A DNA stretch of 64,000 bases, from NCBI GenBank assembly GCA_020061105.1, contig JAGUYW010000027.1:1-64000 (forward strand). Direction: 5' to 3'. Origin of the DNA: Anaerolineales bacterium. GTDB taxonomy: Bacteria; Chloroflexota; Anaerolineae; Anaerolineales; UBA4823. Position numbers and translations under genes: made by a program. The notes below the pieces were generated by a model that was not told the DNA's origin, did not search any database, and saw only the letters and a list, made by a program, of their open reading frames with translations. Positions 1-64,000 of the stretch are shown here, piece by piece. Each line of letters opens with the position of its first letter. Position 1 is the first letter of the stretch.

Positions 1-1
1 A

Positions 2-100
2 CTGATTGTACCGGTGGCGTTGGAGCAAGGCTCGAAGTTTGCGATCCGCGAAGGCGGCCTGACGGTCGGCGCCGGCGTGATCACCAAGATCATTGAGTAA
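2..100 (+). CDS. tuf: Elongation factor Tu, C-terminal fragment (truncated by window start)
   Basis: Translation from base 2: [32 protein letters not shown], matching the EF-Tu C-terminus; followed by rpmG as is common. Confidence 0.9.
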
Positions 101-117
101 TCAGATAGCAGGTAATT

Positions 118-285
118 ATGGCCTCCAAGAAAGATGTCCGCCCGGTAGTGACGATGGCTTGCACGGAGTGTAAAGAACGCAATTACACGACGCAGAAAAA
201 CCGTCGCAACGACCCTGGCCGGTTAGAACTCAGCAAATTCTGTCGGCGTTGTCGAAAGCATACAACGCATCGCGAGACGAAATAA
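118..285 (+). CDS. rpmG: 50S ribosomal protein L33
   Basis: 55 aa: [55 protein letters not shown]; CxxC...CxxC zinc-type L33. Confidence 0.93.
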
Positions 286-364
286 TGTGTCGGCGCGCCA
301 GATGTTGAAGATTGTGATAAAATAGATTTTCAACATCTGGCGCCTGAAACAGCGTACTTTACAT

Positions 365-437
365 AGGCCAGTAGCTCAATTGGCAGAGCACCGCTCTCCA
401 AAAGCGGGGGTTGTGGGTTCAATTCCTGCCTGGCCTG
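365..437 (+). tRNA. tRNA-Trp (anticodon CCA)
   Basis: Acceptor AGGCCAG/CTGGCCT, D-arm GCTC...GAGC, anticodon stem CCGCT/AGCGG with loop CTCCAAA, T-arm with TTCAATT loop. Confidence 0.95.
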
Positions 438-450
438 CCTGGATTGTGCA

Positions 451-475
451 ACGCCGTCTTTCGAGGCGGCGTTTT
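451..475 (+). terminator. Hairpin downstream of tRNA-Trp
   Basis: ACGCCG...CGGCGT stem followed by TTTT. Confidence 0.5.
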
Positions 476-512
476 GCCCGTCAATGATTGTACGGAGCAT
501 GGTAGTTAGGAG

Positions 513-791
513 ATGCCTGTGGCAAAGGATCAAAAAACTGAAAGCAAGGCTAAAGAGCCAAAAGCCATTGCTCGCCAAGAGCCGGGTTTCTTTCAGCGTA
601 TCGTCAACGGAATTCAACGTTTTTTCCGTGAGACGGTTGGTGAGCTAAAAAAGGTCACCTGGCCGACGCGCCGAGAAGCTTTGAACCTGACTGGGATTGT
701 GTTAGTCGTCATTTTTGCAGTCGGGTTATTCCTGGGTTTCTGGGATGTGGTTTTTGCAGAAATGTTTGGTTTGATCTTCTCTCTGTTCTAG
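513..791 (+). CDS. secE: Preprotein translocase subunit SecE
   Basis: RETVGELKKVTWPTRREALNLTGIVLVVI: SecE signature and single TM; followed by nusG. Confidence 0.95.
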   Translation: MPVAKDQKTESKAKEPKAIARQEPGFFQRIVNGIQRFFRETVGELKKVTWPTRREALNLTGIVLVVIFAVGLFLGFWDVVFAEMFGLIFSLF

Positions 792-798
792 GAGTAAG

Positions 799-1491
799 AT
801 GGATTTTTTAGATCAGGACGACCCTCAAAAAGATTTGGAAGCGCAGCAGGCGCCAGAGAGTGAATTGGCTGCAGATGACAGCTCAAATACTGCAGATACT
901 CTGGCAGAAGATTTTGGCATTCCAGGTCTTGAGTTTCCTGTCGATGAACTGGAAGGACAGGAAGTGGATGGGCGCGCCTGGTACGTTGTGCACTGCTATT
1001 CGGGATATGAAAACAAAGTGCGTCATAACCTGGAGCAGCGCATGGAATCGATGGGGATGAAAGATAAAATCTTTGATGTGGTTGTCCCTACCGAAGAAGA
1101 AATTGAAGTAAAAGAAGGCAAACGTCGCACGGTTGAACGCCGGGTATTTCCAGGTTATATCCTGGTAAATATGATCCTGACCGAAGAGTCCTGGTATGTG
1201 GTGCGTAATACGCCAGGTGTAACCGGTTTTGTCGGCATGGGCAATAACCCTACTCCGCTGCGCCCGGAAGAAGTCGCCCAGATTATCAAGCGCATGGAAG
1301 CGGAAGCGCCGCGGATTAAGGTGACGTTCCGCCCAGGCGAAAGAGTGCGCATTGTGGACGGGCCTTTCAACGACTTCCGCGGCACTGTTTCAGAAATTGA
1401 TATGGAACGCGCCAAAGTACGCGTGATGGTGAATTTCTTCGGGCGTGAAACGCCTGTTGAATTGGATTTCTTACAAGTTGAAAAGTCGTAA
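799..1491 (+). CDS. nusG: Transcription termination/antitermination protein NusG, with acidic N-terminal extension
   Basis: WYVVHCYSGYENKVRHNLEQR...FPGYILVNM...GPFNDFRGTVSEI (NGN + KOW). Confidence 0.96.
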   Translation: MDFLDQDDPQKDLEAQQAPESELAADDSSNTADTLAEDFGIPGLEFPVDELEGQEVDGRAWYVVHCYSGYENKVRHNLEQRMESMGMKDKIFDVVVPTEEEIEVKEGKRRTVERRVFPGYILVNMILTEESWYVVRNTPGVTGFVGMGNNPTPLRPEEVAQIIKRMEAEAPRIKVTFRPGERVRIVDGPFNDFRGTVSEIDMERAKVRVMVNFFGRETPVELDFLQVEKS

Positions 1492-1562
1492 AACAGCGCA
1501 AAACTGAGCGCTGAATGGTGGGAGGGTGTACCTGCCCGCAAATACCACGAAGGAGAGTAACT

Positions 1563-1988
1563 GTGGCAAAGAAACTGAAAGCAATTGTAAGACTGCAGAT
1601 TTCTGCTGGAAAAGCGAATCCTGCACCCCCGATCGGTCCAGCCCTGGCTGGGCACGGCATCAACCTGATGGCATTCTGCAAGGAATATAACGCCCGCACA
1701 TCAAACCGCATGGGCGAGATCCTCCCCGCAGAAATCAGCGTTTACTCAGATGGGTCTTTCACGTTTATCCTGAAGACCTCGCCGGCTTCGGTGCTACTGA
1801 AGAAAGCCGCTGGCGTGGAAAAGGGTTCAGCGAAATCGCCGCGTGAGAAAGTCGGGAAAGTAACCCGCGCCCAGGTGCGTGAAATTGCTGAAATCAAGAT
1901 GAAAGATCTGAATGCGATCGACATCGAAGGCGCAATGCGCCAGATTGAAGGTACAGCCCTGAATATGGGGTTGGAAGTAGTAGACTAG
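1563..1988 (+). CDS. rplK: 50S ribosomal protein L11
   Basis: GTG start after [56 protein letters not shown]. Confidence 0.97.
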
Positions 1989-2039
1989 TCCCGGTGGGAG
2001 GATGGCTGCGCTGTCCGTTTGCACCACAAAGGAGTAATG

Positions 2040-2759
2040 ATGGCAAAACACGGTAAAAAGTATCTCGAGGCGGCGGCGAAAGTAGACCGTTCGCAGAACT
2101 ATTCCCCCGAACAGGCGATCAAACTTGCAAAGGAAACCAACATTGCCAGTTTCGATTCGACGGTAGAAATTCATATTCGGCTGGGGGTCGATCCGCGCCA
2201 TGCTGACCAGCAGGTGCGTGATGTGGTCGTACTGCCGCACGGCTTAGGCAAGACCGTGCGCGTCCTGGTTTTTGCCCAGGGCGAAGGCGCGACCCTGGCG
2301 CGCCAGGCGGGCGCAGATCACGTGGCGGACGATGACGCCTTCCTGGCGAAGATCCAGGGCGGTTGGACAGATTTCGATGTGGCAATTGCTACGCCCGACA
2401 TGATGGGTAAAGTCGGTCGGCTGGGGCGTGTCTTAGGCCCGCGTGGCTTGATGCCCAACCCCAAAGCAGGCACGGTTGTACCGGCCGAAGATATTCCGCG
2501 GGTGATCGAAGAATCGAAGGCTGGACGGGTTGAGTTCCGCGTCGATAAAACCGCCAACCTGCATGTGCCGATTGGCAAAGTGTCGTTCGAAGAGAACAAG
2601 TTGTATGAAAACCTGGCTGCATTGATGGAAGCTATCAGAAAAGCCCGTCCTGCCACCACCAAAGGAACTTTTATTCGCCGGGTGACTTTAACCACCACGA
2701 TGGGCCCTGGTATCCGGGTTGACCCATCCATGTCCCAGGCGATGGAGGTCGTTTCCTGA
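2040..2759 (+). CDS. rplA: 50S ribosomal protein L1
   Basis: [17 protein letters not shown]...[21 protein letters not shown] start preceded by AAAGGAG. Confidence 0.97.
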
Positions 2760-2784
2760 GTTAATTTGCGGCTTGTGTCGCATT

Positions 2785-2966
2785 ATGCTTCGCCCAAGAC
2801 AGCAGGCGGCGCTTTGATCGGCGCCTTAATCTCCTGCCCAGGTGAAGACCCTTCAACAAGAAATCATAGCTGGCGCCTGCAAGCAAGCTTGCAAGAAGAC
2901 AGCTTTCGGTTTGGAGAGTCTTTGTCCGGTCTGCGAGGCAAAGACTTTCTTGTTGAAAGGAGGTGA
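2785..2966 (+). ncRNA. Ribosomal protein L10 leader (autoregulatory mRNA leader)
   Basis: About 180-nt untranslated leader between rplA and rplJ with the expected position and L10-leader-like paired segments (GCAAGCAAGCTTGC; CAACAAGAAA ... CTTTCTTGTTG). Boundaries approximate. Confidence 0.7.
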
Positions 2967-2973
2967 ATGAACA

Positions 2974-3510
2974 TTGGCGATCTCAAAACAGCGTAAAGAA
3001 GAACTGGTTGCGAATTACGCCGAATGGCTCAAGCAAAGCCAGGCGGTTATCCTGACCGAGTATATTGGCTTATCGATGAAACAAATCGATGATCTGCGCA
3101 GTAAAGTGCGCGAGGCTGGCGGCGAATTCCATATTGTCAAGAATACGTTGGGCAAACTGGCGTTTGAACGCGCCGGGCTGGAAGTTCCTGAAAGTTTGAT
3201 GGAAGGCAGTACCGCGGCAGCTTTTGCGTTCAACGATGCGCCGGCTATGGCAAAAGTGCTAACCGAATTTGCCCGCACATCCGAATTTGTCAAGATCAAA
3301 GCTGGTTACCTGGAAAACAGGCTGATTACGGATGTTGAAGTTAAGAACCTGGCTGACCTGCCGCCATTGCCTGTGATGCGCGCCCAATTGTTGGGCGTTA
3401 TCAATGCGCCGGCCAGCAAACTGGTTCGCACACTGGCAGAACCTGCTCGTCAGGTCGCGGCAGTGATCAAGGCCTTTGCCGAAAAAGATTCCGCCCCAGT
3501 GGCGGCTTAA
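2974..3510 (+). CDS. rplJ: 50S ribosomal protein L10
   Basis: MAISKQRKEELVANYAEWLKQSQAVILTEYIGLSMKQIDDLR; TTG start after AAAGGAGGTGA. Confidence 0.96.
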   Translation: MAISKQRKEELVANYAEWLKQSQAVILTEYIGLSMKQIDDLRSKVREAGGEFHIVKNTLGKLAFERAGLEVPESLMEGSTAAAFAFNDAPAMAKVLTEFARTSEFVKIKAGYLENRLITDVEVKNLADLPPLPVMRAQLLGVINAPASKLVRTLAEPARQVAAVIKAFAEKDSAPVAA

Positions 3511-3603
3511 GGATTAATTGTCTGGCACGATTTGCCAGGCGCCGATTTCAAACAGGTTGGAATAACCTGTATACGACATGACATTTTTTGAAGGAGTACT
3601 AAG

Positions 3604-3981
3604 ATGGCTGATTTAGATAAATTGGTTGGGGAGCTGAGCAAGCTCTCTGTTCTGGAAGCTGCGGAACTGGTTAAAAAACTCGAGGAATCCTGGGGCGTTT
3701 CTGCCGCCGCTCCGGTGGCTATGGCTGCCATGGCTGCTCCGGCTTCTGCTGCCGAGCCCGAGGAAGAGAAGACTGAGTTTGACGTAGTGATTAAGGATGC
3801 CGGTCCGAAGAAGATCGAGGTCATCAAGGTCATCCGCCAGTTGACCAGCCTGGGCTTGAAAGAAGCCAAGGATGTTGCAGAGACCGCGGGCAGCAAGGTG
3901 TTGGAAGCAGTCGGCAAAGACGCCGCTACCGACGCCAAAGGCAAGCTCGAAGCCGCTGGCGCAGTAGTCGAAGTTCAATAA
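3604..3981 (+). CDS. rplL: 50S ribosomal protein L7/L12
   Basis: [28 protein letters not shown]...[36 protein letters not shown]. Confidence 0.98.
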
Positions 3982-4005
3982 TTTTCCTCCACCTATCTCA
4001 TAACT

Positions 4006-4031
4006 AAGGCCACCAAAAGTGGCCTTTTTAG
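4006..4031 (+). terminator. Rho-independent terminator after rplL
   Basis: AAGGCCAC-CAAAA-GTGGCCTT followed by TTTAGTTTT. Confidence 0.9.
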
Positions 4032-4073
4032 TTTTCATAGCCTGTGGTATATTAATACAATATCGGAGGGCTT

Positions 4074-4751
4074 ATGAGCGCACGAATCTTAATCATCGAG
4101 GACGATGAAGCTATTCTGAAGTTTTTACGCCGTGGCCTGGCATATGAAGGATACCAGGTCGATACGGCTTTGGATGGGCAGACAGGCCTGGGGCTGGCGC
4201 GCGATAACCCGCCAGACCTGGTCGTACTGGACCTGATGCTGCCTGGGATCGATGGTTTGGAGGTCTGCCGCCGGCTGCGAGCCGGTGGGGCTGTTCCGAT
4301 CTTGATTCTGACCGCCAAAGACACTGTAAATGACCGTATTCTGGGCCTGGATATGGGCGCAGATGACTATATGGTGAAACCATTCAACCTGGATGAGCTG
4401 CTGGCTCGCATTCGCGCTTTGCTGCGCCGGGCCCAACCCAGCCGCCCGCAGGTGTTACGTTTCGCTGATCTGGCGCTGGATACGGGCACACGGCAGGCTT
4501 CGCGCGGCGAACGCACCATTGCACTGACTGCCAAAGAATATGAGCTATTGGAGCTTTTCTTGCGCCACCCGCGCCAGGTTCTGACGCGTGATATGATTTT
4601 TGATCGCGTTTGGGGATACGATTTTGGCGGGGAGAGCAATATCATCGAGGTGTATATTCGCTATTTACGCCAGAAACTGGAGGCGAATAACGAACTGCGC
4701 TTAATCCATACTGTGAGAGGTATGGGCTACGTGCTGCGAGAAGCCTCGTAG
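4074..4751 (+). CDS. OmpR/PhoB-family response regulator
   Basis: Receiver domain (IIEDDE...[17 protein letters not shown]...LTAKD) plus winged helix ([31 protein letters not shown]). Confidence 0.96.
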
Positions 4752-4761
4752 TCACCGCTGC

Positions 4762-6150
4762 ATGTCGCTGCGCGCTCGACTTGCTCTTCTTTATACTTCG
4801 ATTGTGGGGGGAATCCTTTTTTTGTTTGGCATGGCAGTGTATGTGTCGATTGGGGTGTCCCTGACCAACCAGATCGATCAAACTCTGGAACGCGCTGCCA
4901 CCCAGGTGATCAGTACAGCCCGCGCTGATACGGCGCGGGTTGCTCTTCCTGAGTTAGATCTACCCATTGACATCTATGTCCAATTTTGGGGGCGTAACCG
5001 GCAGCTACTTGCTACTTCTCAAAACGCGCTCTCCGTACTTACCCCGCTCGATTCAGATGGGTTGCGAACCAGCCGGCCTGTTTATCGCAATGTGCAAGGG
5101 CGCGCAGCGCGTTTACGCGTGCTGACTGTCCCGTTGTATACCAGCGATCAAGACCGTTATATTGGCGCTTTGCAATTTGCTGCCAGCCTGGCGATTGTCG
5201 ACTCAACCCAAAAGCTCTTGTTGTGGGTTTTGTTTCTGGGGGCGGCAATATCTATGAGTATTGCAGGGCTGGCAGGATGGATCAGTACCAACCAGGCGCT
5301 GACCCCTTTGGAGATGGTTACTCAAACGGCTTTACAAATCACGCGCGCCGATGATCTCTCGCGCCGTATTCCCTACCAGGGTCCTGCTGATGATGAAGTA
5401 GGGCAGCTCATTCACGCCTTTAACCAAACCCTGAGCCGCCTGGAAAACCTGTTTCACACCCAACGGCGCTTTTTAGCGGATGTTGGGCATGAATTGCGTA
5501 CTCCGTTGACAGTAATCAAAGGGAATGTCGACTTAATGCGCCGGATAAATTGTGCGGATGACGAATCAATGGAAAGCATCGAGAGCGAAGTGGATCGCCT
5601 GACGCGCCTGGTAGGCGACCTGTTGTTATTGGCTCAAGCTGAGTCTGGCAAGCTGCCGTTGGGGCGTGGCCTGGTTGAAATGGATACCCTGGTTTTGGAG
5701 GTGTTGCAACAAATGCGCGTGCTGGTGAAAGATCGCCTGACGCTGCGTTTGGGAGAAATCGACCAGGTGCTGGTTTGCGGAGATAAAGATCGTTTGAAGC
5801 AAGTTTTGGTCAACTTGATTGGCAATGCTATTCAATATACGCCTACCGGCGGTGAGGTTGTAGTGGGGGTGGGTAAAGCTGAAAACCAGGCGCGAGTCAC
5901 TGTGAGCGATGATGGGCCTGGGATCCCCAACGAAGATTTACCGCACATTTTTGAACGCTTCTATCGTGGTGAGAAATCGCGCACCCGCAGTAAGGAAGGG
6001 AAAGGCTTTGGATTGGGGCTTTCGATCGCTTATTGGATCGTGCGCAATCATAAGGGGCAGATTGATGTAAGCAATCGCCAGCCGCATGGCACTGTTTTCT
6101 GCGTCTGGCTGCCGCTTTTCGATGAAAGCTGCCAGGGGGAACCGGGATAA
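4762..6150 (+). CDS. Sensor histidine kinase (HAMP, HisKA, HATPase)
   Basis: FLADVGHELRTPLTVIKGN; NLIGNAIQYTPTGG; DDGPGIP; GFGLGLSIAYWIV; follows the response regulator. Confidence 0.96.
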   Translation: MSLRARLALLYTSIVGGILFLFGMAVYVSIGVSLTNQIDQTLERAATQVISTARADTARVALPELDLPIDIYVQFWGRNRQLLATSQNALSVLTPLDSDGLRTSRPVYRNVQGRAARLRVLTVPLYTSDQDRYIGALQFAASLAIVDSTQKLLLWVLFLGAAISMSIAGLAGWISTNQALTPLEMVTQTALQITRADDLSRRIPYQGPADDEVGQLIHAFNQTLSRLENLFHTQRRFLADVGHELRTPLTVIKGNVDLMRRINCADDESMESIESEVDRLTRLVGDLLLLAQAESGKLPLGRGLVEMDTLVLEVLQQMRVLVKDRLTLRLGEIDQVLVCGDKDRLKQVLVNLIGNAIQYTPTGGEVVVGVGKAENQARVTVSDDGPGIPNEDLPHIFERFYRGEKSRTRSKEGKGFGLGLSIAYWIVRNHKGQIDVSNRQPHGTVFCVWLPLFDESCQGEPG

Positions 6151-6154
6151 AAAA

Positions 6155-6192
6155 ATCCACCTGGCGCCGAGTGCTGGCGAAACCAGGTGGAT
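6155..6192 (-). terminator. Terminator hairpin for the minus-strand gene at 6213
   Basis: ATCCACCTGG...CCAGGTGGAT; A-run on the left gives a U-tract on the minus strand. Confidence 0.75.
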
Positions 6193-6212
6193 GGATCTAA
6201 ATTCAGAGTAAT

Positions 6213-7010
6213 CTAATACCGAGTTTGATTACGGGGAACACTCGGGCGCTGGGGTGCGTTCGAAGGCATGGATGCTGGGCGTGGGCTGTTTTGACCGCTC
6301 GCGGAAAGTGAGTGGTAGGTGGGCTCAGGCCGGGCATAACCAGTCTCGACCTGGGGCCGGGCTGCAGGTTGTTTGGGTGCAGAGCGCGGCGCATTGAGCG
6401 ATGCAGCAGGCCGGGCAGCGGGTAAGCGACTGTTTCCTAAGCGGGCATTGGTCGCAATCCGGGGTCCAATCAGAGTCTGGTTGTGAGCTGGTTGGTCAGC
6501 CTGGCTGAAAAGACGATCACCAGCCACAGAAAAAGCGCCGATGATCAAGACGCGGATCAGCCATACCAGCACCGCCACGAAAATTGGAACTGCTCGCAGC
6601 AGCGTCTCTCGCCCGAGAACAGCATTGCCTAAGGTGTCGTGGTTGAGGATGGCGAGCGAGACGCCCCACCAGGTCAGCATGGCATTCATGGTTGCTGCCA
6701 GCAGCCATGCGCCGAAGAGATACCAAACTTCATTCGGTTCATTAGCGCCTTCTTCAGGGGTGAACAGGCGGGCGATACCGGCGAAGTCGATGCCGCAAAA
6801 AGCAATTGAAAGGATTGTCGCCCAGCGTACGCCAATGAACTTGAGATCGCCCAATAAATCGGTAAGGGCAAAATCTGTCGTGCTATAGTTGAAAATTTCA
6901 AATGCTAGCAGAGCGCTGATGATAATCGCTCCGAAAGCCAGGCCGCGGTTGACGCGAATGCGGCCAATGATATGGGGCATAACCTGTCCCTGAACGCTTC
7001 TTGTGGACAT
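6213..7010 (-). CDS. Hypothetical multi-TM membrane protein with Pro/Ala/Gln-rich C-terminal tail
   Basis: 265 aa with several hydrophobic segments followed by a low-complexity tail (RPAASLNAPRSAPKQPAARPQ...). Confidence 0.75.
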   Translation of the reverse strand: MSTRSVQGQVMPHIIGRIRVNRGLAFGAIIISALLAFEIFNYSTTDFALTDLLGDLKFIGVRWATILSIAFCGIDFAGIARLFTPEEGANEPNEVWYLFGAWLLAATMNAMLTWWGVSLAILNHDTLGNAVLGRETLLRAVPIFVAVLVWLIRVLIIGAFSVAGDRLFSQADQPAHNQTLIGPRIATNARLGNSRLPAARPAASLNAPRSAPKQPAARPQVETGYARPEPTYHSLSASGQNSPRPASMPSNAPQRPSVPRNQTRY

Positions 7011-7114
7011 GACTGGTCTCCTTCTCTATCCTAGAGAACTAATTTGGTGTAGATTTTCCGGTCTACAGGTACCTGAACGTAATCAAGTGCATTGCAATGA
7101 AACCAACTGTTCTA

Positions 7115-7142
7115 ATTATAGAACAATTGTTCTATTTGTCAA
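7115..7142 (-). promoter_or_regulatory. Sigma70-type promoter with GAAC-N4-GTTC palindrome in the spacer
   Basis: Minus strand reads TTGACA-aatagaacaattgttc-TATAAT (16-bp spacer); palindrome GAACAATTGTTC at 7121-7132. Confidence 0.8.
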
Positions 7143-7184
7143 GGGTTTTAGAGGTTATTTTTAGAATATTTGTGCGAATTAGGG

Positions 7185-7931
7185 TTATTTCTGACTTTCA
7201 GCGGCCATCCTGCACAGGCTGGCGCCTCCAGCATTAAGCCATTCATGCAACCGGTCGCTGTGGGACTGCCCGGCGATAGCATCCTGGTATATCTGCATCC
7301 CCCAGTGAACATAGCGTTTGGTTTCGGCAGGCCAGTTTTCCTCAGGCCTTTGCGAACCGGCAATACCGCCGTTGTATCCTGCCAACGCCAGGCGGACATC
7401 GCCCTGGTGAGTTAGCAATGAACGCTTCAAATACGAGATACCTCTCAAGGCATTGGTTTGCACATCAAAACCATTTTCGCCATCTTTGAAATGGTATGGC
7501 ATCACCTGAAATAAACTCATGGCGCCAGCCCTGGAAAGGGCTTGCTGGTAGCCGCACGACTCGATCTGCATGACAACGGCGATCAGGTTGGCATCAACCT
7601 GGTATTCTTGCGCCCATTGGACGATCTGGTTTTCCCAAAAGCGCACTTCAGGGGTGAACAAGGTTGCCAACTGCCCGGAAGCGCCTGGTTGGTTTGCAGA
7701 AACCTGCTCATCCACCTGGATGGCTGCGTCACCCGGTGCGCTTGCTGGTGGGGCAGCCGCCGCCCAATTGAAAGAGAGCTGGGACGTCAGATCGATAAAT
7801 ACTGCTGCCAGGATCAAGATGATGATTAGTGGGAAAATCATGCTCAAACGCGGAGCGTAGAACACGGCTTGCGGCGCAACTTCATCTTCCTGGTCGTAAG
7901 GGTCGTAATCGTCGTATGTGTACATAGGCAA
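7185..7931 (-). CDS. Membrane-anchored lytic transglycosylase (SLT domain)
   Basis: EYQVDANLIAVVMQIESCGYQQALSRAGAMSLFQVMPYHF...ALAGYNGG; one N-terminal TM. Confidence 0.9.
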   Translation of the reverse strand: MPMYTYDDYDPYDQEDEVAPQAVFYAPRLSMIFPLIIILILAAVFIDLTSQLSFNWAAAAPPASAPGDAAIQVDEQVSANQPGASGQLATLFTPEVRFWENQIVQWAQEYQVDANLIAVVMQIESCGYQQALSRAGAMSLFQVMPYHFKDGENGFDVQTNALRGISYLKRSLLTHQGDVRLALAGYNGGIAGSQRPEENWPAETKRYVHWGMQIYQDAIAGQSHSDRLHEWLNAGGASLCRMAAESQK

Positions 7932-7951
7932 TCCGAAGCGTAAGCGTTCGA

Positions 7952-7980
7952 ATTATAGAACAGATGTTCTTATCTGTCAA
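7952..7980 (-). promoter_or_regulatory. Second sigma70-type promoter with GAAC-N4-GTTC palindrome in the spacer
   Basis: Minus strand reads TTGACA-gataagaacatctgttc-TATAAT (17-bp spacer); palindrome GAACAGATGTTC at 7958-7969. Confidence 0.8.
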
Positions 7981-8335
7981 GTTCCCCTACCAGGTGAAAA
8001 TGTAATTGCCCCACTTCCTGATACTCCCCTCCATTGATAATTAAACGATAACCGCTTTTTTCCAAGTCAAACTGCTGCACTAAAGTTCGCACACAATCCA
8101 ATAGGTCATGGAAGAAGGCTTGCGAAAAAGCCTCGCCGGGCTGCAAATCGAGCAGGCTGGGAACGGCTTGCTTGGGGACGATCAGGATATGCAAGGGATA
8201 GGCTGGCTGGGGGTGCATGAAAGCCATCAATGCGCCAGTTTCATACAAACGTTTCACGGGGATGGCAAAGCTCATGTGAGCAAATATCCAACCGGTCAGA
8301 ATGCGTCCAAGCGAAGAGCGAGCCAGCCGAAGCAT
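7970..8335 (-). CDS. HIT-family protein
   Basis: AYPLHILIVPKQAVPSLLDL ... EVGQLHFHLVGEL (HIT-type HxHxx). Confidence 0.85.
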   Translation of the reverse strand: MLRLARSSLGRILTGWIFAHMSFAIPVKRLYETGALMAFMHPQPAYPLHILIVPKQAVPSLLDLQPGEAFSQAFFHDLLDCVRTLVQQFDLEKSGYRLIINGGEYQEVGQLHFHLVGELDR

Positions 8336-8337
8336 GT

Positions 8338-8802
8338 TCAGGGCTGGTGGAAGACAGCATTGTAGTCAATGAAGCGCCCGTTTTGATAAACAAACTTGCC
8401 GGAAAAGAATCCCGGCTGATCCAACCAGGGCAGAAAGATCTGGTCACCCTCCCACAGGCTAAGGTGGGGCACTTCGTCATCATCGATCCACGCCAGAACG
8501 CCTTCCTGAGATTCGATCAACTGGCCTTCGAAGTCGGTGACCACGAAGACGAAGGCATACCAGTCTTCATCGTGCGCAAAAGCCGGAAAGGTCAAAAAGC
8601 CTTTTAACTGCGGATTGCGCGCCTGTAAGCCGGATTCTTCGAAAATTTCGCGCATTGCGCATTCTTCGGGCGTCTCGCCGGGCTCCATTTTTCCGCCCAG
8701 GCCGTTCCATTTACCTTGGTGAATATCGTTTTCTCTCTTGATGCGGTGGATCATCAAAGTCTGGTGGTCTTTGCGCACATAACACAGGGTTGCCAGTTTC
8801 AT
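8338..8802 (-). CDS. NUDIX hydrolase (MutT/8-oxo-dGTPase-like)
   Basis: Nudix box GGKMEPGETPEECAMREIFEESG; start reassigned to MKLATLCYVRKDHQ. Confidence 0.92.
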   Translation of the reverse strand: MKLATLCYVRKDHQTLMIHRIKRENDIHQGKWNGLGGKMEPGETPEECAMREIFEESGLQARNPQLKGFLTFPAFAHDEDWYAFVFVVTDFEGQLIESQEGVLAWIDDDEVPHLSLWEGDQIFLPWLDQPGFFSGKFVYQNGRFIDYNAVFHQP

Positions 8803-8810
8803 AAATCCTC

Positions 8811-9773
8811 TCAGGATGGCGCCGTTACTGCAGGCGGATTGGGAGATTGGGTTGCGATGGAAATTAACCGGAAATGTTTGACGGGAGTTTGTTTGTCGAG
8901 CGAACAACTCTCGTAAACGGATTGATCCTGGGTGTTCTGAGCCAGCATAACGATGTGCTCCTGACCGGTTTCCAGGTGAGCGAAGCGGACAGCCCATTGC
9001 TGCGCGCCAGCCGGTTGCTGCTCCAGCAGGCGCCAAGCAGCGGCGTCCAATTGTCCGGTCTGGCAGCGCAGGAAATGCTCTGCGGCTTGTGCGGTTAGAG
9101 AGCAGGCGCTGCGCCCGCGCAATTTCTCCAGCAGTACATGGCCTTGGGCGTGCGCATGAATAAGGGCAGGGACATCCTGCAGCGTCATTCTCCCGTAAAG
9201 CAAGCCTTCTGGCAAAACCAGTACATTGGCGGCGAAACGGTGCCCACCGATGTGGGTGACTTGCCAGGCCAGCGGAACGGCTTGATCGCCCAGGGCTGCT
9301 TGCAAGGCCTGGTAGACCGGCGCCCCGAGCCTGGCGCAGCAGGCGTCACGCCGGCCGTTGGTGCAGACCAGGTAGAGCGGCGCCTGGCGGCGATTGCCGT
9401 GGTAATGGGACGCGCCTGACAGGAGAGCCTGAAAATCCAAGTCGAGCACGGCTTCGTAATTCGGAAGGGTGAATTCGTAGACTACCGGCGCTGCCTGATC
9501 GGATACAGCCACAAAGAAACGCAGCCCGGCAGCCGGCGGCGGGCCTTTGATCAACAGAAATTTGGCGGCTGGCAGGCTTTTCGCCAGGTCATCCAAAAAT
9601 GTCTTGACTGCAGAAGGGAGATCGCTCTCAGGAACAGCTTTTTTCCCCCACGCCTGGCGATATTCCAATAGAAAAAACACCGTGGTCTGGGTGGCGGTAG
9701 CCCATAAATCTTCGCCTGCGGCGCTGGAGAGCGCTGAACAGGTCGGAAAAGGTTGTGAACCCGGTGAAGGCAT
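8811..9773 (-). CDS. Sucrase/ferredoxin-like family protein (thioredoxin-like fold)
   Basis: LYLVCTNGRRDACCARLGAPVYQAL ... VTHIGGHRFAANVLVLPEGLLYGRM. Confidence 0.8.
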   Translation of the reverse strand: MPSPGSQPFPTCSALSSAAGEDLWATATQTTVFFLLEYRQAWGKKAVPESDLPSAVKTFLDDLAKSLPAAKFLLIKGPPPAAGLRFFVAVSDQAAPVVYEFTLPNYEAVLDLDFQALLSGASHYHGNRRQAPLYLVCTNGRRDACCARLGAPVYQALQAALGDQAVPLAWQVTHIGGHRFAANVLVLPEGLLYGRMTLQDVPALIHAHAQGHVLLEKLRGRSACSLTAQAAEHFLRCQTGQLDAAAWRLLEQQPAGAQQWAVRFAHLETGQEHIVMLAQNTQDQSVYESCSLDKQTPVKHFRLISIATQSPNPPAVTAPS

Positions 9774-9775
9774 CT

Positions 9776-10240
9776 CTACACCTGGAGTGATTTGCGGAAC
9801 TGGATGACGCGCTCGACTTCCTGGTAGCCCAGCGCCAAGTGAGCCTGGAAACTGACTTGATTGTCAAGCAAGCAATCCGAGCCCATTTCGCGGCAGCCTT
9901 GCTGGCGCGTCCAGGCTTCTGCGACATCGACAAGGCCGGCGCCCACCCGCTGGCGGCGCAAGCCGGCTTCGACATACCAGCCCTCGATGTAGCCCACCGG
10001 GCGCGTCTCGCAGCCTTCCGCCCACGGACGCAGGGCGACCTCGATGAAGCCGCACAGCCTTCCTGAGGCGTCCTGGGCTACAAAGACCGCCTGGGCGTTA
10101 TCCTGGGCGATTTCGTCCATCTCAGCCTGGTGAACGGCCGCGTTGCTATCTGGCCACAGCGCCTGGCGCAGGCGCAGCCATCCTGGGCGGTCGCTTTCAA
10201 GGATCGGGCGAATGTGCATGATACGATTGGGCGCAGCCAT
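9776..10240 (-). CDS. GNAT acetyltransferase resembling aminoglycoside 6'-N-acetyltransferases
   Basis: SDRPGWLRLRQALWPDSN...GFIEVALR...CETRPVGYIEGWYVEAGLRRQRVGAGLVDVAEAWTRQQGCREMGSD...ALGYQEVERVIQFRK. Confidence 0.82.
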   Translation of the reverse strand: MAAPNRIMHIRPILESDRPGWLRLRQALWPDSNAAVHQAEMDEIAQDNAQAVFVAQDASGRLCGFIEVALRPWAEGCETRPVGYIEGWYVEAGLRRQRVGAGLVDVAEAWTRQQGCREMGSDCLLDNQVSFQAHLALGYQEVERVIQFRKSLQV

Positions 10241-10323
10241 GCCTGGGACGCTACCTGGAGCATCTTGCGCGGCTGCGCCCGTCTCTTTCTTTGCTAATGA
10301 AACGTGCAGATGATCTGCTGGCG

Positions 10324-10818
10324 CTAATCTTCGGCGCGCTTGCCCACGTGGCGGTCGATGTACATGATATTGCCCATGTGCTGGTCGACCATCTTTAGCT
10401 GAGCGACTATATCACCAGAGTTCTTTTCTTCTTCCACCTGCTCGTCGATGAACCAGTGCAGCATGACCTGGGCGGGATAGTCTTTCTCCGCCAGGGCGGT
10501 TTCATACAGCTTGTGGATCAGGCTGGTTACTTTCTGTTCGTGGGCGTAGATCTGCTCGAATACTTCCAGCGGCGAACCGAACTCGAAGGGCGGTTGGGCA
10601 ATGGCTTCCAGCTTGACGCGTCCGCCGCGATCATTGATAAAATCGAACAGCTTCATGGAATGTTCTTGCTCTTCATTGGCTTGCATGCGCGTCCATTTGG
10701 CAAAGCCCGACAGGTTGCTGGCTTCGAAGTGCGCCGACATGGCCAGGTACAGGTAAGCTGAATACAACTCGTGTTGGATTTGGGCGTTAATCGCCGCTTG
10801 CATTTTCTCGGAAAGCAT
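10324..10818 (-). CDS. ftnA: Ferritin
   Basis: MLSEKMQAAINAQIQHELYSAYLYLAMSAHFEASNLSGFAKWTRMQANEEQEHSMKLFDFINDRGG. Confidence 0.95.
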   Translation of the reverse strand: MLSEKMQAAINAQIQHELYSAYLYLAMSAHFEASNLSGFAKWTRMQANEEQEHSMKLFDFINDRGGRVKLEAIAQPPFEFGSPLEVFEQIYAHEQKVTSLIHKLYETALAEKDYPAQVMLHWFIDEQVEEEKNSGDIVAQLKMVDQHMGNIMYIDRHVGKRAED

Positions 10819-11041
10819 CGGTTTTTCTCCTGTTGGTAAGATAGAGTCTGGAAATCCCCGCCGCGCAGTGGTTGGGCGTGGGAAATGATTGTTTCAACCT
10901 GATTAATATACCACTGATTTGGCGGGGTGGGCTTAAGGGTGGATAAAAGTTCGGATTAGGATTTGGTTCACATTTCACGAGAAAAAATATTCTATCGTAT
11001 AATAAACAAACCATCCCTTGCAGAGATGAGTATTATTAAAT

Positions 11042-13735
11042 ATGCCCCTCAACGAAGCTGATACCCGCGCCCAATTGATCGATCTGCAGCTCAACCGCGC
11101 CGGTTGGACGCGCAGCCAGGTAACCCGCGAACATTATTATCGCCCGGATTGGCAATACACGCCTGGTCGGGTAGTTTTACGCGGTGGGCGCGCCGAGCGC
11201 GAGAAGCCGCGAGTAATGGATTACTTGCTGCGTTACACAGACAGCTTTCCGATTGCAGTTGTGGAGGCCAAAGCAGAAGATCTGCCCGCCGTCGCAGGCC
11301 TGGAGCAGGCAAAACGTTACGCCCTTGAAAACAACCTGCTGTTCGCTTACACTGCCAACGGGCATGACATCATCGAGTGGGATGGCTTCAGCAATACCAC
11401 GCGTGACCTAACAGAGTTTCCATCCCCTGAAGCATTATGGGAACGTTGGCGATTGAACACCGGCATCGACAATCCAGCGCAGGTCAGCAGGCAGGTAGGC
11501 GAACTGCGTCCCGTTTATAATGCTGCGGTTGCCGCTGCCCGCCACCGCAATCCCTTGCTGCATCCCTATGCCCCGCCCGAGAAGACGCGCGGCAGCACGC
11601 CACGCTATTTTCAGGAAGCCGCCATCCGTGAAACGCTGGTGCGGGCGATGCGCGGGCAAAAACGCATTTTGTTGACTATGGCAACCGGTACGGGCAAAAC
11701 CTTTACTGCCATGCAAATTGTGTGGAAATTGGTCAAGTCTGAGTGGCTGTACCAGCAAAAAGGACGCGTTGGGCGAGTTTTGTTCCTGGCGGATCGAGTC
11801 GTGCTGCGCGACCAGGCCTATAACGCCTTCGGCGCATTTGCCAGCAGCCGCGGCGATCCACGTTTTATGCTGGATGGCAGGCGCAAGCTCAGTTTGCAGC
11901 ACGATTTATACTTCGGCATCTACCAGACTCTGTGGGGCGAAGTCACCGGCGGCAAACAGCTTTTCGAGCAGTTTCCGCCCGATTTCTTCGATGTGATCAT
12001 CATCGATGAAGCCCATCGCTCTGGCTTCGGTACCTGGAAAGAGATCCTGGATTATTTCACCAGCGCCATCCACCTGGGCATGACCGCCACACCCAAGCAA
12101 GACGAGAACGTGGATACCTATGCCTATTTCTGCGCCGAAGAGACTGCCATTCAGCTCGACCCAGAAAACCCCAGCAAAGGTATGATTCGCCGCTCCGCCT
12201 ATTCCTACAGCCTTGGGCAGGGCATCGAAGATGGTTTCTTGGCTACCTATAAAGTCCATCGCGTGCGCACAAACCTGGACAAGGAGGGCCTGCACATTTC
12301 GCAGGTGATCGAACAGGGCGCAGAGGTGCTTGTGCCGGAAGAAAAAGACCTGCGTGAGGATTATTACACCCCGCAGTTCGAGCGCGAGATCCGCGTGCCC
12401 GATCGCACCCAAACCATTGTCAAACATCTGGCTAAGCTGCTGCGGCAGTTTGGCTCGATGCAGAAGACTATGGTCTTCTGTGTGGATATGGAACACGCCC
12501 AGGAAGTAGCGCGTTTGCTGAATAACGAATTTGCCGCTTTGGGCCTGGGCGAAGATTACGCCGTGCCCATCGTCAGCGAAGAAGGCGAGCAAGGCCGGCG
12601 CTGGCTGGCTAACTTCCAGGACAGCGACCGTAAGCTGCCCGTGGTGGCTACTACCGCCGAACTGCTCTCTACCGGTGTGGATGTGCCCTCCTGCCGCAAT
12701 ATCGTCTTCATGAAGACGCTTTCCTCTCCAATCCTCTTCAAGCAGATCATCGGGCGCGGCAGCCGCATCGACCCGGCTACCGGCAAGCTGTGGTTCCGCA
12801 TCATCGATTACACCAACGCCACCCGCCTGCTCGACCCGGCCTGGGATCGCCCGCCCGGCCCATCGGCTGCGCCGCCTCCCGAAGGACAAACCGCGGCAGT
12901 AGAAGGCACGATTCGCTTAGCCGAAACAGGCGATGTGCTGCAAGGCGCAAATGTCGCTGTAATCGCTGCTCCCAACGATCAGCGCGGCCCAATTCTGAGC
13001 GATGAGAATGGCTTTTACCGCTTCGAGAACTTGCCGGTTGGCGAAGTGAGCGTGATCGCCTCTGGCCCCAGGCTGAACCGCCGCCAGAAGCAGGTTGTCA
13101 CAATCCCCAACCAGACTGTGACCTTAGATGTGGAACTCTCCCTGGCGCAAGCTGGCGCGAACCAGACCATCACGATCAAGAACTTACAGGTCACCATTGC
13201 CGAAGAAGCCACCTTTCTGGTAGCCGGGTTGGAAGAACCGCTGACTCTGGAGCAATACGTGGATTATTCACGCGAGAAAGTGCTGGCGCTGATCCCTGGT
13301 TGGGAACAACTCGTGCATACCTGGCAGGACGAAGCCCAACGCCAGGCAACGCGCCAGAAGTTGGAACAGGCCAGCGTGCACCCCGAAGTGTTGGCTGAAG
13401 TGTTGAATGTGGGCGATGCTGATCCTTTTGATGTGCTGGCCTACCTGGCATTCCGGCGAGAACCAGTTCCGACCCGCAACGAGCGCGCCGCGCAGTTTAT
13501 CGACAGAGAAACCGCCTGGCTTCAGGCCTTTGCCCCTGAACAGCGCGCTGTGGTGGAAGCCCTGCTTGAAAAATACCGCCTGAGCGGTGTGGATGAAATC
13601 ACCAATCCCAGAATCTTTCGCCTGCCACCCTTCAAAGCTATGGGCGAACTGCACGGCGTAGTGCAGCGCTTTGGCAACGCAGATGCCTTGCGCCAGACCC
13701 TTCAAGAAGTACAACAGAGACTGTATCGAGTATGA
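11042..13735 (+). CDS. hsdR: Type I restriction endonuclease R subunit (EcoEI-like) with inserted CarboxypepD_reg-like domain
   Basis: Nuclease region (IAVVEAKAEDL), helicase motifs (MATGTGKTFTAMQ, IIDEAHRSG, GMTATP, IGRGSR); insert VEGTIRLAETGDVLQGANVAV...DENGFYRFENLPVGEVSV. Confidence 0.95.
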   Translation: MPLNEADTRAQLIDLQLNRAGWTRSQVTREHYYRPDWQYTPGRVVLRGGRAEREKPRVMDYLLRYTDSFPIAVVEAKAEDLPAVAGLEQAKRYALENNLLFAYTANGHDIIEWDGFSNTTRDLTEFPSPEALWERWRLNTGIDNPAQVSRQVGELRPVYNAAVAAARHRNPLLHPYAPPEKTRGSTPRYFQEAAIRETLVRAMRGQKRILLTMATGTGKTFTAMQIVWKLVKSEWLYQQKGRVGRVLFLADRVVLRDQAYNAFGAFASSRGDPRFMLDGRRKLSLQHDLYFGIYQTLWGEVTGGKQLFEQFPPDFFDVIIIDEAHRSGFGTWKEILDYFTSAIHLGMTATPKQDENVDTYAYFCAEETAIQLDPENPSKGMIRRSAYSYSLGQGIEDGFLATYKVHRVRTNLDKEGLHISQVIEQGAEVLVPEEKDLREDYYTPQFEREIRVPDRTQTIVKHLAKLLRQFGSMQKTMVFCVDMEHAQEVARLLNNEFAALGLGEDYAVPIVSEEGEQGRRWLANFQDSDRKLPVVATTAELLSTGVDVPSCRNIVFMKTLSSPILFKQIIGRGSRIDPATGKLWFRIIDYTNATRLLDPAWDRPPGPSAAPPPEGQTAAVEGTIRLAETGDVLQGANVAVIAAPNDQRGPILSDENGFYRFENLPVGEVSVIASGPRLNRRQKQVVTIPNQTVTLDVELSLAQAGANQTITIKNLQVTIAEEATFLVAGLEEPLTLEQYVDYSREKVLALIPGWEQLVHTWQDEAQRQATRQKLEQASVHPEVLAEVLNVGDADPFDVLAYLAFRREPVPTRNERAAQFIDRETAWLQAFAPEQRAVVEALLEKYRLSGVDEITNPRIFRLPPFKAMGELHGVVQRFGNADALRQTLQEVQQRLYRV

Positions 13736-15468
13736 GTTTACCAAACGGACGCCTGAACGAAAACCTCAGCAGTGAGATGTGGCGCGCCTGCGATATTATG
13801 CGCCGCGACAATAACGTAGGCGGGGTGATGCAGTACACCGAACACCTGGCCTGGCTGCTCTTCCTTAAGTTCTTAGACCTGGAAGAGAAAAAACGCGCTG
13901 AAGAAGCTGCCTTCAAGAAAGAGGTCTACACCCCCGTCTTGCAGGGCGACCTGGCCTGGGATGCCTGGGCTGGTCCCAAAGCCCTGGAGAAGTGGAATTC
14001 CGATAAGAGCGAACTGGTGGCTTTCGTGCGCGGCCGCCTGCTGCCCGGCCTGGCCAACCTGAACGGCCCACCGCTGGCGCATACCATTGCAAAAATGTTC
14101 TCCGATGAAAGCGTGGGCGACCAAACCGTGGTGCGCAACATGCCGGTGTGCGCCTCCGATTACAACCTGAAGCAGGTGATCCAGATCATCAACCAGATCC
14201 GCTTCGAGCGCGAAGAGGATTTCTTCACCATCACCCGCTTCTACGAAGACCTGCTGGCGCGCATGGGCTCGGAAAACCAGATCGCCGGCGAGTTCCACAC
14301 GCCGCGTTCGATTATCCGCTTTATGGTTGATGTAATCGCCCCGCAAATTGGCGAGACGGTTTTCGATCCTGCCTGCGGTTCAGCCGGATTCCTGGCCCAG
14401 GCCTATTTATATATGCAAAAGCAGGTGCAGGCCCTGGAAGATGAGGAAACTCTCCAGCAGCGGACTTTTTACGGGCAGGAGAAAAAGGGCCTGGCAGCCC
14501 TGTTGGGCACCATGAACCTGGCGCTGCACGGCGTCACTTCGCCCAACATCACGCGCGCCAACACCCTGGAAGAGGATGTCAAAGCCGGCGTGGCGCAGCG
14601 CTACGATATCGTGCTGACCAACCCGCCCTTTGGCGGCAAGGAAGGCGCGCATATCCAAAATAATTTTAACATCAAGAACAACGCCACCGAACTGCTCTTC
14701 TTGCAATACATCCTGAAGAAGCTCAAGCACACGCCCAATGCCCGCGCCGCAGTCGTTGTCCCGGAGGGCACGCTCTTCCGCGGCGGGGCCTTTGCCCAGG
14801 TCAAGCAAATCCTGCTGGATGATTTTCACCTCTTTGCTGTAGTCAGCCTGCCGCCCGGCGCGTTTGCGCCTTACTCGGATGTCAAAACTGCCCTGCTATT
14901 TTTCCAGCGCATCGAGCATACCATGGAACATAACCCGGCGGTGCGCGACGAAACCTGGTATTACGAAATGCCGCTGCCCGAAGGGCTGAAGAAGTTCAGC
15001 AAGGGCAGCCCGATCGCTGACGAGCATTTCGGTGAAGCGCGCGCCATGTGGGAACAGTGGCACACTTACTTGAGCGGAGCAGGCGAGCGCCCCTTCCAGT
15101 ATGCGCAGGATATTCGCGAGAGTTGGCGAGCCTATTGGGATTGGGAACCCTACCACCGTTTGAAAGAATTGCTCAAGAAAGCAACGCCGCCTGAAGAACC
15201 ATCCCCAGAGCAAAGCCTCACCTACCATCAGGCTTGGAAAATGCAAGGCCCGCTTCCAGAACCGCCCTATAGTACCTGGATCGAACTCCTGAGCGATCTA
15301 GTAGCCCATAGCCTTGATCTGAGTGCCCGCAATCCCAACCAGGATGAACGCGAAACTTTACCTCATCCCATCGAAATCACTACCCGCCTCATAGAACGAA
15401 CGCGCGAATTCCAGAGCATTTTAGAGCATGTGCACAATTTGGTAAGTAATGGGGAGGATGAATGGTGA
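13732..15468 (+). CDS. hsdM: Type I restriction-modification N6-adenine methyltransferase (M subunit)
   Basis: EFHTPRSIIRFMVDVIAPQIGETVFDPACGSAGFLAQA ... DIVLTNPPFGGKEG; ATGA overlap with hsdR. Confidence 0.95.
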   Translation: MSLPNGRLNENLSSEMWRACDIMRRDNNVGGVMQYTEHLAWLLFLKFLDLEEKKRAEEAAFKKEVYTPVLQGDLAWDAWAGPKALEKWNSDKSELVAFVRGRLLPGLANLNGPPLAHTIAKMFSDESVGDQTVVRNMPVCASDYNLKQVIQIINQIRFEREEDFFTITRFYEDLLARMGSENQIAGEFHTPRSIIRFMVDVIAPQIGETVFDPACGSAGFLAQAYLYMQKQVQALEDEETLQQRTFYGQEKKGLAALLGTMNLALHGVTSPNITRANTLEEDVKAGVAQRYDIVLTNPPFGGKEGAHIQNNFNIKNNATELLFLQYILKKLKHTPNARAAVVVPEGTLFRGGAFAQVKQILLDDFHLFAVVSLPPGAFAPYSDVKTALLFFQRIEHTMEHNPAVRDETWYYEMPLPEGLKKFSKGSPIADEHFGEARAMWEQWHTYLSGAGERPFQYAQDIRESWRAYWDWEPYHRLKELLKKATPPEEPSPEQSLTYHQAWKMQGPLPEPPYSTWIELLSDLVAHSLDLSARNPNQDERETLPHPIEITTRLIERTREFQSILEHVHNLVSNGEDEW

Positions 15469-16688
15469 TGGCTAAGTGGAGTTTACCGGAAGGTTGGGAA
15501 TGGTTGCCTGTTTCGACCATAGCTTGTGATACAGATCGGCGGAACCCTAAATTCACTTCCGAAGAATATTTTGATTATATCGATATTGGCTCAATAGATA
15601 ATCAAACAGGCCAGATAATTGCTGAATCAGTAAAAAGAATTAAAGGTGCAGATGCTCCAAGTCGAGCACGAAAAGTGATCCACACTGGAGACATAATTTT
15701 TGCAACTACTCGTCCTTATTTGCGCAATATCGCTTTAGTTCCCAAAAACTACCACAATCAAATATGTTCAACTGGTTTCTGTGTTTTAAGAGCAAATGAA
15801 GAAAGAGTGGTTCCACAATACTTATATAACGCAACACGTTCCACGTTTTTCATCGACCAACTTATCCCAAAACAACGAGGTGCAAGTTACCCGGCAGTTG
15901 TTGATACTGATGTTTTTGCAACCGAATTTCCCATTCCTTACCCAGATGATCCAGAGCACTCACTAGCAGAACAGCGCCGTATCATTGCCCGGATCCAAGC
16001 GCTATCTGCCGAATTGATGGAAATGCAAGAACTAAAGAGACAGATAATAAACGACACGGAAAATTTACTTGAGGCAACTGTCACGAATGTTTATAACCAA
16101 TTAGGAAAAGTTTATCAGGTAGTGTCTTTAGGCGATAATAATGTGTGTCAGATAATACCTGGTCAGCATATAATGGCAAGAGATTATTCGGAATCGCCAG
16201 TGGGCATCCCATATATCACTGGACCATCAGATTTTGGAGACAAATATGCACAAATATCAAAATGGACCACAAACCCGAAAGCTTTTTGCCAACCTGGTGA
16301 TATTTTATTTACGGTAAAGGGATCTGGTGTGGGGAAAACCAATTTTGCACCCCAAAATTCAAATTGCTGCATAAGTCGACAAATTATGGCCTTGCGCCCC
16401 AACCCACAGAATTTGCTTTCTGATTATTTGTTCTACAATTTATCAGGACGTTTTAGAGAATTTCAATCCCTTAGGCAAGGCGCCGCTATTCCAGGAATAC
16501 GAAAAGAGCATGTCGAAGCTATTGAAATACCCCTGCCTCCGTGTGAGGTGCAAAAGAACATAATTGCTAACTTAGAAAAAATTTACTCAGAGATTTCGGA
16601 AATGAGAACTATAAATGAGAAAGATCGGGAATTGCTTGATCAAATGGGCAAAGCTATTTTAACAAAAGCATTCCAAGGGGAATTGTAA
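15462..16688 (+). CDS. hsdS: Type I restriction specificity (S) subunit
   Basis: Two TRD halves with central and C-terminal conserved helices (LAEQRRIIARIQALSAELMEMQELKRQI; PLPPCEVQKNIIANLEKIYSEI). Confidence 0.93.
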   Translation: MVMAKWSLPEGWEWLPVSTIACDTDRRNPKFTSEEYFDYIDIGSIDNQTGQIIAESVKRIKGADAPSRARKVIHTGDIIFATTRPYLRNIALVPKNYHNQICSTGFCVLRANEERVVPQYLYNATRSTFFIDQLIPKQRGASYPAVVDTDVFATEFPIPYPDDPEHSLAEQRRIIARIQALSAELMEMQELKRQIINDTENLLEATVTNVYNQLGKVYQVVSLGDNNVCQIIPGQHIMARDYSESPVGIPYITGPSDFGDKYAQISKWTTNPKAFCQPGDILFTVKGSGVGKTNFAPQNSNCCISRQIMALRPNPQNLLSDYLFYNLSGRFREFQSLRQGAAIPGIRKEHVEAIEIPLPPCEVQKNIIANLEKIYSEISEMRTINEKDRELLDQMGKAILTKAFQGEL

Positions 16689-19178
16689 ATGAGCGCCGCG
16701 GGGCAATTTCTACGCAGAGTTAGAACTAATTTTGAACGACACGCTATTCTTTTTGAACCACAGATTGTAGAATATCTGGCTTTTTTGCTTCTACAGCACG
16801 ATCAGTGGAGCCTTCTTGATGATGCTGGTTTCAATGATTTTGTTAGAATGCTTGAAACCAGTTATCGTGAATATCAAATTGCCTATCCGAGATTACGAAT
16901 TCCATCGATATTTCCAGTAGATCACTTTACCCCTGACGAAATTCGGGAGCTATTATATCTCTTAGCACAAGCGATACAGATTCCTTTTTACGAAAACAAC
17001 TTAGGTAAATTTTTCCAACGTGAAATTCGTTGGGAAATGCTGAAGAGCAGCACCGATTCTCAGTATCCTACTCCTTATCATATTGCCGCCTTCATGGCTA
17101 AGTTAGGTGTTACTAGTTCTGATGCCAAAGTTCTCGATCCTACAATGGGTTCAGCAGGGTTACTCATAGCTGCTTTATCTGAAGCGCCTGATGCCACCCT
17201 GGTTGGAGCAGATTTTGATCCGTTATGGGCTGCAATCGGCAGCACGAATCTAATCTTGCATGGCAAAGAAGATGCGGCCGTCTTCGTTGGTTCGTGCCTG
17301 GAGAAATTTTCTCGAGATGCAGTTGATTTGCCAGACTTAGATCATTGGAATGGCCTGTTCGACACCGTTTTGATGAATCCACCTTTTGGCGGCGCTCGCA
17401 GCCCCTATGAAGTTGAAGAAGCGATTGGGGCAGAGTTCGGGCGTAACAATGCCACAGTGATGGGAGGGCTGGCCCTGCAAGCCTTAGCCCCTGGCGGTCG
17501 TGCTATTTTCCTGACCCCCAGCGGCACGCTCTTTGCCAGCAGAGGCGCGGAAGTTAACCTGAAAACAGCCATGTTGAATGAATCTCTAGAATCCATCGTT
17601 ACCTTGCCTAAACAGGCTTTCTATCCTTTCAGCAACACCGAAGCGCATTTAGTGGTTGTCCGCAAACGGGCGGAAAACGAAGCCAATCCAGCGAACCCAA
17701 TCTGGTTTTGCAAGGTTGAGGCTGATGGCTACCCCGAAGGAGCCGGAAGAGATCTAACAACGCCATCCAATGCTCATACGGATGAGCTACCCCGTGTTCA
17801 GGAGCTAATCTTGAACACGCGCCAGCCAGATGCCTGGCATACACAGCTAAATCTGGATAGGGTAGGGAGTGTTCAAACTACAAGTTTAGCGCCAGATGGG
17901 TTATCAGGTTTGGGATTGCGCATGACAGAAGATGTGCAAAAACCCAAATGGGAGATTCTGGCTCTTGCCAACCGGAGCCTGATAAAAATCAGAGACCAGG
18001 CAAAGCGACTACAAGGCTGGCTTTCCATTGAATATCCTCACGGAGAAACCGTTGCCCTGACCAGTGGCCAGGTAGATGCGCACAACTTTACTATTTTGCT
18101 TGCTCAAGAAGATTGGGTTGAAGAATTTGTTGGGAATTGGAAAAACGAAGTTCCCGAAAGCAGCCTTCAGGTGCAGGCAGATCAAGAGCTACAATTTATC
18201 CTCAAGCAAAAGCAGACAGAGTATCGCTTTTCACAACAAGACGAACACACAGAAATGGCCTGTGTATTGGGAGACGATGGTCAGCCCAAACTTCCTTGGC
18301 TGCATCTTATGGACGTAAAGAAAATTCGTGATGAAGAGTTCGGTCAACGCTTTGCAGCAACTCCACTATATGATGCCGGCGAAACCCAGTTTGGCTGGTT
18401 GCTAGATTTCTCTCAAACTCAAGCCGACGATGATGATGAACCACAAAATATTAAGTTGCTAATCGTTTTTCAAGATCAGATCGAGTTATTTGAAAACAAT
18501 GATGTAATTTATGGTTTTACCTACAACGGCTATTTCCAAATTCGGGATGGCGCATTTCTTGCTGAACAAGGTCAGCCTATTCGCCTTCAACAGGATACGG
18601 TAGGTTTTGCCATTGGGCCAAACGCTGGATCAAGCTTCGGACAGCGCGTATTTGCAACACTGTTGTCACGTTCTGCTATAGTAGCTAACGAGAATCTACA
18701 ACCTGCCCGCTTTCTACCGGAACCCGAAGCGCCTCCACTGGAACATCCAGCCAGCGTGATTGCAAAGATTCGAAAAAACCAAAATAAACTTAGCAATAGG
18801 ATCGACACGATACTGGGTATTTTGGGAAATACATCTAAGCAAACACCAGACCGCGATCAGGCATATCCCATTCCAGATTGGATTATCGAGATGTTGGATG
18901 AGCAGCAAAAAGCACTCTGGCAAGCTATCGCCGCCAGGCAAGTTGATGCACGTCCAGCCCATTTCAATACCAAAGATTTACTGGCCTGGAAAGCTGAACT
19001 AGGAGAAGGTGTATCTTACAGTGACGCCGATGCTTTGATGCAGTTGGAACTTTTCACGCGCCTGGGGCTGATAATGAAAGTACGTAATCAGGGAGAAAAT
19101 CTTTATCGTTGTCTGACCAATCAAGATGTGCTCAAACCACAACTAGCAAATCCGGAAGAAGAACATGAAGCTGCTTAG
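16689..19178 (+). CDS. Second N6-adenine DNA methyltransferase, 829 aa with long C-terminal extension
   Basis: SAM motif VLDPTMGSAGLLIAAL; catalytic NPPFGG; starts on the base after the hsdS stop codon. Confidence 0.85.
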   Translation: MSAAGQFLRRVRTNFERHAILFEPQIVEYLAFLLLQHDQWSLLDDAGFNDFVRMLETSYREYQIAYPRLRIPSIFPVDHFTPDEIRELLYLLAQAIQIPFYENNLGKFFQREIRWEMLKSSTDSQYPTPYHIAAFMAKLGVTSSDAKVLDPTMGSAGLLIAALSEAPDATLVGADFDPLWAAIGSTNLILHGKEDAAVFVGSCLEKFSRDAVDLPDLDHWNGLFDTVLMNPPFGGARSPYEVEEAIGAEFGRNNATVMGGLALQALAPGGRAIFLTPSGTLFASRGAEVNLKTAMLNESLESIVTLPKQAFYPFSNTEAHLVVVRKRAENEANPANPIWFCKVEADGYPEGAGRDLTTPSNAHTDELPRVQELILNTRQPDAWHTQLNLDRVGSVQTTSLAPDGLSGLGLRMTEDVQKPKWEILALANRSLIKIRDQAKRLQGWLSIEYPHGETVALTSGQVDAHNFTILLAQEDWVEEFVGNWKNEVPESSLQVQADQELQFILKQKQTEYRFSQQDEHTEMACVLGDDGQPKLPWLHLMDVKKIRDEEFGQRFAATPLYDAGETQFGWLLDFSQTQADDDDEPQNIKLLIVFQDQIELFENNDVIYGFTYNGYFQIRDGAFLAEQGQPIRLQQDTVGFAIGPNAGSSFGQRVFATLLSRSAIVANENLQPARFLPEPEAPPLEHPASVIAKIRKNQNKLSNRIDTILGILGNTSKQTPDRDQAYPIPDWIIEMLDEQQKALWQAIAARQVDARPAHFNTKDLLAWKAELGEGVSYSDADALMQLELFTRLGLIMKVRNQGENLYRCLTNQDVLKPQLANPEEEHEAA

Positions 19179-20745
19179 TTTTCGCATCGGCCAATATCGT
19201 GTACTTCGAGATATTCATATTTCCTTTGATCGCAAAAGCAGAGAAGAAATACTCAACCCTGAACAAAACTATGCTTTGGACTTCCTGGCTGGCGTCAATG
19301 GCACAGGCAAAACTACCGTTTTGCAAGTGCTGGTAAAACTACTTTCTACACTACAAACAGAAAACTACGGCTTCCCTATCCCAGTAGAATTAACGTATTC
19401 AACTACTGATCCATCCGGAAAAGATCAAACGATCAAAGTAACCAATCTTGACCTGGATGATGGTCGCCAGAGAAAACAACTTGTTCATAGTGTAAACGGA
19501 GGCGATGAAAAGGCCGAAAAAATCCGGCCAGAAAATCTGCCAGCACAAGTTGTGGTTTATACCACAGGAAGTGAGACAGCCTGGCAAAGAGAGCTAGGGT
19601 CTAGTGAAAGATTACCAGAAGATTCAATCGGGACATATAACGAAGCCAAAGAGGATCAACGGTATCTAACTGAGCTTCCTGGGCACCAGCCCTCTGAGCT
19701 TTCGGATGATGAAATCAATAACCGTGACCCCAACCGCAATATTCTCTTTGTCTATGAAGAACGCTTTCCTTTAGTAACTTTATGTGGGTTGCTGGCTTCC
19801 ATAAAAGATAAATTGGATGCGCAAAAACAGAACCAAATACTTCAACCCGTATTGGATTCGATTGAACTGGAAGATTTGAGCAGCTTTTCATTGCGCCTCC
19901 GCCAACACCGCGATTTGACGCCTGCTGTACAGGCTGAAATTATCGCAAAGTTACAAACTGTTGCCGACCAGATCATTCAAGCAGGCGCAGACCGGCTTTT
20001 GATTTTCGATATTGAACGTCAACTTGCTGCATTCCAACAGGATCCACAAACTTCCATTTTAGGCTTATATGCCACCCCAATCCAACTCTTCCAGCACCTT
20101 AATTTGCTTTATGAGCATCGCCCGTTTTACGATGCACCTGTTCAAAAAGTGAACGTTTTTTTGCGCAAGAAAGCCCCTGCCCAACCTGGACATCCTATCG
20201 AGCAGGCACCCCAACGCACCATGCTGCACCTGTTGGATTGGCTCAGTGATGGTGAACGCAGTTTTTTGGGACGTATGGCGCTATTTGCGCTATTCCGGGC
20301 AGACAATTTACTCATCATCCTCGATGAACCCGAGGTGCACTTCAATGATGTTTGGAAGCGTGAAATTGTCCATATGCTGGATCAAATCATGCAAGGCTGC
20401 GCCAGCCACGCCATTATCTCTACCCATTCCAGCATTGCTTTAACCGATGTGAGCAAAGACGACATTCTGGTATTTCGGCGTTTGGGTAACTATGTTGAAG
20501 GTGAAAATGCCATTAGATCTCCTGAAATTCAAACATTAGGAGCTGATCCCAGCGATATTATGGTACAAGTTTTTGGGACGAAGTTTGCAAGTGGGGCACA
20601 CAGCGTCAGTTACATTCGTAAGAAAATTGCTGAATCAGAATCACGCCAGGATTTAGAAGATTTCCAAAAAACCATAGCTCCGGGATACTGGTATTACAGA
20701 GTGCAGCTAGAAATCGATCAATTTGGCGAGCAAAGGCTACAATGA
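19165..20745 (+). CDS. AAA/ABC-type ATPase of the restriction locus (SMC/OLD/PtuA-like)
   Basis: Walker A GVNGTGKTTVLQ; signature LSDGERSF; Walker B LLIILDEPEVHF; H-loop IISTHSS; overlaps the upstream gene by 14 nt. Confidence 0.88.
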   Translation: MKLLSFRIGQYRVLRDIHISFDRKSREEILNPEQNYALDFLAGVNGTGKTTVLQVLVKLLSTLQTENYGFPIPVELTYSTTDPSGKDQTIKVTNLDLDDGRQRKQLVHSVNGGDEKAEKIRPENLPAQVVVYTTGSETAWQRELGSSERLPEDSIGTYNEAKEDQRYLTELPGHQPSELSDDEINNRDPNRNILFVYEERFPLVTLCGLLASIKDKLDAQKQNQILQPVLDSIELEDLSSFSLRLRQHRDLTPAVQAEIIAKLQTVADQIIQAGADRLLIFDIERQLAAFQQDPQTSILGLYATPIQLFQHLNLLYEHRPFYDAPVQKVNVFLRKKAPAQPGHPIEQAPQRTMLHLLDWLSDGERSFLGRMALFALFRADNLLIILDEPEVHFNDVWKREIVHMLDQIMQGCASHAIISTHSSIALTDVSKDDILVFRRLGNYVEGENAIRSPEIQTLGADPSDIMVQVFGTKFASGAHSVSYIRKKIAESESRQDLEDFQKTIAPGYWYYRVQLEIDQFGEQRLQ

Positions 20746-22010
20746 TCCATCAGGTTAGTAAGCTCAAAGATGCCAATCGCATCTTACCATATGTTATGGT
20801 GCTGCAAATTGCCGTACTAGAAGCAGCAGCGCAGGAACATATCACGCCAGAGACGATCCTGGATTTGCGTGTTTTTGTCCCGATCTTGGAAGACCATCTA
20901 AATACAAAAAGATGTTTCCGGGATAGAAGTGAAATCATCGCCAGGTGGATTATGACTGGCAAAAAAGATATTCGAAAATCATTGGTTGAGCCGCTAAGCA
21001 GATTTGCAAATACTCCTGTAGCTGAGAGAATACGTTTTATCGATGCAATTCGAGACGATATTTTGTTGCTTTATCATCCAAGAGATGCAGAATTCAAAGT
21101 GGCTATTCTGAGGAATGAAGCGGGGGATTGGAAAAAAGGCGCTCGGGATTTCTTGTACGAATTTTATGATTTATGGCAAACAGGGTTTCCAGGCTACATC
21201 TTCCCAAGATCCAGACAGAAGTACGCTCGCCAAGATTTTGTCCAGGAATTCGAAAAGTGCAATCCAGATCTGTTCATTTGCGCAGTTTGTGATGGAGCAG
21301 CCTACACCACCAAAACGGCTGGGCACGTCTATACTAGTGTAGATCACTTTTTCCCACGCTCGATTTATCCTCATCTTTCCTGCCACCCTCTAAATCTTGT
21401 TCCCATTTGTTCATGTTGCAACAGTTTCATCAAGGGTGATAACGACCCCATGATCTTAGATGATCGACCGCTACAACTTATTGATTTGATTCTCCCCTAT
21501 CAAGGATCAGATAATGCTCTACGCCAAAAAGCGTATATCGCCGTGGTAAAGAGAAACCCGAGACACCCCAAACCCGAACACCCCATGCAATTAGAACTAA
21601 AGCCAGCGCGTGATTTCGATGCCGGTAATAAAATTGCTGCCTTCAATAAATTGTACGATGTTAACGGACGGTGGAATGCAAGTTTGGATGAAATCGAAGA
21701 TCATGTCTTTCGACGTCTCACCCAGTATTTAGCAATAATCGATTCAGCCAACCTGGCATCTGATCCTGACGCGCTTATCCGTCTCCTGAAAACATTGATG
21801 GCGCAAACCGACCTGGAAAACATGGGGAAAGATTCATTTGCTTTTCCAATGGTTTGGTTACTCAAAAGTTATATTGATCAAGTTGAAAACCAAAGAGAAA
21901 ATGCCCCCATACTGAAGGCACTTACAGATTGGGCAAAGCACAATAGTCAACGATGCAAATTGTTAGAAGTACATTCAGAAGTCATCAAGCAACGAGTACC
22001 TGATGATTAA
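20742..22010 (+). CDS. HNH endonuclease domain protein
   Basis: CAVCDG...VDHFFPRSIYPHLSCHPLNLVPICSCCNSFIKGD; ATGA overlap with the ATPase gene. Confidence 0.85.
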   Translation: MIHQVSKLKDANRILPYVMVLQIAVLEAAAQEHITPETILDLRVFVPILEDHLNTKRCFRDRSEIIARWIMTGKKDIRKSLVEPLSRFANTPVAERIRFIDAIRDDILLLYHPRDAEFKVAILRNEAGDWKKGARDFLYEFYDLWQTGFPGYIFPRSRQKYARQDFVQEFEKCNPDLFICAVCDGAAYTTKTAGHVYTSVDHFFPRSIYPHLSCHPLNLVPICSCCNSFIKGDNDPMILDDRPLQLIDLILPYQGSDNALRQKAYIAVVKRNPRHPKPEHPMQLELKPARDFDAGNKIAAFNKLYDVNGRWNASLDEIEDHVFRRLTQYLAIIDSANLASDPDALIRLLKTLMAQTDLENMGKDSFAFPMVWLLKSYIDQVENQRENAPILKALTDWAKHNSQRCKLLEVHSEVIKQRVPDD

Positions 22011-22034
22011 GAAATGGAGGCCGGGAGGAATAAA

Positions 22035-23063
22035 ATGCAATTCAAAGATGCTGCGTATGAAATTCTAAAGAAAGCCGGCCAGCCCCTTCACTATAGAGAG
22101 ATCGCGTCCCGAGCACAGGCCACCGGGATGCTGGAGACCACCGGGCTAACCCCCGAAGCCACGATGGGGGCGCAATTATATACCGATACTCTAAACCCCG
22201 ACTCGCGCTTTCGCCGCGGCGATCAACGGGGAACATTTTTGTTGAAAAGCGCAGCCTCTGGCAGCATCCAACAGCAAATTGAAAATATTCATTCTCAGGT
22301 TCGAAAAGATTTGCGTAAACAACTGCTGCAAATGCCGCCGCAGAAATTTGAAGAACTGATCCGCTTGCTTTTGGAGCAGATGGGTTTTGAAGAGACGGAA
22401 ACCACTCCCTATAGCAACGATAAAGGTGTGGATGTGCGCGGCGTACTGCGCTCCAATCCGCTTAGTGTGGTTAGGGTAGCCATCCAGGCCAAGCGCTGGA
22501 CGAAAAACGTGGGCTCGGGCGTCGTGCGTGATTTGCGGGGTTCGCTCAAAATAGCCGATTCTGAACAAGGTTTGATCATCACTCCCAGCGATTTTTCCAC
22601 TAGCGCAATCGAGGAGGCTCAGTCCGTAGGAAAAACACCGATCCAGCTAATCAAAGGGGATCAGTTGGTTGATTTGCTCATTCGTCACAATGTTGGCGTG
22701 AAGCAGGAGCAGTATACGGTTCCGTCTATCGATACCGAATACTGGACGGAAGTTTTGGGGATTTCTCTGCTTGAAGTAGAACCACCACCGGTCAAAATTA
22801 GCAAATCTAAGCGTGCAACAACATTAGGGGTTACTTTCCCGTTGACAATCCAGGCCAGTTATAAAAATCAAAGTATCATAGCCCAACTGATGAATTTGAA
22901 TGGGCTGGTGCTGTGGAACAATCAGGAATTTGCCACGCCTTCCAGCGCTGCCAAAGCCGTGGCCTCAGATTGGAAAGCTGTCAATGGCTGGGATTTCTGG
23001 CGCTACCAGGACCCAGAAACAGGGGAATGGGAAAAGATCGGGAAACTAAGAAAAAGGAAATGA
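22035..23063 (+). CDS. Mrr-type restriction endonuclease with N-terminal HARE-HTH and C-terminal RAMA/DUF4357-like domain
   Basis: HARE-HTH: MQFKDAAYEILKKAGQPLHYREIASRA...GDQRGTFLL; Mrr: FEELIRLLLEQMGFEETETTPYSNDKGVDVRG...RVAIQAKRW; C-term: LNGLVLWNNQEFATPSSAAKAVASDWKAVNGWDFWRYQD. RBS GGGAGGA precedes 22035. Confidence 0.85.
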   Translation: MQFKDAAYEILKKAGQPLHYREIASRAQATGMLETTGLTPEATMGAQLYTDTLNPDSRFRRGDQRGTFLLKSAASGSIQQQIENIHSQVRKDLRKQLLQMPPQKFEELIRLLLEQMGFEETETTPYSNDKGVDVRGVLRSNPLSVVRVAIQAKRWTKNVGSGVVRDLRGSLKIADSEQGLIITPSDFSTSAIEEAQSVGKTPIQLIKGDQLVDLLIRHNVGVKQEQYTVPSIDTEYWTEVLGISLLEVEPPPVKISKSKRATTLGVTFPLTIQASYKNQSIIAQLMNLNGLVLWNNQEFATPSSAAKAVASDWKAVNGWDFWRYQDPETGEWEKIGKLRKRK

Positions 23064-24007
23064 TGAATCGAGGGAAAATGGCTATTTCACGCTTACAAAA
23101 AGTTCAGTTACGAGAATTATGGGCGCATGAAGCTCACGGATTTACAAAGTGGTTGGCTGAAAATATAGATTTTCTGGGTGAGGCTTTGAACCTTGAATTG
23201 ACTTTGATCGAACGCGAAGCCGCAGCTGGACCTTTCACGGCTGATATTCTGGCTGAAGACTCGGATGGTAACTACGTCATCATCGAAAACCAGTTAGAAC
23301 AAACAGATCACGATCACCTGGGGAAGTTGATTACATATTTGAGCAACTTAGAGGCCAAAAAAGCTGTTTGGATTACCAGGGCTCCAAGACCTGAACATGA
23401 AAAGGCAATCCACTGGCTTAACGAAGTGATTCCGGCAGACACCGCTTTTTATCTCATCAAGTTAGAAGCATATCGAATTGATCAATCTGCTCCTGCGCCT
23501 CTGTTGTCAATTGTCGCTGGCCCGAGCACAGAAAGTAAACGGGTAGGCATCCAAAAGAAAGAACTGGCTGAACGCCATATCCTACGTTTGGAGTTTTGGA
23601 AAGGGCTTTTGGAACGAGCTAAGACGATCGCACCCAGCCTTGCCAATCGTACACCAAGTAAAGACAATTGGATCTCAGTGGGTGCTGGAAAAAGCGGCTT
23701 TAGCTACAGCTATGTGATCCGCATGGAAGATGCCCATATCGAGTTGTATATTGATGTGGGTGAAGCTGATAGAAATAAACAGTTGTTTGATACTCTCGCA
23801 ACGAATAAAGATGATATTCAAAGAGCTTTTGGCAAACCCCTTGAATGGCAGCGATTGGATGAAAAGCGCGGTTGCCGAATCCGGCATGTTTTTTCCAGTT
23901 CTGGTTTGAGTAATCAAGAAAGATGGCCTGAGCTCCAGCAACATATGTTGGAAACGATGGTATCTTTCCAAAGGGTGTTCAGGGAAGAATTGAACAAGTT
24001 GAGGTAG
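23060..24007 (+). CDS. DUF4268 protein with PD-(D/E)XK-like N-terminal domain
   Basis: FTADILAEDSDGNYVIIENQLEQTDHDHLGKLITY (D...ExQ); C-term typical of DUF4268; ATGATGA start overlaps the upstream stop. Confidence 0.78.
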   Translation: MMNRGKMAISRLQKVQLRELWAHEAHGFTKWLAENIDFLGEALNLELTLIEREAAAGPFTADILAEDSDGNYVIIENQLEQTDHDHLGKLITYLSNLEAKKAVWITRAPRPEHEKAIHWLNEVIPADTAFYLIKLEAYRIDQSAPAPLLSIVAGPSTESKRVGIQKKELAERHILRLEFWKGLLERAKTIAPSLANRTPSKDNWISVGAGKSGFSYSYVIRMEDAHIELYIDVGEADRNKQLFDTLATNKDDIQRAFGKPLEWQRLDEKRGCRIRHVFSSSGLSNQERWPELQQHMLETMVSFQRVFREELNKLR

Positions 24008-24009
24008 GA

Positions 24010-24522
24010 ATGATGTCTGAAAACCTGGCGGGGTTGATTGGCGGGATGTTTTGTAGTGGGCTGGTTGCGGTTGGCATGCTTGGGTTGGGAGGTTTCTTGA
24101 TAGTCTATTACACTCGCAGCCGCAAACTTAAGACAATCCACTCGGCCTGGCCGAGCGTTATCGGGCGGGTGCTAAACGCCAGCATTCAGGAAGGCGCCCG
24201 AACCCGGTTCGAAGATGATACTCCTTACTTTGCCCAGGTGGAGTTCGAATATCAGGCTGCAGGGCAGACATATCGCCTGAAACAGGGCGTTGGGCGCGCG
24301 TATTCCTGGCAGGCTAAGGCAGAGCGCCATTTGCAGCATTATCCGGTTGGGGGGCAGGTGACGGTTTTCTATAACCCTGAAAATCCAGAACAGGCGCGCC
24401 TGGAGCAGATGCAGCAGGGCGCCGGGGCGGTGTGGGCTTTGATTGTTGGGGTATTTTGCCTGTTGCTGGGCGGCTGTGCGGCTTGTGGGGCAGCGGCAAG
24501 CCTGGCCGGTAGTTTTTTGTAA
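24010..24522 (+). CDS. DUF3592 domain membrane protein
   Basis: N- and C-terminal TM; QVEFEYQAAGQTYRLKQGVG...HYPVGGQVTVFYNPENPEQARLE. Confidence 0.8.
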   Translation: MMSENLAGLIGGMFCSGLVAVGMLGLGGFLIVYYTRSRKLKTIHSAWPSVIGRVLNASIQEGARTRFEDDTPYFAQVEFEYQAAGQTYRLKQGVGRAYSWQAKAERHLQHYPVGGQVTVFYNPENPEQARLEQMQQGAGAVWALIVGVFCLLLGGCAACGAAASLAGSFL

Positions 24523-24541
24523 ACCATGTGGAGAGGTATTA

Positions 24542-25195
24542 ATGCTGTTACAAACTGAACGCCAGGAAATTGTCCATTTTGGACGGAAATTGCTCGCCGC
24601 GCAACTTACTACCGGCTCGGGCGGAAACTTGAGCATCATCGATCGCCAGCTCGGGCTGGTCGCCATTAAACCGAGCGGTGTGGATTACCTGGAAATGCAA
24701 GCCGGAGATGTGGTGGTGGTCGACCTGGCAGGCAAGATTGTGGAAGGACGGCTCAAGCCCTCCAGCGAACTGAGCCTGCACCTTGAGTTGCTCCAGGCGC
24801 GCCCCGATATCCAGGCCGTGGTGCACACCCACCAGGTCTACGCCACGACATTCGCCTGCCTGGGCCAGGAGATTCCGGCGGTGCATTACCTGGTCGGCTA
24901 TGCCGGTGATAAGGTGCCGTTGGCGAAATACGCCACCTATGGCACGCCGGAACTGGCGCGCAATATCGCCCAGGCGATCGGCCAATATAATGCTTGCCTG
25001 ATGGCGAATCACGGGATTGTCACGGTGGGCAAGAGCCTGGAGGCGGCCTTTAACGTGGCGGAAGAGATCGAACTGGTGGCGCGCCTGTATTACCAGGGCC
25101 TGTGCATCGGCAAGCCGCAAATCCTATCGCAAGATGAAATGGCAGTCGTGGTGAAGAAGTTTGCCACGTATGGGCAGCCGCAAGCGGCTGAGTGA
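24542..25195 (+). CDS. fucA: Class II aldolase (L-fuculose-phosphate aldolase-like)
   Basis: TTGSGGNLSIIDRQLGLVAIKPSGVDY ... VVHTHQVYATTFACL ... CLMANHGIVTVGKSLEAAF. Confidence 0.88.
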   Translation: MLLQTERQEIVHFGRKLLAAQLTTGSGGNLSIIDRQLGLVAIKPSGVDYLEMQAGDVVVVDLAGKIVEGRLKPSSELSLHLELLQARPDIQAVVHTHQVYATTFACLGQEIPAVHYLVGYAGDKVPLAKYATYGTPELARNIAQAIGQYNACLMANHGIVTVGKSLEAAFNVAEEIELVARLYYQGLCIGKPQILSQDEMAVVVKKFATYGQPQAAE

Positions 25196-25203
25196 GTGGG
25201 GCG

Positions 25204-25896
25204 TTAGCCGGCTGGTGGGGAAGCCTCGCCGCGCTCGGCGAGCAGTTGGTGTAAGCGCGGATGGTCGCTGTACACGCCGCGATACTCCGGTTTGAGCAAG
25301 GCGGCAATCTGGCACATAATCTCGTCGGTGTGTTGTTGCAGCGTTTCTTCGCGCTCCTGGCTGCGGCTGGGTGGCAGGGTGAAGGGTAGGCCGATGCGAG
25401 CGATCACTTTCGAGCGGCGCAGGCGTAAGGCCTCGTGGACGACGCGTTTATCTTCGGTGCCCATCAAAGCCACCGGGATAATCGGTACATTGGCTTTGCT
25501 GGCCAGAAAACTCACCCCCGGTTTGCCCTCGATCAGGGCGCCGGTCTGGCTGCGGGTGCCCTCCGGCGCCAGCACCAGCAAGCCGCCCTTGCGCAGCCGG
25601 TTGAGCGCCTTGCGCACGGCGGCGAAATCGGCGTTGAAGCGGTCGATGAAGATAGCGTCCATCTGGTGAGCAAACCAGCGCCACAGCGGGCTGCGTTCGT
25701 ATTTCTCGGCTACGAACATGATGATATCCTGGCGTTCGAGCACGGCGTACACCATGGCTGGATCCAGGCGCCCCAAATGATTGGAGGCGACAACGTAGTT
25801 CCCGCTGATGGGCAGATTTTCGGCGCCCTCGATTTCTAAGCGGGTGGTCAGACGAACAAAGTTCTTGATGATCCAGCGAGCGAGTTGGTAGCCCAT
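25204..25896 (-). CDS. plsC: 1-acyl-sn-glycerol-3-phosphate acyltransferase
   Basis: NYVVASNHLGRLDP (NHx4D); IFIDRFN; VLAPEGTRSQTG. Confidence 0.92.
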   Translation of the reverse strand: MGYQLARWIIKNFVRLTTRLEIEGAENLPISGNYVVASNHLGRLDPAMVYAVLERQDIIMFVAEKYERSPLWRWFAHQMDAIFIDRFNADFAAVRKALNRLRKGGLLVLAPEGTRSQTGALIEGKPGVSFLASKANVPIIPVALMGTEDKRVVHEALRLRRSKVIARIGLPFTLPPSRSQEREETLQQHTDEIMCQIAALLKPEYRGVYSDHPRLHQLLAERGEASPPAG

Positions 25897-26029
25897 ATCC
25901 CTTTAGTCGATGAAATGCATGGTTGGGTTGCTTGTAATTGCCATCCTGCAGTAATCATATCTTGCAGTTGGCAAATCGTCAATCTCTGCGGCGCGAGTTG
26001 GTGCGCCAGCACGTCGAAGCCCAGGAAGG

Positions 26030-27268
26030 TTAGCGCTTACGGACGAACTGGATGACCCCCCAGCGCCCACTGGTCTGCCAGTGGGCGTCGATTTGTGCGG
26101 CGGCCTGGGCAACGCCGGGCTGTAAACCGGCGATGGTGTTGGCTTTTATCACGCGCAACGCCAGCCAGGGGCTGGGGGCGTACTGCAGAACCTGCTCCAG
26201 GGGCGTTTCGGGGGGCCAGTGGCGGTCGCCCACCCAGCGCCGGTAGTTGGCGTCGCCTTTGTTGATCAGCAGGCCGGCTTCGCTCAGTTGGCGCAGCAGC
26301 GCACCTGGCATTTGCCAGCCGGGCAGCGGCGAGGTCCAGAAATAATCGCTGCGCAGTTGCAGGCGCCCGGCGTCCATATCAAGCAACAGGCGCTGACCGA
26401 GGGCCTGGAATTCACCGGGCGCTTGGCCTTCCAGAAATTCGATCATTGCCAGCACGTCACCGGCGGTAGCGTCCGAGACATAGGTGGGGTGCGGCTTGAC
26501 GTGCAGGCGCGTTTGCTCGGCCAGACCGGTGCGCAGCAGGAAATCGACCAGCACGAGGTCGTATGCCAGTTCCATCCCGGCGTTGTCGAGGATGAAATCT
26601 ATCCGCCGGCGGGAATTTTCCAGGGTGCAGACGGTTTGGCTGGCCTCTCTGGATTGGTCTGCCAGCAGCATTTCATCCAGACGGTCTACTGCTGGGGCGT
26701 CTGGTTGTTCGCTGGAGCCGGCTGGCCACATGCTGCGGTCGGCCTGGTTGCCCCAAATCGCCAATCGCAAACGGCGCGCCAGCAATTCAGCGTTCGCCTG
26801 CGGAGGTGGTGTTTCTGATGGGTGTCCTGCCCCGGCAGCGGCGTAGAACTGCTGGATAGCCGGCAAAATACCTGGCAAATCTTGCTCCTTGTGCATCAGA
26901 TACGGGTCAACCATGAAGCCTGCTCCGGGCTGGTAATAGTCGGTGGCTTGCAAGATGCGGCGGAAGAAATACGTTTCGGCGGCAAACCACGGCGCTTCCA
27001 GCCAGGTCTGCCCAAGGTAGGGGGCGAAGTCACGTTCCCAGGCGGCGGCGTCCGGCGCATGCGGATCATCCAGCGCGGTCATTTTTCCGTGTGGCATCTC
27101 TGCCAGCAAGGCCTGCAGGCCGCGCTGGGCCTCGGCGTGCCAGGCCCGGCTTTGCAGCGTTTGCCGGGCAATGCGCGGCAGGCGGTTGGTAATAGTTTGG
27201 TGGGCAAATGGGTTATCCTGATCTGTTCCGCGCAGCGGCGGGGGCAGGGGCAAGTTCGGTTGGGTCAT
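26030..27268 (-). CDS. DUF89 / ARMT1-like family protein (predicted damage-control phosphatase)
   Basis: MTQPNLPLPPPLRGTDQDNPFAHQTITNRLPRI...FILDNAGMELAYDLVLVDFLL...GDANYRRWVGD; start reassigned to 27268. Confidence 0.85.
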   Translation of the reverse strand: MTQPNLPLPPPLRGTDQDNPFAHQTITNRLPRIARQTLQSRAWHAEAQRGLQALLAEMPHGKMTALDDPHAPDAAAWERDFAPYLGQTWLEAPWFAAETYFFRRILQATDYYQPGAGFMVDPYLMHKEQDLPGILPAIQQFYAAAGAGHPSETPPPQANAELLARRLRLAIWGNQADRSMWPAGSSEQPDAPAVDRLDEMLLADQSREASQTVCTLENSRRRIDFILDNAGMELAYDLVLVDFLLRTGLAEQTRLHVKPHPTYVSDATAGDVLAMIEFLEGQAPGEFQALGQRLLLDMDAGRLQLRSDYFWTSPLPGWQMPGALLRQLSEAGLLINKGDANYRRWVGDRHWPPETPLEQVLQYAPSPWLALRVIKANTIAGLQPGVAQAAAQIDAHWQTSGRWGVIQFVRKR

Positions 27269-27669
27269 CTGGATGGGCCTTCCTGGGTTTCTATGAGGCC
27301 GTTGTCGCCGTCCACAAGCAGTAAGTCGCCGCTGTGCAGCTGTTCGCAGGCGATCTGATCGAGACAGGGGATTTCGGCAATAATGCAGCCCACGGCGATG
27401 ATGGTCTCGCATTCGGCGTTGAGGATGGCTGCCGGGGCTTTACCGTTGAACTTTAACCGGTACAGAGTGTAAGAACCGACTGTTGAGCCTTTGCCGCTGG
27501 GAAAAACCAGCACTTTGCCGGCGATCGATTGTCCTTCCAGATCGTGACCGCGCTCGACCACCACCCCGGTATCGGGGTCAACCCCCCCGAAGAATGAGAT
27601 GCCCATCCTGCTGACCAGCGCCGGCCCTTGGGCGCGCCCAGGGGCGATTTTCCGACCATGTAATTTCAT
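27265..27669 (-). CDS. Aconitase X small (swivel) subunit
   Basis: GRKIAPGRAQGPALVSRMGISFFGGVDPDTGVVVERGHDLEGQSIAGKVLVFPSGKGSTVGSYTLYRL. Confidence 0.9.
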   Translation of the reverse strand: MKLHGRKIAPGRAQGPALVSRMGISFFGGVDPDTGVVVERGHDLEGQSIAGKVLVFPSGKGSTVGSYTLYRLKFNGKAPAAILNAECETIIAVGCIIAEIPCLDQIACEQLHSGDLLLVDGDNGLIETQEGPSR

Positions 27670-28865
27670 TGCAAGGCCTGCCTGACCACCTCTTCGAAAG
27701 GTAAGAAGACGGTATTGAAATTGTTTTTTGCATAGGCATAGTAACAGGCCTTGGCGCTGTCGGTCGCCAGAACCTTGAAGCGGCCTTTGATCGGCGCCAC
27801 CACGCAGCAGGTATCGGCGGCGAAGCGGGCGCCGCTGGCTTCGATGACTGCCGTGTAGCCCAGTTGGTCGGCCAGCTGCTTGACCGGGCGAGCGGTGGTG
27901 ATCCAGAATTCTTTCACCACCCGTTGGCCTTCCAACAAGCGCGCCAGGTGGGCGATCTCTTCAATGGTCAAATGCGGGCAGCCCAGGCTGACAAAATCGA
28001 CCTCCTGTGGCTGGGCGTCATTCATGGAATCGATGGCGGCTTGCAAGTCTGCGGCGCTGATCTCCAGATGCTGCTCTGGAAGCGGCGTCTGGCTGGCCTC
28101 GGGGGTTATTCCTTCAATATGAAACATAGCCGCTCCGCCATACGTTGCTAAACTTGCACATAGGGCTTTGAGTTCTTCCAGCGAGGCGCTGGGGATGCCG
28201 GTAATGTAGGGCAGGGGTTTGATGGCGTTAGCCTGGAGTCTCTCACCGATGGCTTTGCCCAGGGCGCCGAACTGGTAGGCGCCTTGCAGTGTGCATTGAA
28301 CTTTGGCGATCACAGATGGGGCGCGATTGGCATTTAGATGGTATCCGTATTTCGGGGTACGACCGGTCAGAGCGGCTGCCAGGGCGCTGGGACCGCCTTC
28401 ACGGTTGCTGCGCGCCCCCAGCACCGAGTTGGCATAGCAGACTGCGCTGCTCTCGGCCCAGGCGATATGCTCACCCCGGCCAGGCTGGTTGCCCACCAGA
28501 TAGGGTGTGCAGGTGCAGGTGGTTTGGACGCCCATGCGCGAGAAAGCCTCGATGACGCGCATTTGCTGGACAGCAAAGGTTTCGGGGATGCCCAACGCTT
28601 GCCAGTTTTCGATATCCATGCCTGCCGGGTTCAAGGTGGTTAAAACGCGCGCTTTGCCGCCGCCACCGGCCATCTCGTTCAAGAATTGCAGGCCGGCTTC
28701 GCCCAGGTTGTCGTAGCTCACCCCGGCAACCTGGACGGAGGTCACCGGCGTCATGCTTTCGGCGCCGTAGATCGTCCCCAGGGCTTGCAAGATTTGCATA
28801 GCCTTCTGGGCGGCGCGGCCTGCGCGGCCGGCCAGCATGGCTTCTTCTTCGTGCGTCAGTTTCAT
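27666..28865 (-). CDS. Aconitase X large (catalytic) subunit
   Basis: VQVAGVSYDNLGEAGLQFL...TTLNPAGMD...TCTCTPYLVGNQPGRGEHIAWAESSAVCYANSVLGARSNREGGPSALAAALTGRTPKYGYHL; start reassigned to 28865. Confidence 0.92.
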   Translation of the reverse strand: MKLTHEEEAMLAGRAGRAAQKAMQILQALGTIYGAESMTPVTSVQVAGVSYDNLGEAGLQFLNEMAGGGGKARVLTTLNPAGMDIENWQALGIPETFAVQQMRVIEAFSRMGVQTTCTCTPYLVGNQPGRGEHIAWAESSAVCYANSVLGARSNREGGPSALAAALTGRTPKYGYHLNANRAPSVIAKVQCTLQGAYQFGALGKAIGERLQANAIKPLPYITGIPSASLEELKALCASLATYGGAAMFHIEGITPEASQTPLPEQHLEISAADLQAAIDSMNDAQPQEVDFVSLGCPHLTIEEIAHLARLLEGQRVVKEFWITTARPVKQLADQLGYTAVIEASGARFAADTCCVVAPIKGRFKVLATDSAKACYYAYAKNNFNTVFLPFEEVVRQALQ

Positions 28866-29269
28866 GGCTTTTCCTGCGGCCCATCTTCCAGGTCGCGCAA
28901 GCGAATATTCAAGGCATCGACCGAGATTTGAATCTCGCGAAACGAAAGAAAGAGCGAGGCGGTCATCAGCAGCAGGCTGACGCCAAAAATCCATTGCCCG
29001 ACTTGCACCCAGCCGATGAAAAGCACGAACATGCACACCACGCACAAAAGCAGGCTGGCGACCCCGTAGGCCTGCATGTTGCGGATCAAGACCATGCGGT
29101 AGCGCAGGTTGGCAATCTGTCCGGGGATCAACTGATCATGGTCGCGTTTGTACTTGGCGTGCAGATCGCGGATCAGGTTGGCTAGCGCCAGGAAGCGGTT
29201 GGTGTAAGCTAACAGCAGCAGCGAAATGGCCGGGAAGAGCAGCGCGGGGGTGGTCAGTTCGATGGTCAT
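28862..29269 (-). CDS. DUF2721 membrane protein
   Basis: PALLFPAISLLLLAYTNRFLALANLIRDLH...RMVLIRNMQAYGVASLLLCVVCMFVLF. Confidence 0.82.
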   Translation of the reverse strand: MTIELTTPALLFPAISLLLLAYTNRFLALANLIRDLHAKYKRDHDQLIPGQIANLRYRMVLIRNMQAYGVASLLLCVVCMFVLFIGWVQVGQWIFGVSLLLMTASLFLSFREIQISVDALNIRLRDLEDGPQEKP

Positions 29270-30579
29270 TGGGGTCTCCTGGGGAGAAATAGTTCGATAT
29301 CCACTTGTGGAAAGGCAGCCTTTTCGAAAGTCTTACCTTGGGCGTGCAGCGGTTTGGTCAGGTCGAAGCCCACCCGGGTGGTCAGGTGGCTGCCAGGGTC
29401 GGCGCTTGGGTCGAGGCTGGAGCCAGGATGACGCTCCAGGATCACCATCTGCCGGTCGCCTTGGAAGCGGGTTGCCATGGCCCATTCCACTTCGAGAGGA
29501 TTGTAAATATCGATATCCTGATCTACGATGAAAACGTGTTTGCAGGAGCGGTGCCCGGCAAACGCCGCCTCGATTGCCCGCCGCCCGTCATCATCAGATT
29601 GCTTATCAATTTGAACAACGGCGTGCAACCACGAACAGCCGCCCGGGTTGATGTTGACATCCAGGCATTTGACCACCTGGTTGACCTGCCTGAAGATGGT
29701 GGGCTCACGCGGCATGCCCATCAAGAGCTTGTGTTCCAAAGCCCCAGGCAGCAAGGCCTGCCAGATGGCGTCAAGGCGGTGGGTGATGGCTTTCACTTCC
29801 ATCACTGGTTCCTGGCGCACCACGTCGTAAGTCTCGGTCAGGTCGACAAATGGGCCTTCAGCATGGCGGCGGTCCAGGTAGACCGTGCCTTCGATGACGA
29901 ACTCGGCTTCAGCCGGCACGAGCACATCCACGCTTTTTGCGGGGGTCACTTGCAGCGGTTCGAGGGCGTTGGCAATTTCCAGTTCGTCTACCCCGATTTC
30001 GACTGAGGTGGCAGCCGCGGCCAGGACGTTGGGAGAGTTGCCAATGCAGATGGCGACATCCAGGGCGTGCTGGTCTTGCAAGAAAGCGTCGAAATGGCGT
30101 GAGCGCACAATGCGCACCGCCATCTCGGTCTTTGAAATTTGCATGCAGCGGTGAAAATCCAGGTTTTGGCCGTAGCGTGGGTGGCGAGCCACGAAGACCC
30201 CGGAGCTGATGTAATTGCCGCCGTCTTTCTCGCAATGGCGTAAGATCGGCAGGGCGTCCAGGTCTGGGCGTTCCACCACCACTTCCTGGCAGGGTGCATT
30301 GGCAACCACCTGGCAGGGCGAACGCCCCTCGATGGCGCGCAGCAGGGTTGGGATAATCTGGTTGACCGGAATGCCGAAATAAGCCGCGAAATCGGCCTTG
30401 CTGCAAAACAGGTTCCCCGCCACCCGGAAGGCCGACTCATGCACTTGCTCGCACAACAGTGGCTGTGGCTCCATTTGCTTGAGCAGCGCGGCGATCTGGT
30501 AAGTTTTGGAAATCGGGGCGGCAACGCGCCTCAGCAGACGCTGCTCATCCAATCGATTGAGGTATTCTCGGAATGACAT
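29266..30579 (-). CDS. UbiD-family decarboxylase
   Basis: RPDLDALPILRHCEKDGGNYISSGVFVARHPRYGQNLDFHRCMQI...AVRIVRSRHF...ICIGNSPNVLAAAATS...GPFVDLTETYD. Confidence 0.92.
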   Translation of the reverse strand: MSFREYLNRLDEQRLLRRVAAPISKTYQIAALLKQMEPQPLLCEQVHESAFRVAGNLFCSKADFAAYFGIPVNQIIPTLLRAIEGRSPCQVVANAPCQEVVVERPDLDALPILRHCEKDGGNYISSGVFVARHPRYGQNLDFHRCMQISKTEMAVRIVRSRHFDAFLQDQHALDVAICIGNSPNVLAAAATSVEIGVDELEIANALEPLQVTPAKSVDVLVPAEAEFVIEGTVYLDRRHAEGPFVDLTETYDVVRQEPVMEVKAITHRLDAIWQALLPGALEHKLLMGMPREPTIFRQVNQVVKCLDVNINPGGCSWLHAVVQIDKQSDDDGRRAIEAAFAGHRSCKHVFIVDQDIDIYNPLEVEWAMATRFQGDRQMVILERHPGSSLDPSADPGSHLTTRVGFDLTKPLHAQGKTFEKAAFPQVDIELFLPRRPQ

Positions 30580-30632
30580 GCCAGCTCCTTGTAGGGATGG
30601 ACTTTTGCCAAAGTATACTCCACTTTAAAGGA

Positions 30633-30664
30633 ACGTCTCCCAAAAGTTCGATTTTGGGAGACGT
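30633..30664. repeat. Perfect 13-bp inverted repeat
   Basis: ACGTCTCCCAAAA-GTTCGA-TTTTGGGAGACGT. Confidence 0.85.
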
Positions 30665-30713
30665 GATGGCTTCACGAAATATTCAGATTGTTCTTACGAT
30701 GATGGCTGTTCGT

Positions 30714-31526
30714 TTACAGGCCTTGTCCTCCTGCACCCTGGCCTTGCCCTCCCTGGCCTTGCCCGCCGGCGCCGCGCCCATTGCCACCCCGGGCTGCCAT
30801 AATGGCCTGGTATTGCTCAGCGGTCATATACTGAGGCTGGTAAACCTCGCCGCCCTGGCGCTGCAGCACAGCCGCAAAGGCGCGCAGGTGGCTCTTGGAA
30901 CCGTTCAAGAGGTTATTGAAGACCCGTTGAATGTCGGGGTTATCGGTTTGTGCCAGGCGCTCCTCCAGGTCGAGGATATCGATTTCCTCGATGGCGCCGC
31001 CGACTTTGATGGCTTCTGCCAGCGATTGCGAGCCGCGGGCGATCAGGCTATCGTACAGGGCCTGCAATTCCGGGTTGCTAAACACACCGGGGGTTGCAGA
31101 CGCCGGGTCGTCCAGGCCGTAGCGGTCGAGCAGGCCTTTGATAGCTTCCATGTGGGCCAGTTCGCTGCTGGCGATGGTCTGGAAGGTTTCCAGGCCCCAC
31201 TGCGCGTAGAGCGCTGTGTAAACATCATAAGCCAGCTTTTCTTCTTCGCGCATGTACAGCAGGGCTTGTGCTTCAGCTTCGGTCAACTCGCCGGTGGCAA
31301 GCAAAGTTTGCGTGTGTAGTTCTTCCTGGCGTTGATGTGTTAGCGCCTGCTCCTGAACTTCTGTTTCGCTTTGGTTGTTCAAATTGGCTTGCGCCTGGTC
31401 GCGCTGCATGCTGAGCGGTTGGGTATTTACATGGTTGTCTTGCGCCAGGGTGCGGTTGATCGCGCCAAATACCAGTGCGCCGCCTACGATACTAAACAGA
31501 GAGATGGTGAGAATTTTCTTGAACAT
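30714..31526 (-). CDS. DUF2202 ferritin-like secreted protein
   Basis: ALLYMREEEKLAYDVYTALYAQWGLETFQTIASSELAHMEAIKGLLDRYGL...NNLLNGSKSHLRAF; N-terminal signal; Gly/Gln-rich tail. Confidence 0.88.
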   Translation of the reverse strand: MFKKILTISLFSIVGGALVFGAINRTLAQDNHVNTQPLSMQRDQAQANLNNQSETEVQEQALTHQRQEELHTQTLLATGELTEAEAQALLYMREEEKLAYDVYTALYAQWGLETFQTIASSELAHMEAIKGLLDRYGLDDPASATPGVFSNPELQALYDSLIARGSQSLAEAIKVGGAIEEIDILDLEERLAQTDNPDIQRVFNNLLNGSKSHLRAFAAVLQRQGGEVYQPQYMTAEQYQAIMAARGGNGRGAGGQGQGGQGQGAGGQGL

Positions 31527-31578
31527 TTTGTACTTCCTTTCATACCTTCACAAGGTTATTCATTAGAGAGTCGGTTAG

Positions 31579-32202
31579 TTAGTTGGCGCTTCGGATCGAA
31601 GCGGGGGAGTTCGCTCGGGTCAAAGGCAGTTGGGCGAACAGATTGCGGGTCACTTTGACGACCCATTTCCAGTGGATGGCGAAGTGCAGGATTGCCGCGC
31701 CGATCAAAACCACCCCGGCCCAGGTGTGGATCATATCCCAAACGAAGCGGCTGAACAGAATGAGAGAGTCAGGGGTTTGTTTGCTGCCGGGGAAAAACAG
31801 GAAATACACACCGCTGATTGCCGTCAGGATAAAGCTGAGCGCAACCACGGTGTTCAAGATCAGGTTCCAACGTCCGGCAGCGTTCATGCCCCCGCATTGG
31901 CCGCGCAGTTCTTTGATTGTGCGGCGCGCCATATTGACCACCCAGGACCAGTGCAGCGCCAGGTGGACGCTGGCAATCATGATCATGGCCAGGCCGCCCC
32001 ACAGGTGCAGATCTTCCCAGGTGTGGCGGATGAAGAGGATCTGTACGTTGTACCACGGGTTGCGCCCGCCCTGGTAGCCGCCAATCGGGAAGAAGAGAAA
32101 GTAATTTCCGGATAGGGCGACGATGACAGCGCTGATAAACAGGCCGGCATCGATCATCCAGTTGTTGCGGGTTTGTTTTGAAACAGCTTTTACACCATTC
32201 AT
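31579..32202 (-). CDS. DUF4405 membrane protein (cytochrome b561-like)
   Basis: Duplicated HTWEDLHLWGGLAMIMIASVHLALHWSWV / HTWAGVVLIGAAILHFAIHWKWV. Confidence 0.8.
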   Translation of the reverse strand: MNGVKAVSKQTRNNWMIDAGLFISAVIVALSGNYFLFFPIGGYQGGRNPWYNVQILFIRHTWEDLHLWGGLAMIMIASVHLALHWSWVVNMARRTIKELRGQCGGMNAAGRWNLILNTVVALSFILTAISGVYFLFFPGSKQTPDSLILFSRFVWDMIHTWAGVVLIGAAILHFAIHWKWVVKVTRNLFAQLPLTRANSPASIRSAN

Positions 32203-32346
32203 GATGAAGTTCTCCTTTTTTCAGAATCAGCAGGCCGGTGTTGCAGTTGGGTGTTGCTGATTGAATTTATCTTACCGGACAGATTTGAAGAATTTGTGAA
32301 GAAGCTTCGTGAATTTGATGTGATCCACCCCGTTAAAATAAAAAAC

Positions 32347-32375
32347 GCCGCGCCATGGGTAATTCCTGGCGCGGC
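32347..32375 (-). terminator. Rho-independent terminator for the hsp20 gene at 32402
   Basis: GCCGCGCCA...TGGCGCGGC, U-rich tract on the minus strand (GTTTTTTATTTT). Confidence 0.85.
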
Positions 32376-32401
32376 ATTGAAGCTGAATCTGTTTTTACTG
32401 G

Positions 32402-32812
32402 TTAGTTGTTGTTGGCTTTTACATCGATCTTGCGCACGATCGCCTGGGTTGCCTTGGGCAGGTACAGGCGCAGCAAGCCGTCACGGATGGTAGCCTGGAT
32501 CTTCTCGCGGTCGATATCTTCGGACAGCTTGAAGCTGCGCTGGTAATCGCCTACTTCGTATTCAGCGAAAGCCAGGCCGAAGCCTTCCACTTCCACCGGC
32601 TCGATGTAAGCGTTGACGGTCAGGACATTCTTTTCCAGGGTAATGTCAACGGCTTTCTCGTCTGCGCCGGGGACATCCATCACGATCACCAGTTGATCGT
32701 CTACTTCGTAAATGTCAGCACGAGGGGTGAAGCACATGCATTCGCGGGTGCGCTCAGCGTCTTCGGTGGCTTCGATTTCTTGTTTTTGAACTTCTAAACT
32801 CTTGTCGATCAT
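32402..32812 (-). CDS. Hsp20/alpha-crystallin family protein
   Basis: PRADIYEVDDQLVIVMDVPGADEKAVDITLEKNVLTVNAYIE...YQRSFKLSEDIDREKIQATIRDGLLRLYLPK. Confidence 0.93.
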   Translation of the reverse strand: MIDKSLEVQKQEIEATEDAERTRECMCFTPRADIYEVDDQLVIVMDVPGADEKAVDITLEKNVLTVNAYIEPVEVEGFGLAFAEYEVGDYQRSFKLSEDIDREKIQATIRDGLLRLYLPKATQAIVRKIDVKANNN

Positions 32813-32867
32813 TTCGGCCTCCTTGTTACTCTAACTTCGATAAATCCTACCTCAAGCCTTGCCACAA

Positions 32868-33323
32868 TCAGGCGGTCTTGACGGCGATCTTGCGTGGCTT
32901 GTCTGCTTCGGCGCGCGGCAGGTTGACTGCCAAAACGCCGTTCTTGAAGTTGGCTTCCACCTGGTTGACATCCACGTTGAAAGGCAGCTGAACTGAGCGG
33001 GTAAAAGCGCCATAGCCGCGCTCCTGGCGATGGTAGCGAGCAGTCTCAGGCAGTTCGTCGATGTTGCGCACGCCGCTCAAGGTCACGGTTTCGCCGAGCA
33101 CGTTAATGTCGATGTCATCCGGGCTTACGCCGGGTACTTCGGCGGTCAGAATGACGCCATTTTCATTGCTCCACAGGTTCACCGCCGGGTAGCCAGCCGC
33201 CTGGCGACGGCGCGCCGGGTAGGTGGTCTCGAACAAGCGGTTCATCTCGCGCTGCAAGCGATCTACTTCTCGCCACATATTGGGCACACGATATCTACGG
33301 TACATGATCTTCCTCCTAATCAA
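32868..33323 (-). CDS. Hsp20/alpha-crystallin family protein
   Basis: PAVNLWSNENGVILTAEVPGVSPDDIDINVLGETVTLSGVR...GAFTRSVQLPFNVDVNQVEANFKNGVLAVNLPR. Confidence 0.94.
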   Translation of the reverse strand: MIRRKIMYRRYRVPNMWREVDRLQREMNRLFETTYPARRRQAAGYPAVNLWSNENGVILTAEVPGVSPDDIDINVLGETVTLSGVRNIDELPETARYHRQERGYGAFTRSVQLPFNVDVNQVEANFKNGVLAVNLPRAEADKPRKIAVKTA

Positions 33324-33341
33324 AAATCAAAAAGCGTGAAT

Positions 33342-33356
33342 TTCAAGATGCTTGAA
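33342..33356. promoter_or_regulatory. Inverted repeat TTCAAG-N3-CTTGAA upstream of hsp20
   Basis: Perfect 6-bp arms just 5' of the hsp20 start. Confidence 0.35.
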
Positions 33357-33568
33357 TTGTTGTATACACCCTAATCTTACCGGATGGGTATAAGAAAATC
33401 GCAAACAGAGTGTATGAATCATATAAAAACCAGGCGGGTGATTTCTTAGCCATTATTTGCGTTTCTCTGATGGTTTTCTAACGCAGTGGTATTATTGTGG
33501 TAGCACAGGAAACGACAGGGTTTTCCAGGTTGTATTTGTTTAATTTACTGGGAGTTTGGTGATTTGCG

Positions 33569-34534
33569 ATGAACTATAAAGATTATTACAAGATCCTGGG
33601 TGTAGATAGGAAAGCCAGCCAGGACGACATCAAAAAAGCCTATCGTAAGCTGGCGCGCAAATATCACCCAGACATGAATCAGGGCGACAAGGTTGCCGAG
33701 GAGAAATTTAAGGAGATTGGCGAGGCTTACGAGGTTCTTTCCGACCCCGAAAAGCGCGAGAAATATGACCAGTTTGGCGCTTCCTGGCAGCAATATTCCC
33801 GCAGCGGAGGGCGACCGGAGGATTTCGACTGGTCGCAGTGGACGTCTGGTGCGCCCGGCGGCGGGACGCAGACCCGCAGCATGTCGCAAGAAGAATTTGA
33901 GCGTATGTTTGGCGGCGGTGGTTTGGGTGACTTTTCAGATTTCTTTGAAATGCTTTTCGGAGGCCTGGGGCAGCGCAGCGGCGGTTTTGGGACGCGCGAG
34001 CGCCCGGCAGGCCGGCCTGTACGCGGCCGCGACAGCCAACAAACCGTGCGCATCACTTTAGAGGATGCGTTTCGCGGCTCGAATGTTAGCTTGCAGTGGG
34101 AAGATGGGCGCCGCATCGCGGCGAAGATCCCACCAGGGGTCAAGACCGGTTCGCGGGTACGCTTGAGCGGTCAGGGCGAAGGCGCTGCCAGCGGCGGGCA
34201 GGCTGGCGATTTGTATTTGAATATCGAGGTTGCGCCGCATGCTGTGTATAGCAGAGATGGCGACGATCTAAAAATCAACTTACCGGTGGATCTCTACACC
34301 GCAGTATTGGGCGGTTCGGTGAATGTGCCCACCCTGGAACGATCTGTAGAACTTACCATTCCGCCGGGTACGCAGAATGGCAAGGTATTCCGCCTGCGCG
34401 GCCTGGGGATGCCGCAATTGCGCAAGCCAGAAGAGCGCGGTAACCTGTTTGTCACGGTGCAGGTGCAGTTACCCAGCGATCTTACTCCACAAGAGCGAGA
34501 ACTGTTCGAGAAATTGCGCCAACTGCGCCCTTAA
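33569..34534 (+). CDS. DnaJ/CbpA-type J-domain co-chaperone
   Basis: [36 protein letters not shown]-rich linker; C-terminal DnaJ_C without zinc fingers. Confidence 0.95.
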
Positions 34535-34565
34535 AAATAAGCCCGGGAAACCGGGCTTATTTTAT
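34535..34565. terminator. Bidirectional terminator between dnaJ and pit
   Basis: AAATAAGCCCGG-GAAA-CCGGGCTTATTTTAT. Confidence 0.9.
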
Positions 34566-35539
34566 AACTGGATGACCAACCAATACAATCCCGCCGCGGC
34601 AGCCGCCGTGATGGGGATGGTGACTAACCAGGCGACGGCAATCTCGCCCGCCATACCCCAACGCACTTTGCTCAAACGATCGGCTGAACCGACCCCCATG
34701 ATCGCCGAACTGACCACATGGGTGGTGCTGACCGGCCCGCCGAGCAGCGAAGCGCCTAGAATAATCAAGGCAGAGGTGGTTTGAGCGCAGAAACCATCGA
34801 CCGGCTTGATTTTATAGAATTTTCCTCCGAGCGTTTTGATCAAGCGCCACCCGCCCAGCGCCGTTCCTAGCGAGATGGCGACTGCGCTGATAGCGATTAC
34901 CCACACTGGTACTTCAAAGCTCGGCAGAGCGCCGCTGATTACCAATCCCAGGGTGATCACCCCCATGGTTTTCTGGGCGTTGTTTGTACCTTGGCTGAAT
35001 GACAGCGCTAAGACTGTAATGAGTTGTGAACGCTTGAAAAACCAGTTGATGCGTGGTGTAGCATTACGAACCAGAAAGAACACCAACCGGGTAATCAAAT
35101 ACCCACCTAACAATCCTATCAAGGGCGAAGCAAACAATGAAATCAGTATTTTCTGGATGCCTGCCAGTTGAATGGCGCCCAACCCGGCGCCCATGGCTAC
35201 CGCGCCCACAAGGCCGCTGATCAGAGCGTGAGAAGAACTGCTCGGAATACCAAAAAACCAGGTCAGCAGGTTCCACAGAATTGCGCCGCCCAGGGCAGCC
35301 AGCAGCATCTGCATACTGATGGTCTCGGCAGCGACAATTTCGTGCCCAATGGTCTTGGCGACAGCAACTCCGAAGAGGAAAGGTCCGATAAAATGCGCCA
35401 CCGCCGCGACTCCCAGGGCAAAGCGTGGTGAAAAGGCGCGTGATGAGATCATGGTAGCCACCACATTGCTCGAGTCGTGGATGCCGTTCAGGAAATCGAA
35501 CACCAGCGCCAGAATTACTAAGATAACCAATTCGTTCAT
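34562..35539 (-). CDS. pit: Inorganic phosphate transporter, PiT family
   Basis: FDFLNGIHDSSNVVATMISSRAFSPR...ITVLALSFSQGTNNAQKTMGVI...GGPVSTTHVVSSAIMGVGSA. Confidence 0.94.
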   Translation of the reverse strand: MNELVILVILALVFDFLNGIHDSSNVVATMISSRAFSPRFALGVAAVAHFIGPFLFGVAVAKTIGHEIVAAETISMQMLLAALGGAILWNLLTWFFGIPSSSSHALISGLVGAVAMGAGLGAIQLAGIQKILISLFASPLIGLLGGYLITRLVFFLVRNATPRINWFFKRSQLITVLALSFSQGTNNAQKTMGVITLGLVISGALPSFEVPVWVIAISAVAISLGTALGGWRLIKTLGGKFYKIKPVDGFCAQTTSALIILGASLLGGPVSTTHVVSSAIMGVGSADRLSKVRWGMAGEIAVAWLVTIPITAAAAAGLYWLVIQL

Positions 35540-36156
35540 GTGATCTTCATGACGATATCAGCGATAATATTGGCGGCTTCATCGCCCTTATCGGCAGCGT
35601 TGCTCAGGTGGCGATACACTTCGCGCTTCTTGAGCATCTTGACCACATGGCTGAGATCTTCGGGGCCGCTGAATAGTTCTGCCAGGGCTTCCCGATAGAC
35701 CGTTTCGACCCGGTTTTCCAGGGCTTTGGCGCGTTGGGCGTGTTCTGCTGCCACGTTGGGATGATCTTGCAAGCGTTGGGTGGCCATGTGAATTTCGTAG
35801 GCCGCGTCGCGCAGCAAAGAAGCGATGCGCTCCATGTAATTGGTGGGACGAACTTTCAAGATGCCCATTTCATCCACGGTGGTGTTGGCGTAATCTAAAA
35901 TATCATCGATCACGCGGGAGAGGGCAAAGAGGTCTTCCCTGTCGATGGGGGTGATGAAGGTGCGGTTGAGTTCGTCGATCAAAATTCGGCGTACTTCATC
36001 GGCTTGTTTTTCAACTTCAACCAGTTGTTGCGCGGTCTCGTTGCTGTGGTCTGCCATAAACTGCTTGAGCAATTCCAGGCCTTTGAGGGTTAGCTGCGCC
36101 TGTTCGATGATCAGGGCAATGAACTTGTCCTGTTTGCGTTTGAAGATGCTGAACAT
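35536..36156 (-). CDS. DUF47/PhoU-like protein (Pit accessory)
   Basis: VEVEKQADEVRRILIDELNRTFITPIDREDLFALSRVIDDILDYA; overlaps pit by 4 nt. Confidence 0.92.
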   Translation of the reverse strand: MFSIFKRKQDKFIALIIEQAQLTLKGLELLKQFMADHSNETAQQLVEVEKQADEVRRILIDELNRTFITPIDREDLFALSRVIDDILDYANTTVDEMGILKVRPTNYMERIASLLRDAAYEIHMATQRLQDHPNVAAEHAQRAKALENRVETVYREALAELFSGPEDLSHVVKMLKKREVYRHLSNAADKGDEAANIIADIVMKIT

Positions 36157-36429
36157 AGTGGTTGGCTCCTGTAGTGTGACTGAAGCAACCAGAAGTTGCC
36201 CCGGCCTTTTTATGAGGGCCTCCTATGATACCAGAAACTTGCCAAAAATGTTAATATTTGTTAACATTTGCTGGTTTGGTCAGCACAACCTGTCAGGTCT
36301 CAAATGAAGACCGGTTAGAAGCGCTCTCTTGGGTATAATAGGCTGGTACCGGACTGAAATCCTGTTGTCCTTACTTGAAAGAATGACAGCGCAGTAAAAA
36401 CCATCTGAATCCAAGGATGAAAAGTACCT

Positions 36430-37995
36430 ATGCCGAACACGAATCCAACTGTTGAATGTATTGCCAATTATTCAGACGCCCGCCGGCCTGAGGTGATCGA
36501 AGCGATCGCCCAGGCGATTACATCGGTCGCTGGCGTCAGTCTGCTCGATCGCCACTCCGATTTGGACCATAACCGCACAGTGCTCACTTTTGTCGGTCCA
36601 CCAGCTGAAGTCGAAGAGGCGGCCTTTAACTCGATTGCCAAGGCCGCAGAACTGATTAACCTCGATGAACATACCGGCGAGCACCCGCGCATCGGCGCGG
36701 CTGACGTGGTGCCATTTGTGCCGATCTCTGGGGTAAGCATGGAAGCGTGCGTCGAGATTGCCCGTCGTTTGGGGAAGCGCGTGGGAGATCAACTTAATAT
36801 CCCTGTTTACCTGTATGAAGAGGCCGCTACCAGGCCGGAGCGGCGCAACCTGGAAGATGTGCGGCGTGGCCAATATGAAGGCCTGAAAAAAGAAATTGGT
36901 TTCAAGCCCGAACGCAAGCCCGATTTCGGCCCTGAACGGGTTGGAACCGCAGGCGCGGTGGTCATCGGCGCACGCCAGCCTTTGGTCGCCTATAATGTCT
37001 ACCTGACCAGCGATGATGTCGAAATTGCCAAGAAAATTGCCAAGGCTGTGCGGCATTCTTCCGGCGGCTTGCGATATGTCAAGGGGATGGGCGTGTTGGT
37101 GGACGGCCGCGCCCAGGTGACGATGAACCTGACCAACTTCCACGGCACGCCGCTGGCGAGAGTTGTAGAGACCGTCCGCCGCGAGGCGCAGCGCTACGGG
37201 GTTGGAATTCACCATAGCGAACTGGTGGGCTTGATCCCGCAGGAGGCGCTGATTGAAGCGGCGCGCTGGTATTTGCAGCTAGACCAGTTCGAGTATGCTC
37301 AGGTCTTGGAAACACGCATCGCCCAGGTTCAAAAAGCCGCTGCAACGGGCATTAAACCCGGCGAAGCGCCGCTTTACAGCCTGTTTCTGGACGCGCTTTC
37401 CGATAGCGCTCCGACGCCTGGGGGAGGTTCGGCTTCTGCTTACAGTGGCGCCACGGGGGCAGCTCTGGTTGAAATGGTCGCTCGCCTGACGATCGGTCGT
37501 AAGAAGTATGCAGATGTGGAGCAGCAAATGCGTCAGACGCTGGAGCAAGCCGTGCGACTGCGCGCCGAATTATCCGCTGCGATTGAAGAGGATGCGGCTG
37601 CTTTTGATGCCGTATTGGCAGCCTTTATGCTTCCGAAAGACAGCGAGGCTGAGAAAGCTGCTCGCGATAAAGCTATAGAGAAGTTCACCCTGGCTGCTGC
37701 TGAAGTTCCCCTCAAAGTGGCGGGAAAAGCGGTCGAGGTGATGCGCCTGGCTGCTGAAGTGGTCACGCACGGCAACCTGAACGCCATCAGCGATGGCGCC
37801 ACGGGCGGGGCAATGGCGCGCGCTGCTTTGACCGGGGCAGGTTATAACGTACGTATCAACGTCAGCAGTTTGAAAAACCCGCAGATTGGAGCGCCTTATA
37901 TGGATGAACTGCGCCAGTTGGAGAGCCAGGCTGCTGAAATCGAAGCGAAAATTCGTCAAACCCTGGTCGAGCGTGGAGGCATGCCGCCTGTATGA
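36430..37995 (+). CDS. ftcD: Bifunctional glutamate formimidoyltransferase / formimidoyltetrahydrofolate cyclodeaminase
   Basis: TVECIANYSDARRPEVIEAIAQAI...DLDHNRTVLTFVG...HPRIGAADVVPFVPI...SDSAPTPGGGSASAYSGATGAALVEMVARLT. Confidence 0.95.
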   Translation: MPNTNPTVECIANYSDARRPEVIEAIAQAITSVAGVSLLDRHSDLDHNRTVLTFVGPPAEVEEAAFNSIAKAAELINLDEHTGEHPRIGAADVVPFVPISGVSMEACVEIARRLGKRVGDQLNIPVYLYEEAATRPERRNLEDVRRGQYEGLKKEIGFKPERKPDFGPERVGTAGAVVIGARQPLVAYNVYLTSDDVEIAKKIAKAVRHSSGGLRYVKGMGVLVDGRAQVTMNLTNFHGTPLARVVETVRREAQRYGVGIHHSELVGLIPQEALIEAARWYLQLDQFEYAQVLETRIAQVQKAAATGIKPGEAPLYSLFLDALSDSAPTPGGGSASAYSGATGAALVEMVARLTIGRKKYADVEQQMRQTLEQAVRLRAELSAAIEEDAAAFDAVLAAFMLPKDSEAEKAARDKAIEKFTLAAAEVPLKVAGKAVEVMRLAAEVVTHGNLNAISDGATGGAMARAALTGAGYNVRINVSSLKNPQIGAPYMDELRQLESQAAEIEAKIRQTLVERGGMPPV

Positions 37996-39185
37996 TCCGG
38001 CTGCCGCATCTGTTCACCTGCCTTGCATTTTGCATGCTGTCTGTGGCGGCTGCCTGTTCGCCGGCGGTTGGCAGCGCGCAACGCGCCCCACTTGCAACCG
38101 CCACGCCTTGCGCGGCGCCTGGTGAGAAAGGTTGGCAAGAAATTTGCGGTTTTGATGAAGTGCTGCCCACCCCCACTGATTTGGTTGAAGTAGGCCCACT
38201 GCCGCCAGCGCAAACCGCCATGCCAACCGAGCCTGTTCCAACGATTGCGCCGCCCACGCTGGCGCCGCCGCCGATTTCTGCATCCCCAACGACGCCTGTG
38301 GTGTCGCTGCCTTGTCACAGCGACCTGTGTACTTACAGTGCACCGCTGTTCCTGGCGCGCCCGATTGCTCCGCCAGGAGATTCGAGCCCTGATATCACCT
38401 ATCGCTTTGGCACAACGGCGGGTGGAACGCGCGATCCGCACCATGGCATCGAAATGCTCAATCGCTACGGCACATCGGTTCTGGCGGCTGGGGCGGGCGT
38501 GGTAAAGGTGGCTGGCGACGATGTTCAACCCACTTCGGAGCGCGGCGTGTGGCCGATTACTTATTATGGCCCGTATTCGAATTTCTACGGCAAGTTGGTG
38601 ATCATCGAACACACCCTGCCAGAAGCGCTGGAAAGGGAACTGCGCCAACTTTTTCCTGATCTACGGCTGCCGGTGTATACCCTGTACGCCCATCTTTCGG
38701 AAGTCAGCGTCGAAGTAGGGCAGCAGGTCGAAACGGGCCAGGAGATTGGCAAGGTCGGGATGACCGGGATTGCCACCGGGCCGCATCTGCACCTGGAAGT
38801 GCGCCTGGGAGCGGAAACCTACACCAGCTATAGCAGTTCGCACAACCCCGAATTATGGCTGGCGCCCAAGCAGGATGAGGACGGGCAACCCATGGGCGCT
38901 CTGGCAGGTCGCTTTCTGAATACCCTGGGCGAGAACCACCAGATGTCAGGCGTCACCCTGGAATATTTGCCGGATGGACCACAGCGGCCCAATTCTGGTG
39001 TGTTTCCCATCATTACCTATGAGGAAAAAAAGCTGCGCGGCCGCCCGCCTTTCAACGAGGGGTTCGGCTTCACCGATCTGCGACCAGGCTGGTACCGGAT
39101 CAATTACCCCAACAACGGCTTGAAAAGCGTGCTGTTTGAAATCTTGCCCGGGCAGCTGACCGTGGTTACGATCCGTTTACAATAG
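37992..39185 (+). CDS. M23-family metallopeptidase, lipoprotein
   Basis: DPHHGIEMLNRYGTSVLAAGAGVV...YTLYAHLSEVSVEVGQQVETGQEIGKVGMTGIATGPHLHLEV; lipobox near the N-terminus. Confidence 0.92.
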   Translation: MIRLPHLFTCLAFCMLSVAAACSPAVGSAQRAPLATATPCAAPGEKGWQEICGFDEVLPTPTDLVEVGPLPPAQTAMPTEPVPTIAPPTLAPPPISASPTTPVVSLPCHSDLCTYSAPLFLARPIAPPGDSSPDITYRFGTTAGGTRDPHHGIEMLNRYGTSVLAAGAGVVKVAGDDVQPTSERGVWPITYYGPYSNFYGKLVIIEHTLPEALERELRQLFPDLRLPVYTLYAHLSEVSVEVGQQVETGQEIGKVGMTGIATGPHLHLEVRLGAETYTSYSSSHNPELWLAPKQDEDGQPMGALAGRFLNTLGENHQMSGVTLEYLPDGPQRPNSGVFPIITYEEKKLRGRPPFNEGFGFTDLRPGWYRINYPNNGLKSVLFEILPGQLTVVTIRLQ

Positions 39186-39213
39186 CAGGCTGGCTGAGGA
39201 GGGAAAACAAACC

Positions 39214-41007
<1,794 letters not shown>

Positions 41008-41035
41008 AAAACTTTACGATTTTGGAGGTGTGCGG

Positions 41036-41590
41036 ATGGGTGTGAAACCAGATCACTGGATTCGCAAGATGGCGCTCGAGCAGCGCATGATTGAGCCGTT
41101 TACCGATGGACAGGTGCGTGACGGGGTGATTTCGTATGGCGTGTCTTCTTACGGCTATGACATCCGCGTAGCGGATGAATTCAAAATCTTTACCAATGTT
41201 TATTCTGCGGTGGTCGATCCCAAGCATTTCGACGCGTGCTCGATGGTGGATTTCCAGGGGCCGGTGTGCGTGATCCCGCCCAATTCCTTCGCCCTGGCGC
41301 GCACAGTGGAATATTTCCGCATCCCCCGCAAAGTATTGACGGTGTGCCTGGGAAAATCGACGTACGCGCGCTGCGGCATCATCGTAAATGTCACTCCCTT
41401 CGAACCGGAATGGGAGGGGTACGTAACGCTGGAGATTTCGAACACCACACCGCTGCCAGCCCGAATTTACGCCAACGAGGGCATCGCTCAGGTGCTGTTC
41501 TTCGAAGCGGATGAAGAATGCCTGGTATCGTACGCTGATAAGAAGGGCAAGTACCAACACCAGCAGACCATCGAACTGCCGAAATTGTAG
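41036..41590 (+). CDS. dcd: dCTP deaminase
   Basis: [50 protein letters not shown]...[48 protein letters not shown]. Confidence 0.96.
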
Positions 41591-41655
41591 TCTATATCCA
41601 TGTGGGCCTGGAATCCAACCAGATGGGTTTCAAGCACTGCTGAAAATTTGAGTGG

Positions 41656-42177
41656 TTATTTGGGCTTGGGCTTGAAACGTGAGACAAGCTTGTTAAGCAG
41701 CGGGTAACGGTCGTAGACTGCGCTCAGGATCACCAGCAGGCCGAGGATCGCCAGCAGCAGGTACCACTGTTGAAAGCGGCCTGCATAGCCGAAGATCAAG
41801 AGCACGCCGCCTATGGTGATACGCCACACCCGCTCCTGAAAGGAAGGCCCGCTGGCGACCGGCTTCTCGCCGCTGATGGCAGCCGTGAAGATACCTTCCA
41901 GTAAATCTGGGGCGGCCGCGCCGGTGTAGCGAGCAATTTCCTGTCCGTTCTTGAAGCCAACCAGGGTTGGAATCCCATAGATTTTCAGCTTGCGCAGCAC
42001 CTCGGGCTGCTCGTCGGCATTGACCTTCCACAAATCGGCCCGCCCCTCATATTGCTTGCTGAGCTTTTTCAATACCGGATCGATCATCTTGCATGGCCCG
42101 CACCACGGCGCCCAAAAATCCACCACCACCGGGCGGGGGTGATCGCTCAGTCGTTCGAAGAAGTCTTTTTCAGCCAA
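41656..42177 (-). CDS. Thioredoxin domain fused to DUF2892-like membrane domain
   Basis: VVDFWAPWCGPCKMIDPVLKKL...GIPTLVGFKNG; C-term ERVWRITIGGVLLIFGYAGRFQQWYLLLAILGLLVILSAVYDRYPLLN. Confidence 0.9.
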   Translation of the reverse strand: MAEKDFFERLSDHPRPVVVDFWAPWCGPCKMIDPVLKKLSKQYEGRADLWKVNADEQPEVLRKLKIYGIPTLVGFKNGQEIARYTGAAAPDLLEGIFTAAISGEKPVASGPSFQERVWRITIGGVLLIFGYAGRFQQWYLLLAILGLLVILSAVYDRYPLLNKLVSRFKPKPK

Positions 42178-42408
42178 GGGTTTTCTCCTGTTATTGCTCG
42201 TTATGCCCGGTAATCTCGACGCGGACCATTACTGGCTTGACATGTCATGTCCGATCCGTTGCGCATCCGTGGATGAGTTTCTGGATTCTACCATCTTTCT
42301 ACCTACTGGTCTTTGGGTGAAAAAGCTTGTTTGCCTACGCTACGGCCTTGAGGGGGCGTATAATATCTGTGTCGATCGGCTTTTGCTATTCAAAGGAGGC
42401 GTTGCCTG

Positions 42409-43785
42409 ATGATATCGATTGCTGAACTGATCACTGCCCGACAGAATGAGCAATTTGAATTGCACCAGCGTTATATCAACCCAAAATTGGGACGCGCTTT
42501 GCAAATTATCGGCTTTGACAAACGCTGGGCGCGCGGCGAGGGCGCCTATCTGTGGGACGAACATGGGGAACGTTACCTGGATTTGTTAGCCGGTTACAGC
42601 GTGTATAACCTGGGGCGCGGCCACCCGACCGTCAAACGAGTGATTCAAGAAATGCTCGACCTGGAGCGACCCAACCTGGTCAAGATGGATTGCCCGCTGC
42701 TGGCGGGTTTACTGGGCGAGGCGTTGGTGCAGCGCATGCCGCCAGGGCTGGAGGCGGTTTTCTTTGCCAATTCCGGCGCAGAAGCGGTGGAGACGGCGGT
42801 CAAATTTGCCCGCGCCGCTACGAGACGCCGACGCGTGCTTTACCTGGATCACGCCTTCCACGGGTTGACGTTGGGGGCCCTCTCTCTCAACGGAGGCAAG
42901 GATTTTCGGGATGGCTTTGAACCCTTGATGCCTGGCTTCGAAATGCTGCCGATGGATGATCTGGCAGCCCTTGAAAGAGAACTGCGTAAGGGAGGTGTGG
43001 CCTGTTTCATTGCCGAACCGATCCAGGGCAAAGGGGTTTATTTCCCATCTGGCGATTACTTTCCCGAGGCGCAACGCCTGTGCCGAAAATATGGCGCGTT
43101 GTTTATCTGCGATGAGGTGCAGGTGGGCATGGGACGCAGCGGGCGTTTCCTGGCTTGCGAACATTGGAATCTAGAGCCGGATATCGTCACCCTGGCGAAG
43201 TCGCTGGGCGGTGGCTATATTCCGGTCAGCGCGACGATTTGCCGGCGCGATATCCATGAAAAAACTTTCAGCAGCCTGAAACGCTGCCAGGTGCATTCCA
43301 CCACCTTTGGACAGAATGAACTGGCTATGGCGGCCGGGCTGGCAACGCTGCATGTGCTGGACGAAGAAAAGTTGGTGGAGCGCGCCGCCCAGACCGGGCA
43401 GAAACTGCTCGACGGCTTGAACGCCCTGAAGGCGCGCCACGAGATGATTGCCGAGGTGCGCGGCAAAGGGCTGATCATCGGAGTCGAGTTCAAGCCATTT
43501 GGATCATTAGCTTTGAAAGCAGCCTGGGCGACCGCGGAAGCGGCTGAGAAAGGCATGTTTGCGCAACTGGTGGTCATGGCGCTATTGCGCGATTACCACA
43601 TCCTAACGCAGGTGGGCGGGCCGGGCGTCAATATCATCAAGCTGCTGCCGCCGTTGATTATCGGCGATGAGGAGGTGGCGCAGATACTTTCTGCCTTCGA
43701 TGCTGTCTTGAGCGAAGCAGCCAACCTGCGCGGCCGGGTATGGGGTATGAGCGCCGAACTGGTCAAACATGCTTTAGCCCGATGA
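42409..43785 (+). CDS. Class III (ornithine/acetylornithine-type) aminotransferase
   Basis: YLDLLAGYSVYNLGRGHPTV...FFANSGAEAVETAVKFARAAT...FICDEVQVGMGRSGRFLACEHWNLEPDIVTLAKSLGGGYIPVSA. Confidence 0.93.
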   Translation: MISIAELITARQNEQFELHQRYINPKLGRALQIIGFDKRWARGEGAYLWDEHGERYLDLLAGYSVYNLGRGHPTVKRVIQEMLDLERPNLVKMDCPLLAGLLGEALVQRMPPGLEAVFFANSGAEAVETAVKFARAATRRRRVLYLDHAFHGLTLGALSLNGGKDFRDGFEPLMPGFEMLPMDDLAALERELRKGGVACFIAEPIQGKGVYFPSGDYFPEAQRLCRKYGALFICDEVQVGMGRSGRFLACEHWNLEPDIVTLAKSLGGGYIPVSATICRRDIHEKTFSSLKRCQVHSTTFGQNELAMAAGLATLHVLDEEKLVERAAQTGQKLLDGLNALKARHEMIAEVRGKGLIIGVEFKPFGSLALKAAWATAEAAEKGMFAQLVVMALLRDYHILTQVGGPGVNIIKLLPPLIIGDEEVAQILSAFDAVLSEAANLRGRVWGMSAELVKHALAR

Positions 43786-44951
43786 GCACAATACAGGCGC
43801 ACGTGCAGGCTCTGGCGGGGGAGATCGGGCCGCGAGGCACAGGTACGCCTGGCGAAGCCGCGGCAGCCGAGTATGTCGCCGGTCAGTTGCGCGCTTTGGA
43901 CTTACCCTTTGAGCGAAGTAGCATGCGCGCCATCGCCTCCCAGAATGTTTTCCCACAGGCGGTCAATGCGATTGCGTTGCTGGCTTGCGCCATCTATCCA
44001 TTGGGCGGCAGGGTTTTTCCCTGGCTAGCAGCCTTTTTGGCGCTCAGCACTGCTCCGCTGCTGCTGCGGGCGATAGTGCATTCAGACAGCCCATTGAATC
44101 CGCTGCTGCCCAAGGTAACCAGCGGCAATGTGATTGGGTGGGTTGCTCCGCAGGCAGAAATCCAACGCCACGCCGTGATCCTGGCGCATCTGGATACCAA
44201 CCGCTGCCGCCTGGCCTGGCAATCGGGCATGGTGCGCCTTGTCCAGCCGCTCACCTGGCTGACCCTTGGAATGCTGGCGGCGCTGGGCATGCTGTACCTG
44301 GCAGGCGCGCTGCTGGGTGGGGTGCTATGGTTGTGGTGGCTGTCGCTACTGCCGGCCGGATATGTGGTGGGGATGGTGATTACCTTGTGGCGAGATGAGC
44401 GCACTCCCTTCTCGCCCGGCCCGCATGACAACGCCGCCAGTGTAGCCGTGGCGCTTGAAGTCGCTGCTCGCCTGGTAGAACAGCCGCTGCGTAGCACGCA
44501 GGTCTGGTTGGCGTTCACCGGGGCGGAGGAGACGGATCATGCCGGGCTGAAGACCTTGCTGCGCCAGCGCCCCGAAATCATGCGCCAGGCGGATTTCATC
44601 GACCTGGAAGGGGTGGGCAGCGGCGAGATCGTTTACCTGACTCAACAAGGCGTGTGTTTTCCTTACCACCCAGATCCAGGCCTGCTGGCGATTGCTCGGG
44701 ACGTGGCGGCTGCTCACCCCGAACTGAACATCCAGGGCGGGAAGATGGTGATGGAAGATGAAGTACGGACGTTGCGCAATGGCGGCTACCGAGCCATCTG
44801 CATTGCCGGGCGCGACCCGGCGACTGGCGCATTGCCGCACTGGCACCGCCCTGACGATACCGCTGAAAGCGTGCTGGAGGATAGCATGCAACGGACGGCG
44901 AGCTTTGTTTTGGCGATGTTGGACGAACTGGATGACAGCCGGAATTCGTAA
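43782..44951 (+). CDS. M28-family aminopeptidase with TM segments
   Basis: VILAHLDTNRC...SPGPHDNAASVAVALEVAARL...WLAFTGAEETDHAGLKTLL; ATGA overlap with the upstream gene. Confidence 0.88.
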   Translation: MSTIQAHVQALAGEIGPRGTGTPGEAAAAEYVAGQLRALDLPFERSSMRAIASQNVFPQAVNAIALLACAIYPLGGRVFPWLAAFLALSTAPLLLRAIVHSDSPLNPLLPKVTSGNVIGWVAPQAEIQRHAVILAHLDTNRCRLAWQSGMVRLVQPLTWLTLGMLAALGMLYLAGALLGGVLWLWWLSLLPAGYVVGMVITLWRDERTPFSPGPHDNAASVAVALEVAARLVEQPLRSTQVWLAFTGAEETDHAGLKTLLRQRPEIMRQADFIDLEGVGSGEIVYLTQQGVCFPYHPDPGLLAIARDVAAAHPELNIQGGKMVMEDEVRTLRNGGYRAICIAGRDPATGALPHWHRPDDTAESVLEDSMQRTASFVLAMLDELDDSRNS

Positions 44952-44982
44952 TTAAAGAACCAGCGATCTGGAGGTGTTGACC

Positions 44983-45972
44983 ATGCAGACCTTTGTCACC
45001 GGCGGGACAGGCTTTGTGGGCAGTATGACGGTGCGCAAACTCGTGCTAGCCGGTCATCGTGTGCGCTTGCTGGCGCGCCCTGGTTCCGATCTGCGCCAGG
45101 TGGGCGACCTGGATATCGAAATTCTATCCGGCGATCTCTCGGACATGGATCACTTGCGCCAGGGCATGCAAGATTGTGAATGGGTCTTTCACGTTGCGGC
45201 GTTGTATAGCTTCTGGGGCTATGCTTGGGAGGCTTTCTACCAGTCCAACGTGGTCGGGACGCGCAACGTGCTGGAGGCCGCCAAAGAGGCCGGGGCGCAG
45301 CGCATTGTGTATACCAGTTCAATTGCTGCTCTGGGCCTGCCCGATGGTGACCGGCCGGCCAACGAGGAAACGCCGGTCAGCCTGGCGGATAAGATCGGGA
45401 ATTATAAGCGCTCCAAGTACCAGGCGGAGCAGGTGGCCCTCGAATATGCGCGCCAGGGCCTGCCGGTGGTGATCGTCAACCCGGCTGCTCCGGTAGGCGT
45501 GGGAGACTATAAGCCCACCGCCACCGGGCAAATGATCGTCGATTTTTTGAATGGGCGCATGTTTGGGTACGTGGACACGGGTATGAACATTGTCGATGTC
45601 GAAGATGTCGCCATCGGTCACTTGCTGGCGGCCGAGCGTGGCCGGGTGGGAGAGAAATACATCCTGGGGGGTGAAAACCTGCCGCTCAAGGAGGTGTTGG
45701 ACTTGCTTTCTGAAGTTTCTGGGCGACCGCAAGTGCGATTGCGCATCCCGCGCTGGGTCGCGATGGGTTGGTCTTATATCGATACCACCCTGGCGCGCCT
45801 GAACCCAGGCCACACGCCTACCGCTACGCCTGAAAAAGTGCGCCTGTCGCGGCAGAAAGAATATTACGACTCGAGTAAAGCCGTGCGTGAACTGGGGTTT
45901 CCGCAGACTCCGGCGCGCGATGCACTGCGCAAAGCAGTCGAGTGGTACCGGTCGCATGGCTACGCGCCTTAA
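44983..45972 (+). CDS. NAD-dependent epimerase/dehydratase (HpnA-like)
   Basis: TFVTGGTGFVGSMTVRKLVLAGHRVRLLARPGSD...YKRSKYQAEQVALEYARQGLPVVIVNPAAPVGVGDYKPT. Confidence 0.9.
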   Translation: MQTFVTGGTGFVGSMTVRKLVLAGHRVRLLARPGSDLRQVGDLDIEILSGDLSDMDHLRQGMQDCEWVFHVAALYSFWGYAWEAFYQSNVVGTRNVLEAAKEAGAQRIVYTSSIAALGLPDGDRPANEETPVSLADKIGNYKRSKYQAEQVALEYARQGLPVVIVNPAAPVGVGDYKPTATGQMIVDFLNGRMFGYVDTGMNIVDVEDVAIGHLLAAERGRVGEKYILGGENLPLKEVLDLLSEVSGRPQVRLRIPRWVAMGWSYIDTTLARLNPGHTPTATPEKVRLSRQKEYYDSSKAVRELGFPQTPARDALRKAVEWYRSHGYAP

Positions 45973-46426
45973 GAACACTTTCCTGCAACGCCCTTTGTTG
46001 GCCTGGGCGAGCCTGGCGGTTTTAGCCTACCTGGGCCATTATGGTGGGCGGTGGGTAAGCTATGCGCCGCTGCAACTGGCCTTGACCAGTCTGAGCGGGT
46101 TAATTTATGCTGCCTGTATTCTCACCAGCCCTTTTTTTATCAACCTGGCGGGCTATTTGCAAAACCGCCACCGCAACGATCGCCTGTTAAATGCCGCCGC
46201 GATCCCTTTTCTGTGGATGACCAAGGATATTGTTCTCCTGAGTGCTTCACACCCCCTGAGAGAAAGCCTGTACTGGTATTTCAACCCCATGTATATTTTC
46301 TATACCTGCATTGTGCTTGTCCAGATCCAGCTTGCCTCGGCGCTGGGGCGGGGGTTGTTGAGAAAACAAGGCGCTTATTATAACTGCCTGTTGATTGTTG
46401 ACGGCCAGGCGGTACCTGGGAGTTAA
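45956..46426 (+). CDS. Small multi-TM membrane protein; last ~16 codons appear to derive from a sulfatase gene remnant
   Basis: Hydrophobic segments to about ...GRGLLRKQGA; then YYNCLLIVDGQAVPGS* (sulfatase-like). Overlaps the epimerase 3' end. Confidence 0.6.
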   Translation: MATRLKNTFLQRPLLAWASLAVLAYLGHYGGRWVSYAPLQLALTSLSGLIYAACILTSPFFINLAGYLQNRHRNDRLLNAAAIPFLWMTKDIVLLSASHPLRESLYWYFNPMYIFYTCIVLVQIQLASALGRGLLRKQGAYYNCLLIVDGQAVPGS

Positions 46427-46650
46427 AGCTATCTGACCACGCTGCTGACCGATTTCGCCATTGAATTTATCCAGGAGCAACAACGCAATAATCTTACCCT
46501 TGCGCCCGAGCAGGCGCGGCCTTTCTGCCTGTACCTTTCGCAGCGCGCTTGTCACCCGCCTTACCAGGCGCCGCCTGAGTTCTCCGGCAGGTATCGAGAC
46601 GCTGATGTTAGCGGTTACCTGCCGCCGCAGGTTGATCCGTGGTGGTATGG
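46376..46650 (+). pseudogene. Sulfatase (arylsulfatase) gene remnant
   Basis: YYNCLLIVDGQAVPGS*SYLTTLLTDFAIEFIQEQQRNNLTLAPEQARPFCLYLSQRACHPPYQAPPEFSGRYRDADVSGYLPPQVDPWWYG: internal sulfatase segment with in-frame TAA at 46424 and no N- or C-terminal remainder. Confidence 0.75.
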
Positions 46651-46813
46651 TAAGATGAGATGCCTATTATTCTTCCACCTTTCTCACCTTTGGTACTTCA
46701 ACCTAGCTATCAAGTTGCTGATTAATTTCTAGCACAGAATTATGTAAAGAGAATCATTTCTAATCCCACACAGATTATTATCCATTAGCAGCCCCAGAAA
46801 ATAGAACTTGGCA

Positions 46814-48001
46814 TTAGAGCAGTTGCCAACTGATACCAGTCCAAAGCCAGATAGAGTGATTACGCTTAAACTTGTCACCAGTCAGTACAATCAGCAGCAA
46901 AGACTGGCGTTGTGTATCATAAATCATGACTTTTGCAGATGAAAGGGTGTCAGTAGGACCGCGATCGCTGCCGGTATCTACAGGTGTCCAGCTAATCCCA
47001 TCCCACAGCCAGGTTTCAGGGATTGAGCGACCATTCTTTCGGTTAAGGCCCCAAAAAACGACTTGACGGCGGGTTTCATCATACCCTAAAACTCCCTCAA
47101 TATAGAGATCGGGGCTATCTGTTGGGTGGAGATTAATCCAATGTGTGTTATCCCAAATCCATGTACCAGTAATGTATTGCCATAGTACTACCGTTTGGTG
47201 CTCCACATCACATGCCATGCTGGGTTGCGGAATCGCTCCATTATCTAATTCTCCCACAGGATGCTCTATCCAGTTTTCGCCATTCCAGCTCCATGTATCG
47301 TGTAAGAAATGTGGGAGACTACCGGTTTTACCGTCCTGAATCCCGCCAAACATCAACACCTCTTTTCGCCAGGGAAGATAAACTAGTTGGGGGTTTCGAC
47401 GCGGCGGTGGAGTATTATCCGGACGCATCTCCGCCCAATTTTTTCCATCCCACAACCAGGTGTCTTGCAGGCTAGACCATTGATCTTCTTTTTCAACGGT
47501 CAATACTTGCACCCCGCCAAATAACAACGCTGTATCGGTGGTGGTATCGTAAACAAAGCCAGCGGACATTCGTGCTGATGGCGCATCGACTGGATGAAGC
47601 TGGAGCCAGTTTCGAGAATCCCATACCCAGGTTTCATTACTGGGCCCAATTTCTTCGTCGCGGCGACCACCGAATGCCAGCAATTGACTGCGTGCTCGGT
47701 CGTAGGTGAAACTAGCTTCCCATTGAGGGGGAAATAGAACCAACGGTCGGGGCGAGCCTGTGGTCAACAGATGTGACCGAGTAGCAGAAGGCAAAGGTGT
47801 TGCAGATTGGAATGATGTTGCTGTTGGTTGCGGACCAGCCCTGTTTATTGCGGTATGGGGTGGAGATTTTGCTGTGGGATAAGTCGAAGGAGCGGCCTGA
47901 GATTGCGACGATAGGGGCTCGCAGGCTGCAAGGGCAAACACGGCGATGAGGGAGAGAAATTTTAGGATATTCGATGCCACGAATGAGTTCCTGACCGACA
48001 T
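46814..48001 (-). CDS. Kelch-repeat-like lipoprotein
   Basis: Lipobox FALAAC; repeated blades (FTYDRARSQLLAFGGRRDE...TWVWDSRNWLQLHP; FVYDTTTDTALLFGG...TWLWDGKNW). Confidence 0.82.
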   Translation of the reverse strand: MSVRNSFVASNILKFLSLIAVFALAACEPLSSQSQAAPSTYPTAKSPPHTAINRAGPQPTATSFQSATPLPSATRSHLLTTGSPRPLVLFPPQWEASFTYDRARSQLLAFGGRRDEEIGPSNETWVWDSRNWLQLHPVDAPSARMSAGFVYDTTTDTALLFGGVQVLTVEKEDQWSSLQDTWLWDGKNWAEMRPDNTPPPRRNPQLVYLPWRKEVLMFGGIQDGKTGSLPHFLHDTWSWNGENWIEHPVGELDNGAIPQPSMACDVEHQTVVLWQYITGTWIWDNTHWINLHPTDSPDLYIEGVLGYDETRRQVVFWGLNRKNGRSIPETWLWDGISWTPVDTGSDRGPTDTLSSAKVMIYDTQRQSLLLIVLTGDKFKRNHSIWLWTGISWQLL

Positions 48002-48014
48002 TGATTGAGCAAGT

Positions 48015-50603
48015 CTACTCTTCCACCACTTCTCCCTGCACCACCGCCTTGAACACCAATCCGTCTTCTCCACGCTCAACCTGAATCAGGTCGCCCTCCT
48101 GGAAGGCGCCGTTCAAGATTTGCAGCGCCAGCGGGTCTTGCACTTCGCGCTGAATGGCGCGCTTGAGCGGGCGGGCGCCAAAGTCGGGGTCGTAGCCGAC
48201 TTCAGCCAGATACTGGCGGGCGCTTTCGCTGACTTCCAAGGTGAAGTTGCGATCTTTCAGCAGGTCTGCGAGGCGGCGCAGTTGGATGTCGACGATGGCG
48301 GTGATGTGTTCCCGGCTGAGCGGGTGGAAGATCACGACTTCGTCAATGCGGTTGATGAATTCTGGGCGGAAGTGCATTTGCAGCACCTGGGTGACCTGGT
48401 CGCGCGAGACCTTGCGTCCGCCCTCCCAGAGCTGGTTGCCCAGGTTGCTGGTCATGATCACCACCGTATTGCGAAAGTCAACCGTGCGACCGTGCCCATC
48501 GGTCAGGCGCCCATCGTCCAGCAGTTGCAGCAGCACATTGAACACCTCGCTGTGCGCCTTCTCGATTTCATCGAACAGGATCACGCTGTACGGGCGGCGG
48601 CGCACCGCTTCGGTGAGCTGGCCACCCTCGTCGTACCCGACATAGCCGGGCGGCGCGCCCACCAGGCGCGAGATGGTGTGTTTCTCCTGGTATTCGCTCA
48701 TGTCAATGCGCACCATGGCGCGCTCGTCGTCGAACATGTAATTCGCCAGAGCGCGCGCCAGTTCGGTCTTGCCTACCCCGGTGGGGCCGAGGAAGATGAA
48801 TGAGCCTATTGGGCGGTTGGGGTCTTGTAAGCCGGCGCGTGAGCGACGCACAGCGTTCGAAACGGCCTGCAAGGCGTCGTCTTGCCCGACCACGCGTTCA
48901 TTCAGGCGTTCTTCCATGTGCACCAGTTTCTCCATTTCGCCTTCCAACAGGCGCGAGACTGGAATGCCGGTCCAACGGGCGACGATCTGGGCGATCTCTT
49001 CGGCGTCGACCTCTTCTTTGAGCAGTGCGCCCTGGGTCTGCAATTCTTTCAGGCGCGCCTCGCCTTCGGCAAGCTGAGTTTCCAGCTCGCGCAGGGCGCC
49101 GTAACGCAGGCGGGCGACCGTCTCGAGCTGGTTTTGGCGCTCGGCGCGTTCCATCTCCATTTTGGCCTGCTCGATTTTCTCTTTCGTGGCCTGCAAGTTG
49201 GTGATGGCTTGTTTTTCGGTTTGCCAGCGGGCGTGCAGTTGGTTGGATTGCTCACGCAGATCGGCCAGTTCCTTCTCCAGCGCTTGCAGGCGTTCTTTCG
49301 AGGCTTTGTCCTTCTCTTTTTGCAAGGCCTGGCGCTCGATCTCGAGCTGCAAAATCTGGCGGTCCACTTCATCCAAAACTTGCGGCTTGGAATCGATCTC
49401 GGTGCGCAGGCGGGCGGCGGCTTCATCGATCAGGTCAATGGCTTTATCGGGTAGATGGCGGTCGGCAATGTAGCGGTTCGACAACGTAGCGGCTGCAATG
49501 ACCGCCGGGTCGGTGATGCGCACGCCGTGGTGCACCTCGTAGCGCTCTTTCAGGCCGCGCAGGATGCTGATCGTCTCGGCAACGCTGGGTTCGCCAACCA
49601 ATACTGGCTGGAAGCGCCGTTCCAGCGCCGGGTCCTTTTCAACGTGCTTACGGTATTCGTCCAGGGTGGTGGCGCCGATCATGTGCAGTTCGCCGCGCGC
49701 CAGCATTGGCTTGAGCATGTTGCCAGCGTCCATCGCCCCTTCGGCGGCGCCTGCCCCAACCACGGTGTGCATTTCATCCACAAACAGGATCACGGCTCCG
49801 GCTGCATCGGTGATTTCTTTCAGCACCGCTTTCAAGCGTTCTTCGAACTCGCCGCGGTATTTCGCTCCGGCTACCAATGCGCCCATATCGAGTTGCACCA
49901 GGCGTTTGTGTTTCAAGCCTTCAGGCACATCGCCGTTGATGATGCGCTGCGCCAGGCCTTCGGCGATGGCAGTCTTGCCGACGCCGGGGTCGCCGATCAG
50001 GGCCGGGTTGTTCTTGGTGCGCCGGGAGAGGATCTGCACCACCCGGCGGATTTCTTCGTCGCGCCCGATGACCGGGTCCATTTTGCCTTGCCTGGCCAGG
50101 GCGGTCAGGTCTCGGCCGTATTTTTCCAGCGCCTGGTAGGTGCTCTCTGGCGTTTGCGAGGACACGCGCTGCGAACCGCGCACACTGGCCAGCGCTTTCA
50201 AGATGGCGTCTTTGTCCAGCCCATATTGCGTCAGGCGTTTACCTTCGAGGCTTTCGGTCAAGCCAAGCAACAGATGCTCGGTCGAGACGTACTCATCTTG
50301 CATGCCTTTGGCGTAACGTTCCGCCGCCGACAACACATCCGCGGCCGGGCGCGACAGGCCCACCTGGGCGTTGCTGCCGTATACCTTGGGGCGCTTTTCC
50401 AATTCTTGCCGCACCTCATCGCGCAAAGCCAACACGCTGCCCGCCACTTTGGTCACCAAAGCGGGGATGACGCCATCCTCCTGCTGTAATAACGCCAGCA
50501 GGATATGGGCAGGTTCGACAGACTGGTGGTTGAATTCCTGCGCCAGCCGCTGGGCGCTCAAGAGCGCCTCTTGTGATTTTTGGGTATATTTATCCAGATT
50601 CAT
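48015..50603 (-). CDS. clpB: ATP-dependent chaperone ClpB
   Basis: Two AAA modules ([33 protein letters not shown]), coiled-coil middle domain, [22 protein letters not shown]. Confidence 0.98.
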
Positions 50604-50989
50604 TTTTTATCCACTCGTTCAATTGCAATCATCACCCGGCTGGTACGCATAAAAAGCGCTGCCAGGTCAAACATGCTCTTCTTCAATCCATATTTGCGGT
50701 TGAGCAGTTTTTTCCCTTGCCGATATTCATTGGGGTCGCTCACCAGGCGCGCCCGGGCTTCGACCCACTCACCGGAAAGCTCTCCGCGCATATCACATGG
50801 CGCAATGCGCACCCGCCCTTCGCGGCGAATGCGCTTGACTTTGCCGGAATTATCCATGGTGGTGACATAAAAGGCGCCGTCGCCTACGGCAAACCACACC
50901 GGCGTGGCAACGCCTTGACCATTTTTGCGAAAGGTTTCCAAGCTGAGATAGTGTTGTTTTTCAAACTGCTCCCAATTTGCCTGGTTCAT
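50600..50989 (-). CDS. PPOX-class (F420-dependent type) oxidoreductase
   Basis: [61 protein letters not shown] overlap with clpB. Confidence 0.85.
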
Positions 50990-51116
50990 TCTTGCTCATC
51001 CTTCCTGATGATTCATAGATGTCTCAGCCAGTATACGCCACTTCTGTTGGAATTACGTAAAAGCTGTGTTAGACGGATTTATGAATCTCATCTGGCAGCG
51101 TGATATACTTTTGGCT

Positions 51117-51881
51117 ATGTTTCGCCCAACCTGCGCGGTGATCAATCTTGGACAGGTCGACTATCAAGAGGCATGGCAGCTTCAAAATACGCTGGCGAGT
51201 GAAATCGGACGCGGCCAGCGCTTGCCGACTTTGCTGCTGCTTGAGCATCCACATACCTATACCTTTGGACGGCGCGCCCAGGCCGACCATTTGCTGTGGG
51301 ACGAGTCCGAACTGGCGCGGCGCGGCCTGAGCATCCACTGGGTCGATCGCGGCGGGGATGTAACTTACCACGGGCCGGGGCAACTGGTAGGTTATCCGTT
51401 ATTGCCTTTGGCGCCAGGCGGCCTGCAAGCAAGCTCACCCCTGGCGGGTGCATCGGCGCGGATGCCGCAGGCAGATTATATCGGTTATCTGCGCAAATTG
51501 GAGGAAACCCTGATCCATTCCCTGGCGCGCCTGGGCGTGGTCAGTGGGCAGGTCGGTGGGCTGACGGGGGTGTGGGTACAGCCACACTTACTTTCACGTT
51601 GTTCGGCCTGCCGCCCGGAAATGCGCCAACATCCTGCCAAAATTGCTGCGATTGGGATCAAGGTGGATGTGAACGGCGTGTCACGACACGGATTTGCGTT
51701 GAACGTTGACCCGGATATGAGCTATTGGGAAGGAATTGTGGCTTGCGGGCTGGCTGGCTACCCAGTTGCCAGCCTGGCAGATATCTTGCACCAGGTACCA
51801 GATATGGAACTAATCAGAAGGGTTGTGACGTCTATGTTTGGTGAGGTGTTTCGGTATGAAATGGTTGAACAAACTTTATAA
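51117..51881 (+). CDS. lipB: Lipoyl(octanoyl) transferase
   Basis: YQEAWQLQNTLASE...LLLEHPHTYTFGRRAQ...HWVDRGGDVTYHGPGQLVGYPLL...KIAAIGIKVDVNGVSRHGFALNV. Confidence 0.95.
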   Translation: MFRPTCAVINLGQVDYQEAWQLQNTLASEIGRGQRLPTLLLLEHPHTYTFGRRAQADHLLWDESELARRGLSIHWVDRGGDVTYHGPGQLVGYPLLPLAPGGLQASSPLAGASARMPQADYIGYLRKLEETLIHSLARLGVVSGQVGGLTGVWVQPHLLSRCSACRPEMRQHPAKIAAIGIKVDVNGVSRHGFALNVDPDMSYWEGIVACGLAGYPVASLADILHQVPDMELIRRVVTSMFGEVFRYEMVEQTL

Positions 51882-53838
51882 ATTTCTCCTGATGCATTTC
51901 CGGAGATCATTCCAACCCACCGGGCAGGTTTTGCGCCTGCTGCTTGGGTTGGCTGTGTTGTTTTCTGCCGGCGGGGGGAGCGCAATTGCTCAACCCGCTG
52001 GGACGGCCCTGGTAGGCCTCAGCATCGCTGGACCTGCGGATCTGAATGTACTGGCTGCGCAAGGTTTTCGTGGGTATGGCGAAATTGTGGCCTCATCTGG
52101 AGAAACCATCGTCTTGCTCTCGGCGGACGCCAGGCAGCAGGCCTGGTTGGCTGAGCAGGGTTATGAAACCATGCTGCTCGATGGGCAGGAGAGCCCCGGT
52201 GCGTATTTTCTGCTGCAGGGTGACGCCCAACAACTACGCCTGGCTGGCGACCAAGCGCGACTGCTTTGGACGGATGGACAGCAAGCCGTGGCGCTCGCCA
52301 ACCCCGACCAGGGCGAGCGTTTTGCTGACCTGGGGCTGCTCTGGCGACCTTTACGCCAGGCGCCTTTGCTGCCGGTTTCGATCGCCAGCGCTCTCGCGGC
52401 TCCGCAGGCGGTAACGCCCAGCCCATTGGTGCAGCAGATGATCTCTCAAGTCAGTTCGACCGCTTTGTATAATTATGTCGGCGGACTGAGCGGTGAATGG
52501 GCGGTAACGATCGATGGCAGCCCTTATATCCTGGCAACTCGCTATTCGCGCACCGATCAGGCTATCAAAAAGGCCACTCGCTATGTCTATGAGTACTTCC
52601 AATCGCTCAGCCTGGCGACCATGTATGATTATTACTATCTCTCTGGGGTCGAAAAGCGCAATGTGATCGCCCAACAGGTTGGTGTGGGACAACCAGGGCG
52701 AATTTTAATGCTGACTGCCCACCTCGATTCATACTCAACTGACAGCGATCCATACACCCTGGCACCTGGCGCCGATGATAACGCCAGCGGCTCTGCGGCG
52801 CTCATGCACATCGCTTCAATTTTACGGAATTACCAGTTCGATTGCACGATCCGCTATGCGCTATTTACTGGCGAGGAGCAAGGATTGATTGGAAGTTACG
52901 CCTATGCCCAGAAAATGTACAACGCGGGAACGAATATTGCCGGGGTGCTCAACCTGGATATGATCGGCTACAACACGCCAGGCAGTTATCGCTCGCTCGA
53001 ACTTCATACCCGCTTGAGCAATGCAGCAGATTTACAAATCGCGAACCTGTTCGTAGATGTCGTTTCAGCTTACCAGCTTAACCTGTACCCGTATGTTTTG
53101 CAGGATGGCGAATCATTCAGCGATCACTCGTCATTCTGGACGTTTGGCTATCCGGCGATTCTGGCCATCGAAGATTGGGATGACCATACGCCTTATTACC
53201 ACAAGAAAGGCGACCGGCTCTCTACGCTCGATATGTCGTACTATGCCGAATTCACCCGCGCCGCCCTGGCGACCCTGGCTCACATGGGCTGCCTGAGGCA
53301 AGGCCAGGTCGCCGGGCAGGTGACCGACGCCAGCAATGGTTTGCCGATCGCTAATGCCACCGTGACCGCCAGCCTGGATGGTGGAGGCAGCTGGCAGACC
53401 AGCACTTCTGGCACAGGCGCGTATGAGTTGACCTTAACGCCTGGCGTCTACAGCTTAACTAGCGCAGCGCCGTATTACCAGACGCAGACGCACACTGGTG
53501 TGACGGTTAGCGCCTCGTCGTCAACAACTGAAAACTTTGCGCAGACCCCCTGTACTTACTTTTCACAAGTTGATTTTTCTTTTACGCCGGTTGAACCTGG
53601 CGTTGGGCAATCCGTTCAATTTGTTGGTTCGGCGGTGGGGGTTTCGCCCCAGTTCTTGTGGAACTTCGATGACGGCAGTTATGGCAGCGGGGCGACCATC
53701 ACGCATGCCTTTGCTGCCAGCCGCGCCTACAATGTGGCTATGGCGATTGCCAATGCTTGCGACATGCTCCCGATTTATCGCTATATCCTGGTAGGAATGA
53801 CTGAAAAGATTTACTTCCCCCTGGTTGGGAAACCGTAA
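51856..53838 (+). CDS. Secreted M28-family peptidase with CarboxypepD_reg-like and PKD-like C-terminal domains
   Basis: LMLTAHLDSYS...APGADDNASGSAALMHIASIL...FTGEEQGLIGSYAYA...; VAGQVTDASNGLPIANATVTA; PQFLWNFDDGSYGSGATITHAFA. Confidence 0.9.
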   Translation: MKWLNKLYKFLLMHFRRSFQPTGQVLRLLLGLAVLFSAGGGSAIAQPAGTALVGLSIAGPADLNVLAAQGFRGYGEIVASSGETIVLLSADARQQAWLAEQGYETMLLDGQESPGAYFLLQGDAQQLRLAGDQARLLWTDGQQAVALANPDQGERFADLGLLWRPLRQAPLLPVSIASALAAPQAVTPSPLVQQMISQVSSTALYNYVGGLSGEWAVTIDGSPYILATRYSRTDQAIKKATRYVYEYFQSLSLATMYDYYYLSGVEKRNVIAQQVGVGQPGRILMLTAHLDSYSTDSDPYTLAPGADDNASGSAALMHIASILRNYQFDCTIRYALFTGEEQGLIGSYAYAQKMYNAGTNIAGVLNLDMIGYNTPGSYRSLELHTRLSNAADLQIANLFVDVVSAYQLNLYPYVLQDGESFSDHSSFWTFGYPAILAIEDWDDHTPYYHKKGDRLSTLDMSYYAEFTRAALATLAHMGCLRQGQVAGQVTDASNGLPIANATVTASLDGGGSWQTSTSGTGAYELTLTPGVYSLTSAAPYYQTQTHTGVTVSASSSTTENFAQTPCTYFSQVDFSFTPVEPGVGQSVQFVGSAVGVSPQFLWNFDDGSYGSGATITHAFAASRAYNVAMAIANACDMLPIYRYILVGMTEKIYFPLVGKP

Positions 53839-53905
53839 AAAGGGTTTGACAGTCCGATTAAAAAGAATTACACTATGCCAAGCAAATGCGCGAGAGGAGG
53901 AAGAA

Positions 53906-54601
53906 ATGGCTTCACAATTCCAACTGGTAATGCGTTCTGGTCCCACGCCAGGCAAAGCCTATGATTTGTTGCAAGATGAGTTAACGATTGGGCGTGATAT
54001 CAATAATGGCGTTGTCATCAACGACCCCGAGATTTCGCGGCGCCATTCCCGCTTGCGGGCGCAAGCCGGCAGCTACACAATCGAAGACCTGGGCTCTACC
54101 AACGGCACCTTTGTGAATGGGCAACGGCTGATGGGGCCGCACATGTTACGCCCTGGCGAAGTTGTCATGTTGGGAGAACATATCGGCCTGGTTTTCGAAG
54201 CGGTTTACGACCCGAGCGCCACCGTTGTCAGCAGCAGCGCCCAGGAAACCTTCCGTATACCGCAGCAAACTCCCCAAACCATGCCGGCGCCTGAACCGTA
54301 TGAGACACCTTATCAAGAGCCCGCATACCAACAACCTTCTTACCAACAACCGCCCTCATATAGTGGGCAAATCCCTCAAGGGCCGCCTGACCCATACCTG
54401 GAACAACCGGCGGTTCCTTACGCCCAGGTGGAAGAAGCTCCAGCGCCGAAGCGCAATATTCTTTTGATCGGGTGTATCTCGCTGTTGGTCTTGGGTTGTG
54501 TTTGCCTGGGCGCGTTTGCGGTTTTTGATGCTTTAGATCTATACTGCAGCGGGCCGTTTGCTGGCGTTACCGAGATGATCTTCGGCAGCGTTTGCCCTTA
54601 A
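53906..54601 (+). CDS. FHA domain protein with C-terminal TM
   Basis: ELTIGRDINNGVVINDPEISRRHSRLRAQAGSYTIEDLGSTNGTFVNGQRL. Confidence 0.93.
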   Translation: MASQFQLVMRSGPTPGKAYDLLQDELTIGRDINNGVVINDPEISRRHSRLRAQAGSYTIEDLGSTNGTFVNGQRLMGPHMLRPGEVVMLGEHIGLVFEAVYDPSATVVSSSAQETFRIPQQTPQTMPAPEPYETPYQEPAYQQPSYQQPPSYSGQIPQGPPDPYLEQPAVPYAQVEEAPAPKRNILLIGCISLLVLGCVCLGAFAVFDALDLYCSGPFAGVTEMIFGSVCP

Positions 54602-54623
54602 TTGGTTGGATAACATCTCAGAG

Positions 54624-54651
54624 GGTCGCCTGAACTTGGGCGACCTTTTTT
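54624..54651 (+). terminator. Rho-independent terminator after the FHA gene
   Basis: GGTCGCC-TGAACTTG-GGCGACC followed by TTTTTT. Confidence 0.9.
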
Positions 54652-54654
54652 GTT

Positions 54655-56295
54655 TTATTTCAACGCTTCCAGGCTGTCCAGGCTGTCCAGAATGGCATTG
54701 ACCAGACTCAGCCGTTCTTGGGCGGCGGCGTAATCCCCGTTTTTAAGCGCTTGAAATGCCTCTACCAACCATGTCTCCAGGCGGATATTTTCAGGGTGCA
54801 TTGGACGGCGCAGAAAGTCAGCCACAATCCCGCGCTCGCGCATCTGGATTGTATCGGGCAGCCAGGCAGTCAGAAAATAGGCCGATGGATCAAGCAGGCG
54901 CTGGTAACGTCGCAGGGTATCGAAATAGCGCACTGTTAGTAGAACATCGGCAGACTGTTCGGCGCTGACAAACTCAGCCTGTAAGGATTCGACAAAGCGC
55001 GCCTCAAGCTGCACCAGGCTCAAGCCAAAGTGATCTTGCAAGGCGCGCTCCAGGGCGCGTTGCTGGTAGCCGGCGGCAGTCTGCTCTTCAGGGTTGTCGG
55101 GTTGGGGTCGGATATCTCGATAAAACTCAAAGTATGCCTGCCAGCCCCAGGTGTCCAGCATGTATTCGATTAATGCGGCAGCCTGTAAATAGCCGATCTC
55201 ATGTTGGACAAAATAGAAATTATCGATCATCGAAGAGAGCGGGATATACCATCCCAGCCCGCAGGTTGGCTGGTCGTCTGGCAAATGCACCAGCGTCTCA
55301 TCTAGCGGGATGCAGCCTTCTTGGGGAGGCAGCAACGCTGCGGCGCGCTGTGTGAGTGCTTCGGGTTTGAAATGCCCACCGCTCAGGTAGACTGCCAGGC
55401 CTTCCACCAGAATCGAAGGGCGCAGTTCGCCCCCTAAACGGGCATCCAGGATGTGAACAATCTCATGATGGGCGACCATGTCAATGGTGTCGCCGGCGTA
55501 ATTGCGGTCCAGGTACGATAGGGCGATCTCCTTGCCAGCAAATCCGCCGTGTCCCAAGACCCGCGGCATGAGAACAACGGAAACCGGCTCTTGCAACTGG
55601 ATTCCCATACGTTGGATAGCCAAATCAGTCTGCTCATCCAGTATCGCCAGCAGTGTCGCCAAATCGCGCTCGGCTTCTGTGCCTGTGATGTAATAAACCA
55701 GGCAGCATTCGCTCTCCGCCGCTGCCCAGGTCGCTTGCGGCTCAGGGGGCGGAACCGCCTCGGATGGATAGAGCGTAACGGTCTGCGTCCAGGTAAGTTC
55801 ATCTGGGTAGACGGAGAAAACAACCGTGTGTTCTCCATGAACCAGGCCAGTGGTGTTCCAACCCCACATCAAAGTGGCCTGAGGGCGCCCGCCAATTCCA
55901 AATGGACCGAAATCGATTTGATATTTTTTCTCAGACGCTTCAACCGATTGAAAAGCGATTTCCACGCTTTGACCAGGGCGGAAATTATCTGCTGCGATCA
56001 ATACTTCAAAACTGATCCGGTCGCCAACATACAACGGCCCATCGGGGTGCAAGCGCACTTCGAAGGCGCCGCTTGAGAGGGGAGACAGGCTGGGCGCCGT
56101 GGGGCGAAGTCCGGCAGCGGCAGTTGGCGGGGTGGTGCGAGTAGGAGGAATGCCGACCGTCCAGGTAGGAACGACTGCGCTCATATCTGTGGGCAGCGCT
56201 TGCGAGGCAGGGGGTTGGGTAAAATTTTCCAGCGCCAGGGCGCGGCAGGCCAATCCCAGTAAAACGAAGGGAATCAGGTAACGCCAAATTCGCAT
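54655..56295 (-). CDS. Secreted protein with MA-type metalloprotease-like motif
   Basis: Signal-like N-terminus; DTIDMVAHHEIVHILDARLGGELRPSILVEGLAVYLSGG (HExxH-type, downstream E). Confidence 0.7.
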   Translation of the reverse strand: MRIWRYLIPFVLLGLACRALALENFTQPPASQALPTDMSAVVPTWTVGIPPTRTTPPTAAAGLRPTAPSLSPLSSGAFEVRLHPDGPLYVGDRISFEVLIAADNFRPGQSVEIAFQSVEASEKKYQIDFGPFGIGGRPQATLMWGWNTTGLVHGEHTVVFSVYPDELTWTQTVTLYPSEAVPPPEPQATWAAAESECCLVYYITGTEAERDLATLLAILDEQTDLAIQRMGIQLQEPVSVVLMPRVLGHGGFAGKEIALSYLDRNYAGDTIDMVAHHEIVHILDARLGGELRPSILVEGLAVYLSGGHFKPEALTQRAAALLPPQEGCIPLDETLVHLPDDQPTCGLGWYIPLSSMIDNFYFVQHEIGYLQAAALIEYMLDTWGWQAYFEFYRDIRPQPDNPEEQTAAGYQQRALERALQDHFGLSLVQLEARFVESLQAEFVSAEQSADVLLTVRYFDTLRRYQRLLDPSAYFLTAWLPDTIQMRERGIVADFLRRPMHPENIRLETWLVEAFQALKNGDYAAAQERLSLVNAILDSLDSLEALK

Positions 56296-56428
56296 GGCGC
56301 TGATTATAGCATGGCGGCCCTGCTCAACGTATGTAACCTGGCATTTGATCGCCTGGAATTCCGGAGTGGTAAAATTGAAGCGTTGGCGAAAATCTGTTGT
56401 TTATTTATTTCTGTTTCTTGGAGGTTGT

Positions 56429-57511
56429 ATGTCTGTTCCTTCGCGAATGTTTGTCCCCGGTCCGGTTGATGTCGATCCACAAGTTCTGCAAGCTCAGACG
56501 CAGGCGATGCTGCCGCATCGCAGTAAAGAGTTCGAGGCGATTTTCCAAAGCGCTTCAGAAAAAGCACGCCAGCTTTTCTATACAGAAAGCCGGGTTTTTC
56601 TTTTCACGGCTTCGGGCACTGGCTTGCACGAAGCCGCAGTGCGCAACCTGGCGAAAGAAAGCGTGCTATCGTGCGTCAACGGCGCTTTTGCTCAACGCTG
56701 GTATGACGTGGCGCTTGCCAATGGCAAACGGGTGGATATGCTGGAAACTGCCTGGGACCAGCCGATAACGCCACAAGCGGTCAGCGAGGCATTACAGCGC
56801 AAGCCATACGAAATCATTACCGTGGTTCACAACGAGACCTCGACAGGCTTGCAAAACCCGGTGCAAGAAATCGCTGCGGCTGTACGGGCGACCAGCCCTA
56901 ACACCCTGATCTGCGTTGACGCAGTTTCTTCCTTAGGCGGGGCAAAAATCGAGATGGATGCCTGGGGGATCGATTTTTTGTTGACCTCTTCCCAGAAATG
57001 CCTGGCGCTCCCACCGGGGCTGGCGCTGTGCGGCGTATCGGACCGGGCGATGGCTAATGCAGAGAGCGTGCCGGGGCGCGGTTGGTACTTTGACCTGCTG
57101 CGGATGGAAAAACACCGTCTGAAAGATTCGACTCCGGCGACCCCGGCTCTATCGCTGATTTATGCCCTGGATGTACAGCTTGACCGCATCCTGGCGGAAG
57201 GGTTAGAGGCGCGCTTTGCGCGTTACAGCGCCATGGCGGAAAGGGTGCATGCATGGGCTGCCGGGCGCGGCCTGGGCTTATTCGCTCCTGAGGGCTACCG
57301 GTCGCAGACGGTCACGACGTTGCTTTCCACCCCGCAGCTGAACGCCCCGGCGGCAAATAAATTCTTGCTGCCGCGCGGGATGCGGATTGCCGGGGGATAT
57401 GGCGCGATCAAGGAAAAAACTTTTCGCATTGCCCACATGGGCGAGATTGCCATGCCAGATATCGAGCGCTTGTTGAGCGCCCTGGACGAATATCTGGAGG
57501 CGCAGGCTTAA
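56429..57511 (+). CDS. Class V aminotransferase (alanine-glyoxylate aminotransferase family)
   Basis: MFVPGPVDVDPQVLQAQTQAMLPHRSKEFEAIF...VVHNETSTGLQNPVQEI...VDAVSSLGGAKIEMDAWGIDFLLTSSQKCLALPPG. Confidence 0.93.
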   Translation: MSVPSRMFVPGPVDVDPQVLQAQTQAMLPHRSKEFEAIFQSASEKARQLFYTESRVFLFTASGTGLHEAAVRNLAKESVLSCVNGAFAQRWYDVALANGKRVDMLETAWDQPITPQAVSEALQRKPYEIITVVHNETSTGLQNPVQEIAAAVRATSPNTLICVDAVSSLGGAKIEMDAWGIDFLLTSSQKCLALPPGLALCGVSDRAMANAESVPGRGWYFDLLRMEKHRLKDSTPATPALSLIYALDVQLDRILAEGLEARFARYSAMAERVHAWAAGRGLGLFAPEGYRSQTVTTLLSTPQLNAPAANKFLLPRGMRIAGGYGAIKEKTFRIAHMGEIAMPDIERLLSALDEYLEAQA

Positions 57512-57526
57512 CGAGAGGTCCGGTAC

Positions 57527-58777
57527 GTGGCATTTGCTTCGCAAGCTCTGATTTTACGCACCCAGGCGCTGGCCTATGGCGGCGCCGCGATTGGCCGCTT
57601 GCCGGATGGCCGAGCGGTATTTACGCCTTTCTGCCTGGCAGGTGAAACCGTGCGCGTGCAGGTGGTGGAGGAGAAACGCGGCTACGCTCGGGCCGAGTTG
57701 TTGGAAGTGCTCGAGTCTTCGCCGCAACGGGTGGCGCCGCGCTGCGGGCACTTTATGGAATGCGGCGGCTGTCATTACCAGCAGATCGCATATTCCGAGC
57801 AGTTGGCAGCCAAAGCCGCTATTCTTGCTGACCAACTGGAACGTATTGGTGGAATCACCAGCCCTTTGCCTGAGCCAACACTGCCATCGATGGCGCCATA
57901 CAATTACCGCAATCACGTCCAGTTTCACCTTGACCCGCACGGCAAACTCGGCTACCGGCGCTCCAATTCTGATCAAACGCTGGCAATCCGTGAATGCCAT
58001 TTGCCTGAAGAAGGACTCAACACGCTCTGGCCTCAACTAGACTTCGAAGCTATGCCGGAAATCGAACGGGTGGGCTTGCGCAGCGGCGCTGGCGATGATT
58101 GGCAGATCATCCTGGAAAGTGCGGCCTCGCAGCCGCCCGAGTTTACCGTCGAGGGGCTGCCGCTTTCTGCCGTGCACCTCAGCCCGGGGGGAACGGTGGT
58201 GCTGGCTGGCAGCGAAGCCGTCACCATGCAAATCAAAGGGCGTTTCTTTCAGGTCTCGGCAGCCTCCTTCTTCCAGACGAATACTGCTATGGCAGAGAGC
58301 ATGGTGCAGCACATCCTGGATACGCTTCCAAAGTATGCTGCGTTCACTCCGCATACCACACTGCTCGATTGTTATTGCGGCGTTGGCCTCTTCAGCGCTT
58401 TCCTGGCGCCGCATGTCGGGCGTTTAATTGGCATCGAGAGCGCTCCCAGCGCATGCGAAGATTTTTCCGCCAACCTGGACGAGTTCGATCATGTTGAGTT
58501 GTACCAATCCAGCGCAGATATTGCCTTGCCGAATTTGCCCGTCCGTCCGGAGATTGTATTGGTCGACCCGCCGCGGGCTGGCCTGGAACGGCAGGCGTTG
58601 GATGGTTTGCTGGCTTTAGCCCCGCAAGTTTTGGTTTATATCTCGTGCGATCCGGCAACCCTGGGTCGTGATGCTCGCCGCCTGGTTGCTGGCGGGTATC
58701 GCTTGCGACAGATTACGCCGGTCGATTTATTTCCGCAAACCTACCATATAGAAAGTATCAGTTTTTGGAGCAAATAG
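57527..58777 (+). CDS. rlmD: RlmD/TrmA-like 23S rRNA (uracil-C5)-methyltransferase
   Basis: TRAM domain; CGHFMECGGCHYQQIAYSEQL; DCYCGVGLFSAFLAPHVGRLIGIE; VDPPRAGL; YISCDPATLGRD. Confidence 0.92.
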   Translation: MAFASQALILRTQALAYGGAAIGRLPDGRAVFTPFCLAGETVRVQVVEEKRGYARAELLEVLESSPQRVAPRCGHFMECGGCHYQQIAYSEQLAAKAAILADQLERIGGITSPLPEPTLPSMAPYNYRNHVQFHLDPHGKLGYRRSNSDQTLAIRECHLPEEGLNTLWPQLDFEAMPEIERVGLRSGAGDDWQIILESAASQPPEFTVEGLPLSAVHLSPGGTVVLAGSEAVTMQIKGRFFQVSAASFFQTNTAMAESMVQHILDTLPKYAAFTPHTTLLDCYCGVGLFSAFLAPHVGRLIGIESAPSACEDFSANLDEFDHVELYQSSADIALPNLPVRPEIVLVDPPRAGLERQALDGLLALAPQVLVYISCDPATLGRDARRLVAGGYRLRQITPVDLFPQTYHIESISFWSK

Positions 58778-58822
58778 ATCAAACAGCCGGCGTAGCTTTG
58801 CGCTGGCCAAGATGGTTGGCTT

Positions 58823-59203
58823 ATGGATGAAAGATACCTGGCTACGTTCAAGCACATTTCCCGGCGCATTCTTGGGGTTAGCGCGGTTCTATTGGTTGCG
58901 GCGATTGCCTTTTGGTTGATCAGGCGTCCCTGGACAGGCCAGGCGTTTGGCAACGCCCTTTCGATCGCCGGTTTTCTCAGCATTGCTCTGGGTTGCCTCA
59001 GCCTGGCTGGAAAATGGGAATTTTCACGCCCCAAGCGCCTGACAAAAAATGATCCGCTTCACCAGGCCAGCCCGCTGGCGCGCTTTTTTTACCGTTGCCT
59101 GGATTTTATTGAGGCGAACCTGGTGATGACCACCTTGACGCTTGCAGGTATATTTACCCTGGCAATTGGAGAAATCCTGGCCAGGCTTTTGGCGGTAGAA
59201 TAA
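58823..59203 (+). CDS. Small membrane protein, unknown function
   Basis: 126 aa with several TM segments. Confidence 0.6.
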   Translation: MDERYLATFKHISRRILGVSAVLLVAAIAFWLIRRPWTGQAFGNALSIAGFLSIALGCLSLAGKWEFSRPKRLTKNDPLHQASPLARFFYRCLDFIEANLVMTTLTLAGIFTLAIGEILARLLAVE

Positions 59204-59209
59204 ACTCCA

Positions 59210-60139
59210 TTATTCCGCCGAGCCGGCGGCTTGCTTTTTTGCGACAGGCCGCCGCCTTTGGATCTGGATCGCCAGCACGCCCAGCCCGGCAATCAGAATG
59301 CCAAGCCATTGCTGCATGGTTAACGCTTCTCCTAAAAAGATCCATGCCAATAAAGGAATTTGTATCAGCATGGTGTTGTTGATAATGCTTGATTCAGTCG
59401 CCGATAGTGTGCGCAGGGTATGATTCCATAACGAGAACGCAAAAGCGGTGTTTACCAGCGCCAACCAACCGATAATCAGCCAATGTTTCCAACTCAGAGG
59501 GGGTAACCCTTGCGCCAAAATCCCTACCAACAAGAGAAGGGCAGCCCCGACGCCCATGCTAACCGTAGTCACGAGTACTACTGGAATGCCAGTACGGGAA
59601 TTGGTGTAGCGCCCTAAGACTGCAGAACCGGCATTAGCGATCACTCCAAGCGCCACAATGCTTAACCCGATCATTTGACCAGCCGGTATTAGTACTGGGA
59701 AAAAATACAATATCGAGCCCGTGATCGACAGGATTACTCCAAGCCAATCCTGCAGACGCGGCGCTTCTTTGAGCCATGCCAGACTCATTCCTGCGACAAA
59801 AATTGAGGTGAAATTGAGCAGTAAACTTACCGTGGCAGAAGGTAAATATGACAGGCCGATGTAGATGGCGCCTTGTACGATGGCGTAATATACCAGCCCA
59901 AGCACAATCAGCAGGCCCCATTGTGGACGCTTTAGAGAGCCCAGCGCGGCGCGCTGCCTGGGCTGCAGGGCAAAGGGTAGTAAACAAATAAATGCCAGGC
60001 CGTAGCGCAGTCCAGAAAACGTCAGGGCGGGGATGTCGACCAACCCGATTTTGATGAGCACCCAGGAAGTAGACCAAAGGAATGTAACGAACAACGCCTG
60101 GAGCATCGCGCCGGCGCGTTGAGAAAGGCGGTTGGGCAT
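59210..60139 (-). CDS. EamA/DMT-family transporter
   Basis: About ten TM segments in two repeats; ALFVTFLWSTSWVLIKIGLVDIPALTFSGLRY...LWNHTLRTLSATESSIINNTMLIQIPLLAWIFLGEALT. Confidence 0.92.
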   Translation of the reverse strand: MPNRLSQRAGAMLQALFVTFLWSTSWVLIKIGLVDIPALTFSGLRYGLAFICLLPFALQPRQRAALGSLKRPQWGLLIVLGLVYYAIVQGAIYIGLSYLPSATVSLLLNFTSIFVAGMSLAWLKEAPRLQDWLGVILSITGSILYFFPVLIPAGQMIGLSIVALGVIANAGSAVLGRYTNSRTGIPVVLVTTVSMGVGAALLLLVGILAQGLPPLSWKHWLIIGWLALVNTAFAFSLWNHTLRTLSATESSIINNTMLIQIPLLAWIFLGEALTMQQWLGILIAGLGVLAIQIQRRRPVAKKQAAGSAE

Positions 60140-60246
60140 GCTGGTATTTTACCTGGGAAATGTTTTACCAGCAGACGAGTATCTGTCTTATAATATATCG
60201 CAGGAACAAACGGTGTAAGAATCCAAAACAAGGAATTTATATTCAT

Positions 60247-61413
60247 ATGGCAAAGGTTTCTACTCTTTCGAATACATTCAATACGATCAAGGAAGTCGAC
60301 TTGCGCCCGCTACGACAGCAAGCACTCAATGGCGTGCGTATGAGCATCGTTGGCGCGCCTGGGTCTGGACGCTCGACGTTAGCTGCCCAACTGCGCCGCG
60401 ACCCAGCCCGACCGGAGAACCAGACTGATAGCCCGGTGTTAATTCTCGACCTGGAGCAAGCGGCGCAGGCCTCCGGCGCCGATCTGATTATCCTGGTGGT
60501 CGATCATCGCAAACTTGATACGACGCTGGAGCAAGGCCTGGCACAGCAGTGGGCCAACGCCAACCAGCGCGTTCTTATCTTGCTGAATGAATTCGAAGAA
60601 CCGCAAGGCAGTAAATCGATGATCGCCTGGTCGAATTGGAGCCGCCGGCGGGTGGTGCTCGGCTCGGTGTTGGATGAACATTTTCTGACGAATCGTTTTG
60701 CGGGGGTGGTGATCGATTTGCTGCCCAACCATGTGCTTGGGCTGGGACGCGCTTTCCCGCTCTTTCGGGTCGCCGTAGCCCATTATTTAATCAACGATAC
60801 AAGCCTGTCGAATGCAGCCTATTCTATAAGCACTGGGTTGGCTGAAATTGTGCCGATTTTTGATATCCCGTTGAACGTTGCCGATATGGTCGTGCTTACC
60901 AAGACTCAGGCTTACCTGGTGTATAAACTCGGCCTGGCGTTTGGTTTTTCGACTCAATGGCAGGATTATGTGGCTGAGTTTAGCAGTGTGCTGGGCGCCG
61001 GCTTCCTTTGGCGGCAAATTGCTCGCAGCCTGGTGGGTTTGATCCCGGTATACGGAATTATCCCCAAAGTGGCTGTGGCATATTCCGGCACCTATGTGGT
61101 TGGGCACGCTGTATTGCAGTGGTACATAACCGGACGGCATATCTCGACCCGCCAGATGCGCGAATTATATCGCCAGGCCTTCCTGCGCGGCAAGGCTGTT
61201 GGCGCCAGACTGCTCGAAAAAGTGCCACGGCCGCATTTACCGAAGGTGAAGCTGCCGCGTCTGCCCAGGCGCGCCGCTCAGAAAGATGCGCTGCCGGCAT
61301 TGCCTTCACAGAGCGCGGCCATTAAAGCCTGCCCGCAGTGCGCCAAAGAAAGCGCCGCGGATGCCGCCTTTTGCCAGTACTGCGCCCATCCAATGGATAG
61401 TCCAGAAAGTTAA
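60247..61413 (+). CDS. P-loop GTPase-like protein with DUF697-like membrane region and C-terminal zinc ribbon
   Basis: IVGAPGSGRSTLAAQL; hydrophobic helices; ACPQCAKESAADAAFCQYCAHPMD. Confidence 0.72.
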   Translation: MAKVSTLSNTFNTIKEVDLRPLRQQALNGVRMSIVGAPGSGRSTLAAQLRRDPARPENQTDSPVLILDLEQAAQASGADLIILVVDHRKLDTTLEQGLAQQWANANQRVLILLNEFEEPQGSKSMIAWSNWSRRRVVLGSVLDEHFLTNRFAGVVIDLLPNHVLGLGRAFPLFRVAVAHYLINDTSLSNAAYSISTGLAEIVPIFDIPLNVADMVVLTKTQAYLVYKLGLAFGFSTQWQDYVAEFSSVLGAGFLWRQIARSLVGLIPVYGIIPKVAVAYSGTYVVGHAVLQWYITGRHISTRQMRELYRQAFLRGKAVGARLLEKVPRPHLPKVKLPRLPRRAAQKDALPALPSQSAAIKACPQCAKESAADAAFCQYCAHPMDSPES

Positions 61414-61417
61414 TCGA

Positions 61418-63649
61418 TCAAGCCTTTTTGGAAAACAGCGCCAGGCTGGCCCCCAAAAGCAACCCGCTGGCAGTTCCCACCAGCGCGCCAAACGGATCGT
61501 ACACGGCGTTCTTTTGCAACTCCAGGTTCAGCCAGTCGAACAAGCGGGCGGCCATCAGACCGGCTGCAGCGCCCGAGACTGCTCCAAAGCCAAATCCAAA
61601 GATGGCGCCTTCTTGTAAGCCTAGCCGGCCACGTAAGGGGCTGATACCACCCAACGCACCCAGCAGCGCCAGGAAGAACATTTGGCTGACCCCACCCAAC
61701 AATGCGCCCACCAGGAGCGGTTGAAGGCTTCCTTGTAATGGATAAAGCAGCTTTCCCAAAGCGCTGCCCAAGATCATGCCCATAAAACCGCCATAGGTCC
61801 CCACAAGGCTGGTAAAGCTCAACGGCGGCGCCCAGAACTTCAAGAAGCTTTTCCAGGGGGAAACGTGGAGGCGAAGAATCAACATTTTGACCTGCTCCCA
61901 ATCGCCAGCTTTGGCTGCCACCTGGATTGAAGCCTGGTGTTCTCCATAGGACAAGTCGCCTACTGATAGGTCGACCTGCGCAGGACATGCCGAGCCTGGC
62001 GAACAGCCGAAGTGAGGCGGGCGTGCGATTGCCCAGGGACGGTCGCTGGAGATGCGACCCTCGAAAAAGCTGCCCCCAAGATTATTGACTTGAAATGCAT
62101 CCCGCAACATCGCTCCCCTGGCGACTTTCCCAAAATCCAATTCCAGGGTATCGATGGCTAATTCCGGTTCAGGGACAATGAATTTGATGGCGATTTGTAG
62201 CTTACCGGCTGTTCCGGCATCCAGATTCAGGTAGTAGGTCTGGGTTTGTGGTGAGGGCGTCAGGTTGGAGGTATCGATTCTTAGTTTTAAGGAGCAGCGC
62301 TCGTGAAAGATGAATTCTTTTGGAGTCAGCTTTAGACACGGAGCGGTTTTTACACAGATACCGTGTAAACAACCGCTGCCCTGGTTGCTTAAGGAGATGT
62401 CAAGCCGGCGAAAGGATCGCCATGGGATCATGCCGGCGTCAATGACAGTCTGGTTGGTGTGCAAACTCGGGGCAGGAAAGCGCGGGTCAAGCTGGCGCAG
62501 CACTGCATCCAGGGCTAGATGGGGGTTGGATTGCCGGGCTTTGGTATCGCGGATTGTTTTTGCATAATGGTTCTGGTGGTTTTTGCGAAACCAGTCTTCC
62601 CAATCGCCGTCTTTGAGATACTCGAGCGCTTCCTGCCAATGTTGGTCAGCCATGGCTGCCAGGCTGGCGGGTTGCAGCGACCGGGCGCCATTTTGCCAGC
62701 GGAAAGCCGCCATTCCCGCAGGCGGCGGCTGCAACAAATCGGCAAACTCTGCGGCGGTGGGACGCCGCCGGACATCGATTGTGAGCGCCTTCTGCAACGC
62801 CGCAGCGATATCAGATGGCAGGCGATTTATTTTTGGAAATGGATCTGGAGGTTCTGGCGGCTGTTGATCGGTTAGAAGATGGTAGAGAGTCGCCGCCAGG
62901 GCGTAAACATCTGAGCGGTGCTCGGCTTGACCGGCGATCTGCTCTGGCGCAGCGTAGCCAAGCGTACCATAGATACTGGTTTTGCCTTTAGCGGCGCGTC
63001 CTGCTGGCGGCGCCATCCCGGCGGCTTTCACCGTTCCGAAATCCACCAGCCAGATATTGCCCGACTCGTCCAGGATTAAATTAGCCGGTTTGATATCCAT
63101 GTGGACAATATTCTTGCCGGCTAAGACTTGCAGAATCCGGCAAATTTCAATTCCCCACTGGCGTACCTGCTCAGGCGAGTAGGGCTGCCCAGGGATAAGC
63201 TTGCCATTGGGATCCAGGTGTGTCAGGCCGCTCTCCAGGTTTTTCCCCTCGATAAATTGCATCACGATATAAAATCGACCGGCCTGGCTGAAATATTCAT
63301 AGATTTGGGGAATTCCCGCCACACTCAAGGAGGCAAGGGTGGCAGCTTCGATTTCGAAGCGACGTTGGGCGCGCTCTTTTTCGCCTGGCTTGCCAGGGTC
63401 ATAATAATCGAGCATTTCTTTGATGACCACGGGGTGCGGGCGGTTGGCAATTGTACGGTGAGCCAGGTACAAAGCGCCCATGCCGCCCTGGCCCAGGCTG
63501 CGTTGAATGGTATAGGTGTATCCGCCCTTCAGGGTAGCTCCCGGCCTGATCTGGCCGGATGGCGCGCTGATCAAGGGCGTACCGCATTTGACGCAGTGTT
63601 TAGCCTGGGGTTGGTTAATGGCCTGGCATTGCGGGCATCGCATTGCCAT
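61418..63649 (-). CDS. Serine/threonine protein kinase with N-terminal zinc ribbon and C-terminal membrane region
   Basis: CPQCQAINQPQAKHCVKCGTPL; LGQGGMGALYLAHR; VHMDIKPANLILDESGNIWLVDFGTVK. Confidence 0.93.
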   Translation of the reverse strand: MAMRCPQCQAINQPQAKHCVKCGTPLISAPSGQIRPGATLKGGYTYTIQRSLGQGGMGALYLAHRTIANRPHPVVIKEMLDYYDPGKPGEKERAQRRFEIEAATLASLSVAGIPQIYEYFSQAGRFYIVMQFIEGKNLESGLTHLDPNGKLIPGQPYSPEQVRQWGIEICRILQVLAGKNIVHMDIKPANLILDESGNIWLVDFGTVKAAGMAPPAGRAAKGKTSIYGTLGYAAPEQIAGQAEHRSDVYALAATLYHLLTDQQPPEPPDPFPKINRLPSDIAAALQKALTIDVRRRPTAAEFADLLQPPPAGMAAFRWQNGARSLQPASLAAMADQHWQEALEYLKDGDWEDWFRKNHQNHYAKTIRDTKARQSNPHLALDAVLRQLDPRFPAPSLHTNQTVIDAGMIPWRSFRRLDISLSNQGSGCLHGICVKTAPCLKLTPKEFIFHERCSLKLRIDTSNLTPSPQTQTYYLNLDAGTAGKLQIAIKFIVPEPELAIDTLELDFGKVARGAMLRDAFQVNNLGGSFFEGRISSDRPWAIARPPHFGCSPGSACPAQVDLSVGDLSYGEHQASIQVAAKAGDWEQVKMLILRLHVSPWKSFLKFWAPPLSFTSLVGTYGGFMGMILGSALGKLLYPLQGSLQPLLVGALLGGVSQMFFLALLGALGGISPLRGRLGLQEGAIFGFGFGAVSGAAAGLMAARLFDWLNLELQKNAVYDPFGALVGTASGLLLGASLALFSKKA

Positions 63650-63653
63650 TCCC

Positions 63654-64000
63654 CTACGGATTGGCCGAGCGGGCGCAGCGAAAGCCCAGATCGTCGCGTT
63701 CGTCTGCCAGGGTCAGCCAGTCGCGGTGCACGGCGCGAACGGTCAGGCGGCTATAAACCCGCCACGAACCGCCCCGCAGGACATGCATAAATGGGCCTTG
63801 ATATTCGCTGGCGGTCCACTCCCAAACATTGCCACACATATCCCACACCCCGTAGGGGCTGGCGCCTTGTGGATATTTATCCACTGGCGTGGTTGCGCCG
63901 ATCCCGGATTCCCAGTTGTTACAATATTTACCATCTTGCCAATCCTCGCCCCAGGGGTAGGTGCGCCCATCTTCTCCGCGGGCAGCTTTTTCCCACTCTT
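63654..64000 (-). CDS. Formylglycine-generating enzyme (SUMF1)-like protein, N-terminus beyond window
   Basis: EWEKAARGEDGRTYPWGEDWQDGKYCNNWESG...YGVWDMCGNVWEWTASEYQGPFMHVLRGGSWRVYSRLTVRAVHRD...DLGFRCA. Confidence 0.9.
   Translation of the reverse strand, partial: EWEKAARGEDGRTYPWGEDWQDGKYCNNWESGIGATTPVDKYPQGASPYGVWDMCGNVWEWTASEYQGPFMHVLRGGSWRVYSRLTVRAVHRDWLTLADERDDLGFRCARSANP

Follow-up and report, generated by a model that had tools for sequence, protein, structure and literature searches.

Does a methylase encoded directly upstream of an ATPase–nuclease pair license that pair by methylation, or does it have another role? The window analysed here (a 64,000-nt stretch of DNA from an Anaerolineales bacterium) raises this question, as a preliminary description proposed a three-gene unit in which a large orphan methylase (here M2), an SMC-like ATPase and an HNH nuclease form a methylation-licensed, Septu-like effector. 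The trio constitutes the 3′ half of a larger operon of six co-directional genes, ordered hsdR–hsdM–hsdS–M2–ATPase–HNH (Table 1). Its HsdR, HsdM and HsdS together make up a type I restriction–modification (RM) system. M2 is continuous with these genes, its start directly abutting the hsdS stop, and the label 'orphan' is therefore wrong. Gene overlaps follow of 14 nt between M2 and ATPase (19165–19178) and of 4 nt between ATPase and HNH (20742–20745), both consistent with the preliminary description.

Table 1. Features of the operon and its surroundings in the window
Feature	Position	Strand	Details
Promoter-like site	10974–11003	+	TTCACG-18-TATAAT, upstream of hsdR
hsdR, type I restriction subunit	11042–13735	+	EcoAI type, 897 aa; NF046051 660 bits (cut-off 550); ResIII, EcoEI_R_C
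CarboxypepD_reg beta-sandwich insert in HsdR	12899–13138	+	aa 620–699; PF13620 E=4e-13
hsdM, modification subunit	13732–15468	+	N6_Mtase E=4e-52, HsdM_N; DPACGSAG and NPPF intact
hsdS, specificity subunit	15462–16688	+	two TRDs; Methylase_S, two stretches
M2, HsdM paralogue with extended C-terminus	16689–19178	+	829 aa; N6_Mtase residues 121–350, E=3.5e-22
M2 motif I (SAM binding)	17136–17159	+	DPTMGSAG; kept in all intact M2
M2 motif IV (catalytic)	17376–17387	+	NPPF
M2 segment homologous to HsdM C-terminus	18660–18854	+	aa 658–722
M2 winged helix	18858–19124	+	aa 724–812
PtuA-like ABC/SMC-type ATPase	19165–20745	+	526 aa
PtuB-like HNH nuclease	20742–22010	+	422 aa
Mrr-like nuclease	22014–23063	+	HARE-HTH/Mrr/RAMA
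DUF4268 protein	about 23054–24007	+	

The closest solved chains to M2 are HsdM proteins, including both M subunits of PacII (7vru). Its size and N6-methyltransferase domain are as first described, and its C-terminal half indeed has no Pfam match, but this half is not unrecognisable. Part of it is homologous to the C-terminal segment of HsdM (HHalign E=1.2e-5 over 61 columns, versus 0.19 or worse in all 30 column shuffles and 0.39 for the reversed control). This segment is followed by a winged helix with an AlphaFold pLDDT of about 70–87 (44 over the whole C-terminal half), for which the best Foldseek matches are the Fur and TubR DNA-binding domains (probability 1.0, E 0.017–0.05). The fold check suggested earlier gave no sign of a TRD in the C-terminal half, where this HsdM tail and winged helix were found instead, preceded by a middle part (about aa 400–650) with pLDDT below 50. 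M2 is thus not an orphan methylase, but an HsdM paralogue inside an RM operon, with an N6-methyltransferase core and an HsdM C-terminal segment.

The ATPase carries all motifs listed before: Walker A GVNGTGKTT, LSDGERSF, LLIILDEPEVHF and THSS. Its best PDB matches are PtuA of retron Ec78 and of Septu, and it also matches AriA of PARIS. PADLOC and PDB chains place it in the PtuA family of ABC/SMC ATPases (PADLOC PtuA 1.1e-26), though under the NCBIfam equivalog cut-off (63 bits, cut-off 500); for TIGR04435 (4.8e-30), it scores 104.8 bits, below the curated cut-off of 300. The HNH protein (AlphaFold pLDDT 84.8; motifs CAVCD...VDHFFPRS...HPLNLVPICSCCN) has PtuB as each of its top four PDB folds (E 0.014–0.42), while PADLOC gives PtuB only at 1e-6, with the candidate families PDC-M62B/M01B scoring higher. 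Its HNH residues and four zinc-type cysteines are invariant among 10 homologues, and the motifs of both proteins are unchanged across seven divergent homologues of each, so that chance is no explanation. Sequence and fold comparison point to a PtuA/PtuB-like pair, as initially proposed, rather than proteins unrelated to any ATPase–nuclease pair.

M2 occurs in seven Chloroflexota genomes, beside the ATPase and HNH genes in every one of them, including three (G168, G110 and G641) that were recovered by searches with M2 alone. The pair itself lies with hsdM–hsdS in 6/7 genomes and with M2 in 7/7, and is thus not a stand-alone two-gene Septu. Moreover, the M2-linked ATPases form a single clade (support 98/98), separate from the ATPases of TIGR04435 cassettes. 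M2 and the ATPase–HNH pair are therefore an evolutionary unit rather than genes that occur independently; the three-gene unit stands in this sense, but as half of a six-gene operon with two further co-directional genes behind it. The six-gene order recurs at 25–40% identity in G168, G166 and the Herpetosiphon aurantiacus plasmid pHAU02 (Haur_5278–5273 of strain DSM 785). Scans of genome contigs with M2 and with the ATPase alignment gave no useful relatives, and two weak ATPase matches (L033 and L034) were rejected because their operons are unrelated.

The Mrr-like and DUF4268 genes directly downstream have no match beside the module in five other loci (L005, L006, L023, L024 and L030), and are downstream defence cargo outside the conserved unit. 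The promoter-like site upstream of hsdR agrees with 10/12 consensus positions, a match that does not imply function, in a scan that found 21 sites versus 15.1 expected from shuffles. GC content is 0.56 in hsdM versus 0.40–0.47 from hsdS through HNH, which shows that the operon is mosaic in origin. This mosaicism, the neighbouring defence genes and the general tendency of such genes to cluster would all fit an ordinary defence island, in which restriction, Septu-like and Mrr-like genes are adjacent without functional coupling. We consider this explanation improbable, since gene order is fixed and spacing near zero despite the low identity, the HsdM-derived M2 is confined to the pair, and M2–PtuAB-type or Gabija genes were found at 0/20 ordinary type I hsdM control loci (not lineage-matched). 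ATPases at these loci were detected by phmmer, for which leave-one-out validation recovered all known ATPases.

On one hsdR–hsdM backbone, the slot behind hsdS holds M2–PtuAB in four genomes and Gabija (GajA and GajB) in two (G216 and G104). The HsdR of this backbone carries a CarboxypepD_reg insert, found in 6/350 genomes of the phylum and in all six cases in operons with an ATPase–nuclease module. In the two operons with Gabija, R and M are close to those of the others (63–68% over the HsdR insert region) and S is present, but M2 is missing. M2 thus goes with PtuAB rather than with the modification core, and M2–PtuAB behaves as a swappable effector cassette. These operons also bear on the idea that M2 is the second methylase of a PacII-like M1–M2–S enzyme, with PtuAB as an independent Septu in the same operon. 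M1M2S enzymes are known (PMC9613975), and M2 matches both PacII M chains and retains the HsdM tail. However, such an enzyme seems improbable here, given the M2-less Gabija operons, the catalytic loss in two M2 proteins (see below) and the second M subunit of PacII, which carries NPPY, while M2 carries NPPF, APSF or NPAF.

Catalytic residues of M2 appear to vary with the presence of HsdR. In all four HsdR-bearing operons, motif I and NPPF are intact, whereas M2 is degenerate in 3/3 HsdR-less operons: NPPF has become APSF in G346 and G124, and NPAF in an IS-broken copy in G641. The association is suggestive only, as two of the three are sisters (so that their NPPF loss may be a single event) and the third is the IS-broken copy. 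Both sisters retain the full set of ATPase and HNH motifs, and in G346 HsdM itself has HPPL in place of NPPF, so neither of its methylases is expected to methylate. Under methylation-licensed restriction, M2 would mark host DNA together with HsdS, and the ATPase–HNH pair would cut DNA lacking this mark. The intact motifs in the HsdR-bearing operons and the constant company of M2 and the pair would agree with this. However, two M2 proteins without NPPF beside intact effectors argue against strict licensing as a general rule, and we regard it as rather unlikely. Of the effector as first proposed, the Septu-like part thus holds, while its licensing is weakened.

Bacteria guard restriction enzymes with suicide nucleases such as PrrC and PARIS, a principle demonstrated for PrrC/EcoprrI and suggested for PARIS and similar restriction guardians. 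PrrC is kept silent by its linked type I enzyme (PMC2610378, PMC3506569), PrrC and PARIS are described as RM guardians (PMC12707154), and PtuAB is a toxin that is neutralised by a partner module and cleaves tRNA-Tyr (PMC11555353, PMC13096335). The best explanation, to which we give about even credence, is that the operon is a guard of this kind, in which the restriction complex would hold the PtuAB-type pair via M2 and release it upon inhibition of restriction. This reading is favored by the fixed six-gene order, the complete linkage, the single clade of M2-linked ATPases, the slot swap, the control loci, the HsdM origin of the M2 tail and the PtuA/PtuB-like nature of the pair. From the observed gene content, order, homology and linkage, we infer how docking, silencing, trigger and target might be arranged. 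The first layer would be an ordinary type I enzyme (HsdR, HsdM and HsdS), and the second the swappable cassette of M2, ATPase and HNH. In type I enzymes, the HsdM C-terminal segment packs on HsdS. M2, having kept this segment and the SAM-binding fold and gained a winged helix, may act as an adaptor that anchors the ATPase–HNH toxin on the DNA-bound HsdM/HsdS complex and holds it inactive. If a phage inhibited the restriction complex, titrated it or hid the DNA or SAM state from M2, the ATPase would be released, and the HNH nuclease could then cut tRNA or DNA, aborting the infection.

Several observations weigh against the guard reading. HsdR is missing from two intact operons, where there is no restriction to be guarded, and NPPF is kept in four M2 proteins, suggesting that real methylation matters there. 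Some Septu PtuAB reportedly act on DNA and can defend by themselves. The Gabija found in the slot is itself a stand-alone system, so that a place in the slot need not imply coupling to restriction. More speculatively, and less likely than not, the type I system may be a platform with a plug-in slot, whose hsdR–hsdM backbone (with the CarboxypepD-type insert) takes varied ATPase–nuclease effectors behind hsdS, PtuAB bringing its own HsdM-derived, winged-helix adaptor. The HsdR-less lineage would then be a non-restricting (in one case non-methylating) surveillance complex, with the HNH pair as sole nuclease. If the guard reading is true, a PtuAB-type effector joins PrrC and PARIS as a restriction guard, and M2 would be, as far as known, the first dedicated adaptor between restriction complex and effector, with pseudo-enzyme forms. 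With PtuAB and Gabija as interchangeable cassettes, the modular coupling between immunity and abortive infection would become open to direct tests, and H. aurantiacus DSM 785 offers such an operon in a named, deposited bacterium.

Among known systems, Septu, including the effectors of retron Ec78/Eco7, shares the arrangement in which an ABC/SMC-type ATPase gene overlaps the HNH gene behind it. It differs in the size of its nuclease (205–234 aa for the matched solved PtuB chains versus 422 aa here), and the pair here comes with M2 and a type I RM system. A retron of type I-A (Septu type II) was rejected, as ptuAB would then need a neighbouring reverse transcriptase gene and msr-msd RNA; no reverse transcriptase is found among the eight operon proteins, and Rfam matches only tRNA-Trp. 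Cassettes of the TIGR04435 family (restriction system-associated AAA family ATPase), also seen on Pantoea and Sphingobium plasmids, likewise place an ATPase gene and then an HNH-like one behind type I R–M–S, but lack M2, and the window ATPase falls below their cut-off, in its own clade. In open-licence papers of the PADLOC, Septu and RM literature, we found none that describes the six-gene unit or what TIGR04435 does, which is weak evidence of absence. PacII-type M1M2S enzymes also combine two distinct HsdM-like proteins with one HsdS, but there the second belongs to the modification core, whereas M2 here has gained a winged helix and travels together with the effector. MADS (methylation-associated defence system) likewise contains methylase, ATPase and HsdS-like components; identity with it was rejected, as MAD2, MAD3 and MAD5 score far under their cut-offs (33.8/720, 26.8/420 and 58/400 bits). 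PrrC, like the pair here, is an ATPase–nuclease whose gene lies inside an operon for type I RM, but is a single HEPN-type protein rather than a separate ATPase and HNH with an HsdM paralogue. PARIS shares the AriA-like ATPase, while Gabija consists of other proteins without M2, yet sits in this very slot after a shared R–M–S backbone.

The preliminary description took a large orphan methylase (829 aa, here M2), an SMC-like ATPase and an HNH protein as a candidate three-gene unit. The open reading frames are real and carry all quoted motifs, but the unit does not begin at M2: the type I restriction-modification (RM) genes hsdR, hsdM and hsdS (R-M-S) adjoin upstream on the same strand, with M2 beginning at the very next base after the hsdS stop (see table). 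The promoter-like site ahead of hsdR is only suggestive as operon promoter. Starting 3 nt past the HNH gene, in the same direction, are a nuclease with HARE-HTH, Mrr_cat and RAMA domains and a DUF4268 protein matching PADLOC candidate PDC-S11 (E=1.8e-120); neither had a counterpart next to this module when the other operons were compared.

Features of the window operon and of related loci
Feature	Sequence	Position	Strand	Details
Promoter-like site	window	10974-11003		just before hsdR; among three best in interval
hsdR	window	11042-13735	+	EcoAI family; 660 vs curated cut-off 550 bits
CarboxypepD_reg insert	window	12899-13138		HsdR aa 620-699, between helicase and C-terminal domain
hsdM	window	13732-15468	+	N6_Mtase and HsdM_N domains
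hsdS	window	15462-16688	+	two specificity domains
M2	window	16689-19178	+	overlaps ATPase gene by 14 nt
ATPase	window	19165-20745	+	overlaps HNH gene by 4 nt
HNH	window	20742-22010	+	
Mrr-like and DUF4268 genes	window	22014-24007	+	co-directional, after HNH
Gabija GajA and GajB	L094	8215-11341		immediately behind R-M-S
Gabija GajA and GajB	L095	8453-12175		immediately behind R-M-S
M2, interrupted	L081	6370-10051		transposase gene at 7420-8322

The proposed likeness to Septu PtuA/PtuB held up for the ATPase and is probable for the HNH protein. The top PADLOC models for the ATPase are PtuA (1.1e-26); of the solved structures, those nearest to it are the PtuA proteins of retron Ec78 and Septu, with AriA of PARIS lower. 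The HNH protein had no match in Pfam or NCBIfam searches; its AlphaFold model (pLDDT 84.8) returned PtuB as the top four folds in Foldseek against the PDB, at modest values (E 0.014-0.42; probabilities 1.00, 1.00, 0.97 and 0.20). The ATPase motifs (Walker A, signature, Walker B, H-loop) are preserved in 7/7 proteins, and ten homologues of the HNH protein share its HNH and Cys residues without exception.

The core of M2 is an HsdM-type N6 methylase; among solved chains the nearest are HsdM proteins, with both PacII M subunits in their number. Of its C-terminal 450 aa, in which no domain had been recognised, about residues 400-650 are low-confidence in the predicted structure. Residues 658-722, in turn, resemble the HsdM C-terminal segment (HHalign E=1.2e-5; reversed control 0.39, 30 column shuffles 0.19 or worse) and gave no HHalign match to HsdS. 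This half showed no sign of a TRD-like domain, for which a fold search had been suggested; residues 724-812 (pLDDT about 70-87) form a winged helix with Fur and TubR as top folds. Since type I assembly uses an S-M four-helix bundle (PMC9613975), M2 may dock onto HsdS via its HsdM-like tail. Long N6 methylases of 814-850 aa (L041, L044-L046, L048, L051, L052), whose core beats ordinary HsdM on the M2 profile, are a possible source family of M2; an HsdR-like gene adjoins such methylases in L069 and L070.

Three further genomes from this phylum share the order R-M-S-M2-ATPase-HNH, their S-to-HNH proteins being 25-40% identical: G168 (L005), G166 (L024/L067) and G110 (L006/L072), the last corresponding to Herpetosiphon aurantiacus DSM 785 (Chloroflexota), plasmid pHAU02, genes Haur_5278-5273. 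G346 (L023) and G124 (L030) carry M-S-M2-ATPase-HNH without hsdR at the locus, and a seventh genome, G641 (L081), has M2-ATPase-HNH with transposase-like genes upstream. M2 adjoins ATPase and HNH in all seven and was never found apart from them; G168 and G110 were recovered by an M2 C-terminus search blind to neighbouring genes, and a profile built on the M2 tail led to G641. In a TIGR04435 search, members of the broader ATPase family turned up in 14/400 genomes; five genomes have such an ATPase with type I RM and no M2, and three have one without a recognised RM set; Pantoea and Sphingobium plasmids pair such an ATPase with RM only. The M2-linked ATPases form a single clade (support 98/98, 99% of bootstraps), with which the HNH tree concurs for 6/7.

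From one M2 operon to another, identity is 43-75% for R and M against 25-40% for S, M2, ATPase and HNH, and GC in the window is 0.57/0.56 (R, M) against 0.40-0.47 (S to HNH), both as expected if the backbone is stable and the cassette downstream of it is exchanged or evolves fast. The drop, 0.57 to about 0.44, falls at the hsdM/hsdS boundary (window 15400-24000). The CarboxypepD_reg insert of HsdR, a beta-sandwich, was found by region search in 6/350 genomes, four of them with M2 operons. The other two (G216 L094, G104 L095) have the same R-M-S backbone, with HsdR and HsdM near to the window's, followed by a Gabija pair (GajA/GajB E 1e-142/8e-121 and 3e-178/8e-115, respectively) and no M2. All six operons with insert-bearing HsdR so far have an ATPase-nuclease module; PtuAB and Gabija are exchanged in the same slot of one backbone, and M2 belongs to the effector cassette. 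Because the top GajA models differ between the two operons, Gabija was probably acquired separately. Twenty ordinary hsdM loci of the same phylum (about 10 kb each side where the contig allows; lineages not matched to M2 operons) held no gene resembling PtuA, GajA or GajB at a threshold of E 1e-4, with a query set that in leave-one-out recovered every known ATPase but not GajB.

Catalytic motif IV of M2 is NPPF in all four R-bearing operons. G346 and G124 have APSF instead, and the transposase-split G641 copy has NPAF; the SAM motif is kept in intact copies. As G346 and G124 are sister lineages, the losses represent one or two events, not three. HsdM of G346 is likewise degenerate (HPPL), so that its operon (L023 11245-16040) has lost both catalytic Asn motifs and contains no hsdR; nearby, on the opposite strand, there seems to be another type I set, whose HsdR-like protein is 1101 aa long. 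ATPase and HNH motifs are perfect in every operon, including those with degenerate M2, and M2 catalysis thus appears dispensable in some. Where M2 retains NPPF, the earlier idea of a methylation-licensed ATPase-HNH pair may apply, but with APSF forms beside perfect effectors it cannot hold for all operons.

The simplest joint reading would be that the type I complex, reached via M2, is the sensor module holding a PtuA/PtuB-like toxin, such toxins being restrained by varied sensor modules. A linked type I enzyme silences PrrC, which the T4 peptide Stp releases (PMC2610378, PMC3506569), and a 2025 review classes PrrC and PARIS as guardians sensing RM inhibition (PMC12707154). We found no description of the six-gene unit, and no match to 'restriction system-associated AAA', in open-licence papers; the curators of NCBIfam TIGR04435 had already noted a broad RM-ATPase association. 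New are the findings that the effector cassette includes the HsdM-derived M2, that M2 has pseudo-enzyme forms, and that PtuAB and Gabija replace each other on a single R-M-S backbone. One Septu PtuAB cleaves tRNA-Tyr upon infection (PMC13096335), while another Septu is reported as DNA-acting (cited in PMC11555353). In Retron-Eco7, toxic PtuAB, which depletes tRNA-Tyr, is neutralised by its RT-msDNA partner (PMC11555353), whereas here the type I complex would take that role through M2.
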